DNA of 64,000 nt, taken from the NCBI GenBank assembly GCA_030737835.1, contig CM060856.1:20333941-20397940 (forward strand). The letters are read 5' to 3'. The number at the start of each line of letters is the position of its first letter. Position 1 is the first letter of the stretch. Positions 1 to 64,000 of this stretch are shown here, piece after piece. The stretch is from Acorus gramineus (Eukaryota; Streptophyta; Magnoliopsida; Acorales; Acoraceae). The translations under genes were made by a program, and so were the position numbers. The notes under the pieces were generated by a model, which worked only from the letters and a program-made list of their open reading frames with translations, was not told the DNA's origin and ran no database searches.

Positions 1-444
1 ATAAGACCACGCCACAGGAAAGCTCCAGCCCCACGCCCAACACTGCCCCTGAAAAGAAACAGTATGCGAGGGGTGAGCTACAAGCTCAGTGAGTGGCTGA
101 AAACCAATCACCATACAACAGTTCAATACATAAACAATTTCCTTTCAAGGTAAACATGGGTGGAAACCCATGGATAACAGGGTCACGCGGCGGCGCGACC
201 AACCTCACCCTCACTCTCACCCCCGGAGGGAGACTCTTGGGACTTTTGGGGAGAGACCATACTGTTGGTCGAGGAGACCCGGGATTACTGGTCCACACAA
301 CATTACTAGATCACCAACCTCACCCTCACCCTCACTCCCGAAGGGAGACTCTTGGGACTTTTGGGGAGAGACCATACCGTTGGTCGAGAAGACCCGGGAT
401 TACTGGTCTACGCAACACTACTGGATCATCTACATCGAGATAAC
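1..444. repeat. LTR-like repeat fragment with two tandem units
   Basis: This stretch holds no credible gene. Positions about 63-95 contain GCGAGGGGTGAGCTAC..GCTCAGTGA, which recurs in slightly changed form at 1805-1832 inside the solo LTR, so this is probably a second fragment of the same LTR family. From about 195 to 420 there are two direct units of roughly 110 bp. Each has a run of ACCCTCACCCTCAC type followed by GGGAGACTCTTGGGACTTTT and a GACCCGGGATTACTGGTC segment. The apparent open frames here are products of the repeat. The right border is soft; after about 445 the composition changes to the TGTAA-rich sequence of the Ulp1 element. Confidence 0.5.
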
Positions 445-1938
445 TGCAATATGTAAGTTCTGAATTATATACTGTAAATGGTGTATTATTTTCTGTAAGT
501 TAAACTTAACAATATGTAAGTCTTTCATCCTGTAAATAGTGAATTATTTTCTATAACATGCATAACATAAATTGTAATTCTATTAATCATTCTTCTAAAG
601 AGTACACTATAGATACTTGCATTGACTCATATATCACCTATAATTGTTAATGCAAACAAGTGGTAGTTTACAAAACACAATATATACCAGCATTAAAGCA
701 TAACACATGATACTGTCTTATCACAATAGATACCTCAAATGTTTACATTTATCAAATGTTTGCACTACGTCTTTCTTTTCCTACTCTAATGAACTCGGCT
801 GAAATCTCCCCACGTATCCTTTTCATATCCTTTTGAGTGAAATCAAATCCATTGAAAGTCCTTTGAGTCAAGCTTTCAGCATACTTCATGAGGAAGAAAG
901 CGCAATCCAGAATATATTACAAATTCAAGAATCAGTGAATCACCAACATAAATCAAATAACGCATGTACTTAAGAACCACACATACCTACTTTCCTGTTT
1001 AGGGCAGTCCGTCTCAAATTTGATGTTCCAATCTGCGATATCAACACATTTGATGTTTTTGGCAAAATACATTTTGATCCATTTTGTCCAATCAAATACA
1101 TCTTTCTTGTAACTAAGCGGGGATAACGAGTTGTACGAGTGGAAGGACTCATCCATGAAATCCAACACTGGCAAGTGCCAATGATGATTATTATTGAGGA
1201 CCATAAAATATCTGTCCGCCTCACTAATCAAATCATCCCTACACTCATGCATGTACTTGGTCATGACATCCATTTGATTTGACTCCATTGCTTGCATGGA
1301 AAGGGTCAGAAATTTCACATAAACACAAACAATGAATGATAGATCTGCAATCTATGCGTATAGTTAACACTAGATTAACAATTATAGAATTTACGAAGTT
1401 GTCACGCCCCAGGGCGGCCGTCCCCGGGTCGCGACAAGTGTATACAAGATATCAACAGTCTAAACAGGAAATCAATAAATCACTCTAAACAACTAAACTG
1501 ACAACAACACAGATCAAGCAAGGCTGACATAATATATACACAGATGCGAAAGCTAAAAGACTGAGTCTGTAATCCAAAACATACTACAGACTCGATACAA
1601 ATCAAATGTCCTGTGAGAGCCAATATACGCACATACATCCAAATATACACAACTGGGTGCCAAGCACAGAAATATATACATACAATAAAAGGAAGGATGC
1701 TGATGGCCTCAACCCGCGGGACGTAGCGCTACTCCACTACTGGTGCAGTCGCTCAGGGAGCTCCTCCTTCAAGTCCTCCTCAGTAATCACTGGAAAAACA
1801 ATTATGCGAGGGGTGAGCCACACGCTCAGTGAACAGCACAACCCATGCATCACAGATATATTAATCACAATTAATCAACAACCAGCCTCAAAGTGGCATA
1901 ACAACATAAAACCCAGTAGTTCGTACTTCGCCGAACCA

Positions 1939-2300
1939 CCACACCCTCACCCTCACCACTCAATAGGTGACATAGGATATTGGGACTGATAATCAGCCAA
2001 ACACATCCATACACATCCACACCCTCACCCTCACCCCTCAACAGGTGACATAGGATATTGGGACTGACTAGGCTGTTAATCACCCTCGGTCCACCGATAG
2101 TCTCTCCTTCACACCGTAGCTTACCTGGTATACTCCCACATTCAGCACAGTCCGAGTCCAAGATCAGGAGGTGCCTACTGATGGGAGTCCTCTATCAGGA
2201 TAGCCTGCTAGTGCCTGGTCTACTCCCATGTTCAGCACAGTCCGAGTCCAAGATCAGGAGGTGCCTACTGATGGGAGCCCTCTATCAGGATATTCTTTCT
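1939..2300. repeat. Two sets of direct repeats inside the solo LTR
   Basis: First set: an ACCCTCACCCTCACC run followed by CAACAGGTGACATAGGATATTGGGACTGA-like sequence occurs at about 1939-1989 and 2020-2070. Second set: CAGCACAGTCCGAGTCCAAG through CTCTATCAGGATA occurs at about 2142-2204 and 2232-2294, nearly identical. These explain the open frames on both strands here, which are not taken as genes. Confidence 0.8.
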
Positions 2301-3019
2301 ATGCTGAGGAGTCCCTACATGGATCCAACGAAGGGGAGAGAAACAGCCTACCCACACGCATATGATCCACTCGGATCCGCTGACAACCCATCTCTACAAC
2401 TCTAGTGTCTTGAATTCATCAAATTCCTCCAGGGCGCATAACCAAGATGCGGGGAACATGCATTAATATGGACGGGAAAAGAAACCTTGGGAGGGCAACA
2501 GGAGGTCCCGATATAGGACGTCCCGACAACCAAACAAGGAACACGGAGCACCCTAGCCCGGGTCTCAATGTTGACCTCGCAAGGCCCCTTAATATTCCCT
2601 AAGGCATGCAATAATATTACCAGTTGCATTTAATTTAACAAGTTAAACTAATAGGAGCATACAAAGGCTGAGGCTTTCCTAGCATGATAACAAAGGGGAC
2701 AAGATGCATGGCTCCTACACAACCCAAGGGTGCAAGTCCCTAACATAATCAGTCTAGGGTAGCATGCATACTAAATATCAATCATGCTGCATGGATTACA
2801 TATTAAAACAGGTTAATATAAATCTATGGTGCCCCAGGGGAGGACGGTATACGCCCAAGTGCGTATAACGCCTCCCAACTGGGTTGGATTGTCCCACTCA
2901 CCGGAAGTCGGGTCGTCGCGCGACCGTCTGTCAAGATCTGCAAGACAGGTATCAACTTGGTGAGTAAAATCCACAAATACCACAAAAATACACAAAAATA
3001 CACCAAAGTACCCAACACT

Positions 3020-3670
3020 CGGGCAAACGTACATACGGCCCGTATGCACGCTAGCCCGAGCACCCCGACTCACTCCCGCACCCCCGGCAACCACCAGCAC
3101 GGCCACCCGCCCCCGGATGCATCGCCGTGCCTCCGCCCGCGCACCCAGGCGCACCGCCGGGCCCCTGCCCGCACGCCTGGACTTGCCGCCGAGCCACCCG
3201 GGTGCACCGCGCGCCCACTGCGCCCCATCGCAGCAGCCCGCGCGCACCCCGCACGCCCCGCGCTGGCCCGCGCGCACACCACACGCCCCGCGCCCAGCGC
3301 CTCGCCCCGCGCGCACCCCGCGCGCACCTCCGCTGCCCTCGCCTCGCTCCGCGCGCAACCCGCGCGCATCACCGGCTCGCACCATCCGCTCGACCAGCCC
3401 TACACCGGTGCACCCGCGCGCACTGCACCCCAACGCAATGCCCCGCACGCGCACCTGCCCGCGCGCATCCGCTGCTCACCTCACCGCGCGCACGCCTACA
3501 CCTCTGCCCAGCGCCCCGCGCGCATGCTCCTGCACAGCTCAGCGCCCAGCACACGCCCAGCACACCAGCACGCAACACAGCCAGCACGCCCACGCCTGCG
3601 CCACCCGAGCGCACGCCCGCGCGCACGTCCGCGCGCACGCGCGCGCGCGCCCAGCCTGCTGCGCTGCTTG
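3020..3670. repeat. GC-rich CGCGCGCAC-type imperfect minisatellite
   Basis: Within the AT-rich window this segment is dominated by CpG-rich words (CGCGCGCAC, GCACGCCC, CCCGCGC), which recur at irregular short spacing. All frames are long and open on both strands because stop codons need A and T. The predicted proteins are Arg/Pro/Ala strings, so no gene is called. Confidence 0.75.
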
Positions 3671-5489
3671 CTGCCTGTGCTGCTGCCTGTGCTGCCAACC
3701 TGCCCGAGACAGCAACCCACCCTGTCCGAGCACCTCCACCACCAACCACCGGCCACCAATGGCCTCCGACCGTCCCCAACCACCACCGGCAGCCACCAGC
3801 CGCCCTCCACACACCCAAAACCTCCCCTAACATGCATCTAAACAAGAAAAGCAAGGAAGGAGAGCTTACCCAAAGCAAGGAGAGGAAAAGAAGGGATCCG
3901 GAAGCTCTTCTCGCACCGAAATGCCTCTCCAAGGGTCTCCACCACCAAGACCTCTTCCCACCTCCGAACGGGCTCAGATCTGAGGAGAAGAGAGGGCGGG
4001 AGAAAGGGCAAGACACGCCGGAATTCGAATCCGAAGACACCGGGGTGTAGATCGGGACCGGATCTATCCTTTCTATGTTTTGGGTTTTAAGTTTTAAGCA
4101 CTCTAAGGGGATCAAAAGCTTGAAAAAGAGAGAGGGGGAGAGAGAAAATGTTTTGGAGAAGACAATGAATAGTGGTAGGCAACTTTTTGCCCTCTTTAAA
4201 TAGTCAACTCACTTGGATTAGGGCTAATCAAGATTAATTAGGGCTTAAGCTAAGTTTAGGTTAACTTAGGTGAGGTTTGACCCTAGTCAACCCAACCACA
4301 CTAAAAGCCAAAACTAATTGACCAAGTCAAGGTCCAACATTGACCCAGTCAAAGTCTCCCAATGCCTTCTCGCTCGGTCAAAACCCGGATACGCCACAGA
4401 ACTGTGAAATTCTGAAACGTACCGGAATTCGATGAAATTTTCGTGAGTGGCTTAAAATGGCACCAGGACACATAATATGCAGTTAGATTTTCAATCGGAG
4501 TCATCAAACATAGGACGATAGCTAACAGTCTAAAATTTTGCGGTTCCGATCGAAAAACGAAAAAAACTCAAAAGCTGCCAAAATGCTCCAATGGTTACCA
4601 GCAGGCCAAAAAGTGACACATATATAACAACGAAGTTGTCACACATAGTATTTATATTGGTAACTACAGGTATTAATTTTGTAACTGGATTCATACTTTT
4701 TGTAACGCATAGTATTGTGTTTTGTGACTACATATATTATATCTGTGACTGCATACATTTTTTATGTTGTATGAAAAGTGGTTTATGTTACTACACATTT
4801 TGTTATTGTAGGTAAATGTAATGTTTATGTAAGCGTGATTATATGTCGGATACACATTTCTTTGCATTAGTTATTGAAAATAAAATACCTGTGCAAAATG
4901 ATTCCCAATCAAGCATGGCCTGTAGACTTCGGGTTTCTCATTGAACCTCGCATCTAGTAAGTCAAAGTACGCGTCGATGACGTACACCTCAGTCATTCCG
5001 CCATCAAAAAGTATGTCGTGGATCTGAATTCCAAGGACTACTGTATTTCTGTGCTTTCTTAAGACTACTTCATGTGTGATGGGAAAACTTAAGAACCCTT
5101 CAATTTGTGATTTTTCATCTTCCGACAACAAATCACGTCCATCATAATCTCTTCGGTCTTCAATGAATCCGTAGTCAAGTTCAATGACTTCACTTCCTTT
5201 CAAAGAATCATCATCAACATTGTACACAGTCTGCGGGTTTGATTGCCTAATCAACTTTCATAACATAAATGACACATAACATAACAGAGATACATAAGTT
5301 ATAATTATGATTACTGAAAGTATCAATTAATGTACAGACATAATACCAATGTTATAGAAATACCTTCACTTGGCTATCCTCCACTTGGCTATCATTCACA
5401 ACCTACATTAATTACATAAAAAATTCAATGCATACACATATATGCACAAATAATTACAGAAACGTAAAAGGTAAGTTATAGATGACATA

Positions 5490-5906
5490 CATGCACCTCT
5501 ACCATCTGGCTCTCCGTATCCTTTACCGCCTACTGGTTCTCCTCCCCCCTATTGTCTCCCTTCTCATCCTGCTTCTAATTATCCTTGTTCTCGTCCCCAT
5601 TTTCCTCCTCCTCCTTATCATTATTATCCCCCTTCTCCTTCTCCTCTTCCCCATTGTCCTACTCTTTGTGTGATGGGTCCTCCTTCTCCTTCTCCTCATC
5701 CTTGTCCTTCTTCTCCTTGTCTTCTTTGTCCGCATTGTTGTCCGTGTTCTTTTCCTCCTCGTTCTTCTCTTCCTCCTCCATGTCCTCCTTTTCCTCCTCC
5801 TCCTTGTGTTCCTCCTCCATGTCCTTTTCTTCCTCTTTCTGTTCCTCCTCCATGTCCTTCTGTTCTTTCTTCTTTTTGTCATCCTTCCTGCTCTGTATAT
5901 AATTAG
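5490..5906 (-). repeat. Acidic low-complexity repeat in the Ulp1 element gene
   Basis: In the minus frame this reads as Glu/Lys/Asp strings with repeated MEEE..KEEE units, coming from a GAGGAGGAA-type tandem repeat. It lies where DUF1985-Ulp1 proteins have an unstructured charged linker. It is taken as part of the transposon gene, interrupted by a stop near 5659. Confidence 0.6.
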
Positions 5907-8900
5907 AAAACCATAATTAATATCAATTATGAATGAGTATTATACAATTACAAATGAAAACAAAATCACGATAGACCTTCTTCTTGACAAGCTCCACAAA
6001 GGGTGGCCCTATCTTCTTGGAAGCCTGCCTATTCCTGGGCAGCTTCTTAATCCTCCGGATATTGAAGGAGGGGTTGGGTTCAAACGTTCGCTCCTCCTCG
6101 AAGGGGCGACGATTTTCTTGTCAAGTTTCTTCTTGGAAGTCATCTCTTTTGTGTTCTCAATCGCTGAGGTGGATTCCCGCACCACCTTGTCAATCACTGT
6201 CAATGCCTCTGACAGATCCATGTTCTTGTCAGACAACGGGGACATCCCCTGAGGTGCCATTGACTGAGTGGAGGGCTCTGCGGCTGGATCTTAGGGCCCG
6301 CTTTGCAAAGAGGTAATTTGTTTTTGTAAATTGTTGACGAAAAAGCCATGGTCCACTTTCATGGTCTGCATCCGCTTGTTGAGCCTCTGTAATTCTTCCT
6401 AGAGCTGGTTATTATATTTCCTCAGCTCCTTAATCAGCATCTCTTTGGGTTCCCCAACCTCCCCTCTCTTTTCTTCTTCTTCTTCTTCCCCTTCCTCTCT
6501 TCTGCCACCTCTCTCTTTTCTTCTTCTTCTTCCATTTTCTTCTTCTCCTTCCTCTCTTCTGCCACCTCTAGTAGTTTTCTCTTGCCCTTACTCATTATCA
6601 TCCCCTCTTCCATTTTTCTCTTTTGAATGGCTTTTATGTTAAGTTTGTCGGCAATCAACTTTGCTTCATGGGGACTGAAAAGGTGCTCCTCATCCTGGTG
6701 AACAAGTAGTTCCGGGTCAACCTGAAAATACAATCAAGTAATAGATATTGTACATCTACTTACATAAACTGAAATTACAGTTACATATGTATCTTTATGG
6801 TTGCATGACCAATACAGGTTACATGAATGATAGATAATGTTACAGAAATAAAAACTGTAGTTACAGATATAATGCACCTACTTACATATGTGAATGATAA
6901 TTAATGTTACAGAAATTAAAACTGTAGTTACAAATATAATGAGCCTAATTACATATTTGAAAGTAGTTCACATATACACAGAAACTTCTGTATACACCCA
7001 AATGATACAGACATAAAACAGTACACAAAAATAGAAAATTAACATGTTCAGCTGTGAGAAGATGAAATTTTTCAGAGAGGTGCACTAGAGGGCTTTTGTC
7101 TTCCGACCTCACCCACCGGAGCATTCTTGGAAAGAAGCCATAGGCCGAGGGCTTACGTAGTCTAGTGTGCTCGTAGAACCACACCTGCATTAGAGGGGTT
7201 TTGTTAGTTACATGAGATGAAAAATAAATAAAGTAATCAATAATTTTATTCAACTAACCATTAATGCAGCCGTGCAACCACTAATGTATCCAAGGCTAAC
7301 CCCTACTTCCCCGAAATCTCTTCTTCGGATCCTCTGGGAAAATAGCCGAAGGTCCTCCATTAACATGTCATGGACAGCGGAAGCCCATGAAAAATCTCAC
7401 GTGGCATCTAGATCATCCACGTAATTTTCCACATTAGAGGGACATGCGTAGCCTTTGTTGGGTAGCAAAAATGTGGAACACATGTGGAGTATGAGGATCC
7501 GCACGAAGTCTTGGATGTCCTCCTCCTCCTTCGACTGATAGAGCTCTATCAACTTCGACCTCAGGTCCTTCCTGCGCAGATCCTTCGATTCTGGAAAGTG
7601 CTTGTTCAAAAGCCGAAAATCAGAAGTCTTCTTGCTCTTCAAATCAACGGCCTTCCCATGGAATGGTAGGTCAGTAATGAGTGCAACCTCCTCCTTCAAG
7701 AAGTGCATGTAATCCCAAAAAAAACGAATTTGTTATCCGCAACGTAGCATCGACAAATCTTTTCTACTAAATGCCCCTCACAGTGAATGTCGGGCATCTC
7801 GAGAAAGGGGTGGAAGGGGGTCTTATATAGTAGAGACAAGTGTTGAGCACTCAGTCTCACCTCTTTCATTGTCTCTTTGAAGAATTTTCCATAACACCTA
7901 TGATTGACCTCCTCTGTGTAATATATATACAAAAAATTAATGTTTACACAGAAGTATAGTGCCAAGTTACAGAATTATAAGTCTCATTTACTGAAATAGA
8001 ATTACCACTTACATAAATTAACAAACCAATGTTTAAAAAGGAAATATAATACCCAATCACAAAACTGACATGACCAATGAATAAAATATAAGTGATTGTA
8101 ATGACCGTGTATAAAAAAAGGAAATACTAGTACGATATACACTGAGTGAATAAGTAGTTAAAGATTCACCTCCTCTGTACGATATACACTGAGTGAATAA
8201 GTAATTAAAGATTTCTAATACCCACTCACAGACATATTATTCCCAATTCCATAAACATAGAAACCAATTACAGAGAGAAAAATACGACTTCTTATATAGA
8301 GTTTACATATATAGTTACAGATTTATTGATTTATACTAACCAGTTAGAGAAATAAATAGAATTACCACCTCAAGATTATTACATACCAATTACAGCATAC
8401 TATAAATGAACCATTATTAGAAAGGAAACTAAGGCTTATGGTGGAATAAGTTCAGAAATGTAATTATAACAAGATCAACTACGGCTCTGACATGAACTGA
8501 TGGAATTGGAAGTTGGAATGATTATTGTATGGTGTGATGCAACATACAATATCAACCAAGTTGCAGAATTCTCTCGCACACACAATGTACAAAAAGTTAT
8601 ATATATCAGTTTCTCTGATGATCACATATATAAAGGGTGTATATATTTTTGTTACATGCATAACCACAACTATACACAATTACAGTATAAAATCTCCATT
8701 TACATAATGGAAGACTACACTTATATACAAAACTGTAAATCATCACTTGTATAAGTGAAAAAGTATAAACTATAAATCAATCACTCATATTAGTGATCAA
8801 ATATATAAAGTAAACTAAGGTAAAGTATGAACACTGAACAGAAAAGTATGTTAGTTGATATATAACCTCTTATTTTTGTGATAATATATCCCTTGATTTT

Positions 8901-9880
8901 GATAAATAGGAAACCAACATAGAAAACATTGAAAATATTTGGGTGAATTACATAAACCTGTTAAACACAAGAACACAAACATAATTGCCTTTGTATAAGA
9001 GTTACAGACACATAAAGTTACAGAAATAGTTACATAAATTATAGATATTTCCTGTTTACTTGATAACCTTGATAAACACTAACATAATTACATAAAATAT
9101 TCAATCACGCAAACCATTTTGAACAAGACTTACAGAATGGAATGTCATATCATACATATATACAGAGAAATGCAATATCATCTATGGAATTAAAATCATT
9201 ATTTACAGACTATTTTCTATGTACATACATAAAAGCAACTGTGAAGGTGAAAACTTGCATACCTCCCATCGGATTGACATATTTCTTCTTCTTCTTCTCG
9301 GTGGCTGCTTTGTTGGACGATTTAGCCATTTCTAGGTTACCGTGAGAGGCTTAGGGTTAAGACTTACGTTGGTGTTGAGTTTCGATGAGAGGGTTTGAGA
9401 GGCTTTTTTAGTGTGATGAGGGGCGGGGGAGGTTTTGTAACCGTCGAGGCAACCGCGAAAGGAGGGGACAGCAGCGAAAGGGGTTTCTTTCGTTACCTTC
9501 GAATCGATTGGGGGAAGACGAGAAGGGTTGCTTTCGTAACCGCCGAGCGAACGGATTCGATGGGAAGACAAGAAGGGAACGGTGTTACCGATTTGAGGAA
9601 GGTTTTGGGGGAGATTTCGATTTGGGCAAGTTGTTCGATTTGGGGATTTTTTCGGGTGATTTGGGGGGTTTCTTTGGTCGATTTGGGGGAGAAATGGGAG
9701 GGAAAGAGAGCAGTGAGAGGGAAAGGGCATATGTGGAAGGAAAATGTGAGGTGGCAATGGGAGGGGTAAAAAAACAAGGGGACCAAAAAGCAGGGGCAAA
9801 AAAAAATCCCCTCCGGTCAAGGGGCATGGAAAAAATAGGGGGCTCAGTCCAGGGGTATTTAGACAATTTCCCTTTTTTTC

Positions 9881-10723
9881 GGTAAGAGGTGCCTCTAGGT
9901 ATTATATATATATCACCAAAAATACATACTTATTTGGATACAACTATCCTAAGCTTATATTTACAAACTCTACACAAGCATGTATATACATTATAACAGG
10001 TCCCAGCAACCTACGAATAAGTGGATCATGGAGCTCCAAACACCATTTTGATTCCACTTTTCACCGGGCAAAACACGCGAGCACCTCAGGGGCACGAACT
10101 AAGTCCCTAGGGACTTTACAAAACTGCCATGCTGAATGAGGACCATCAGTCCTCTGTATTTCAACGAACGCGTCCTAAACCTATGGAGGGCCTGGACTAC
10201 CAGATTGAAGGAGCTAAATAAGAGATAAACAATCTGAGCATATACGAAAAATAGAAATGCCCTGCCCTCGCGTGCGGAAGGCGTGTTGTTAGAGTGTTTT
10301 TTACATTCCAAAATTCAGCCTTATATTTATCGTTTGAAATATACATACATCATTAATTGTTATACATACATTGTTATATAACTCATTAAATTATTTTTAT
10401 CATTCAATTCAAAATAGAATAATATATTTTTTTTTATAGAAACATGTAACTCATTGATGTATATTGTTTTTTAAAAAAAATGAAAACACGTGAGTTTTTA
10501 ATCATAAAAATAAAGTCTAACATTGTAATTTCCTATTGGAAATTGCAGTGAGTCTGGTTCAAATCAAATCACATGTAGCATGGCTGTGTATTATCTGTTT
10601 TAAGCCAAAACTCACTCACATGTAATTGCAATTGGAGGATCGCATGATTTTTAAGGTTTTATATTTACATTTAGAGTCAGATTTTCAAAATTTAGTTATT
10701 GTGATTGCTATTTAAACAGCTTG
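9881..10723. other. Unassigned spacer
   Basis: AT-rich sequence without a recognisable gene. A less AT-rich stretch at about 10000-10310 has an open minus-strand frame of some 70 codons that matches nothing I know. It could be a decayed exon or an LTR piece. Confidence 0.4.
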
Positions 10724-10726
10724 TTA

Positions 10727-11548
10727 GAGCATCTCCAACTGTCGTAATTAATTCGACTCCTTCGGCCGATTTGATGAGTCTTCGAGGAAAATCAACTCCA
10801 ACTGACTCCTCGTCACTCAACAATTCGGGTGGACGAGCGTGCCCACTCAACAAACGGGGGAGGCGACGAGGAGCTCCCAAACGTGGCCCCCACAATAAAA
10901 AAAAATTAAAAATAATATTTTTTTCATTTGAATTTTGGTGGGTCCCACAGAAAATTTTAAAAAATTTTGCTTTGTGCGTATATTTCTAACGGTTATATCT
11001 CAACGGATCTTGTTCATTAAATTTAACCCCATCTCCATTCATACTTCTCAACATCTTGTTCATCTTTAAAACCATATGGAGAAAACGGTTGCGAGCCATA
11101 AATACTATTTGGAGAATGTAGAGAGATAATTGACTTGGGATTGAAAAATGAAAGATGATATGAATTTATTTATAATCTAACATTAAAATATAACCGTTAA
11201 AATGTGATCGTTAAGATATAGTCATCAAAATAAGACCGTTACAATATAGCCGTTACAATAAAGCTGTTTAAATATGACTGTTAAAAAAAATATCTAAAAT
11301 ATAACCGTAAAAAAAAAGCCGTTAAAATATGACATTTACGATATAGAAAATAAAATATTATCAATTTTTGTAACTTTAAAATTTAAACATAATTAATTTG
11401 AAAAAAAAATATTAATAAAATATTATTATAGGAGTCATTTAAGGAGTATGGTTAGAGTGGGCACTGTGATAAATGCTCCTTACCCAAATAAATGTGCCAT
11501 GCTCCACCAAATGAAGGAGGCATTGGTGAAGCATGGTTGGAGATGCTC
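10727..11548. mobile_element. PIF/Harbinger-like MITE, 822 bp
   Basis: The ends are inverted repeats: GAGCATCTCCAACTG at the left, and the complement of GAGCATCTCCAACCATG at the right. TTA flanks both sides (10724-10726 and 11549-11551), the 3-bp duplication usual for PIF/Harbinger elements. The interior is non-coding. The segment 11170-11330 holds an imperfect array of CCGTTA-containing units of about 15 bp. No transposase frame is present, so the element is non-autonomous. Confidence 0.8.
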
Positions 11549-11663
11549 TTATATGTCCCACATGATAATTGATTCAGATAAAGAAAACAATGAAAATCAT
11601 ATAAATTCATCTGGAAATTATACCATTACACGACAATCATAAAAAAATCTTTATTTATTTTTA

Positions 11664-12702
11664 GGAAAAAATCCATATAACCCCCTGAAATCTGGCCTAA
11701 ATCCATATAACCCCCTGCAATCTTCATATATCCATATAACTCCCCTGTAATCATACCCCAAAATCCATATAACCCCCTCCATCTGCCTTCCATCAGTCAA
11801 GTTAACGGCGATGAATTTATGCAGGGGGTTATATGGATTTTTTCCAAAAAAAAAATTTTATTTTTTTTCTTTACATGTGGTTTAAAAATTGAGCTGTTTA
11901 ACATTTACTTTTGAATTTTTTTTCAAAATACCATGCACCTTTAATTTTAATCAAAGAAAATGGTTATTTAAATCATAAACACATACAAGATCACCCACCA
12001 AAAAGATATAAGTAAAAAAGATATATATTCTATCTTTTTGTATTTTAAAAAAGAACTCAAAATTACTCATCCACATACAGTTTATCCCTAACAAAAATCA
12101 CTCTCATGACACCAAAACAAGATGTGCCCCAAGATTTAATAAAAAAATAAAATTCATCCTCTTGGCATTTTTGAATTTTTAGAAAAAAAATTTTGAAAAA
12201 CTGTCACATCTCTCATACTTATTCCCAACACAAATAATTTATGCAGGGGTATAGTTGTCATTTAAAAATTCATAAACTCTTATCCATCTCTTATCTACCA
12301 TTTATCCTTATTTTATCCAAGGTGAATCAAACAACAAAAAATATCAATTTTACGTTTCCCAATGAGAATAACAGAAAAGACAACAAAACAAATATTTACA
12401 ATCCATTAGATGTTAATGCATGTAAATGTTAATTTACTCTATTATTAATGTGTTAGGGTATTGGTTATGAAATCACATGTCATTTATAATTTAAAAAAAA
12501 AACATAAATAAAATTTTTTTTGGGAAAAATCCATATAACCCCCTGCATAAATTCAACGCCGTTAACTCGACTAACGGAAGGAGGACGGAGAGGGTTATAT
12601 GAATTTTGGGGTCCGATTACAGGGGGTTATATGGATATATGAAGATTGCAGGAGGTTATATGGATTTAGGACAGATTTCAAGGGGTTATATGGAATTTTT
12701 TC
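11664..12702. mobile_element. Mutator-like non-autonomous element with 9-bp TSD
   Basis: Nine bases TTATTTTTA flank the element exactly at 11655-11663 and 12703-12711. The terminal inverted repeats run about 180 bp. They begin GGAAAAAATCCATATAACCC on the left and the matching GAAAAAATTCCATATAACCC on the right strand. Each arm contains about four spaced copies of CCATATAACCCCCTG-type words. The interior (11840-12500) is AT-rich with no credible protein. TIR length and 9-bp TSD are typical of Mutator-like elements. Confidence 0.85.
12187..12425. repeat. Dispersed repeat shared with 17430-17570
   Basis: The segment around TTTATGCAGGGGTATAGTTG, followed by a TTATCC-rich stretch, is closely similar in order and wording to 17430-17570. 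The copy here lies inside the Mutator-like element, so it was either carried by that element or inserted into it. It does not appear to encode protein. Confidence 0.6.
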
Positions 12703-12711
12703 TTATTTTTA

Positions 12712-13321
12712 ACTTCCTATAAATTTTTTAATATGTTCAAACTTCATTGCTTATAAAGTTACTGTAACATTAATAATAATTTTTTTTAAGTGATCGACCT
12801 ATTAAACATCATGCTATTCGCCTATTCTATTTTAAAACTAAAATAAATGGTAACCTATTATGCAAGGAAACTATATATCCAAAGGAGCTATATTATTTTA
12901 TTATTAATTAATAAAAAGTGAAAGATGAAAGTTGTACGGATGATTTTTTTTCTTTTTTATACGAATTTTTTTGGAACAAAGAGAATGTACTTTAGCATCC
13001 GCAATGAAGATCACTACGTTAAAAAAAAACAATAAAGTGCTCTAAGAGGACCATTTAGAACAATTCTTATCTAGAATTTTGTCTTTTATCTCTATCTATT
13101 TTAAACTAGTATTACCCTCTCAAAACTGAACATTTTCAAACATTGTCATTGTTAATTAAAAGTAAAAAGAATACTTTGGTAAATAAATACGAATAAACAT
13201 TAATTGAATCAAAATTACTGAAAAAAGTATAAAAATGTTAGTTGATTATATCTTAAAAAAAAATTAAATATTGATCACATTTAATATATTAACGATGTAT
13301 TTTCTCAAGTGCCAACATGGT
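12712..13321. other. AT-rich spacer, nothing recognised
   Basis: Homopolymer A/T runs and short direct repeats only. No open frame with a family resemblance was found on either strand. Confidence 0.5.
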
Positions 13322-13330
13322 AAAAATTAA

Positions 13331-14101
13331 GGGAAAATGACTAAAAAAAATCTATCAAAAGTTAGAAATACCCAAATTAGCCACTTTTTAAAATTATACC
13401 TAAAAAAGTTTCATTTTAGAATTTTGAAAACACAAAAGACTAATCTACCCTTATGCAATTAAATCCTTAATGCATTCCATATCTCTTAACTTTGTTAAAA
13501 TATTTCACCCTCTTAATTTTATTAATATATTTAACACATTTTCATGTAGATCAATTTTTTTTATTGTAAATTCTTTGTAATTAGGTGGATTTTGTGAAAT
13601 ATGTACTAATATAATTTGAGTTTTTAATGATGAACTCCATTAAATGTTGATATTTTTTAAAAAAAAATGGATATGTACTAATGATATCATAAAAATATGT
13701 AAATAGCAAAAAAATAAAAAATGTGAATAAAGATTTAGAATACTAAAATATCATCTGCTGCATTGGGGCACAACACAATTTAAATTAAAATTATGATTAT
13801 ACACAGTGAAAAATGATAAACAATATCATGTAAGATATATATAAGAAACACAAAGTATGATATATAATAACAAAACCTCTAAGAGAATTGATTTTCATTA
13901 TGTATAGAGAAATTGTTGTTTTGTAGGAAAAATAGATTTTTAGTGTGGAATAAAGAGGGATATTAAAGATTTAATTACATAAGGGCAGATTAGTCTTTTG
14001 TGTTTCCAAAACTGTGAAATGAGATTTTTTTAGATATAATTTTTAAAAATTGTTGATTTGGGTATTTCAAACTCTTAGGAGATTTTTTTGGTCATTTTTC
14101 C
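13331..14101. mobile_element. Second Mutator-like element, 771 bp, 9-bp TSD
   Basis: The flanking duplication AAAAATTAA is present at 13322-13330 and 14102-14110. The arms are about 140 bp. The left starts GGGAAAATGACTAAAAAAAA and the right strand starts GGAAAAATGACCAAAAAAAT. The arms stay alignable through AAACACAAAAGACTAATCT to TTAAATC. The interior is AT-rich and non-coding. Sequence differs from the 11664-12702 element apart from the extreme end. Confidence 0.85.
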
Positions 14102-14110
14102 AAAAATTAA

Positions 14111-16097
14111 TATACATAATAAAAATTATATATGTTTTCAAATAAATTAAAAATATATAAAATGAACTTCCAAATTAAGAGATTTGTCTATGCGTTTCTA
14201 AATTCAGAAAACACACACACACATATACATATATTTATATATGAATGGTTTCACAAAATCTATTAAAATATATATTTTTATTAAAATACATATATATTAT
14301 TAAAAAAAAAATCTAAAACGACATGCAAACTGCAAGCATGATCATAAACAGGTTTCACTCTAGAGTTATTTATTTATTTATTTATTATTTAATATTATTT
14401 TGAAATCCCAATAGGATGAACAAAAACAGGGATAGGTGATGCAGAGGTGACGCACAAAGCCGCTTTGAACATTTCACTCATAACGGCCCTGGATCCGTGA
14501 GGATTCAATGACGTCATCCAATCTCCTTCAATTTTGTACCCTTCTCTCTTTTAATATTTTTGAATTAATATTAATAAAATAATATGTATAACCTAAAATA
14601 TTATTATTTGACAAGTGAACCCTTATTTATTTTTTATTTATTTTTTAATGAAATGTAGTCATACTTAATTTCATAAGTGACCCTTATTTATTTTAACCAT
14701 GGTGGTTTCTGTTTTTTTAAACATCAAGTAGTATTATTAGTTTGAGGTATTCCAAATCCAGAACAATTTCAATTCAGTTTAGGTTGAGTTTTTTCATTCT
14801 GATTTTGTTGCATAATGGAACGGTTCTGCCTGCATTTGAATTAGTACAAAGAACTAGTCTTTCTCACGCACAATGTGAGCATTATTTTTTTTTTATTTAC
14901 ACGTACGATTTGTGTGTAAATAAAAATAAAATCTGTTCACAATCAATATCCCTTTTTTTTTAATCCATTCATATGCGATATAATATATCATGTTATATAT
15001 ATATAAATGTTATAATGAAAATTTTAATAATGATTAAATAAATCATTTATAGAATTTATTATCGAATTACACATAAAAGAGATATGCTTTGTATATATAT
15101 ACCCCTCACCAACCATATATTGTAAAAATATACCATTTGAAACTCTAAAACCAACAATATTGCTTAAATGAATAAACAACTTATAACTTTTCAAATATAA
15201 CTCCGATTTGGGTGATCAATATCTTATTAGAAAAAAAATTTCAATATATAAGGATATATACTTATGATTGTAAAATAGTTTTTTTTTCATAAATGATTAT
15301 TTCACAATGAAAAGTGAAATTAAACATTGAAACTTGTATTTGATCAGAAGTTATCTATTTCTCACCTATATTCCATGATTATCTCAATCTAAATCTATCA
15401 AAAAATAAAAATAAAAAAAATAAATATGATGATGCGGCACGATCACTACCATTCATTCAATATATCTTAAAAAAACCATTAAAAATATTGAGATTAATTT
15501 GATATACATGAGTATGATATTATCCGATTCATATATATACACATATATAAATAAATAGATTTTTTTTGTCCTTATACCAATATAAAATTAATAAAAATAT
15601 TTTTCCATTCTTAAAATTTAATCTAAAATCAAAGATAATTAAAAACTAGGGGTAAATTCAAAAAATGAAAATATTACAAAGGAACCGACTTGAAAACTTA
15701 AACATTTTTTCTTAATATAATAGATAGATTAATTATTGTCAGGACATCTAATTTTTTTAAATTTGTGTGGTTCAAAAAATTAGAATAAATAACCCTACAA
15801 AACTTTTTCTGTTCTTAAAATAGGAACTGATCAGGAACACATAACCCATATTACATCAAATTGAATCCGAACAGATACTATTCACTTCATTTCGGTTTAA
15901 AATAAATGGTCAACTAAATCAAATTTAGTTCAAAAAGAAAATATTAGGTTTTTGTAAACTAAGTGTGCATTTGGTGCTTAATCAGAGTATTCAACTAGAA
16001 AACACAATTTTCTAGTCTTGTGCAACAAAGATTTTTTTTAAAAATGCTAATCTTCTTGTGCAATATACTCTCTTTTGAGTATTGTCACATGCTATCT

Positions 16098-16128
<31 letters not shown>

Positions 16129-16296
16129 GATAGTCATATTTTATCTAACGAAATATATACTAGATGAATTACAAATTTTTAATCGTTCTGAAACAACATA
16201 TACACAATTTATTTGAGTATGATTAAGGTTTAAGCATTACATGCATGAAATATACTTCTTTACCAAATTAAATCAAAACTATTAAAAACCATTAAG
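14111..16296. other. AT-rich spacer with simple repeats
   Basis: No gene is visible. It contains a TTTA run at about 14370-14400 and a (TA)n tract at about 16097-16125. The rest is unassigned A/T-rich sequence with stops in all frames. Confidence 0.5.
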
Positions 16297-16753
16297 CCCC
16301 CATTTGGGTAACGGGTTAAGCTCGGATAAGAGTGGTATAAGAATGGATAGGAAAAATGACTGTTTGTTTGCAAAGTATAACTTGGTATTACTAAGCCAGT
16401 TTAAACAAGTATAAGAAAGTATAACAATTCTAAGTAACCCCTAACATAAGCTATACTCAATTTATCTATTCCTATGGGCTCACATGTCAAATCAACTTTT
16501 TACACCTTATCACATCAAATCACCTATCAACACCTCTTATACACCAAAGGGCCCACATGTCAAATCAACTTTTTTACACTTTATTTATATTTTATTCTTT
16601 ATCAACCAAACAACTCAACCTTTATTCTTACGTTTTCCAATGAGAATAATAAAAAACACAATCAAAACATAAAATCTCTTATTCCTGTAGAATTGTTATC
16701 TATACTGGTATAGTTATTTATCCAGAATAACTCAATTACTCAATCCAAACGGG
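16297..16753. mobile_element. MITE with CCCATTTGGG/CCAAACGGG ends
   Basis: The left end reads GCCCCCATTTGGGTAACGGG and the right end reads ..CAATCCAAACGGG, a short imperfect inverted repeat. TAA occurs on each side. The interior has CACATGTCAAATCAACTTTT twice and the block TTATTCTTACGTTTTCCAA. Both resemble the 60353-60793 element, so the two belong to one family. It has no coding capacity. Confidence 0.6.
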
Positions 16754-19700
16754 ATAAAAGAATACTGCATACAAAATCATTCTTAATATTATTCATATTT
16801 TTTAAATTTATTTATAAAAAATAGGATCTCGGTTGGATATTGATTCCCTAGTTTGGTTTTCATAATCATGCCCACTTCTTCTTCTTTAAGTTTTGTTTCC
16901 TAACCAGATATATCACACGTCACATCACACTCTCTGATCCACAGATGGAGACCCCTTACTAAAAAGAATATATTAAGTTTAATTAAACATTACAAGCCTA
17001 ATCACGTAGTTGGATTTTTGTTTTATTGAGAAAGGTAAACGTCGCACTCAAGTTTGCGTGACAGCTTTTATGAGGCTTTGCCTCAACCAAGTGACATGCA
17101 TGGCTACCATAGTGATCTCAGGTTGATTTTTCTCAACAATGGAAATTATGGTTTGGGAGACCATAGAATTTGTTTTTCCCAAAGTGAGATGAGTATTTTT
17201 ACCCCTTTGGAGAATTTTAAAAAATTAATAATAAAAATTATTGAGAGAATAAATCTTGATAGTTATATATGTACAAGTTAAAAATAAATCTAATAACTAT
17301 ACTAGGGGTTGTGAAATTGTTGATATGTGCTTATATATTGACAATTGATGAAAATTCTGTGCATTTAAAAAAATTATCATATTTAACACACACACACACA
17401 AAAAAAGTTGCGAATATGATCTATCATATCATACACACATGTTTCACACTTATTCCTAAATATAAACAATTTATGCAGAGATATAATTGTCATTTAAAAA
17501 GTCATGATATTTTTTGCATCTCTTATTTATCATTTATTCTTATTTTATCAAATGTAAACAAAAATAAATATCTATTGTGTATATATATATTTTAAAATAT
17601 AAACAAATATTTAATTTAATTCATTCAAATATATGCTTCAATTTTTAGTAAATGTATTTTTATTAGACTGATATAAATATTCAGAAATAATTTAAAATGT
17701 ATTGGGATGATAAAAGTAACTCTTGGAATTATTGCCTTTCATTAAAAAAAAAAAATTATCTGATGTTTTTATCATGATGTCTAAGGAATGGAGATGAGGA
17801 TGGGTGTCGGTGCTTAATGATTGAAAACATCAAGTGGGTGTTTGGATGTGTTCATGGTTCTATAATAATGATACTTGGTTGGATGCATTTTTTTTTTTAC
17901 TTGGTGGATAAGATATGATAGAATACCCCATATTTTGAGTGAATCCAACTATAAATTCAAAAACTTAATCACCCTGCTGTGAGTGCCAAATTTCTTTAAT
18001 GAATGTATAGTAGTACGCAATGTCTTCTAAAGTGGGTCAAAATATCAAATTTTAATTTTTTATAGAGATTTTTTAATAAATTTTACAATTTTTACAGGGA
18101 TGCATTGGACGAGTTTTTTTGTTTGTTTGTTTTTATTGGTGTGGTTTGACCTTGAAATGGATTGGGATACTGATTTGGATACTGATATCATCTCTACAAA
18201 AATATTCATAATAAATAATTTTATTTTATTGTTATAAAATTATATTAAATTAGACATACATGCATATGTTATCTCTATGCTAAAAGATTTTTTTCAATGA
18301 AATCTGTGTAGATTAATTGTTTTAAAATTTGAGAAGCAAAGATGGATTAATTTTATAAATATTTTCCAGTTTCCACATCACATGAAAGTAAATTAAATAT
18401 TTTTTATAAATTAATAATGCTATATTATTTAGTTTTTTGTGTAACCAATTAGCCTTAACTCTCATTTCGAGAACGGGTTTGGGAAGCTTTTGGATTTGCA
18501 TAAAGCTGTTTTCCTTAAACCCATTTCCGAAAAGAAAAAAAAAAGGATGGAGCTTAATTAAAAGCTGAAGACACTTTTTACAAATAAATGTTTAATAGCT
18601 AGCTTTTTCTTAACACAGGGAAAAGTAACTTCTTGAAAACTCGATTTTAAACCCAGTTTTCAAGAAAAAAAACTAAGTCTCAAACCCGTTTTCAGACTGC
18701 CATACAAAAAGGACAACCGGAAGTGTTCAAAATTAATATTTAATGATCATATTAAAGGAAGAATGGAAATTGGTATGCTCAACCACTTTCAGCCACACAT
18801 TTTGAACTTTTTAAGTAAATATTAGACTAAAAAAATACATACTCATAGAACAAAATGAATGTAGTTTTGCGATTTTTGTAATAAAATATATATTGAGATA
18901 GTGAAGAATATACTTAATGATCGATGTGGCGATTGTAAATGGGAATGTTTTGTCAATTAGAGATTCATAATACATATTCGTCGATTGTATGGTTTAGATA
19001 TAATTTCGCTATTAGGATGAATAATCTACAAAACAAAAGCATAATAACTGTAATTAATTGTGATTATTGACTATAACAACTCAACAAGCTTGTCTTTGTC
19101 ACACTAACAAGAACAACCTTTTTAAAAACCTTCAAAATGAAACATTCATGTCATGCCATGCCATGCCATGTGTATACCACATGCCTTCTCCTTTTCGCTT
19201 CCAAAAGACTATTGGATTCCAAAAGTGGGTGGATGACCTCACATATCATTATAAGTGTGTGTGTGTGTGTTTTTTTTTTTTCAATTGAGGACAGGGAAGA
19301 CCATGGGACCCTTGTATGTTTAGACATTCAAATCAAATCGTTATAATTAGTCTGAGCATCCGAACAAACAACTTGACTGATTTTTATAAAAGCTGTAATT
19401 AGAAAGAAAAGACTTCAAAAATCTCTTTTTTAGATTCAACAATACTTTTTTTGGTTAGTCAGTTTCAGCTTAAGATGATTTTCAGGTCTTTCCTCTTTGA
19501 ATCATAAAATGGTTGTGCATGTGGTAATTAGTCACTCATATTGGTTGGTACCAAAAATATTAAAAATACTTCTGATGTTAGAATACTATTTTTTTTTTAT
19601 TCTCAAACAATAGTTAAATTACTGGACTTTATGAGATGGATGAGAATGTTATCATTTATCTACTCAATGAGTGGATATATAATATAAAAATAATTATGTA

Positions 19701-19942
19701 AAGTATTGATAAAATATGTGCATTATTTACCACTCTCATCTCCTTTATGTTACAACAAATTTCACACAGAAATTAATTTATATTTTAAAAATATATACAT
19801 TATGTCAAAAGTTAAATTAGATTATAAATAAGACTAATTAACTTATTAAGTTTTCAAAAGATAAAGATGAGTTAAGTTCATAAATATTGTATTATGATAC
19901 CCTATTTTGTAATACTATGCCAATAATTCATAACATGTTGTT
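16754..19942. other. AT-rich spacer with repeat remnants
   Basis: No gene recognised. A segment at 17430-17570 resembles 12187-12425. A possible small inverted-repeat element lies at about 18455-18705 (GAACGGGTTTGGGAAGC at left and the complement of AAACGGGTTTGAGACTTAG at right). Short simple repeats include CATGC at 19150-19170 and (GT)n at about 19255-19270. Confidence 0.4.
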
Positions 19943-19958
19943 AAAGGAGTCTAAGTGT

Positions 19959-20461
19959 GCAGAGTGATTCTAAAGTTGCATTACTTTGGATCACTTCTTG
20001 CAGCATGGTTTCAATGGAAAGGGCGATGGTTGGTAAATTCTATCAAAGAGGACATCATTTCCTTCTCAGGGATCAAATTCTCCCACATCCATAGAGAGGG
20101 AAATAACCCGGCTGATCTTCTAGCTAGCACTCAGAGTCAACTAGGGGTCACTCGCTATAGCCCTTCTCAAGTTTGGCCAGCACTAAAGAACCTCCTAGAC
20201 AGAGATTGCAGTGGTATCATGTATATTAGTAAAAAGCCTTGTTAGCACACTTTTGTCAGTTTTTGAGTTCTTTCGGTGTAACCTGGTGAACTAAGAAAGG
20301 GTGAGGTGGATGCACAGTCCTTGTTCACTCGGTTTTTTCCCTCGCCACACCAATTTCTCAGTTCACTTTGGTTAATTTATATTAGCAATGTAACCCTTGA
20401 ATCTTTTTGAACATTTGCTAAATATTATGATGAAATACAATTTTGGACTTACAAAAAAAAA
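19959..20461 (+). mobile_element. 5'-truncated LINE with RNase H remnant and 16-bp TSD
   Basis: AAAGGAGTCTAAGTGT occurs exactly at 19943-19958 and again right after the A-tail at 20462-20477, which marks a target-primed insertion of about 500 bp. The inserted piece starts inside an RNase H-like domain. It shows QSDSKVALLWI in one frame, then SHIHREGNNPADLLAS after a small frame slip. This is the C-terminal RNase H end of some plant LINE ORF2 proteins. After the stop near 20245 comes a 3' untranslated segment and a run of about 12 A. Confidence 0.85.
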
Positions 20462-20477
20462 AAAGGAGTCTAAGTGT

Positions 20478-22801
20478 CTAAAATGAAATGTTTATGATCG
20501 TAATGTTTTGATATCGTGATTTTTTTTTTTAGCACAAGTTGAGATTTTTCTTCTTTTATTATTCATAAAGAGTCTTAGACTTGATTTCATTCAACATTTG
20601 TTTTTCACAGGTAGGGACTTGATCCTAAGACCCTATGCCTCCAAATTTTGTTGTGAATTGAATTCCGAGTCCAGCCCCTTCAAATTATTTCCCAACTTTG
20701 AGAGATAAGCATTCATACCCATTTTAAAAAAGAACACATTGCTTAATGTTTCTTGATATATTAAGCTAAAATATTTCTTCCACATCCAAATCAAGTGTTG
20801 ATACAATTAACTCATTCATATAGTTTTAACTTAGTATATCAAATCTCTAATAAAGTATATACTCAGTTAGATCATTATACTCTATTAAAAAAATAAGAGG
20901 TATGCATTCAATCCTTTCATATATATAATTAATTCATTCAATTAATCAATCTATAAATATGAGTAAAAATATGAAATGAACATTATATTTGTAGCATGAA
21001 ATTGAACTGAATCATTTTTATATTGAACTAAAAAAGATTTGAATTAATTCAAATCATATAAAAATTTAAATAACTAAGATAATCGATCAATCTTATTGAA
21101 CAACAAGTAATTAGAATTATTAATGAGTTAGGCCACTAATATACTATGGACATGTTTGTTGTAGCTTAAATTTGCATATTATAGATTGTGACTTATAAAT
21201 TATATATTATAACTTTTATGATAGCAGTTAACATGTTTGTTGTAGCTGTTGAAAAGCAGAGGATAAACAGTTATGAATGTTTGTTATAATAAGATGTAAA
21301 ATAGTTTTTTACTGTGTAATTATCAAAAATACTCCTTCTAAAAGTGGAAGTTAAATTTAATTTCTCTTTGATAAAAGATTGTGGTTTTACTTATAAAATA
21401 ATGATGACCACTCATCTTCCATAAATATTAAATAATATGTAAAAAAAGTTAATGAAATCTTGAATTCTACATTAATTAAAAAAATAGAACTTGAAAAACA
21501 AAAATATACAACTTGATCTCTATTTTTAAAAAACACAACTAAAATATTCTAGCTATAATCTAAATTTTATCTAAGAAAAAAAAAACATTACTACATAAAG
21601 TTTTAATCTTGTATATGTTATCTCATATATTTGAAAGATAAAAGAAATATCTAGAGGAGACGAAAAGACATGTCCTTACTAAATAAAGTGAATGATAGTA
21701 ATGGCCAACATAATTTTTTTTCAAATAATCCATAAATTATAATATGAAAAACACATTTAACTCAGTTTAAAAATTATAATTTTTTTAAATTATTTTTAAT
21801 TTAAATAAATTTAAACAAACATGCAACAACAGTTTAATTAAGCTAAAAACTACAATCGTCCATGTAACTGTTGCATTGTTGCACGCGTGCGACCAAAATG
21901 ATTGCAACGTATCCTTGATGGACGTAGCGAACGTACGCAACCGAAATCATACGGTGGTCTCTGACACATCGATCTGATGGCCGAGGAATCAGACGGCCAC
22001 CGTGACGTCTGATTGGACGCGCCAGTTTTCAGCTACGGCTCGCACGTGACAAGCCGGGATCCGTTACACACGTGTCAAACCCACATGTTGATGTTGGCTT
22101 TTTTTATTAAAAAAAAAAAACGGGGTACGTCTTTATTCTCTCTCTCTCTCTCGTGAACTGTGAAGAGCACATGCTGCCGGCCGGGGAGAGGGGTCTATTG
22201 TAATTTTGTTGCCATGTGAATTGGAATTTTTTTACGTTTTAACCCCCCCACGTTTCGTTGAATTACACTGCGCCCCCCCCCCCCCCCCCCCCTGTTGACT
22301 TGTGTGTGGATGAGTAAGTGCTGGAAAGCTTTCACTGTTTGTTTTCAATATTCTTTTTTCTTTACAAGGTTGGGGCCCAAAGTGGAGCTGATGATGTTGA
22401 TCATTTGTAATGCCCATTGAAACAATCACTTCATTATTTATGGTAGAGTAATCCATTTAATTTGTTTGACAATTCTAACCATTGTTTGTAGGGTCCATTT
22501 TTAATGTCCCAGCCACAAAACGACACGTATTGATGTATTGATCGAATCACCCATGCATTTGATTGATATTTTTCAATCAGATGCCACCTCATCTTAAACA
22601 GATGGTTTTTCTTTTCTTTTTTAAACTTATTCAAGGTTATCCAAACATAGATTCAACATAAACGCTATCCGGGATCCCAACGTGATAATATTGAATCTTG
22701 TTAGATTACATATATATATATATTGTATTATTTTATTGCATATGTAACACTATCATATATCATTATGTAAAGGATTTTAGTCTCTCTTCTAATATAATTA
22801 A
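20478..22801. other. Gene-free stretch with a GC-richer patch and poly(C)
   Basis: Mostly AT-rich and unassigned. A possible MITE lies at about 21147-21860, with inverted ACATGTTTGTTGTAGCTTAAA-like ends. The patch 21880-22220 is less AT-rich and has two G-box words, CACGTGAC near 22033 and CACGTGTC near 22069. It might be promoter debris, but no gene follows. A run of about 20 C lies at 22273-22292. Confidence 0.4.
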
Positions 22802-22806
22802 GTGTC

Positions 22807-23114
22807 TGTTGTAAACTAAATAGAATATGATATATAAGAGTATATAAACAAAGCACACAAGCATATAGAAGAGAAGTAGAGATAAATTCTTATTCACTAT
22901 TGTTGGTTGAATACAAGAGAGAACCCCTCTATTTATATGGTGCATAGAGGAATCCCAAAGGTGGAGAGTTACAAGTCTATAGAGGTGAGGGGGAGATAGT
23001 GGGGCAATAATGGGAGTGTTATGTAATAGAAGAGTGGGGGAGGTTATGGAGTTGAATAGTAGGGGAGGTTATGTGTTAGAAAAGTGGTGGTTATCCACCA
23101 CCATATTCACAACA
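22807..23114. mobile_element. Solo LTR, 308 bp
   Basis: The segment starts TGTTGTAAAC and ends CACAACA, giving TGTTGT/ACAACA inverted termini. It is flanked exactly by GTGTC at 22802-22806 and 23115-23119, the 5-bp duplication expected of LTR retrotransposons. No internal domain or second LTR is present. Size and ends fit a small copia-type or TRIM LTR, but the family is not assigned. Confidence 0.85.
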
Positions 23115-23161
23115 GTGTCATTATTCTCTATTTAAATATAACAAATCATATATGTTAGAGA

Positions 23162-23451
23162 CCGGATTTAGTGAGGATTGGATCCGGTCAATTCCGTCAA
23201 TATCGAACTAGACGACGTGAAAATTGAACTGCACAACCAATTATTGAGTATATATTTCACTCTCTTATTAGATATTGAAGATACTTAAAAATTTATATTT
23301 TCTTCAATAGTTGATTGGATTAAATAAAATAGTGAAATATATATCCAATAATTGGTTATACAGTTCGATTTATAGGTGATACAGTTCGATTTTCACGTCG
23401 TCCAGTTCGATACTGACCGAACTCATCGGATCCAGTCCTGACTGTATCTAG
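23162..23451. mobile_element. Long-hairpin MITE, copy 1
   Basis: The two halves are inverted copies: GGATTGGATCCGGTC..TATCGAAC at left, and the complement of TTCGATACTGACCGAACTCA at right. Between them are inverted TTGAGTATATATTTCACT segments around a short loop near 23270-23320. The right arm has an extra segment of about 22 bp that repeats ACAGTTCGAT. Copy 2 lies at 38524-38779. Confidence 0.75.
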
Positions 23452-25139
23452 TTTCCATCTGTTACAACAGATGGATCTAGAGATTCCATCAACAAAAACG
23501 TACCGACGAGGATAGAAATGAATAAAGAGCTCCATCATTGGGGGGATGAGGGGGTAAACAATTCTTTCTCATTATTGTCGGAGGGTTTTGAAAGGAACAC
23601 CTCCTATCCCTCTCTATCACTCACACATACACACATCCAGGAGATTATAGAAGCAAAAAAAAAGTGTTCATGCCGGGAAGATGAACAGACAAAATGCTAT
23701 TAACACTATCTTTCTCTTAGAAATTCATCCTCACAATTGGTTTATTTTTTTTATTTTTATTTTTTGAAGATTGACACCCTCGAGATTGATCATTAATCAT
23801 CTTTTTTTTACGGAAAAAAAGGTTTCTAGAGCCTCACAATTATTATCTCGCTAGATGAGATTTACTCCTTGTTACTTAAATAATAATTGGGTGGAAGTTT
23901 AACAAAAATGATTCAATCATTATATTTTCATCCTCAAATACCCATGGATGCTAAATTGCTAATAAAGTAATCATTCCTCGCCATTCATATAATCCTAAAC
24001 TCCAATAAAATATATACTGTATAATTTCAAGAAATTCAAAAAGCCAGAATCATTCCTCGCAGAAATAACTATGTATACATGAATCCGTGGCTTCGCCAGT
24101 TACGTCACCCAAGAACCCAGAACAGAAGAAATGGCTAAGTGGGGGACCTCAGGCAAGTGGGGAGGAGCGGAATTAATAGAATTTCCAGGGGGCAATCGGG
24201 CAATTGGACAAAAATTACACTGAAATATTTGGACTGTCCTTATAACCATTTCTGTTTCCCCCCACCTCGATCTACTCTTTCTGCTCTGCAAAATCAGAAT
24301 TGGCCATATTTATTTATTATTAATCTTCACTTCTGATGTTCTTAATTAAAACTAATAATTTTTAAAACCTCCTCCAACACCAGCTAGCCCACGTTACCTT
24401 CATTCAATCACTACTGCAAAACACACACACACACAAAAAAAAAAAAAAACTGACATGTCTTTCTGTATTGGTTCGAAAACTCTCTCATTCAACCACAGTC
24501 TCAAAACGAGTCCTTTTGTTTTCTTTTGTTTGTTCTCGTTTTACGTGATTAATAACAAATACAGGCAGTCTAACAAACTTTCACAGGAAAACAAAAACAT
24601 AGTTGGTTGGAAAATAAGAGAGGACAATAGATTCTTCTTGATTGATAACAAGAATATTAAAATAAAATAAGAAATAAAGAACAAAATGTACATATACATG
24701 TTGTAAGACCGCATTCACTCAAAAGAAATTTAACGAAACAAAGGAGCAAAAAAAAAAAAAAAAAATGAAGCAACAAATTCCTTCACTAATAATTTACTGT
24801 CAGATCCCTCTGGGAGCCCACAAAGAATACAAAGGATGAGAGAAAGATAGAGAGACATATAACACAACACAGAGGATACAGAGGGAGAGAGAGAGACATA
24901 ACAGAAGTAGTAGAAGAAGAAAAAGAAAATTAAAAGAAGAGACAAAAGCTTCCTTTGCTAAGCCTCTCTCTCTCTCTCACTCAGACATCCGTGGCTGCTT
25001 TTGAAATCACCACAACTTTCTCTCAATTGGGTCTCTTTTTACTTTTCCCCCCCTCCAATTTTTTTTTTTTTTTTTTCACGCGAGAGCTTATTATGGCCTT
25101 TGGTGGTCCATCCATCCCTCGCTCCGGTTGGCCCGTGCT
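23452..25139. other. Spacer downstream of the GTL1-like gene
   Basis: No gene recognised. It contains A-rich and T-rich runs (about 24432-24449, 24750-24767, 25057-25077) and short CT tracts at about 24965-24980. The part nearest 25140 may be the end of the GTL1-like transcript. Confidence 0.4.
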
Positions 25140-25159
25140 AGTGCAGGATCTCTTTTTTT

Positions 25160-25165
25160 TTTATT
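25160..25165 (-). terminator. Candidate polyadenylation signal of the GTL1-like gene
   Basis: AATAAA on the minus strand about 345 nt after the stop codon. It is the nearest canonical signal I noticed. Plant poly(A) signals are degenerate, so this is tentative. Confidence 0.35.
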
Positions 25166-25445
25166 TCACAACAAATCAATAAAATACCCAACAAAAAAAG
25201 CGTATCATCCAATCGAAGAAGAAGCAACGACGACGTTCACAAATTCTCAAAGAAAAAAAAAAAAAAAAAAAAACTAATTGAACTCTCTAATAAACAGGTG
25301 ATGAGGAGGGTGTGAAGAAATGATGGTGGTGAAAATGGGTTTGGTTTTTTGGTTGGTTGTATGGTTTTGGAAGTGTGGGTTGTTTTTTGGTGGAGGTAAA
25401 AAACAATAGGTACATATGGTACATTTTTTTTTTATGGGGATGAAG

Positions 25446-25479
25446 AAAAAGAAGAAGAAGAAGAAGAAGAAGAAGAGGA
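25446..25479. repeat. (GAA)n microsatellite in the 3' UTR
   Basis: A run of GAA/AGA triplets on the plus strand lies some 30-60 nt beyond the GTL1-like stop codon, giving a (TTC)n stretch in the transcript. Confidence 0.9.
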
Positions 25480-25506
25480 CCTCTCATCTGTTGTTAAGGT
25501 GATATG

Positions 25507-27765
25507 CTATTGAACCATGGCTAAGAAGGACCCGGCTGTGGTCGTCGTCTGCGCCGCGACATTCCCTCCCCCGTTCGAGGGAGCGTTGTTCGCGTTCGCC
25601 GGCGGCCGGGTCTGGAACTGGATCTGATACGCCATCTTATCATTCTCATCTTCGTCATCGTCTTCGTCGTCTTCTCCGTCGATATTGTCACTGTCGTAGT
25701 CATCCATCCCAATCTGGTGTTGTTGATTCTGGTGATGCTCCATCAACTCCTTCATAATGTCTTCTGGCTTCAATCCAACAACAATTCGATCAATTGGATG
25801 AAATTCATTCCCACCCAGATATTCAAACCCAAAATTTAATGAAATTCAGATAGCTCGCTTACCTTTTTAAGCGTCCCTCCCTCTTCCATTCCTCCATTGC
25901 TCGTCTGGGTCGGTACACCACCACCGTCGCTGTTTCTGTTGTTTTTGTTGTTGTTCTCATCGTTTTGGTTCTTCGTCTCCGTCTCAATTTGAGTCTGGGT
26001 CGGTGGCGGGGGCTGCTGCGGGGGCAGAGGCATGATCGCCAACACATCAGCAGCACTCTTGTCTTGATCCGTCGCGGTGTCGTGGTCGTGCCTGCTTTGG
26101 TTTCCGCTGCTGCTGCCAGCACCGCTGCCGAGGACCTTCTTGCGGTAGAGTGCGTCGAGTTGGTGGAAGTAAGGGCAGGTCTTGGCGTCCTCCGGCCTCT
26201 TCTTGTTGCTCTCCTTCACCTTCTTGAAGTACTTGTTGATATTCTCCCACTTCTCCTTGCACCTCTTCGAGCTCCGGTTGTACCCCAATCGCTGCATCCC
26301 CGCCGATATCTCCTCCCAAAGTGGCCCTTTCGGCCCCGCCTCCTGGTATCTCGTCTCGAGCCCGCTCCGGAGCTTTATCAGCGCGTGCACCTCCGACTTC
26401 GGCCACCTAGATGACGCCATATCAAAACCCCCTCCACTGCCGCCGCCAGTGGTGGTGACAATTGCCATTTCATGTTGGGGTGGGACTTCCTGTATTGGCA
26501 TGACCTCCGCCGGAGGTTGTCGAGGTTGTGGCGGAGGAGGAGGTGGTGGTGATGGTGATGGTGGTATGGGTTGTTGTTGTTGTTGGGGGAGGGGGATGGA
26601 GTGGCCGGTGATCTTCTGGAGGAGGGAGAGGATGGCGGAGTCACGGGAGGCCGAGAGGGAGCGCTCCTGCGCGAGGAGGTCGTGCTCGCGCGTGAGGCGC
26701 GCCATCTCCTGGCGCTTCCACGCCTCCTCCCTGATCATCCTGTCCTGCTCCCTCTTCTCCATCGTCTCCAAGAACCTCTGCTGCATCGCCTCCTGCCTCT
26801 CCATCACCTGCTTCATCAACCCGTCGAAGAAGCTCATCATCTTCCTGCTCGTCGACGACGACCTCTTCCTCTTCCGCCCGCTCCCCACCACATCCTCCGT
26901 CTCCTCGTCCGACTCCGACTCCTCCTTCGAAGACGAGTTCGACGAGAAGCTGATCCCCGCCGTCGGATCCGCCGCGGAAGGCTCCGCCGGCATCACGAGT
27001 GGGGGAGCGGAGGAGATCGGCATCGGGTGGGGCTGGGGGCGGCCGGTGACGGGCGGGACGGATGACATGGTGGGTGCACCGAGGACTCCGATTGGGGCGG
27101 CGGCGGCGGCCGTGGTGGTAGCTGCGATAGGGGTTGCTGAGGAGGAGGCACCGGCGGCGGAGGCGCTGTGAAGGGCCTCTAACTGGGAGAAGAAGCGGTA
27201 GTTCTTGCCGTCCTGGCGTCCGGCGCGGCCCTCCTTAGTGCGCTTGTAGTACTTGTGGACGTTCTCGAACTTCTCCTTGCATTTTTTAGCGCTCCTTGTG
27301 TAACCCAACTCGGCTAGCTTTCTGTGAAATGAAAATGAAAATGAAATTTTTTTCAGATGTTATTATAGATTGATAGTAGTGGTGGTGATGATGATCACAT
27401 GTCTATATTTTTTATAAAAAAAAAAAAAAAAAAAAAGAAAGAAAAAAAAAAAGAAAGAATAAAAAGTGAAAGTGAAGAAGGATTGGTTTTTAATGGATTA
27501 AAAAATTGGGGAATAAATTTAGATGTGAAAAACTGGGATTGGTTGGGATTGATGCACTGCGGATCTGGGGATGAAAAAAAGAAAAAATAAATAAAATAAA
27601 ATAAAATAAAAGATGCCGTTGGTCTCTCGTGATGAGAGATCTGAAAGAGAAGGGTTTTAAGAGGAGGAACTTTTTTTTTAAAAAAAAAAAAAATCTAAAA
27701 ATGAACAAAAACACAATAACAACATCTCAGTAGTCTCCGTAGTACGAACGATCCAATGTTTTTTT

Positions 27766-27796
<31 letters not shown>

Positions 27797-28227
27797 GGAA
27801 GAGAGAGAGAGAGAGAGAATTGGAACCTGGAGACGTCCTCCCAAAGAGGGCCTTTGAGGGTGGCGTCGCGAAAGGCGGAGTCCATCTCGGACCGGATCTT
27901 GAGAAGCGCAAGCGTCTCCTGCCGTGGCCACCGGTTCCCGGACACGCCGCCCCTCTCCATCTCCTCGCCCGCTGCCGCCAGCGCGTCCTCGTACACCGCC
28001 GCACCGTAATTTCCCCCGCCGCCGCCCAATTCTTCAAAATTCGGCGGCCGAGAAGATGATGGTGGAGGTGGGCGGCTGCTTATTGGGGAGGCCGCCTCCG
28101 GAGGCGGCTGTTGTTGCAAATGCTCGATGACGTGAGGTCTGTTGGCGGCGGCGGTGGAGGAGGAGGAGAAGGGAGCCATGTCGGGAGGGACGGCGCCGTA
28201 TTGGGACCCTCCTCCTTGTTGTTGCAT
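25507..28227 (-). CDS. GTL1: GTL1/GT-2-type trihelix transcription factor, complete, three exons
   Basis: Three exons join into a 706-residue protein: 28227-27827, 27321-25863 and 25767-25507. Splice signals are CCAG/GTTCC, TTTCACAG/A, AAG/GTAAGC and GATTGAAG/C, and the phases agree. The protein has two trihelix (MYB-like) DNA-binding domains. The N-terminal one is at about residues 97-187 (NRWPRQETLALL, then KKCKEKFENVHKYYKRTKEG). The C-terminal one is at 439-528 (SRWPKSEVHALIKLR, then KRCKEKWENINKYFKKVKES). Between them are a GRKRKRS nuclear signal (282-288), a coiled-coil helix (about 293-363) and Pro/Gln-rich linkers. The tail has KPEDIMKEL-like sequence, an acidic stretch and a final FLAMVQ. 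As I recall, Arabidopsis GTL1 ends in closely similar sequence. GT-2 proteins bind GT elements; GTL1 represses genes of endoreduplication, trichome growth and stomatal density. I favour GTL1 over GT-2, DF1 or PTL because of the tail and the ASPISSRPP motif near residue 46. Confidence 0.9.
27322..27826 (-). other. Intron 1 of the GTL1-like gene with composite homopolymer tract
   Basis: The intron splits the first trihelix after DVSR, the usual place in GT-2 family genes. On the plus strand, T17 (27759-27775), G23 (27776-27798) and a (GA)n run (27799-27819) lie in succession and end about seven bases from the 5' splice site. A second A-rich tract is at 27418-27460. The T-, G- and A-rich runs make the apparent open frames here meaningless. 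Confidence 0.85.
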
Positions 28228-28274
28228 CTTTGCAAAATTTGGGGAAATAAAAAATAAAAAAATCCCACTAAATT

Positions 28275-28361
28275 TTAACTACACCCACTTAGTGTTGAAA
28301 TTGAGGGGTTTTGAGGTGTGGGTGTGGTGTGGGAGTCTCTCTTTCTCCCTCCCTGGCTCAT
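28275..28361 (-). CDS. Upstream ORF in the GTL1-like 5' leader, 28 residues
   Basis: It is the first and only ATG I find between the presumed transcription start (about 28626) and the main ATG. It encodes a 28-residue peptide beginning MSQGGRKRDSHTT and ending STLSGCS, and it stops 47 nt before the main start. No function or conservation is known to me. Its position means scanning ribosomes would meet it first. Reality as a translated ORF is an inference. Confidence 0.45.
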   Translation of the reverse strand: MSQGGRKRDSHTTPTPQNPSISTLSGCS

Positions 28362-28655
28362 GAGGGAGAAAGAAAGAGAGAGAAGTGACAGAATTGGAGA
28401 GGGTGGAGGAGGAGGAGGGAGAGGTGAAAAGTATTTGTTTTGATGGGAGGGGAAGAGAGAGAGAGAGAGAGAGAGACAACTGGAAAGAGAGAGAGGAGTG
28501 GGGGGGGGGGGGATGAAGGAAGGAAGGTAGGATGACAAGAGAGCTCTCTCTTTCTCTGTCTTTTTTGTTTTTCTTTCTTTCTCTATGGAGTGAGTGAGGC
28601 TGGCAAAGGCAAAAGCTAAAGAAAATCAGTAAAAATTAAAAAAAAAACATAGCTG

Positions 28656-28663
28656 TATTTATA
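28656..28663 (-). promoter_or_regulatory. TATA box of the GTL1-like gene
   Basis: The minus strand reads GCATATAAATACAGC, with TATAAATA at this position. This places transcription start near 28626 and gives a CT-rich leader of about 400 nt with several (GA/CT)n tracts (28456-28475, 28484-28495). Such tracts are bound by GAGA/BPC factors in plants. The start site is predicted from the TATA box only. Confidence 0.6.
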
Positions 28664-31600
28664 TGCAAATTAATTTAAGGGAGATCCCAAAAATTGTAGA
28701 GAGAGAGAGAGAGACCAGAGTGAGACATTGATGATGATGATGATGTGAGCTGATGATAGTGTGAGAGAGAGAACATGGAAATGATAACACAAAAACGAGA
28801 TGCTGCGTTGCCATGGGGGAGGGGCTTTTTTATTATTATCAATAGTTCAATCCCAAGAGCCGCAGCCGCAGCTGGGCCATAATCCAAAACTCTTTGTAAC
28901 CCTAGGTAAAAATGATTTTAAACAAAGAGTAACAATGTTACATTCCAATTCAACTTGTAACTCTGAATACACAAAAAAAAATTGATAAAACATATATTAA
29001 AAAACACAATCCAACTTAATATGTAAAATCTTTTACAACATGCATTTTAATAAGATTATATATTTTTTGACGAAAAAAAAAAAATATATTTATTTAACTA
29101 AGAGACGATTAACTGCAGAAATGATTTCACAGTTTTATTTTCTAATAAAAATACAGTGGGTAGATAGAAGGGGGGGGGGGGGGGAGGCAGACAAAAACAC
29201 ATTGCAACAGCTGTAGTGTGGGCCCCAGATGGGCCGAGAGAAGGAGTGGAACGTGCCGTGCGATTATCGCGGATCCCCCCCCTCGCATGCCAAGTTAGAT
29301 TAGCTTCATTTACTCCTTATTTTTGTGTCATAAAAATTAAATTAAATCAGACACACTGAAAATATAAATAAAAACAAAACAAAAATTATATATATATTTT
29401 TTTCACTCTTTCTCTCTGTTCAACCGCCACCCAAACCTTCCCATGCCCGTAACACCGTGGCGTGACAGAGTTTGGCGAGGGAAAGAATCTTCTCCGACAC
29501 GTGTCATCCCATCCGTCCGTTGATCTTCAAAACCCTAGATCTAACAGTGATGTGAATTATTATTATTTTTTGGGGTATGGTTGATGGAGATGATAATAGT
29601 ATAAGTTATCAAAAACGTGAAGGGATGGGGGGGGGGGGGAGTAATTACAGTGGACCCCGATTTGGTCCGAGTCAAGTAATAATAGAGTTTTTTATTTTTT
29701 ATATTTGCCTGTACACAACCCCCCCCCCCCCCCTAGTTTTATAAATTTGTGTTTAAATCCCTTATGTTTAGAGGGAGCTTTTGGGACTGATTTTTATAGG
29801 GGCACGCATCATCTCTGTCGTCCCCACCAATCACGACCCATCCTACCTTCCATGTCAGTTTTTCCGCTTTAAATTTTGATTTTTTGTGTTTTTTTCTTTT
29901 ACATACTCTAATATACTATAGAAATTTACACGTAGTCAAATTATTAACCGTGTGCATTAGAGATTTACACGAACCAACTCATAGAATAGTAAAACTTAAA
30001 ATAATTGAATTCTTATAACACAAAAGAGGATGATGACCCTCCATTTCTCATACCTTTAGAACAAAAAATTGAACATCACCCATTGATTCCTCTCTCCTAG
30101 AAAACCAATTGATATGCTCCAAATGAGTTTCTTAATTTTGACTTTTTATTTTAGATTTTAATTTTACGTGTTAAAAATCAACAAAAAAATTTTTAATAAT
30201 AATAGATTAATTTTTATATAAAAAAAAGCTGTTTAGATTAGACAAATATCTTGCTAAATTTGTGTATTACATTTTATTTACTTTTTGTTTAAGAAAACTA
30301 TATTATGCTAATCAACATTGAAACTAAATTAATTTTTGTGAATTATTTTCCAATCATAATATGACCAAAATTCAACAGTATCATCAAAATCATTTAAAAA
30401 TACCATTTTTTTCGAAAAAAAAAAATCATCGGTGAGTTGTTACATGATTTACTTATATACTTATAATAATAAAATAAGATGGGCATAGTGTTTTTACTGG
30501 GAGCATGACGTAACCAATAATGGGTAGACAAATTAAATAAGAGAAGAAGAGACTGTGTAAGAGAGAGAGAGAGACACCAATAAAAAAAACCTACGACATC
30601 ACATGCAGGGCTTTTAGAGAGAGAGAGAGAGAGAGAGAACAATAGAGATGTAGTTCTGACAATGGTTGGAGACCGTTTGATGTGGATCAGATGGGTCTCC
30701 CTGCAATAGGAGTTGCACCGGCGCACAACTAATTCCTTTCATTTCATTTCATTTCAAATTTATATGATGTTGTTTCTGATCTCCCCAATCAGGATCACAT
30801 AACTCAACTTTCAAATTCATGTATGTCTCTGTCTGGCTTTTTTTTTTTTTTGAAGGTGCCAAGCCTTTCTGGGTGGGTACCACAACAATCAAAGGTTTTT
30901 GTATTGGATTGTTAACACTTTCCCACAAGTAATTGAAGGGATAGTTTGGCCATTTTGCTTTACATAGTGGCAGAGTGGAATTACTATGAGTTCAGAGAAT
31001 TCATGTGTGGATCGATTCGTATATCTTATATAAATAATAAAAAAATTATTTAAGATGAGAGAGAATGATTTTCACTTAAATTTTAATTAAAAAGATTATT
31101 TTTATAAAAAAATGATGATTTTGTGTCATCCGTGCGATGCTACTACTTGATTGATTTGTATACATTTTTACATATGTAACATAGAAAGAAAAAAAAGGCC
31201 ACAGCCTTGAAATTATAGTAAATTAGAAATCCAAGGATGGTGTAAAATCAATGGTATTAGGATATCAAGCTCTCATACTCAATTGACCTTGAAATTCTAT
31301 ACACATGTATAAATATCTATCATGAATATCCACTGAATTTAATATTCTTTCCTATGTGAATTTTTTTTTTTTTGAAAAAAAAAATATCCATATTATTATG
31401 AACTCATTGACTTTATTAAGGTTCCATAACTTTTTTTTGGGTGGAGAAGACTTGAAGTTAGAAAATAGGGAGAGATTAAGAAGACTAGGAAAGTATAGAT
31501 TACTGGTGAGTTTTTTATGAGTAGGAATCACTAAACAGAGTCACATATTGTATGTCTTGGGTTTAGAGAGCTTTCAAGTGTGGGTTTGGCATTTCTCAAA

Positions 31601-33311
31601 GTACGGCTATGTTTGGAATCAATTGTCAAAAATATTTCTTCTGGGCATATTATTTTTAGATAATGGATTTCAATTAGGTATAGTTAATTTTTTACTTTCG
31701 GTTTTAGATTTTGATTTTTACAAAAATGTTTCAGTTGGAAAATAAATAATACTTCTAGTTTTTCCATCACTACTAAAACTAATAACCTAATGCCAAAAAC
31801 AAATATAGATTAAGCTTCGCATCATTTCAATATATTTTAATGAACAGATATATTTTTCTTTTTCAAAAACATTTAATGATCTGTTTCCTAAACCTTCATC
31901 AATGATTTCATTTGACAAAGAGCCACTTATGAAGCTGATCCCAAAATTACCTTTTTTCAGGTAGATCTTAACAAATCTAGTCCCTGATTAATATGTATAA
32001 TAATATTAGGAAAATTATAGTAATCTTTGTCAATGTAATAAAATGAGTACAACTTTATGTTGACAGAATTTGAAGCATTATCAAGAATTTAGAAATGTTA
32101 AACTCAAACTTTAAAGCATAAGAATATATGGTTTGCATAATATATGGTTATAAAATCTCATGAAATACATGTATATAATAATTATGTACTTTTAATAATT
32201 GATGTATAATTAAAAGGCCTTAGATACTAAAACAGCTAGCATAATAATATAATAATACTAAAAAAAAAGAACATCTTTTTAAAAGTTTAGAAGACAATAA
32301 TTAAATTTTTATCTACTAAAATATCTACTACAACCCAAAGTAATGTTTACAAGAGGAGTAAGGATTGATTCATTTAGTGAAGAATAAGAATTATAATTAA
32401 TTTATTATATTATTATTTGAGAGAAATATTGAATCTCAACAAATTGGTGGAATTCTCATTCTACCATAATTTTCCCCTCTTGCCTATACTTTGAATATGA
32501 TGGAAACCCACGTTTACTTTCAATAATGCAACCAACCAAGTGAATTTTCACACTTTCCACTAATTCCATATTATCTGTAGTGTGCATTTGATTCTACATT
32601 TCACAATTGCTTTACCAACATTGAATTCCATCCCCAATTCCATTCCCATATATTTCATTAGTATTATACACTTAAGTTAATGAGGTATATACCTCGTTAG
32701 AGATTTCACATTTTCTATAAATTGATTCATGAAATTCATTGAATTATAAATTTTATTTTTATTAAAGCATATACCTCATTAGATAAGATATATTATTTTT
32801 AAAAATAAAACTTGTGTTAACGGAAATTGAGGCTAAAAAAGGATTGTACATGACACCATCCAAATTTATTTTTCTACTTGAAACTAGTCCAACATTGCTA
32901 ATCACAGCAATGAACAGGATTCCCCAACTGAATAGGATTCCCCAAAATTTATTTTTCCTGCAACTGAAAAATAAATGTAGTAATGGCTGAATAGGATTCC
33001 CCAACTGAAAATGAACAGTCATTTTTTACAAACTCATCACGTTTTGAATTTTTTTTCTTAATATTTACATGATTAAATGAAGTATATACCTTAAACATAA
33101 AAAAAAATTATATACTCAAATGAATTATGCATTCACCTAACAAAAAAAATTGGGAAAATCAGTATAGGTCCCTTCAAAATTGATAAAACATCGTAAGGTC
33201 CCCATCTTATTTGACAATTACCGTTTTAATCCCTACCGTAACACTAACTAACCAAGCATGTGGTTTACCCTAACTACGCATGACATTTTACCAAAATACC
33301 CTTCACACAGT
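28664..33311. other. Upstream region of the GTL1-like gene and unassigned spacer
   Basis: No second gene recognised. Nearest the promoter are (GA)n tracts (28700-28712, 30560-30575, 30616-30639) and poly(G)/poly(C) runs at 29170-29184, 29627-29639 and 29719-29733. A patch at about 29400-29550 contains ACACGTGTC (G-box/ABRE-like, near 29500) and AAAACCCTAG (telo-box-like, near 29530), which may be distal promoter. From 30.7 to 33.1 kb the sequence is AT-rich and featureless. From about 33150 a GGGAAAATCAGTATAGGTCCC start resembles the 42887 element, but no partner end was found. Confidence 0.4.
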
Positions 33312-33530
33312 TACTTTCAAATGGCTGTAGACCACCAATACCCCTATCAAATCTACAGGAGGAATACAGCAATGACTGAGTGTTTCAGTGCCCTTTCCCC
33401 AACAATCTAGGGTTAATAAGGTGGGTGCAAAATTGATGAATAGTTTTGCAAACAACTCTATTCAGTCTGTGGGTACATTCAAATGGCTCCAGACCACCAA
33501 TACCCCTATCAAATCTACAGGAGGTAAACA
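33312..33530 (+). repeat. 48-bp direct repeat in a possibly captured coding fragment
   Basis: TCAAATGGCT, two changed bases, then AGACCACCAATACCCCTATC through TCTACAGGAGG occurs at about 33315-33361 and 33478-33525. The frame around the second copy reads NSFANNSIQSVGTFKWLQTT and ends at a GGAG/GTAAAC donor-like site, so it looks like an exon. The start of a Mutator-like TIR about 160 bp upstream suggests a captured gene fragment. The parent gene is not recognised. Confidence 0.4.
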
Positions 33531-36500
33531 AAAAATAAAAAAAATGAATAAAATCAGTGTTTTTTTCCTTTCAATTGGAAGATTTTCATTATTGAGCCCT
33601 TGTGGGGTTGACAGTACTAAATTGTCAAATTTTGGATCCTTCCTAACCTGTTTTTATTATACAATATATATTATTATAATATGTGTATAATTAGAACAAT
33701 ATATAACTGTTGAGAGGGACTTCTTCCCAACTCGGGGGTCAATGTTAAAGGATGATAACCTGTTATAAAAAGATAAAAGATCTATTATTGGTTTTATGTA
33801 AATTGTATAAATTCAGGGTTGTTTAATTAGTGATAAAAAAATTATTATTCAGATGATAATGGCCTCGTTTTGTAGATTAAGTGTGTCCTCAGCATAAAAT
33901 GAACCCATCATTCCTTCTCTTACTTTTCCCCCTCTCTAAAAACAAAAACACACAACTAACATTTGAAGATGAATGTCCCCAGTTTGGCTGGGTGAGATAC
34001 TATTAGGCTGAGGAGGGTCCCTGTGTGTCAGTCATGCACAAACCTGATTGTGCATAACACCCATCTTTAATCACTCGATTTTGATGAGCTACTTTTATTT
34101 TTCCAGAAATGTATAATCAAACAATGATTCAACAACAACACTGAAGTGCCATTGATTAAGGGTCATCTGATCCATTTATTTCAGTGAATCCTGTCAGAGG
34201 CAGTAAGTAGTACACACTCAGAAGAACCCTCCTTTACTTCAGGCCATGTAGCAGGAGGTTGACCTCATAGCCTGAGACAAAAAAGATGACACGTTCGGCA
34301 CGTGTGGGTCAGGATTCTCCCTATTCATGATTAGTTTTTTTTTTTTTTTTCACACACTAAAAATTCACCACTAATGCAGTACAGATGTTTATGAGAGACC
34401 TATTTGATTGGGTGGGATAAAACAACATGTAGACAAGCGAAATGGTTATTTTTTTTAATGGAAGACAGAGATATGGGCAGTAGTTGATTGGTAAAGAAGT
34501 AATGCCATTAATTAGTTGGGAGAATGACAAGACAGACAACTATCCAGGCCACAAAAGAATCCCAAAAGGAATTAATACTACCCACAACCCCATTCAAAGA
34601 ATGAGCATATCACTTTGATTCCTGTTGGAAAGCTTTTTCCCCACAAGTGGTTGCAACCGTCTCAATACACCCCCTCCCCACATAAAGCATGAATTGTCCA
34701 CTACTATACCTCAATTATCCTCACCACCTGTCTTTACTTTTTTTTTCCTCTACAATACAACAACGCGTACATAAATACATACAATACATGATTTCATCAA
34801 GTAGGTGCGTGTGTGAAAGGTAGATGGAATGTATTAATAATCACATGATATAATAATTATATTCCAGACTAAACGAACACGTATTGATCAAGAAATGAAT
34901 GTGCAACAAGATTTTTCTTAAGCAAGGGTTGGGATGTTTAACACTTACTAATGTCTGTGGGGGCCTCCTAAAACAAAGTCTAACCACTGCTTCATTCGGG
35001 GAAGGGGGGGGGACCACTATTGGAGGTGGATAGGTGATAGATCAGTGGCACAGTACCTACAAGTGGTGCCCACACCACATGCATTGTGGCCCACCCGGGA
35101 TTGCTTGCCAAGCTGTGGAGAAGGGGGAGGTGTTAGTAGATATCCAACAATAATTACGGCGGTCTTGAAACTTTGAATGAGACGCTGTACCCTGCACAAA
35201 TTTGCTGTAATGGAATCTTGTCCTTAACATAGGAAATATAGATGTAAGACTATAAAGAAATATAGAGGATGCAAAGAGGTCGACGCGGAGCATCTGTAAT
35301 CGCAATTTAATACTGTGTAGACAACCTTAATAGGGGTACCAAATCTGATGTAAGAAGAAAAAAAAAAAAAAGTACAAAGCCAGAGCAAATTGACATGTCA
35401 AGAGAGTTTCACTTCTCAAAAGTCATTCATTGATGGGTCGGTTTCTCTGCTCAACAAGAACAATGAAGCCAATCTGCCGAAACACTGGCTTTCCATAGGT
35501 TAGGACTGCCTCTGGCGAGTTATATGGGAAGAAAAGTAGAGGACCCATTCATGCCTACAATAGAGGATAAAGGAACCACTCAGATATACCTGGAAGAAGA
35601 ATCAAATGGAAACACAGACATTGATAGGAAAAAATACCAGATAATAGTTTGGCCCCACAGATTGTCAGCAAGATAGGGTAAACCTGGAAATGAATGAGAG
35701 ATATGTATGCAAACATTTACACAAAAATAAAGTAAATTAAATATATAGACAGATGGCAGCAACAGCTTAGTTGTTAAATGGATTGGTACTCATCAAATCT
35801 CCTTGAGAGTTGATCCATTAAACTGTAATCCAGCATTTCACCTCCTGAGAAGATTGTCTATTTGATATTATGTATTTTTTTGTAGCAATTTTCAACCATG
35901 CTTACCCACCAAAATTCGGAAAAGAAATTACAGATAAAACATCCCCATATCATGAGAACTCGAGGGAAGTGTCTTAAATAATACCATGAAGTTCAGTCCT
36001 TGCAAGCCATTGTGTAAATTCCAACTTTTCTATGAATAGTCTTGAATTAAACACCTGCTCAATCACAAAGATCATTGGATCTTAAATAAATCTGATGAAA
36101 CCATGGAACTCTAGCTTTTAAGAAGAGAAATGCCTTTAAACTTGTCTTCACACACCTTCCCGGGAAAGAACCCGGGACTGCATGGAGTCTTAAAACTTGT
36201 AATTGGTCTTGCAGATTTAATATTATCAACCACATGGTCAGAAAACATTTTGAAAGACAACCCATGTAAAAATTTCAACTAGAAATCGAAGGTTGTCCAA
36301 GAAAAAAATAGTAAACAAGTAAATTACAATAAAACCAATTTATCCAGAATGTGATTCCAGACTGTTTTTTACTAGTGTATTCAAGATATATTTTCATTGG
36401 ATACCATCTAAAGCATCATGTACCCTTCCTCTGTCCAAATGGTTGCTTTTTTTATACCAGAAAATATTGAGCAAACGATTCACTGTTTTGTCATTGCTCA

Positions 36501-36732
36501 GGCTACCTCCTAACTGTCAGTATCTTTGGTTCCATCCAAGTGTATATATCAGAAACCATCTTTCCGACATGCATATGCATAGTATGCATTTGCAGACCTT
36601 TCTCCTTTGACCTGAGTATCACATCAAGGCTTATCTATCAACTCAGGTGAAAGATCCAGTACAACCATTAGATTGACATAAAAATAGTTTAGATAAAGGT
36701 CATAATTGACTTGAGTTTCACATCTTTATTTT
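33531..36732. other. Unassigned spacer, no clear gene
   Basis: I see no convincing gene. A minus-strand frame at 35548-35423 reads PYNSPEAVLTYGKPVFRQIG and continues to NRPINE before a stop. It has protein-like composition but only 41 codons and no linked exon. A poly(T) of about 16 lies at 34330-34350 and an A-run at about 35356-35371. Confidence 0.35.
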
Positions 36733-37410
36733 GCTAATGCTATTAGCTTAACGATTAGAGTTCAGAATGAAATGAGCTGTACCAAAACACTTTTTTTGTG
36801 GGCAAGATTATGCAGCTGGAACAACGTACAGAATATAGATACACCGGATGTTAGAGAAAAAACACAGAGAGGTTACTCAACTAAACACATGAAATTTTGA
36901 CATGAAATATATTGATTTGTTTTTGTTGGACTGCAATTGAAACACTTCAGGTCGAATCCAGGAACCAGTCCCATGATTTTGGAGGTCATGATTAAACCTC
37001 TAAATTCCATGGTCATGATTTAACTTCAGGGATAAAGGAGATAAATTCACACATATTACTAACTCGAGTCTCACACATATAATGCTAATGCTGACCAGCT
37101 TAACAATTAGAGTTCTAAAATGTGATGTACCAATATACATTTTTTGGTGTAGTGAAATATAGAATCAAGATTGTGCAGCTGGAACAAAGTATAGATACAT
37201 CAGATGTTGAAGAAAGAACATGGGGAGGCCACTCAACTAGACACATGAAACTTTGACATGAATGATATTGATTTGTTGGGATGTAATTGAACATGTAAAC
37301 TGGAATCCAGATGCCATGATCTTGGAGCTCATGACTAAACCATTAAGTTCCAAGGTCATGATTTTTCTTCAGGGATAAAGGACAGACATATTACGGATCA
37401 TTTTGACTTT
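36733..37410. repeat. Tandem duplication of about 350 bp, two diverged units
   Basis: Unit A starts at 36733 with GCTAATGCTATTAGCTTAAC and unit B at 37084 with GCTAATGCTGACCAGCTTAA. Both then share TTAGAGTTC, GCAGCTGGAACAA, GTATAGATACA-type and ACATGAAA..TTTGACATGAA blocks, and both end near CTTCAGGGATAAAGG. No coding sequence is shared. The units differ by many substitutions and small gaps, so the duplication is old. Confidence 0.75.
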
Positions 37411-38302
37411 ATCGGTGTTCCCCTAAGTAGCAGGTATACAATCTCACCATCCAACACATAAGCATAGATCCAAATACAGATGCACTAGGCCACTAATATC
37501 ATTCAAGAGTCAAAGTATATAAAGTATAAAAAAGGAACCATATTCATATAAAGGGGGGGAAAAGAGAGGAAAAAGAAACATTCTCAAAGTATACAGTAAG
37601 AGACAGAGACCATTCTTTAACTATATGATCATGAAAGGACAGTAATAAGAACAAAATCCAGGATGCTAAGAAGTCTATAAAGGTCCTTAACAGTGATAAA
37701 GAGTTCTTTTCCATTATGTTTGACAGAGAAGCATTCTGATGAGGATGTTACTTGTACCAATACATGTAAGGAACACTCGATAATAATCATGGGAAGACTA
37801 ATCGAAGGCCATAGGGATTTTCAAAAGACAGCAAACAGCAACATATTAGTATTTACATGTAACAGTTTTAAGTCTAAATTCATGTGGACAGATTTAACAG
37901 GGTAAGTAGAAAGTTCCATTGGGTAAAAGTTCCCATGACTACTACTTTCACGATCAAATGTTCAGGGCATTATTCCAGACAATTCAACCATTGTTAGTTG
38001 TTCACAGAGGAAATCAATTAAAATAACAAATACCACATGCAATTTTACTCTACATTACAGATTTGCATGTGCAAAACCGTGACCCATTGGAAGAGAGGGA
38101 GAACATATTCCAAATTTGGGTAATTCTAGTGGAGACGGGGGCATTTCAGATTAATTTTTTTCCTTGTTTATTTTATGTTTCTTTATTTTAATAGCTATTT
38201 TAGGTTTATTTCCGTCATACCAGAATAGCAATCTGTATAGTGAATTCCTCTCAGGATCCTGATGTATTTAATGCATTAAGATGCCATACACATGAAGAGA
38301 CA
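37411..38302. other. Unassigned spacer
   Basis: A/T-rich, no gene or element ends recognised. Confidence 0.4.
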
Positions 38303-40700
38303 TGATGATGCAGCGGCGTAGGCATCAGAACAGGAGGAAGAATTGAGAGAGAAATAAGACAAACTAGTAGACTTATATTTCTCAAAGCCACACAAAAAAT
38401 CAAAACAAGTCCTAAAGACCTCTTTCAAACTCAGAAACATTTTTTTTAAAAAAAAGACTTGGATATCTTTTACTACTCAAAAGGGCCATATTTGTAGGCC
38501 CCTAGGTGAACCTAAGGGAGTCCGGTTAGGACTGGATCCGATCAGTTTGGTCAGTACTGAATTGAACACCCCTTTAATCGAACTGCACAACCAATTGTTG
38601 GGTATATATTTTACTCTCATATTGGATACTGATGATACTAAGGAATTCATATTTTCTCCAATAGTTGATTGGATCCAATAAGAGAGTGAAATATATACCC
38701 AACAATTAGTTATGCAGTTCGATTAAAGGGGTGTTCAGTTCGGTACTGACCGAATCCAGTCCTGACTAGATCCACCCTCGGGAGTCCATCAGTGAGAATG
38801 TAGCAGAGCAATCTAATTTAAATGTTTGAAAAACCTGCGACTTCCCAAAAATAGCATTACACCGACTATCCAAAAGCTATTATGGATGGTCATCATATCC
38901 TAACTAATTTGGTTACATAAAAATCTCAACTCAATGCCTAAAAAAGTGCACACATAGATTGCCTGTTTGACAACTAGATACACAAGTCATGGGGATCGAC
39001 AGCTTATCCAGAGATTCATCGATACCAATGACTTCTTTTTTTGGTCATCAGGCTTGCAGGATCCACCCGCCTTTAGATATCTTTGATCAGGTTTGACATA
39101 TGTTGAAGACCCATATCCATATTGCATCATTCCCCCTGGGTTGGGGAGAGTTCATCCTTGAACTCGGCAGGTCTTCATGGCTCAACCGGGTTGGCATTTG
39201 CCGCATTACGAGCAAAGGAGGGATTATCTCTACTCAGATGGATGACACCAAGGGCTTGAGCGAGAGGGCAAGGTTGAAGCATTGTCCTTCATATACATAT
39301 GTCCTCTTCAGAACATGTATGCCCCTCAATCATCTCGCCATGATTGACATGTCACTATGGGAAGGATGTGAAAGATATGTTCACTCTCAAATTGCTCAAA
39401 TGAAAATGGAATTTAAGCATGTGCATTTTCTATGATGATGAGAGGGTATTCATCAAACCGTGAAGGGTCGATACTATTGAGCTCCTTGACTTCATGCTTT
39501 TTTTCAGGGGTTCTTCATTATATTTCACCTCTTCTTTCTGAGTGTCAATCTCTTTGTCTCCAAAACTCCCTTCAAATGGGTCATTGTCATGCTATGCTTG
39601 AAGGATGAAAGGACTGAGACTTATCAAGTCAATCGAAGGACTTCGAACCTATGGTTTGTACATTAGACACACACTTTGCCTCTTCCTGTCATGGTCTAAC
39701 ACAGATCAGGTAAACACCAATTCATTGTGCATAGACCCCAAAAAAAAGTTGTCTACCCTCAAGGAGTGGACACAGTTGTTGTCGGGTCGAATGGAGGTGG
39801 TGTCATTGCATGGCCATCCATTTTCGTTAGACGATTGAACAATTAAGGTAGAGTTTTTGCCTATCGTCCTTGATGTGAACATTGTGATGGACTAGCAAAG
39901 AAACATCCTGAAGCATTATCACAAGGAGGTCTCTAGTTGAAACCATGAAATAGCATCAAATGATCCGGGCTCAAAGAGATCAGAACTGAGTCTCGACATT
40001 GTGGATCCACAAGTACATGTTCTTAAAGGTCTGGCAGATCTCGCCCATCAATGAACAAGAGTTCCTCTGCTACCCATCTTCCATCGTTAATATCTTGTCT
40101 TGCGATTCACGTTTCTTTGCATGCCTGCACCTCGACCTTTCACCATCTCGAGGCAAGAATGTAGAATCTCTTAGATCACTCATAGAATGGAAGATCAAGC
40201 TCTGATATCAGATGATAATGCTGCTTAGGCGTCTAAACCTGATGAGGACCAAGAGATGAGGGAAACTAGAAGACTTTTATTGCTCAATCCACCAAAAACA
40301 ATTCTAAAATTTTTGGATGTTTCTTGTTACTCAATAGTCATATTTATAGGCCTTTATGCCAATCTAAGGGAGTCAATCTACAAAAATGCAACAGATCAAT
40401 TTGATTGGCTTGATTAAAGAGCACATTGATCACCAAATTTAGCATTACTTCAACCTATCCGACTGCTACTCTAGATGCCCGTCGAATCCTAACTTATTCA
40501 GTTGCATAAATGTTTCAACAGAACGCCTAAAATTGGACATGTAAACTGCTAACTAAACTGACGACTAGACATATGAGCCACTGGGACCGATGGCTTATTT
40601 CAAGGGTCATCGGTACCAATGGCTTCTTTTTCTGGCTGTTTCACCCACCTTCTTAATCAGTTGGACATCTATTGAAGACCCATATCCATGCTGTATCACA
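38303..40700 (-). mobile_element. Small non-autonomous LTR retrotransposon
   Basis: Two diverged direct LTRs flank about 1.07 kb of non-coding interior. The left LTR (38303-39129) starts TGATGATGC and contains a MITE; the right LTR is 40213-40700. They share ordered blocks such as TTGAAGACCCATATCCAT and CCTAAGGGAGTC. On the minus strand, the primer-binding-like site TGATATCAGAGC (40210-40199) follows the 5' LTR. A polypurine tract CCCAGGGGGAA (39140-39130) abuts the 3' LTR. These fix the orientation. No gag or pol frame survives, and no matching 5-bp duplication was found. The type could be a TRIM/LARD or a deleted Ty3-like element. Confidence 0.7.
38524..38779. mobile_element. Long-hairpin MITE, copy 2, inside an LTR
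   Basis: The arms are nearly perfect inverted copies: GGACTGGATCCGATCAG..AACACCCCTTTAATCG at left, and the complement of CGATTAAAGGGGTGTTCAGT at right. The loop is about 50 nt. GGGAGTCC flanks it at 38516-38523 and 38780-38787. The other LTR of the host element has a single CTAAGGGAGTC at the same place, which acts as an empty site. Confidence 0.85.
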
Positions 40701-41265
40701 TGATCAAATGGAAAAGAATACATGTTGGAAAATTTTAATGTCAAAAGAAATTTTGCATGTCAAAAATTACAAATGGTCAAATCTATTATTATACACCAAT
40801 ATCCTTCAGTTGCAACCAAATCAATCCTTCTATGATTCTAGAAGCAGATTTAGAAGTCTTCAATCACATAATTTTCATCCATAAGTAAACTCTACTATCT
40901 CTGTTATTACCATTGAATAAAAAATCACCACATAATCCAACCAAGAAACCAACAGTATATAATGAAATATGCCTTCATAACAAAAACGACGAATGTAAAC
41001 AATGAAAATTGTGATGTATTGATGTTAAAGTTATCGCATTTGAACTGTATACACAAAAAGACTACCTCAAATATTCAAAACCCATGACCACTGTCTTTCA
41101 TAGGTCAGCAGTCAAAAAAGCATCAACATCGGCAACCAAATGTAATCTTCAACTGACAATTTGGTTCACTTTGTCACAGAGTCTTCTGAACACCAAAATT
41201 AGAAAAAAAAAAAAAACTACAATTTCCGGTTGTGAATTTCATCAAAATCAAATAAACCCACTCAC

Positions 41266-41406
41266 ATCATGCCAAATCTCACTCGATGGTTTCGCAGTAA
41301 CACGTATCATCCGAACCTGGGAAAATGCAGGCCTTGAGGCGGTGGTCGTCGCTGCCGTAGACCCTCTGATGCGCTTTAAAGGTCTTATCAGTTTCTCGAT
41401 GTTCAT
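41266..41406 (-). other. Possible first coding exon of an unrecognised gene
   Basis: ATG at 41406 opens 47 codons (MNIEKLIRPLKRIRGS.. to SSEIWHD) that run to a GAT/GTGAGT donor. The N-terminus is basic and Ser/Thr/Ala-rich, as in mitochondrial or plastid targeting peptides. Upstream lies a GC-richer leader with a long CT tract (41566-41515 on the minus strand), a common arrangement in plant 5' leaders. No second exon was identified, and 40.7-38.3 kb is transposon, so this may be a dead fragment. Confidence 0.3.
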
Positions 41407-41513
41407 GATGGCGTCTCTCGTCGCGCGAGGAAGAAGCGGGGTTGGTTAGGAAGGTCGGCGCGGAAGACGATGCGGGAGATAGGTCGACCACCGGAGGTCC
41501 AAGACGACGTGGT

Positions 41514-41514
<1 letters not shown>

Positions 41515-41566
<52 letters not shown>
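41515..41566. repeat. (GA)26 microsatellite
   Basis: About 52 bp of uninterrupted GA on the plus strand. It explains the Arg/Glu and Leu/Ser repeats in overlapping frames. Confidence 0.95.
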
Positions 41567-41567
<1 letters not shown>

Positions 41568-41889
41568 GAATGTGGCGGTGGCGGTGGCGGCGGAGGAGGG
41601 GGAGGGCTTTGGACGCGCGTACCGTCTGGTTTTTTGGGAGGGCTTTCTGGAATTCGAATGGAGGATTGGAGAAGGCATCGAACGTGCGATGGTGGGATCG
41701 GAAAAGCGTTCCGTCTCGGGCCCAAATTAATGGAAATTTTTCATTTCGGTGCGTACCGATGTGATTTTTATTATTTCAGTTTCAGCTCTCACTCAAATTT
41801 ATATTTAAATAAAAAATTAATTAGATGTACATAAAAACACTCATGTAATAACAATAAATTCTTTAATTTTTTTTTATTTTTTTTAGGTC

Positions 41890-42850
41890 CCTAAATTTGC
41901 GGTGATATTTTATTTGGATCCTATCATCCAACTTCTATCCATTTTATTTTTTTTTCTTTTTTTTACCCACAAATTAATATAAATTATCTCTATCTCTCCC
42001 AACCTCTCTTTTTCTCTTCTACACAACTGAACAATATATGAGACCACCTCCACCAACCCTTTATTGCGTCGATCTCAACCCCAACACCGATCGCTCCCTC
42101 GGATCTCTCCCAACCGTGTCCCGCGAGCCATCTTCTGGTTTTGTGTCATATTGTGTACACTGTTATTCCTAATATGTACACTGTTATACCTGTTACACGT
42201 TGTATGTGTTACATTGCGTACACTATTGCGCACATTGTGTACACTGTTATACCTTTTACAGATATCAGATTTTGTGTTACACTATGTACATTGTTATGCC
42301 CAATGTGTACACTGTTATACCTGTTACATGTTCTGTGTGTTACATTGCGTACACTGTTATATTCATTTTGTACACTGTTATACATGTAACATGTTAGACT
42401 CACGAACGGAGTCGCGAGAGGAGGTAGAGCTCACGAGAGGGGGTAAGGCTCAAGGACGGGTTGCGAGAGGGGGTTAGGCTCGCAGATGGGGGTCGTAAAA
42501 AAGGGTTGGGCTCGCAGACGAAGTCAAGAGAAGGGGGTTGGGCTAACGGACGGGAGACAATCGGGGGATGCAATCGGCGTTGGGGTTGAGATCGGTGCAA
42601 TGGAGGAGCTGGTGGAGGTGATTTCACAACTTGTTGAGTGATTTTGGGGAGAAAGGGAGAGGTTGGAGGAGATAGAGAGGCAAATGATGTTTATTTAAGG
42701 ATAAAAGAGGAAGAGAAAAAATAGAATGGATGGAAGTTGGATAGAAGGACCTAAATAAAATACCACCACTAACTTGAAAATCTAAATAAAAACCAATGGA
42801 CCTATTGTAATTACAGATGTGCCCCCAGGACCTCAAATTAATTTCCCCTA
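41890..42850. mobile_element. Mutator-like element carrying two tandem arrays
   Basis: The left side (about 41885-41950) reads AGGTCCCTAAATTTGCGGTG, then ATTTTATTTGGATCC and CAACTTCTATCCATTTTAT. The right side (about 42715-42845) holds the inverted counterpart, extended outward to a GGGGAAATTAATTTG-like end. The left end seems shorter than the right, and no duplication was found. Between the ends are the 21-bp-grid array (42155-42375) and a second array of roughly 33-bp GGCTCGCAGACG..GAGAGGGGGTT units (about 42395-42560). No transposase. Confidence 0.6.
42155..42381. repeat. Array of GTACACTGTTAT cores on a 21-bp grid
   Basis: GTACA begins at 42155, 42176, 42218, 42239, 42286, 42307, 42349 and 42370. 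The intervals are 21, 42, 21, 47, 21, 42 and 21. Most cores continue CTGTTAT. The spaces between pairs carry TGTGTTACATTGC-like sequence. Pairs of cores thus repeat every 63-68 bp. Confidence 0.9.
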
Positions 42851-42886
42851 TTAAAATCTCTTTAAAAATTTAAATAAAAATTTCTT

Positions 42887-43600
42887 GGGAAAAATCGATC
42901 TAGATCCCTGAAAATTTATGAAAATCAGAAAAAGTCCCTGTAAAATTGATAAATCTCTTCATGTCCCTATCTTATTATATAATATTTATTTTAGTCCCTA
43001 TAACTAACCAGATGTGTGATTAACCCTAACCATGCATGGTAAATTACTGTTATATCATTTTAAAATGTATTTTCTTTGTTAGAAAAAAAATTGATATAAC
43101 TCTTTGAAAACTTATGAAAATAAAAAAAAATTCATGTAATTATCTAAAAATATATACTGATTTATTTAAATTTTATTAAACAAATTATAGTTTTATAGTC
43201 AAGGTGTTATGCTTTTTATTGCTAGTAATTTTGAGTTAAGAATGTATTATAGAATTTTGATTTGATTTTTAAATTGTTTTCTCTACTGATTTTATAATGG
43301 AGTTAATAAAACTGTAATTTTTTTTGTTCAGTCTCTATAATGAGATTGAGGAGGGAAAATGTTGAAAATGACTGAATTTTGTAGATCAATTGAGGTTCGA
43401 GGATGACATTTCAGGACATTAGGATATTGAAAAATGACAGGGGTATTTTTGTCTTACAAAAGAACTAAATTTGATTTTATAAAGTTTGAAGGGACTGAAT
43501 CTAAATTTAATAAATTTCTGAGGACTTAATTTAGTATATTCTTGATCGGATGACTAAATTCGTTAACCATATACATTTTATGGGGATCTAGGATAATTTT
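42887..43600. mobile_element. Mutator-like element with GATCCCT ends
   Basis: The left end reads GGGAAAAATCGATCTAGATC. The right strand reads GAAAATTATCCTAGATCCCC from about 43599. The left 180 bp resemble 33150-33310 in order and wording (GATAAA..GTCCC, TAGTCCCTA, GGTTTACCCTAAC-like). The interior is AT-rich and non-coding. No clear 9-bp duplication was seen, so the borders are approximate. Confidence 0.5.
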
Positions 43601-43799
43601 CTTATTTTTGAGGGATTTTTTGTGATTTAAAGAAGATTTTAAGGAGTTAAGAAGATTTTTCTCAAATTTCTTTTGATATGGTATGTCTCTTACTATTACT
43701 TTATGTTTTACTCGGATTTTTTGTAAAATATGAAATTGGTGCTTTTACTCAAAATCAATAGAGATTTTAACTTTTAAAAACTATTTTGCTTCTTCAATT

Positions 43800-45560
43800 T
43801 CATATTTTAAAAAAAATAATGCAATGGTATATCACGCCCCTAGATGCACTGGTGGAGCCACTTGAGGCCTAGGGGGCTCCGTGGGCCCTTTCTTTTCATT
43901 AGGGCCCATAGCCCACACAATAGCAACAACCAATCAACAACAGGCAACAGCCCACCCACCATGTAAAATCAGATAATAAAAAAAATGAAAAAGAAAACAC
44001 CCATGATTCACGTTGATTGATCCACGTATGCCCTAATCGGCCTCACTATCCAGTATCCAATCACCCCTTCTTTTATAATTAATAATCCCCCTCCCCTCCA
44101 CAAACACCAAAATAAATAAACCCAATAGAGGCGCAGTTGGCACGGTTACGGACCTCACTCCTCGTCTTGTCCAGGTATCTTGAAAAACATAAATTTGTGA
44201 CTTTTGTTTCTTCTCTTTTGTATCTGACTATTCCTAATATCAATCGCCATCTCTAAAATAAAATTTTTATTTTTATTTTTTGTTCCATTAACCATCCCAT
44301 GATCAAGAAACGTCAATCATCCCCCCTTCATCAACACTTCGAAGGTATTCAATTTTTCTTTTTTAGCTTATTATCATTTTTACTAATTTATTTAAAGTTA
44401 ACAATATTTGCGCAATCGAATGGGAGACGAGTGGGTGAATGATTGTTTGATCACATATATTAAGAATGATCTTTTTGATAGCATTGATAATGATAAAAAA
44501 TCATTTAACATTTTCATAATATGAAACCTCGTCGAGGTCAAATTTAAAGGTATGTATTGTTTATTAGATTTATGTATTGACATTTTTTTATATAAATTAT
44601 CCATGTAAAATTTGACATATTGTTTTAAAATATGATAATTATCCTTTAGAATTATTCAGTGATATATTTTGTGTGAATGCATTTATTTCATTTGATACAT
44701 ATTCATTTTTTAATATTTACATAAGTGATATATAGTGATATAAGTTTAGAAAATCTTTACATAAATCACATTAGGCCCCCCCTTTATAAAAATCCTAGCT
44801 CCGCCATTGCATAGATAGACCGTATCTAGATATGGGTCACATCTAACAATCTCCCCCTCTAGTTCTACGATAGAAGAACCTTGCTTATTACTTTTCACTT
44901 AGATTCCATACGACTACGAGTCTTGCAAAGCTTGAACTTGTTCGTTGGAATAGTTTTTGTCATCACATCAACAAGATTTGTGAATTTTTTCATGTTCTCC
45001 CTCGTAAGTAAGATATATTTAGAGGTGGGATATCTGGATAATGATTTATCTCTCTAGATGATAGTTAGAAATAAATTTATGTGATCTTTAAGTAATGCAT
45101 TTGTTGCTTTCCCTAGTCAATGTCTTTGTTCTACGTCTTTCCCCCATTTATAACTAGTTATGTTGGAGAATGAATAGGTGTAAGATCAACAACACCATCA
45201 ACTGATTTCTCTGTTCCATCAGAATCTACAAATAGTCCAATTTTCAAAGAAGACCATATCTCTGTACCAAACAATTCTTAGTTGTCATATTGTTTGATAT
45301 ATGTATTATGTGTGAGGGCATTACGATCATGTATCGGACTATATATACTTATTTTATGAGTTAAATTTCTTGTACAATTGAGAGGTTGTCATAGGGTATG
45401 AGAAAAAAAGTCAGATTTGTAAGCTCATCACACAATATTGATAATTTAAAATGTTAATTCGAAACTTCCGTCAAACCTCGTAAATCTCTTTTTGTTTCTA
45501 ATAATGTATTTTCATTTGCCTTTTATATTTTGATTCAGAACACCATTTTTATTAACATAA
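43800..45560 (-). mobile_element. Ty1/copia relic, minus strand, split by a hAT element
   Basis: On the minus strand, about 44985-44900 reads KKFTNLVDVMTKTIPTNKFK, which matches the C-terminal end of copia RNase H (usually ADMLTK..P..KF). It is followed by a purine tract AGAGGGGGAGATTG, and an LTR start TGTTAGATGTGACCC lies near 44854. That order (RNase H end, polypurine tract, LTR) is diagnostic. The rest of pol upstream (to about 45560) is too decayed to read. The LTR continues left of the hAT insertion. Confidence 0.6.
43847..44809 (+). mobile_element. hAT-like element, 963 bp, inside the copia LTR
   Basis: The ends are inverted: CACTGGTGGAGCCAC at left and, on the other strand, CAATGGCGGAGCTAG at right. 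This is close to the CAGTGGCGGAGC ends of one plant hAT group. The flanks CCTAGATG (43839-43846) and CATAGATA (44810-44817) agree at 6 of 8 positions, suiting an aged 8-bp duplication. A short frame, MIKKRQSSPLHQHFE, near 44300 ends at a GTATTC donor and may be the start of a lost transposase. Confidence 0.65.
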
Positions 45561-45639
45561 ACACAACCTAATCTATACATTGAGATTTCATTCCCCATTC
45601 ACATTAGCCACTGTAACCATATGCGCATTAACTCATGCC

Positions 45640-45875
45640 AGCAAAATGAAGAGACAACTTTTGCCCCCCACAGTTTTAATTAGTGGTAAGGGACATGCAC
45701 TTCCTTTGGAAGCTTCGGGGATCAAATCTTGCCAAGGGTAAGAGGAAAACTTGTGTGCAAAAAGCCCTCTTAGGCTAGGTAGTGTAGGCTTAGGCCCAGT
45801 GTTTGTGTTGGGTCCATGTTGACTCATGTCAATATGTCATGTCTAGTCTTTAAAAAAAATGATGTTACAACCTCT
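45640..45875 (+). mobile_element. tRNA-derived SINE
   Basis: TTAGTGGTAAGGGACATGC resembles a Pol III A box, and CGGGGATCAAATCTTGCC about 30 bp later resembles a B box. Some 190 bp further the unit ends in an A-run near 45850-45857. There is no coding sequence. Target duplications are not clear. Confidence 0.5.
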
Positions 45876-48129
45876 AGCTAATAGATACTCATGCACATGT
45901 TCTTCCATGCAAGAGCAAATATCATCTCAGTACTCATTTAAAAAAAAAAATCTTCAACAGAAAACAAGTCCATTTCACAATATAAAATACGAGTAACCCA
46001 TATTAATGTGATACGTAAAATAAAAGACAAAGGGAGGACCACACATGTTACACGTGTAATGGAAACCTGGGCAGCTGAGGAGGACGGATGAGGACGAAAT
46101 TGGGGAAGGGTGGTAGGTGTTCCACTCTCGATAGTGAGCACGGATGCCCCAGGTTGGGCGAGCACCCGTGGCTTGGCGGTCAGGCAGGTGTTTCCGTTGC
46201 ATGGGCTCGGACCATTGGGGTCGAGAACGTCAGGAGCCGATGGTGTGTTGGTAGTGCAAGGGGTGGATCATTGGGAGGCTGTCTGTCGAAAACTTGTGTC
46301 GATAGGCGGGCACCCGCACTCGCAGGGCAGAGGGGTCTCTGGTCTAGGGGGCGTACCCTCTTGCCTCCGTTTGTTGGAATCGCACTTGGTGAAGGTAGAG
46401 GCGCCCTCACTATTGGTGGGTGTTATGGGGGTGGCCTCGTCTCACTGTCGGACCTTTTCTGTGGTGAAAGAGATGGTGCTTCATCTTTGGAGAAAGGGGG
46501 TCTGTTCCCGGGTTCATCGGGTGGGGCGGGGAACGTTCTCTATCCTCGGATCCCCCGCCAGGGTATGAGAAGACATGTTGATCGCGGGGTCAATGTTCTA
46601 TATGGGAGGTTCCTTACACCTGTCGAAGTGAGTAACTAGCTTGGGCGCATCTCCGATGTTGCTTAATCGGTGGGGGATCTGCTTTACAAAGCTTCCACTG
46701 CATTGATGGAGGCAGGGTGCATCGGCGAGATTGCAACTCGTTTTGGTCATATCGCTGACATCATGGCGGCAAATATGGACCACGATGGAAAGTTCTTTAA
46801 GGAGGTGCTCATTGATGCGACGGAGAAACTAGCGGAAGGGTTGTTGAAGGTCTCGATCATCGGCCAACCCCATCAAGGAACGCTCTTGGGCAGAGGCGGT
46901 GTCATTAGGGAGTGGCTCTAGTGATTCTAGGGGGGGGCGTCTTTGGTGGTGCGGATGTTCGGCAATGAGGGGACCCCTCGCCCACTCCACCGCCGACGTC
47001 GCAAGAGGGAGAGAACGATGCGGTTAGGTGATAGCGGCATCATTCACGAGACAAACGGTAAGGGGAAGAAAAAAGTGGTTGAGGATGTGACCTTTTGCCT
47101 GGGTCAGGCTTCGACGGCTAAGGCGCTGTCAACCATAGTGTCTCGGTCTGCGCTCCTCGTACAAACCCCAGAGGCGAAGGGTCTAACTTTGTTTGCCCCA
47201 ATGCCTGATGCACCTTTCTGAGTGAACCAGGCTTGTCTACCTAGGGAGGCAGGCGTACTTAGGGAGGGCTCGTCAGAACCTCTTGTCCCACTCTTGGATA
47301 AGGGGCTCTGTGCCTCCATTAGGGGGTCAAAGTCCATCCACGATGACCAAGCATCCCCGAGGAGAAGTCAACTGTTGCCCATGCTAGGGGGGTCCAAGGT
47401 GGGGGGGATCTTTAGATGTTACCTTGGTTGGGTCAGGCCTCGTTGACCCGAATATGGATATACCAAAGTATAGGCTGGTTGTGCGACTACCGAAGGGAGC
47501 TCCGGGTGACGATTTTATTGGGCTGAGCTCACTTGGGCTGGGTTGGTCAAGGACGTGGTGGGATCGTGATCCAAATTTGGGGGAGGATCTCTTTCATGCG
47601 ATGAGGGATTCCCCGCACAGAGGAGACGGCACGGCTAGGGCATTCACGGTGGTGTCGCCCATAGGGGTGACTCGAGTAGCAGGGGGTGTTCGGTCGGCTC
47701 CGTGCTCACCCAGGGCTGGGCCGACCTCCCTGATCTCTCGAGAGGAGGCAGGAATGATCGAGGCTTCTGTGGAGGTGTCGTCTCCCATGGCGATGCGGAT
47801 GGAAGGGGGTATCCGATCGGCACTTTGTTCCCCTAGGCCTAGGATGTCCCCCCAACCATCATGGGGGGCATCTCTAGCGCTCTCGAATCCGGGTGTTTCG
47901 CTAAGACATCCTTTCTTAGGGATCTCATTGCTTGGTAGAGGGCACATTGCGTGGGCATCGGACTTCATGCGCAGGTGGACAGTTCCCTCTTATGCTCATT
48001 TCTCAAGGAGGCCTTTGGGCTGAGGGGGCTCTTTCGGAGGGGGGGGGGGTGCTCTGCAGCATAGGGCGGCAGTCGAGCGGGAGATTTTGTCAATTCAAAG
48101 TTTGGCCAGGGGGGCACTAGTTATCCATG

Positions 48130-48869
48130 TTAAAGTTCCTTTCTAGAATATTAGGGGTCTCCACGACCCGGTGAAGCAAGCGGCCGTGAAGGAATACGTT
48201 CATTTGTATGGGGCGTAGGTATGCTATCTTCAGAAAACCAAGATGGCTCATATGGAGGGTTCACTGCTTGAGGCATTTGGAGGGGGTTGCTGGACGAAAT
48301 GGCATTCTGATGTGCAGAGGGGAGTTTCAGGGGGCATCATCCTTGGTTGGGACTCCCATTTTTGGAAGGGGGTCAACCAAGTGGTTGGTAAATTTTCTGT
48401 GTCTGTCCTCCTGGAATGCACATCGACATCGAAGTGTTGGATTTGTTCGGGGGTCTATGGGCCTCACTCCGATGCTGAATGTGTCTCCCTTTGGGATGAA
48501 TTATCAGATGTTCGTAGAAGATGGGAGTCCCCATGGTGCATGGAGGGGGACTTCATTGTCACCAGATTCAGGTCTCATCGCAATCGTAATGCAGATCTCA
48601 CACCGACGATGTGTGCTTTCAATTTTTGGATTGAGGAGGAGGGGCTACTTGACCTGCCTGTGCCGAGGTTGGAATTCACATGGAGTAACCAGCTAGATGA
48701 CCCTTCGCTTGCACGTTTGGATGTGATCTTAGGGGACGGGGATTGGGATGAGATCTTCTCGGCCGGGGAGATAGCGGGTCTATTGCGTTCGGTTTCGGAC
48801 CATACTCTATTGATGTTGTCCTTCGCTGGGAGCACGCGCAAGGGGCGCCACTTCAAATTCGAATCGTGA
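48130..48869 (+). pseudogene. LINE endonuclease domain, broken
   Basis: The frame begins with NIRGLHDPVKQAAVKEYVHL, where TGG before the first Asn has become TAG; a second TAG follows GA near 48218. It continues CYLQKTKM, MEGDFIVTRFRSHRN, TWSNQLDDPSLARLDVILGD and SDHTLLML. These match the plant L1 endonuclease motifs (LQETK, GGDFN, TWSN, SDH). Two catalytic positions are altered: Glu to Lys in LQKTK and Asn to Ile in GDFI. SDH is kept. This domain nicks target DNA to prime insertion; this copy could not. Confidence 0.75.
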
Positions 48870-49739
48870 TGGGTTGAGTGGGGTCGTTTAGAGGAGGTGG
48901 TGCACATGTCTTGGACCGCGAACTCGGGTATCCTCAACGGGGCACGCCGAATTGCTTTTAAGTTGCGGAGATTGAAGCGGGCACTGTGAGGTTGGAGTCG
49001 GGAAGCGGTACGCGGGAGGCGGGAGAGCAAAATAGCATGCCTTGAGCAGATTGTGAGATGGGATAGGGCGGAGGAGAGCAGGTCTCTCTTGGATGTTGAC
49101 CGGGCAACAAGGAAGGCATGCTGCGAGAGGCTGACGGAGATCCTCCGGATGCAGGAAAAGGAACGGAGACAGAAGTCTAAGGCCCTTAGACTCAAGCTTG
49201 GTGATAACAACACCAAATACTTCTATACAGTTGCCACTTTTTGTTGGCAAGCCAACCGTATTCGAAGTCTGACATTTGACGATGATTGTATAGACGAGGA
49301 GGGGGGCTTGCACTCCAGGGTGGAGGCACACCTTCGATAGGCTTTCTCAAGGAGGATAGCATGGCACCCGGACTGGGAATTTGAGTTGTTGCAAAGCATT
49401 CCGATGGAGGCCTTTTCGGCTTTGGACGCCCTCTTTGAAGAGATGGAGATCAAGTGGGTGCTCTTTGGGGTTGAGGGGGACAAATCCCTAGGCCCTGATG
49501 GGTTTGGGGTATGTTTTTACCGGTGTTTTTGAAAGATAGTGAGAGATGATATTCTTGATTTGTTTGAAGAGTTCTTTGAAGGCCGAGACAGATCAATGTT
49601 CGTGCTCCTTCATAAGGAGGGAGCAACGTTGATCGAGGACTTCTGGCCTATTTGCTTGGTAAATGATTGTTATATGCTACTCTCTAAGGTCTTGGAAAAT
49701 CGGATGTGAGGATTGGGTGACCGTCTCTTTGAAGCATCG

Positions 49740-50400
49740 TAGTCGGCCTTCATTCCTGTTCGTGCGCAGCAAGACAACTTTCTAGCCTCTCAAGAGCTAA
49801 TCTCCGCATTATTGCAGGACAAGAGGAGTGGGTTCGCACTTTCGCACTAAAGTTGGACTTCGCTAAGGCATATGACAAAGTGGACTGGGGTTTCTTGTTG
49901 CATGTCCTTTGGTTGCACGGGTTCAAGAACAACTGGGTGCGTATGTTTGAGCAATGTATATCGACGGCCAACACGTTTGTGGTTCTTAATGGTGAGCTAC
50001 ACGACTTCTTCCCAATCAACAGGGGCCTACGACAGGGAGACCCCTTGTCCACATTCTTATTCCTCATCATTGCCAACGTCTTGAGCTACATGTGCAGGGA
50101 GGCCTCTTGGTAGGGATGGCTCGCAGGGGCTGCAAGGATTGTAGGGGACACTTGCTTCCCCATTCTTCAATATGCTGACGACACTATCCTCCTCGGAGAT
50201 GCAGAGGTGGAGAACATCCGGGGTTTCTATTTTATATTAAAAATCTTTGAATTATTGTCAAACCTCGGGATAAACTTCCACAAGAGCGTCCTTATCCCGT
50301 TGAACATTGACCCCAAGGGGGCGTCCATCCTTGCAGGCATCGTAGGATGTCCAATCCAGAAGCTTTCTTATTGACAGCTAGGGTTCCCGCTGGTGAAGAA
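49740..50400 (+). pseudogene. LINE reverse transcriptase core, broken
   Basis: PVRAQQDNFLASQELISALL is followed by a frameshift at about 49839-49853, where TTCGCAC is duplicated. Then come LDFAKAYDKVDWGFLLH, NRGLRQGDPLSTFLF and, after a TAG at 50112, QYADDTILLGDAEV. The Asp of DFAKAYD and the YADD box, both catalytic in the family, are kept. Further stops lie at 50372 and 50408. Later frames up to 50947 carry thumb-like and connection sequence. Confidence 0.8.
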
Positions 50401-51309
50401 CCGTCTCTGAGTAGTTGACTGGGCTACATTTGTGGAGCGCTTCCACCACAAGTTGGAGGGATGGAAGGGAGACATCTCAGTTTTGGTGCAAGGATCACGC
50501 TCCTTCAAGCGGTCCTCTCTAGCCTCCCAGTGTGTTTCCTTAACATTTTTCGAATGCCTATTGGAGTGGGCCAAACCATTGACCGTATTTGTCGACGGTT
50601 CCTATGGTGTGGCACAAAGGAGGGGGTGCGACGTCCGCGCTTGGTTAGATTGGAGTTTGTGTGTCAACGAAAAGCAAAGGGGGGGGGGGGGGGTAGGGAT
50701 TCTTGACATGACAAACATGAATTGTGCTTTGATCTATAAATGGTTATGGCGGTGTGCCGACTCACCTAGCTTGGCATGGAATGTGGTCTTCCAGGAGAGA
50801 TATGTCACGCTGCGAGTGCAGGGGGCGCGTTCTTGTGGCCAGTTCAAAAGATGTCTTCAATTTCGAAGGGGATTTTTATCCCTAGGAGAAGACTTTGTGG
50901 AGGCTGTCACTTTGCCGCTGGGGGAGGGATTAAAGATTAGTTTCTAGGAGGATGTTTGGTGTGGCGCTACTTTGTTGCGGTCTATGTTTCCCTGAGCATA
51001 CATCCTCGCCATGCATACGGAGGCATGGTCCACAGTTTTTCGTGTGCCTCAAACTCAAGTTGGCACATACAATGTTAGCGTACACCCGTGGGGAATGAGG
51101 CCCTCTACCTGTCGACTCTAGCAAGACAGTTTTAAGGAATGCGTCCGTTGATGGGAGTGGCTGACTCGAGGGCCTAGGCACCTGATCCGGGTCATGGATT
51201 CAACGTTCGGTGTGCTTACAATTGGTGGCATAGGGCGGTCGAACATAACACCATGATAAATCCTTTCCATGGCCTTTGGGGGCTCCCAGATCCACTTAAG
51301 GTGAAGGGT

Positions 51310-51690
51310 TTCATGTGATTAGTATTGCAGAATCATTTGTTAACCAAGGCCTATCGTGCTAAGTGGCATCCAAATGAGGCGACGGAGTGCGTGCTTTGCA
51401 ACCTGGAGAGCGAGACCACCGCGCATCTACTCTGTCGCTGCTCCTTCTCTCGGCAAGTTTGGGTGGCCTGTGGTGGTTTCATGAGCATGTCAACGCAAGT
51501 AGAGGAGACTGTGGACCTATGGCTTTTGCGGTCTACAATTGTATCAAAGCATGGGAAAGGGAGGCTTGGGCAAGCTATGTCAAGCGGCCATGGCGGCGGT
51601 CGCATGGGCGTTATGGCTAACGCACAACGCTGTCGTGTTCCATGGGTAGCAGGCCTACGTGGAAAACGTGTGGGATGAGGCAGAGGCTTT
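51310..51690 (+). pseudogene. LINE C-terminal zinc-finger (zf-RVT) segment
   Basis: NHLLTKAYRAKWHPNEATEC is followed by VLCNLESETTAHLLCRCSFS and RQVW. The C..C..H..C spacing is that of the zf-RVT domain at the end of plant LINE ORF2 proteins. A stop precedes it (TGA near 51316), so it is not joined to the reverse transcriptase in frame. Confidence 0.75.
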
Positions 51691-52016
51691 CTTGTAAAAT
51701 TGGAGACAATTCATTGCGAGCATTGGGGACCTTGTCCACGGAGAGGCACCCTATCTGATGGGGTAGTCGCTGCACGGTTTTTCGTGCCCGGAGCATGAGG
51801 GGCCGAGGGTGAGGGACTAGGCCAATTTCTCACCGGCTTGGCTTCGCCTTCCACCCGGAGGCAACCTTGTTCCACCTTGGGACTCGTATGGTCTATGGTT
51901 TTCTTTTTTATTTTGATGTCTTTTACTCTATTTTTCTTCTTCCTTTAAATTGGATGTTGCACGATGATATTCATATAATTTGTGGTGGCTCCGCCTACCT
52001 TTGTCTCAAAAAAAAA

Positions 52017-53015
52017 TTGAACTTTTTTTTTATGTAAAATTTAATGGTGAACTTCATGTAAAATAAAAGAAAAGAAATCTCACAACCTAGAAAAATATGT
52101 GAAAATCTAAAATTTTCAATTAAAAAAAATCTAAGATAATTTTTTAAGATTCTGTTTTCTCAAGAACCATCTATAATCTTAACTCATAAATTTCTGAATA
52201 ACCCAAATAATCTTTAACTTTAAAAAAAATGAAAAACATCGTTTTGTAATAAAAAAATAACACTTTAAGAATCAAGAATCTAATAAAAGTAAACTTTCTG
52301 GAAAAATTTGAAGGTTGTTTTCAAACACTATTGAAGAACCTAAAAATAATATTGTGGATCATATTTTTTAAGACACTATATTTGATTATTTTCATACACC
52401 AATTGCTAGTATCATTTAAAGTACATCATACCACACAGGATAAAACATGTGTGTTTTCCGTGTGTCTTTGAATGATTGATAACATGAATTAAAAATGTGC
52501 TTAATTAGTCCAACTTTTAGTTTTATTTTTTTAATTTTAAGTTATCTATGTTCATAAAAATAAATTAAAAAAAAAAGAACGGGTGTAGATCAATTTCCAT
52601 CAATAATTCCTATGGATAGCCCCGATGGGCCACAGTATTAATCATTGTGCAAGTCAATGTTTTGGTACTGTAGATGATAAATGAAATCATTTCAATAGCA
52701 GCTTCCTTGTTCAGTGATCCTTCTGGACTGTGGAAATGATTAGTTCAAAACTGTTGGACCACTGATTCATCTCTTTTGAAGTTTGGTTGAAGTATCTAAT
52801 CTTCTCATGCCCTATCAATAAACTATTCAAACAAAGATCAGATACCTGGCTACCATGGCTTTGAATGATTGGATGATGAGAATGTAATTCAGGAAAGTCA
52901 AGGATGATGGATTATCTTCTAATTGTTTTTTTCCCATAGGTTCTGTCATTTACCAAACAAAAAGACTGTCCACTGAGTTATATGAATAAATATATAATAA
53001 ATTATTCTTCAGTGA
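52017..53015. other. AT-rich spacer, nothing recognised
   Basis: No gene or element ends seen on either strand. Confidence 0.5.
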
Positions 53016-53019
53016 TCAT

Positions 53020-53215
53020 AGCACAACGATTCAGGATTTAATGGTATTACTGATAGGTCATGGGTTCGAGTCTTGATGCTGACTTACCTACTTGTTCGTT
53101 GGCGATTATTCGAAAAAAAATTTCGTGGGATCAGGACAAACAGGCGGAGATAACATTCCCAGCTCGATTGGAAGGTCAGCCACGGAAGATCCATCCGACA
53201 TATATAAAAAAAAAA
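53020..53215 (+). mobile_element. tRNA-derived SINE
   Basis: ATAGCACAACGATTCAGGA starts an A-box-like head, and TGGGTTCGAGTCTTGATG gives a near-consensus B box (GGTTCGAGTC). The body of about 120 bp ends in an A-run at 53205-53216. Right after it CTCTTCAAAGG occurs twice in 24 bp. The left flank has TTCTTCAGTG, so the duplication is uncertain. Confidence 0.65.
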
Positions 53216-53216
53216 A

Positions 53217-54429
53217 CTCTTCAAAGGTGCTCTTCAAAGGTTGCTAATCCCATTGGTTGATATATAAAGCAAACTTTTGAAAAGAAAAAAACAAAAGCTA
53301 TACACTGCAATTGGATCCAATCTTATCCGATTCAACTTTTTGGTGAGTTCAAATTGGAGTTTTAACAGTTGGGTTTAACTTGAATCCATATCTTAAGTTA
53401 ATAAAAAAAAAATACAATTTGAATTGAGTTATGGATGATATGTACAAAAGGGAATGTCAAATTTAAATATTAAGATTTGATCTTACAAGGATCAATATGA
53501 TTAATTAAATTATAAAAAATACTGAATTTATTAAAAACTTACATCTTATATAATAAAAACATATTATTAGATTTTTTTTGTAGAACTGGAACAAATAGAC
53601 AGAGTTAATCTTTTCAACTTGACCATACAGTCAGCCACGAGGGTCTCTTCAACTCTAAAATGAAAAAGAAAATATTATCATATATTACTGGGATGATATA
53701 TATAAATACTTTAAAAGTATTAATATTTAAGAAGATGTTTGTATTATATTTATAAAATATTTTTCACTTTGTAAATCAGTTTATTAGAAATAATAATAAT
53801 GATTATATTCGTAGATGCCACAATTAAATTTTTGTTAAATAGACATATGAGCGTGTGATGTTTTTTCGATTTTAATGATTCGTTCGAGTTTACAAAAAGT
53901 CTGGTGACGTCACATGAGATTTTCTATTCGGCCATATCGGTTAATTAATCTGATACGTCGAAACAGTGGACCGCACCAAAAATATTCCCTCGATTGGTCG
54001 CACAAAAATATGAAAATCAAATCGATGCTTCTTCTGCGTGCGTGCGGTGCTAGTTCCAGCTAAAGCTGACACAGAGGTCAACTTAAGCTAAACTCACCTG
54101 CGTTGGCCTCGTAACATCAAATCAAATCACATCACATCCGTCCAATCAATAAGTTCCCCCTCACGATGTGCGGACAGTAATTTCTGTTTATCCATTTATG
54201 ATGAGACCAAAAGCCGTACGAGCATCGCGTGCCATGCGGAGTACGGTAATTCGTCGATCGAAACGCCGACACTGTTCAAAGTTTGAACTTCTAACAATCG
54301 GGATCCCTCGGGTCTCGTGAAATCACAACCGTCCAAAAATTGAATCCGTCGGCAGGAGAACCAAAGAAAACCCCAGGCCTTTAATAAGCAGGATTCAGAT
54401 TCTAGATCGGGATACCGTGAACCATATGG
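53217..54429. other. Unassigned spacer
   Basis: AT-rich to about 53.8 kb, then a more balanced stretch (53.9-54.4 kb) without a recognised gene, possibly distal promoter of the kinase gene. Confidence 0.4.
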
Positions 54430-55232
54430 TTTTTTGAGCGTTTGAATATGAGATTGAAACTCTAAAATATTCTTAAAATTTTATGTTTTATGCTCAGTTT
54501 TAAAAATTTATATTTTATTAGATTTAAAATGAAATATTGTTGTTTGAAAAGCTAAATGCTGAATGTGTTTGGATATGAGTTTTAAAAACTTTAGTTTTTT
54601 AAATGTCTAAATCTCATATCCAAAAGGACCCTTAGCAAGGAACATAATTGAAAAAACATAATTAAAATTTTCAATCTCAATCATGCATTTGGTAATACAT
54701 GGATTTCAATATAAAAAAAATATATTTTTATAAAAATATCTAATATATATATTAGATGATATATATATATATATATATATTAAATATATTTATATTGGAT
54801 ATATATATATCCAATCAAAATATCCAAAAAAAAATATATATATCCAATAAAAATATCCAATATATATATTATATTTATAAAAATATATATAGTAAATATA
54901 TTTATTTATATATATGTTAAGGGAGATGAATAGATACTATATAAAAATATCTTTTTTTTCAATCCACTTAGATTAGGATTAGACGACTCTTGGGTTAGCA
55001 ATCCCCTTTAGGTTGCGTTTGGATGTGAGATTGAAATGTTAAGATTTTTACAAATCTTGTGTTTGAAACTCAATTTTTGAAAAATTATGTTCTGTTAGAT
55101 ATTCATAAAATGGAAGATGTTGTTTGAAAGGAAAGATGATGGTTTAAAAAACTAAACGCATAAAATGTGTTTGGATTTGAGTTTTAGCTTTTTAAACGCA
55201 AAATCTATTTAAACTCATATCCAAACAACGCC
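54430..55232. repeat. Two related MITEs flanking an AT microsatellite
   Basis: The element at about 55014-55232 begins GGTTGCGTTTGGATGTGAGA and ends CTCATATCCAAACAACGCC, an inverted repeat. A shorter relative lies at about 54430-54627 (GAATATGAGATTGAAACTC to TCTCATATCCAAAAGGACCC). Both share TGTTGTTTGAAA and TGTGTTTGGAT blocks in the same order. Between them 54700-54920 is nearly pure A/T with (TA)n. There is no coding capacity. Confidence 0.65.
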
Positions 55233-55489
55233 TTATTCAAGGATTCCTAATCCAACTCTCTTAGTCTCGATCCTTTTTAAAATTTATTCAAATAACTTAC
55301 TAACTTCCAGACATATAGTATTTCTATCGAACATACTAGGGTTCCGGATGACGACAAGTCATGAACCGTACCGGTTATTCTAATTTAAAGTTCTCCGCGA
55401 GTGATGACACCGACACACTCTGGTTTCAGCAGTCATAAACCATGGCGGCACATTTTTTATATCACCGTCGCCATTTGTGCGTTATTTGA

Positions 55490-55713
55490 AGGATTGATTG
55501 ACAGAGGACCCGAAATCCTCATTTGAAACGGCAGTTTTTGAAGGGGTCGGTGCTCGGACGATTCCGACTCGGTTCGCCTCCTGTCTTCAGGAAGCTTTGG
55601 ATTTCAATCGTAGCTCGTTTTGAGGTTCTTGAGGTCGGGGACTGAATTGATCGGAGGGGTGTCGGATCGGGGCTTCCCATTGAAGGTTCAGATGCGTTGA
55701 ATTCGAATATTAG
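55490..55713 (+). other. Non-coding first exon (5' UTR) of the LCB kinase gene
   Basis: This moderately GC-rich stretch ends at a TTAG/GTAATT donor (55713/55714). The matching acceptor is TAACCTCTAG at 56533, nine nt before the ATG. It contains one minimal upstream ORF, ATG-CGT-TGA at 55692-55700. The transcription start near 55490 is a guess from the composition and a weak TTTTTATATC TATA-like word at about 55453. Confidence 0.5.
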
Positions 55714-56542
55714 GTAATTTTTTTTGCTGATCTCTCTGTGTGAACGGGTTGAGAAATGGTGGGTGATTTGCTGTGTTTCAGCTGATGGAGAATTCAAGTT
55801 CTTTCATTTTTTTGGGAGAATCATTGATAGGTGGAGTGATTTCATGGATTTCTAGGCTAATTTGACGGAGAAATGAAAGGAAAATGGATTTTTTTGGTTA
55901 AATATGGACCTCTAGCAGTCCTTTTGGGTTTCCTATATAATTATTTTAGTTAATAAATTATGGTGATACATATTCCCGTAAATTCGCCTTTCTAATTTTT
56001 TAGTAGCATTTCCTTGATATTCCATTAGCAATTGCAGAAGAAAGACATTATGAACTTGTTAGTATAAATTTAAAATAATGCACACTCTGCACTTACAAAT
56101 GAAGTGCATTGCATATATCATTCAGCAGTATGGTATCAAATCTCTCATTGGAGTTCAAATGATGTTCTGGACGAATGTGACTGTTCATAGTTAGTAAATG
56201 AGATGCACAGGATGAATCTTTTTTTTTTTTTAATATATATGTATTTTTGAATACAACCCATGTTAGGGTTGGTTGATTTGAAGGCATATGATGGATGGAT
56301 GAAAGTTTATTATAGCCCAGCATCTGTAGCATATTAGAATCTTCCTCTATTTCTGTGAATATGTGTGTGTGTTTACTTATTATCAAGATATGCTTAGAAT
56401 GAATGTTGGCAAAAGATGGCCTTTTATTTCGCATAAGAAATTTTCTGTGGAATCTTTGCAGTCATCTCCTTTCTTGTCTTTGTGAAGTTGATATTCTCAT
56501 ATTTTTCCCTCCATTTTATATGTTAACCTCTAGGTAGGGGAG

Positions 56543-59500
56543 ATGCAGAAATCTGGCATTTCACAAAATAATAGCCCTGGAGTCCTGCCGCAACAATCAA
56601 TCAATCGATCTGGAAGTAGGCATTCTCAAATTTCCACAGGACAGCATTCATCCCCACCTGTGTTTCCAGAAAAACAAGGCAGGGTAAGATCTTCCAGGCA
56701 AAAGGAGAAAAATATTGCCAATGATGATACAGAAAAAGTAAAGGCTGAGGTGCACAAAATCGATATAGGAGATGAGCAGTCTGATTTATTAGGATATGAA
56801 GTCTTCTCAGGGAAGCTTGTTCCTGAAAAGAAAACTACACATTCAAATGCAGATGTGCAAAATGCAACAGGAACAGCATATCAGGATGCTGTTGATGCAA
56901 AACTTACAAGCAAAGCTTTAATTTGGGGGCATTTGATGTTGTCTCTCGAAGACGTTGTTTCTGTGAGTTCATCCTAGAGAAACCATGAAGCCTTTTTTCT
57001 GCAGTCAAGTTTTTGCCCTTTTCGTTTCTCCTTTTAGTTTGACTGGTCACTCCGTCTGGTTGCATGGATTTTGTAGGTATCATATATGGCCGGACTTAGA
57101 CAGTTTACTGTGCACTCCTACCCAATAACAAAGAAGTCACGCATGCTCTCTTGCTTTGTGAAGCCCCAAAGAACTCAAAAAGATTTTCGTTTCCTGGCTT
57201 CTAGCCCAGAGGATGCTGTTCAGTGGGTTAGTGGCTTTGCAGATCAGCAGTGTTTTGTGAATTTCTCCGAAAATCCGATGGTGTCTATGAAGAAGCAGAG
57301 CTCTGAAATTCTTGGAGCTGATTTTCTGTTTGAACCACATATCAAATGCAAAAGTCCTCCCAAGATGCTAGTGATAATGAACCCCCGCTCTGGACATGGT
57401 CGTTCTAGTAAAGTTTTTGAAAGCAAAGTAAAACCTATTTTTCAGGTATTTTTCAAATTTCCCCTTAAAATATTGTTCTTGCTCCATCATCGTCTACCCA
57501 AGGTCTTGAATCTTTGCTGCATTTGCTTGTCCTTTGTAGATTTCTTTCCATGATAAACTCCCTTTATGTGAAAAAAAACAAGAATCTTGCTCTTGTAGGA
57601 ACTCCCGAATGGTATGCATATGAATTACAATGCAGTCAGACCCATGAATCACTTTGACTGTGAAAACATGATTCAGAGTTACATATCAGTAGTCATATTA
57701 ATCTTGAGAAGTTTGTAGGTATGCATTTTTGAGACCATCACTAGTCAGCGAGTCAACTGTTCAAGTTTTGTTGGCTTTACAGGGTTGACTTCTGATATCC
57801 AATGGTGAACGTTGGATCCATGTTTGTAGTTATATAATAGCGAGAATCATTGCACTAAGAGGTGACAACATAATTTTACAGGTTTAACTTATACGAAAGG
57901 GGATTCCGACTGTGTTTATATAGTAATTAAACTATATAAAAAAGATAGAAAGTTGGGTTTTTAGGTGAAATTGTAGCCAAGTTCAATGTTTTATAACTCA
58001 TTGGTTTATGGTAGTGTTCAAATAAGGCTTACATGTGCTCTTTACAAAGCTAGGCTCATTAGAATTTGGATGAGTTAGAATAATCATTCACACTCATTAG
58101 TCACATTTAGTTTTATTTCCTCATTAGCACCGTAGCTTTAATAACAATCTTACTGGATGTCACTCAGCATGCCATATCACTGACAAAGGGATTTTCAAAA
58201 AAAAAAGGAAGAAGAAATAATTGAATAAAATACCATTAAATTGTTATCCACATTTGATTTGCAGAAGTGGTATTCCAACAACATGCCACTTTGGCAAGTC
58301 AGAACATCAACATTACCTGCGCTCACTCTCAAATGGTGTCTTTGTTTCTTAAACTTAACCTGAATTGAGAATCTATGTTCTCGAACGTTGCTTATATGCA
58401 TAGTTTACACCTGGGAAAACTCAAATTATGGATCCCAGATTCTTATCTTTATTCAGTTATTGTTTTCCCACATTTTTCCTTGTAAATCGATTTGGTTATT
58501 TATAGCTGATTTCTTGCTTCTATAGAAGATCTAGTAGATTTTATCCACCTAGCAACTTTTTTCTCCAATTTTGATGGAGAATAGTCATCCAAAACCCAGA
58601 TTTGTGAATTTTCTTTTTTTTTTTTTATATATTTTTTATATTTTTATTTTTACAATGTCCAGGAACATATCTCTTTCCTGATCTATGGGCAGATTTTTTC
58701 TCCAATTTTTTTTTCTTGATTCATTTAATCTGGTCACTTTTGTAAATAAAATTTGGGCAACCCCCTTAAAATAAATACCTAGGAGGTAAGGCATGTCTTC
58801 CATGGCTTGGACTGTAGCTTGGTGGTTGATTAGAGAATTTGCACCTAAGAGATCATGAGTTTGAGTCCCAACATTTATTTACAAAAAAAAGGCATTTGTG
58901 TACCTCTGAGTTTTTGCTGGAGTATTTTCACTGTTAAATAAAATTACACGGGGTACTCCCACCTGTTTAAAAAAAAAATATTACTTTAGTAACAGTTTCT
59001 ACTATTTTTTTCCCATTTGTTAACCAGGGTGATGTTTCTCACTTGATGAGATGTGAGAGGCCCTTGTAAGAGACCATTAGTGTAAGTTCTTTTCTTGATA
59101 TTTGGTAAATAGTAAATTGCTACTTCTTTCTGATTCTCTTAGTAAGAAATTATCTGTTCGGTACCAAGCTAATATAGTACTGTGCTCACCCGGCAGGGAT
59201 ATGGATAGATGTAACAGCCAATTCCAGATCACTGTGTAAAGTTCTAAAACTAGAAAGTGGTTGGTTTGTAGGCGACCAGTCACAATCACTAAGCGTTCAC
59301 TTAAACCTCTTTGTCAGGCAGCTTTCAAGCTAATCTTCAAAAGGTGCAACTTGAAGCACCACCTCTGGTTACACCAGATGATGACGCAGCTGTTTGCTAA
59401 GGCTAAGGAGATGCTGTTATATAATTAGGTGCATATGTGTCCTAATCTCAAATTAGAAGCTAGTGACCTTGGTGTAAAGCTTCTCAAGGTCTTTTCTTTA

Positions 59501-61208
59501 TAACATCCTTTACCATCCGGAGTTTTTAACTTTGAAAGACAATCTTGTCTTGTAATTTTCCTATCTTTATGGTACACGTAGTCTAATTCCTACCCCAAAA
59601 CTTTATAATTCCTTTTTAAGAGTTGTCTTGACTAGATCTAGTAGTTTAACAGAAAGTGTGTGGACTAATAGTAATTAAGAACTGCTTTTGTGTAGTTATA
59701 AAAATACCGTGTTTTTTAAGCTAGTTTTTTTATTTGCATTCGTTTGATGCAGTTTTAATTTTGTTATTTCTCAGAATTGTTTCCTTGGTGAAACATTTCT
59801 AGTAATTCATTCATAGATTTGAAGTTTGTCGAATTTTGTTCTTCATTATGAATCGAAAACTGGTGGCAGCTTGCAGGGTTCAAGACAGAAATCATCAAAA
59901 CAACAACTGCTGGTCATGCGAGAAAACTTGCCTCCAGTGTTGATTTCAATACATGCCCTGATGGTATTTTAATTTATTATTCTGAAATTCTTTAAGAATT
60001 TATTTATATGTTCAGATCTTGATGTCAATTTTCTTATGAATATTTCAACCTTCACAATATATAAAAAAATCTTATGAATTTGGTTTATGAAATTCTGTTT
60101 TATGGGTTTTCATTGGTAAGAAACACCCATGATCTTTGTTAGTTGGACATATATAGCATACTCCCTAATGAATAGCTGGCATTTGATAAATGGTGGCTTC
60201 TTCCTTCTTTGCTAATGTTCATGTAATATCCAAACAATGTGGGTGGGGGATCTAGGCATTTGCTTGTAAGCCAATGCATACATGTAATACACCAGCCTTA
60301 GAACAAAATGGAAGGGTTATCCATGAATCTAATGATTAGCTGATACTATTATCCCCGTTTGTTTTGGGAATAAGCTCCTGGATAACCTCAGAAAAGGGAT
60401 AAAGGGTGTTTGGAAACTCTGAATAACCCCTGATAAAGTATGTCTGAATAAACTGATATAAAGTGGTATATGGATTCCAACCAACCTCTGGAATTAAAGT
60501 TATCCTAGGTTATTCCACCCAAAGAATATATGGGTCCACTGTTAAATCAACTGTCATCACCTTTTATAAATCACCTGTTAAATCAACTATCATTATTTTT
60601 TTACCTTTTATAAATCCTTATGCATACTTTATTCACATTTTATCCAAACAGCAAAACATTTATTCTTACGTTTACCTACGAGAATAATTCAAAACACAAC
60701 CAAACACAAAATCACTTTAGCCTTATTTATACTCACTTATGCTGGGATAAATATATATCCAAGAATAAATCTTATTCCTGTTCCAAACGGGGGCATAGGG
60801 GTTTGGGTTGTTTAGTAATAAACTCTACAACATTGACATTCTGGGTCCAGGTTTTTTGAGTGTGTTCCATACTCCATGTCACGTGAGGCACCATTGCGTT
60901 TGTCACTGCTCTTGTTACTGCAACATGGTATTTGGCTTCCTCGAGGTGTCATGTGCAATACTTTTCTCATGTTTCTCGAGTACCTTCGCATGTACTGTTA
61001 TATGTTTAATAATGGGAACCCGGCTGGTAGACTTACATTTTTTTTTATTCATAATGACTCACAAGGGTTTGTCAAAAAAATGAATCTCAAAGGTTATGTT
61101 TTATTAAATAATGAATTTCATCGATTTTTTGTTTTGACATATTTTTGTTTATTTATTGTTCTTTTAACAGGAATCATATGCGTCGGGGGAGATGGAATTG
61201 TAAATGAG
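56543..61208 (+). CDS. LCBK1: Long-chain-base (sphingosine) kinase, LCBK1-type, 5' four coding exons
   Basis: Four exons give the first 307 residues: 56543-56962, 57077-57445, 59870-59963 and 61171-61208. Junctions are TCT/GTGAGT, TGTAG/GTA, CAG/GTATTT, GGCAG/CTT, ATG/GTATTT, AACAG/GA and GAG/GTGAAC, and the phases agree. Residues 1-140 are polar and probably disordered. About 141-230 looks like the N-terminal region of plant LCB kinases (LRQFTVHSYP, FRFLASSPEDAVQWVSGFAD). From about 235 comes the diacylglycerol/sphingosine-kinase catalytic fold: PKMLVIMNPRSGHG (241-248 is MNPRSGHG), then ICVGGDGIVNE with the nucleotide-binding GGDG at 300-303. The enzyme phosphorylates sphingoid long-chain bases with ATP, feeding stress and ABA signalling. 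The 3' exons are absent; intron 4 runs past the window or the gene is cut there. A ceramide kinase is less likely because of the N-terminal sequence. Confidence 0.8.
57446..59869 (+). other. Intron 2 of the LCB kinase coding region
   Basis: It runs from the CAG/GTATTT donor to the GGTGGCAG acceptor, 2.4 kb. It contains a SINE at about 58790-58990 and T-rich runs near 58613-58625. No exon-like frame was seen inside. Confidence 0.7.
58790..58985 (+). mobile_element. tRNA-derived SINE in the kinase intron
   Basis: TGTAGCTTGGTGGTTGATTA resembles an A box, and CATGAGTTTGAGTCCCAAC a B box, about 45 bp apart. The unit ends with AAAAAAAAAA at about 58969-58979. It is in the same orientation as the gene. 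Confidence 0.65.
60353..60793. mobile_element. MITE with CCCCGTTTG ends in kinase intron 3
   Basis: The left end reads CCCCGTTTGTTTTGGGAATA. The right strand reads CCCCCGTTTGGAACAGGAAT. AAATCAACTGTCAT and TTATTCTTACGTTTACC in the interior match the 16297-16753 element. Target duplication is unclear. No coding sequence. Confidence 0.65.
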
Positions 61209-62888
61209 GTGAACCTTTGTGCTGCATTTTAGTTTGCGGATTTTTCATTTTCACTTTCCCACTGATTTTTCCACGTCATTTTTTTTCCTTTATTGTACAT
61301 AAATTGATTTGTAATGTTAAAAATCTACTTTTTTTTTCATATTTTATTAGATTTTTCAAAGTGGAAATATATGGAAAAATAATCCAATTAGTAGTGAAAA
61401 TTGTAGGAATGACCTTTAACAATGCGATTTTCAATCCTCTTCAGACACGTAAGAGATATCAAGGTGTTAATACGTCATGGTTTCTTCTAAGGGCGTTGTT
61501 GGTGACTTTGATTGTCGTTAAAATCTCGTTTTTACAACAAAAATATAAAACCCTTATCTAGGTAGAAAGTGGTAGCAAGGGGTCGAATCCACAGGGAGGC
61601 TATTGAAGCAAACGAATAAAAGTAAAAGATTATTAATTTTTGACAAAAACGTTTAAAATAAATAAATTATCAATGATTGATTTAAGAAAACTAATTTAAA
61701 AGCTAAAGTTGTAACCAATGTATAAAAAAGGACCACCAAGGATTGGAAATCCACCCCACGTTTATCGTGATAATTCTTTCTTTTGCATCTAATGAAAATA
61801 GAATATTTCAAAAGTAGTTCACTTCTACTCGATTTAAAAATAGGGTTTATAAAGCATCAACCGTATCCCATCTAAGTAGAACGACGGAAGATCTAAAAAT
61901 ACCCATAATCAAAAGAAATCTAAGTTGAAGAAACTATATAAACATGAAGAACAAATCAGAAAATATCAATGCACAAAGAAAAGAATCAATCATTCAAACG
62001 AATGGGGTGGAATCCTCTCCTTGATGGAAGGATTTTCTAGCCTATCATGGTTGATGAAATTATAGAATAAACATAAAAAATATTCCATGAAAACAAAATA
62101 ACAATGCACTTTTATTGAAAACACAAGAGAATCTGTTTCTAACAAAAACTAAAACTAAAAACAAAAACTCAAAGCAGAACAAAAACTGAGAATAAATTCC
62201 TTCTTGGCTGAATGAAGAGATCTCTTCCTCTCTCTCTGGAGTGCCCTTTTTATAGCGGTTTTGAGGGTTGAATTAGTTGTAAATGCTGATTTACTTGAGT
62301 TGTTAATGCTGATTTGCAAAATATGTTGGAGATATAATTGCAGAATCTATTAGAGATCTTGTTGATTTGTTGGAGATGTCAAAGCTGATTTGATTGAAGA
62401 TTTTATTGATTTGGTGGATCATTTTTAGAAGTTTTGATGAAGCTTTGAATGCTAATTCCTTCTCCAATTTATAACCTGCCAAATTTAAATACTGCCAAAT
62501 TTAGATTTCTGAATTTTAAAATATGGCTCTATATGAACATATGATAATGCATATTAATTGTATAAATATTGTCAATTTGTGCAAAATATGCTTTGAATAT
62601 AAAGAATAGAAACTTCCCTAATATGCATGTATATATGAATAATTACATAGGGAAATGTTCCAAAACAACTCTTAAAAGCATATAAAAATATGTTCTTTTG
62701 AATATCTAACAAATACCCCCAAACCGCCTTTTTGCTAGTCCTCGAGCAAAACTAAAAAAAAATCCTAACTCACTTTCGCAGGAATCGCGGTTACACTTAG
62801 CATGTGCAACAAGCCTTTAAACCCTTGTCGTCACCCTAGTGGACGAGTTGTGTCTCGTGAGGGTTTGCAGCGACTATACCCACAAAAT

Positions 62889-62919
<31 letters not shown>

Positions 62920-63466
62920 GAGAGGAAAATGACATCTTTGGGAGCTTTATAAAAATCTACTAAAGTTAAGAACTCTATACACATGTTAGAAGTTTTCACT
63001 CATAATCAAGTCCTGAAGTGTGTGTGTGCATAGCCAACAAAGATGTAGCTTTCTTTTTCCCAGTAAAACTTAATTTTGATTACCTTCATAATGGATTTCG
63101 CCTTGACTTCAAAAACTCATTGGATATTACACTCAACAAGGAAATCACTCAGAAGTGGGCTTATTTCTCTCAACTTATATGTGGCAAGGAATCAAAATTC
63201 AAATCATCCACATATAAAATTTATAGAAGGACGGACCATATCAAAGAAAAATAAAAATTTAATTTGATCTCAGGAACAGAATATCATCGACTCAAGAACA
63301 TTGGATTAAACACCGTAAGTCCTCTTCATCTATTCTCCACATTTTAACCACATTACATTTAGGATTAAGTAGGTCTTTTCAATAGGTTGTAATGGGGCTA
63401 GGGTTATTGTTAATAACTGGACAATGCTTTGAGAATTTGTATACTTTTTGATGAATATCGAGTTTT

Positions 63467-63519
<53 letters not shown>

Positions 63520-64000
63520 TGATAGTAATAACCCTTCCATGAAATTTCATAGTTACTGATTGATCTTTCTTTTTCTTTTTCTTTCCTCATTCCCAAAGCA
63601 AAATTTAAGGTTACACTCATTGAGTGGAGTGTAGGTTGAAAAAAATAGGTTGAACAAAGAAAGGCTTATATGGCTCAAGGGGTTTGACTAGTGGATAAGT
63701 GTAAGAATAGGTTAGTTGAACATGATAGATGGGTTAACAAAGATGGCCTAAATCATTTCCTAAGTTTCACATGGTTATTATATGCCTTGAAAAGATTTCA
63801 GAGGAGTTTCTAGTGTAGTAATCCAATTTTTATGGTGTTCATGAGTCTTTGATCAAAACAAGAATAAAGAGATCAAGCAAACGACATTTAAGCGAAAACA
63901 AAAAATTTGAGTTAACTTGTAACTCAGAATTATGTAAAGACTCTCCAAGAATAGAATGGCTCAAATCTCTCCTAGGTTAAGTCTCCGCTAATGATTCATC
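61209..64000. mobile_element. LTR-retrotransposon sequence in kinase intron 4 (incomplete)
   Basis: After the fourth exon the sequence is non-coding. GTAGCAAGGGGTCGAATCCA near 61574 and CCCCCAAACCGCCTTTTTGC near 62717 are wordings I associate with large non-autonomous plant LTR elements. That element appears to start near 61490-61500 and continues beyond the window. Poly(T) runs lie at 62891-62919 and about 63470-63513. No gag or pol frame is visible, and no further kinase exon was found in 61209-64000. Confidence 0.5.

What the first reader, a model, noticed from the sequence alone, without database searches (positions are those of the whole stretch)
42155..42381. GTACACTGTTAT cores on an exact 21-bp grid inside a Mutator-like element
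Eight GTACA starts have spacings of 21, 42, 21, 47, 21, 42 and 21. Pairs 21 bp apart (two helical turns) repeat every 63-68 bp, with a skipped third slot. Face-of-helix phasing like this is what a protein-binding array looks like, and Mutator-like elements are known to carry subterminal repeats read by their own proteins. The period is also 7 codons, so a coding repeat (YTVIP heptads) cannot be excluded.
Basis: partly seen in the sequence, partly recalled or inferred. Interest (0 to 1): 0.7.

Follow-up and report, generated by a model that had tools for sequence, protein, structure and literature searches.

The report
Motif array shared by jumping genes
A short DNA word repeated every 21 letters inside a plant jumping gene turns up, with the same spacing but different letters in between, in other jumping genes of the same genome, one kind of which carries a mobility gene, which is what a landing strip for a protein of the jumping gene would look like.

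Summary
In detail: eight GTACA starts at 42155-42370, spacings 21,42,21,47,21,42,21. They lie in a ~1-kb non-autonomous Mutator-like element (41811-42848, long TIRs, 9-10 bp TSDs) with hundreds of candidate copies in its 399-Mb plant genome. Within this family the array behaves like a hierarchical minisatellite (21, 63, 131 bp): spacers are nearly as conserved as cores, whole 21-bp units are lost, and a 47-bp gap breaks helical phase. A genome-wide pattern search changed this: 418 exact core pairs, 0 in the reversed control; of the 100 listed, 66 are 21 bp apart and 27 are 42. The 66 spacers fall into 10 unlike groups, at least two of them the window family's own. The core sits on the same grid in other Mutator-like elements, including a family with a MURA-type transposase, where arrays lie at the transposase's 3' side, near an Ulp1-like gene in the copies read. 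Best reading: a cis motif array read by a MULE-lineage protein, most like the VANC-target motifs of Arabidopsis VANDALs (known kind, new motif and pitch). Binding, the reading protein and any effect on silencing are untested; passive repeat growth remains a serious rival.

The parts
41811..42848 (+). Non-autonomous Mutator-like element (whole)
   Evidence: Homology with other copies starts and stops here; terminus mapped at 41811 and 42847
41802..41810 (+). Left target-site duplication TATTTAAAT (8 of 9 match to the right one)
   Evidence: family-wide 9-10 bp TSD excess over mispaired control
42849..42857 (+). Right target-site duplication TATTAAAAT
41812..42111 (+). Left terminal inverted repeat
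   Evidence: arms 308 of 328 columns identical in consensus, 226 of 312 in window copy
42546..42848 (-). Right terminal inverted repeat
42139..42395 (+). Core array: a 131-bp block in two diverged copies, each of two 63-68 bp units
   Evidence: consensus lag identities 0.47 (21), 0.58 (63), 0.89 (131)
42155..42165 (+). core 1
42176..42186 (+). core 2
42218..42228 (+). core 3 (changed: GTACACTATTG)
42239..42249 (+). core 4
42286..42296 (+). core 5 (changed: GTACATTGTTA)
42307..42317 (+). core 6
42349..42359 (+). core 7
42370..42380 (+). core 8
42396..42545 (+). Second, GC-rich tandem array of 28-32 bp units in the consensus (GGCTCACGGACGGGGTCGCGAGAGGGGGTTG), without the core
   Evidence: highest deletion rate of the element (10.2% of cells)

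Best explanation
The tract is a motif array of a Mutator-like element (MULE) lineage. An 11-12 bp word, GTACACTGTTA(T/A), stands head to tail, mostly 21 bp apart, in several element families that otherwise differ: the non-autonomous family of the window, other small elements with the same termini, and a family encoding a MURA-type transposase. I propose that a sequence-specific DNA-binding protein of the lineage reads it, most likely an anti-silencing factor of the VANC type (VANDAL elements of Arabidopsis), which would land at dense same-orientation motifs and keep the element demethylated. Tandem duplication makes and remakes the array, which gives the 21/63/131 hierarchy, while the core and the pitch are held. 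Shown: core, pitch, spacer drift, presence in several element families, adjacency to transposase genes. Inferred: protein binding, who encodes the protein, anti-silencing. The window copy is an old, C-to-T-decayed copy and need not be active. (The odds given here cover any protein of the lineage and so overlap with the transposase rival.)
For: Pattern GTACACTGTTA-N(4-34)-GTACACTGTTA: 208 + 210 matches, reversed control 0 + 0. Spacings of the 100 listed: 66 at 21, 27 at 42, 7 at others (40, 40, 20, 20, 35, 26, 28); the 66 have 45 distinct spacers in 10 greedy groups at <=50% identity, of which at least two (CGCATATTAT, CGTTAAGTTT) are the window family's own (L078, L037). In 8 loci that I picked for unlike spacers: 121 cores (<=2 substitutions) in 21 kb against 7 in mononucleotide shuffles; one orientation dominates in 7 of 8, L085 has both; distances up to 110 bp peak at 21 (49), 42 (24), 63 (23). 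49 adjacent pairs: core identity 0.88 (partly by the search rule), spacer 0.51 (0.375 between loci, 0.30 by composition); 20 non-redundant units: spacer columns 0.01-0.32 bits except the two that flank the core (0.47, 0.81), and the next core's GTA reappears at +21 to +23 (0.32, 0.64, 0.46 bits), which the search rule does not force. 4 of the 8 loci share the window element's termini (L084, L085, L087, L089). L085 has core pairs in inverted orientation near both ends. L082/L086: SWIM finger ORFs beside 25 and 28 cores; the relative L091 has PF03108, PF10551, PF00872; Ulp1 PF02902 in L086 on the other strand. On the part of the genome listed, 7 of 8 transposase C-termini with >=80% identity lie within 500 bp of an exact core pair (chance of lying within 1.5 kb: 0.2%), each time at the gene's 3' side and antisense to it (coordinates and strands). 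In the consensus an 11-bp run is invariant in 8 of 8 units (run permutation p=0.002; the two 131-bp halves are not independent, but each half alone gives p=0.002). VANC21 targets are dense same-orientation motifs in tandem repeats in introns, intergenic and terminal non-coding DNA (PMC5735166, passages).
Against: Between copies of the window family cores are hardly better kept than spacers (6.5% v 7.3%). Adjacent spacers are partly homologous (0.51), and some neighbouring units are identical, so tandem duplication explains part of the pitch. Half-turn break and small shifts. No VANC-like gene was shown (the DUF1985 search did not complete). The motif is only 7 of 9 like YAGTATTAY, which 5% of random 12-mers reach. 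No shared TIR was found between the window element and the transposase family: none in L082/L086 or in the 1.2 kb upstream of L082. None of 4 relatives at 65-73% identity had a listed core pair nearby, and one of the 8 at >=80% did not (two shorter hits at 66-68%, C1:20496868 and C2:4361053, were not entered, and by eye no listed pair is near them).
Confidence: 0.5

Rival explanations
1. Passive minisatellite: one 21-bp unit was tandemly duplicated (21, then 63, then 131 bp) in an ancestral MULE and inherited by descendants; regular spacing is only a by-product and nothing binds.
For: Hierarchy of periods; whole-unit losses in 10 of 40 TIR-selected loci, 4 more otherwise rearranged; loci L052 and L064 share flanks but have 7 and 4 cores; identical neighbouring units in L082 and L083 show fresh expansion; spacers as conserved as cores within the family. 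Tandem repeats inside TIR elements have precedents (Tetris PMC4079207, Galileo PMC3573991; passages).
Against: Spacers drifted far between elements (10 groups; 0.375 v 0.30 by composition) while 11 bp and a 10-nt gap stayed; pairs with 1-3 of 10 spacer bases alike still sit at exactly 21 (L087); core-only invariance between units.
Confidence: 0.35
2. Transposase or accessory-protein binding sites for transposition, as with secondary sites in Galileo TIR repeats.
For: L085 carries core pairs in inverted orientation about 210 and 145 bp from its two ends; in L084 and in the window element the cores start just inside the left TIR; secondary transposase sites in TIR repeats are reported for Galileo (PMC3573991, passage).
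Against: No similarity between array and TIR (p 0.74 and 0.78); in the window family the array is on one side only; in L082/L086 the cores lie beside and between genes, and no end was found near them.
Confidence: 0.2
3. Host transcription-factor sites (GTAC is the SBP/SPL core and CTGTTA fits a MYB core, both recalled, not tested) co-opted by MULEs.
For: Sequence resemblance only, from recall.
Against: Not tested; no reason is known to me why a host factor would need the same 11-bp word on a 21-bp pitch.
Confidence: 0.08
4. Coding heptad repeat (YTVIP).
For: 21 bp is 7 codons; the consensus has a 273-codon open stretch (245 from an ATG), about the 99th percentile of block shuffles.
Against: No synonymous excess in any of 6 frames over the array (z between -0.97 and 1.89); the 47-bp gap and 2-bp shifts break the frame; no Pfam domain above cut-off in the two ORFs tried.
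Confidence: 0.02
5. RNA-level signal (hairpin or siRNA source).
For: Minus strand of the consensus array folds better than shuffles (z -3.5; window copy -2.2); TIRs are long inverted repeats.
Against: Plus strand z -0.12 and -1.56; one weak sub-threshold Rfam match only; does not explain spacer drift at constant pitch. No covariation test was run.
Confidence: 0.05

Closest known systems
VANC-target motif arrays of VANDAL MULEs, Arabidopsis (Hosaka 2017 PMC5735166; Sasaki 2023 PMC10398659; passages read)
   Same: MULEs; short motif in many same-orientation copies in tandem repeats of introns and intergenic DNA; arrays expand and contract
   Different: Motif here GTACACTGTTA(T/A), not YAGTATTAY or AGTTGTCC/AGTTGTAC; strict 21-bp pitch (the term 'spacing' had 0 occurrences in the 2017 main text); one motif in several families; no VANC gene shown here
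Kaonashi-type MULEs with an Ulp1-like gene (name seen in search listings; content recalled)
   Same: Transposase SWIM ORF and Ulp1-like exon on opposite strands in L086
   Different: Terminal structure and full gene set not seen here
Tetris foldback element of Drosophila virilis (PMC4079207, abstract and passages)
   Same: Long TIRs, 8-10 bp TSD, Mutator assignment, internal tandem repeats, no transposase
   Different: 220-bp repeats lie in the TIRs and share 37 bp with the TIR end; here the array is outside the TIR and unlike it
Tm1 Mutator/Foldback elements of Meloidogyne (PMC3169594, abstract and passages)
   Same: 9-bp TSD, variable number of short (about 14-bp) tandem repeats
   Different: Repeats build the TIR itself
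Galileo (PMC3573991, passages)
   Same: Tandem repeats said to hold secondary transposase sites
   Different: P superfamily; repeats in TIR, about 210 bp

Membership tests
Mutator-like element (MULE) | 9-bp (8-11) target-site duplication | tested here: met
   20 of 28 copies tested have >=8 of 9 matching bases against 17% in mispaired flanks (of 40 aligned, 8 dropped for a truncated or different end and 4 skipped for a missing anchor)
Mutator-like element (MULE) | Terminal inverted repeats | tested here: met
   308 of 328 columns identical in consensus
Mutator-like element (MULE) | MULE transposase in an element with the same termini | tested here: inconclusive
   Transposase family shares the core array but its termini were not reached; no TIR match in L082/L086 or in 1.2 kb beside L082
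VANC-target array | Dense same-orientation short motif in tandem repeats of MULE non-coding DNA | tested here: met
   that the DNA is non-coding is inferred from the exon reading
VANC-target array | Motif YAGTATTAY or AGTTGTCC/AGTTGTAC | tested here: not met
   best stretch CACTGTTAT, 7 of 9 to YAGTATTAY; the VANC6 motifs were compared by eye only
VANC-target array | Element lineage encodes a VANC protein (DUF1985, DUF287) | not tested
   PF09331 search unanswered; DUF287 not tried
VANC-target array | Protein binds motif and removes methylation | not testable with these tools
   needs EMSA or ChIP and bisulfite data
Coding tandem repeat | Conserved frame with synonymous excess | tested here: not met
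Foldback element with repeats inside TIRs | Tandem repeats make up the TIR | tested here: not met
   array is on one side only and unlike the TIR

The most novel reading that the evidence does not exclude
A second, independent anti-silencing (or transposition-control) code in plant MULEs: one 11-bp word on a fixed two-turn pitch shared by a transposase-encoding, Ulp1-bearing MULE family and by non-autonomous families that ride on it by displaying the same landing array, so that the array, and not only the TIR, marks an element as a member.
Probability: 0.3. Interest if true: 0.85.

Novelty: new variant of a known kind. Interest (0 to 1): 0.6.

Why it matters
In the papers I saw, VANC-type sequence-specific anti-silencing is described for Arabidopsis VANDALs. 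A shared motif with a rigid 21-bp pitch, present in elements with and without a transposase, would give a direct test of whether non-autonomous elements copy the landing site of an autonomous one, and of whether the reading protein binds as a dimer or polymer along one face of the helix.

Tried and rejected
Coding test: no signal in six frames. TIR origin of the array: none found. Rfam: only a sub-threshold mir-12 match. Pfam on two ORFs through the array: nothing above cut-off. Core against spacer divergence between close copies: AT sites 1.6% v 2.9%, column test p=0.027, fewer transversions in cores; set aside because misaligned units can inflate spacer changes and the subset (22 copies) was chosen for recognisable cores. 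Array dispensability: one array-less copy (L050) has a junction that no other place spans among the 40 scored of 414 candidates, so an array-less mobile subfamily is not shown. Seven-core copies do not group on a TIR tree of 60 copies, but that tree is star-like. Anchored array lengths were discarded, since the right anchor lies in repeats. A systematic comparison of TIR hits with PF10551 hits was not made; one search scored 150 of 1162 candidates. My first conclusion, an ordinary minisatellite in a MITE, was dropped.

Full report
The window is plant-like eukaryotic DNA from a 398.6-Mb assembly, G000:C10:20333941-20397940. No species name is available from the tools; 'plant' is my inference from its elements and genes.

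OBSERVATION. GTACA stands at the eight stated positions and the spacings are right; 6 of 8 cores are exactly GTACACTGTTAT. TRF finds a period-63 (score 253) and a better period-131 (score 364) tandem array between 42139 and 42395.

ELEMENT. Inverted repeats flank the array. Alignment of the window copy with 39 others found by a query that contained the array (40 scored of 380 candidates) shows homology stopping near 41811 and 42848. Copies are flanked by 9-10 bp duplications: 20 of 28 tested copies have at least 8 of 9 matching bases, against 17% when flanks of different copies are paired (12 of 40 were not testable). The consensus stretch is 1073 bp, with TIR arms alike in 308 of 328 columns. 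This is a non-autonomous Mutator-like element; the window copy is decayed (arms 226 of 312).

WITHIN THE FAMILY. The array-containing query favours intact arrays (of its 40 copies 22 have the exact eight-core grid, 6 are on it with a core unrecognised, 12 are shifted by 1-4 bp), so I repeated the search with the TIR alone (40 scored of 565 candidates). Of those 40 loci, 7 have the exact eight-core grid, 7 are on the grid with at least one unrecognised core, 9 have it shifted by 1-4 bp, 10 have lost or rejoined whole units, 4 are otherwise rearranged and 3 have no array found (L054 shows one TIR only). L052 and L064 share flanks but carry 7 and 4 cores. Divergence from the consensus over 66 copies (a few near-duplicates included) is 6.5% in cores, 7.3% in spacers and 8.6-9.0% in TIRs. 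Two points did not fit: between units of the consensus all differences avoid an 11-bp run (p=0.002), and at least part of the array is kept in 37 of 40 TIR-selected loci.

The array alone as query scored 40 of 353 candidates. The eight of these places not seen before were fetched: all eight lie beside element TIR sequence, seven with TIR matches on both sides and one (L074) on one side within the stretch held.

ACROSS FAMILIES. A pattern search for two exact cores 15-45 bp apart gave 208 forward and 210 reverse matches, with 0 for the reversed control. Of the 100 places listed (C1, C2 and C3 to 17.97 Mb) 66 are at 21 bp, 27 at 42 and 7 at other distances; the 66 spacers form 10 greedy groups at 50% identity or less. 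Many of the 66 belong to the window family, and at least two of the ten groups do. I fetched eight loci chosen because their spacers were unlike the window's, so they are a picked sample. They hold 121 cores (up to 2 substitutions) where shuffles give 7. Four of eight share the window element's termini: L084, an element of about 475 bp with cores just inside its left TIR; L085, about 860 bp, with core pairs in inverted orientation near both ends; L087; and L089. L082, L083, L086 and L088 show no convincing shared terminus in what was fetched. Adjacent spacers are 0.51 identical, against 0.375 between loci and 0.30 by composition. So tandem duplication and drift both act, but core and pitch outlast the spacers.

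TRANSPOSASE FAMILY. L082 and L086 are 94% alike over 1.3 kb. Each has an ORF antisense to the cores with a SWIM zinc finger (1.5e-8 and 6.2e-8), next to 25 and 28 cores, and L086 has an Ulp1 C48 exon on the opposite strand to that ORF (7.8e-7); L082 reads alike there by translation. The upstream part of a relative at C2:25714450-25715930 (L091) gives PF10551 (5.8e-20), PF03108 (5e-16) and PF00872 (3.3e-8), that is, the domains of a MURA-type transposase. A whole-genome search with the SWIM ORF lists more than a dozen copies of at least 94% identity, several in frames of 653-663 aa (150 scored of 560 candidates). Where both lists overlap, 7 of 8 copies of at least 80% identity lie within 500 bp of an exact core pair; the eighth (C1:18231310) is 46 kb from one; none of 4 at 65-73% is near one (chance of lying within 1.5 kb 0.2%). 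In L082 the cores stand after an Ulp1-like exon that ends at a GTGAGT-like junction, again after the putative catalytic-Cys exon, and then up to the 3' end of the transposase ORF (my reading). They would thus be intronic or intergenic rather than subterminal.

MECHANISM. A word kept in one orientation at fixed pitch in apparently non-coding DNA of a mobile-element lineage, with its surroundings free to drift, is what a protein target looks like. [quoted passage not shown] PMC10398659, passages). I file this as working like a VANC-target array, not as a proven member: the motif differs and no VANC gene was found or excluded, as the search did not complete. Transposase-site and passive-repeat readings stay open.

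LITERATURE. A literal search for the 11-mer returned 7 papers, none of which looks like a transposon paper by its title (listing only). I found no description of this motif, within that library and those searches only.

Noticed in passing
G000:C10:20333012-20333578, 363 bp upstream of window position 1: A 41% identical relative of the MULE transposase C-terminus (one TAA inside) lies just outside the window.
   Followed up: no
window 42396-42545: Second tandem array, GC-rich, consensus periods 31,31,28,32,32, close to three helical turns, with many indels between copies.
   Followed up: partly
window 25836-27359 (-) and 27727-28278 (-): Myb/SANT-like (PF13837, trihelix type by recall) gene or gene pair.
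   Followed up: no
window 49733-50113 (+): Reverse transcriptase fragment (PF00078, 1e-11), probably LINE-like given neighbouring ORFs (the LINE label is my inference).
   Followed up: no
window 41515-41566: Perfect (GA)26 microsatellite about 245 bp before the element.
   Followed up: no
window 42139-42395 (-): Minus strand of the array folds better than shuffles (consensus z -3.5, window copy z -2.2).
   Followed up: partly
L052 and L064: Loci with the same flanks but 7 and 4 cores, as expected from array contraction in place after a segmental duplication.
   Followed up: partly
L087:413-2386: Core pairs at 21 bp scattered over 2 kb with almost unrelated spacers (1-3 of 10 alike) beside a right end like the window element's.
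   Followed up: partly
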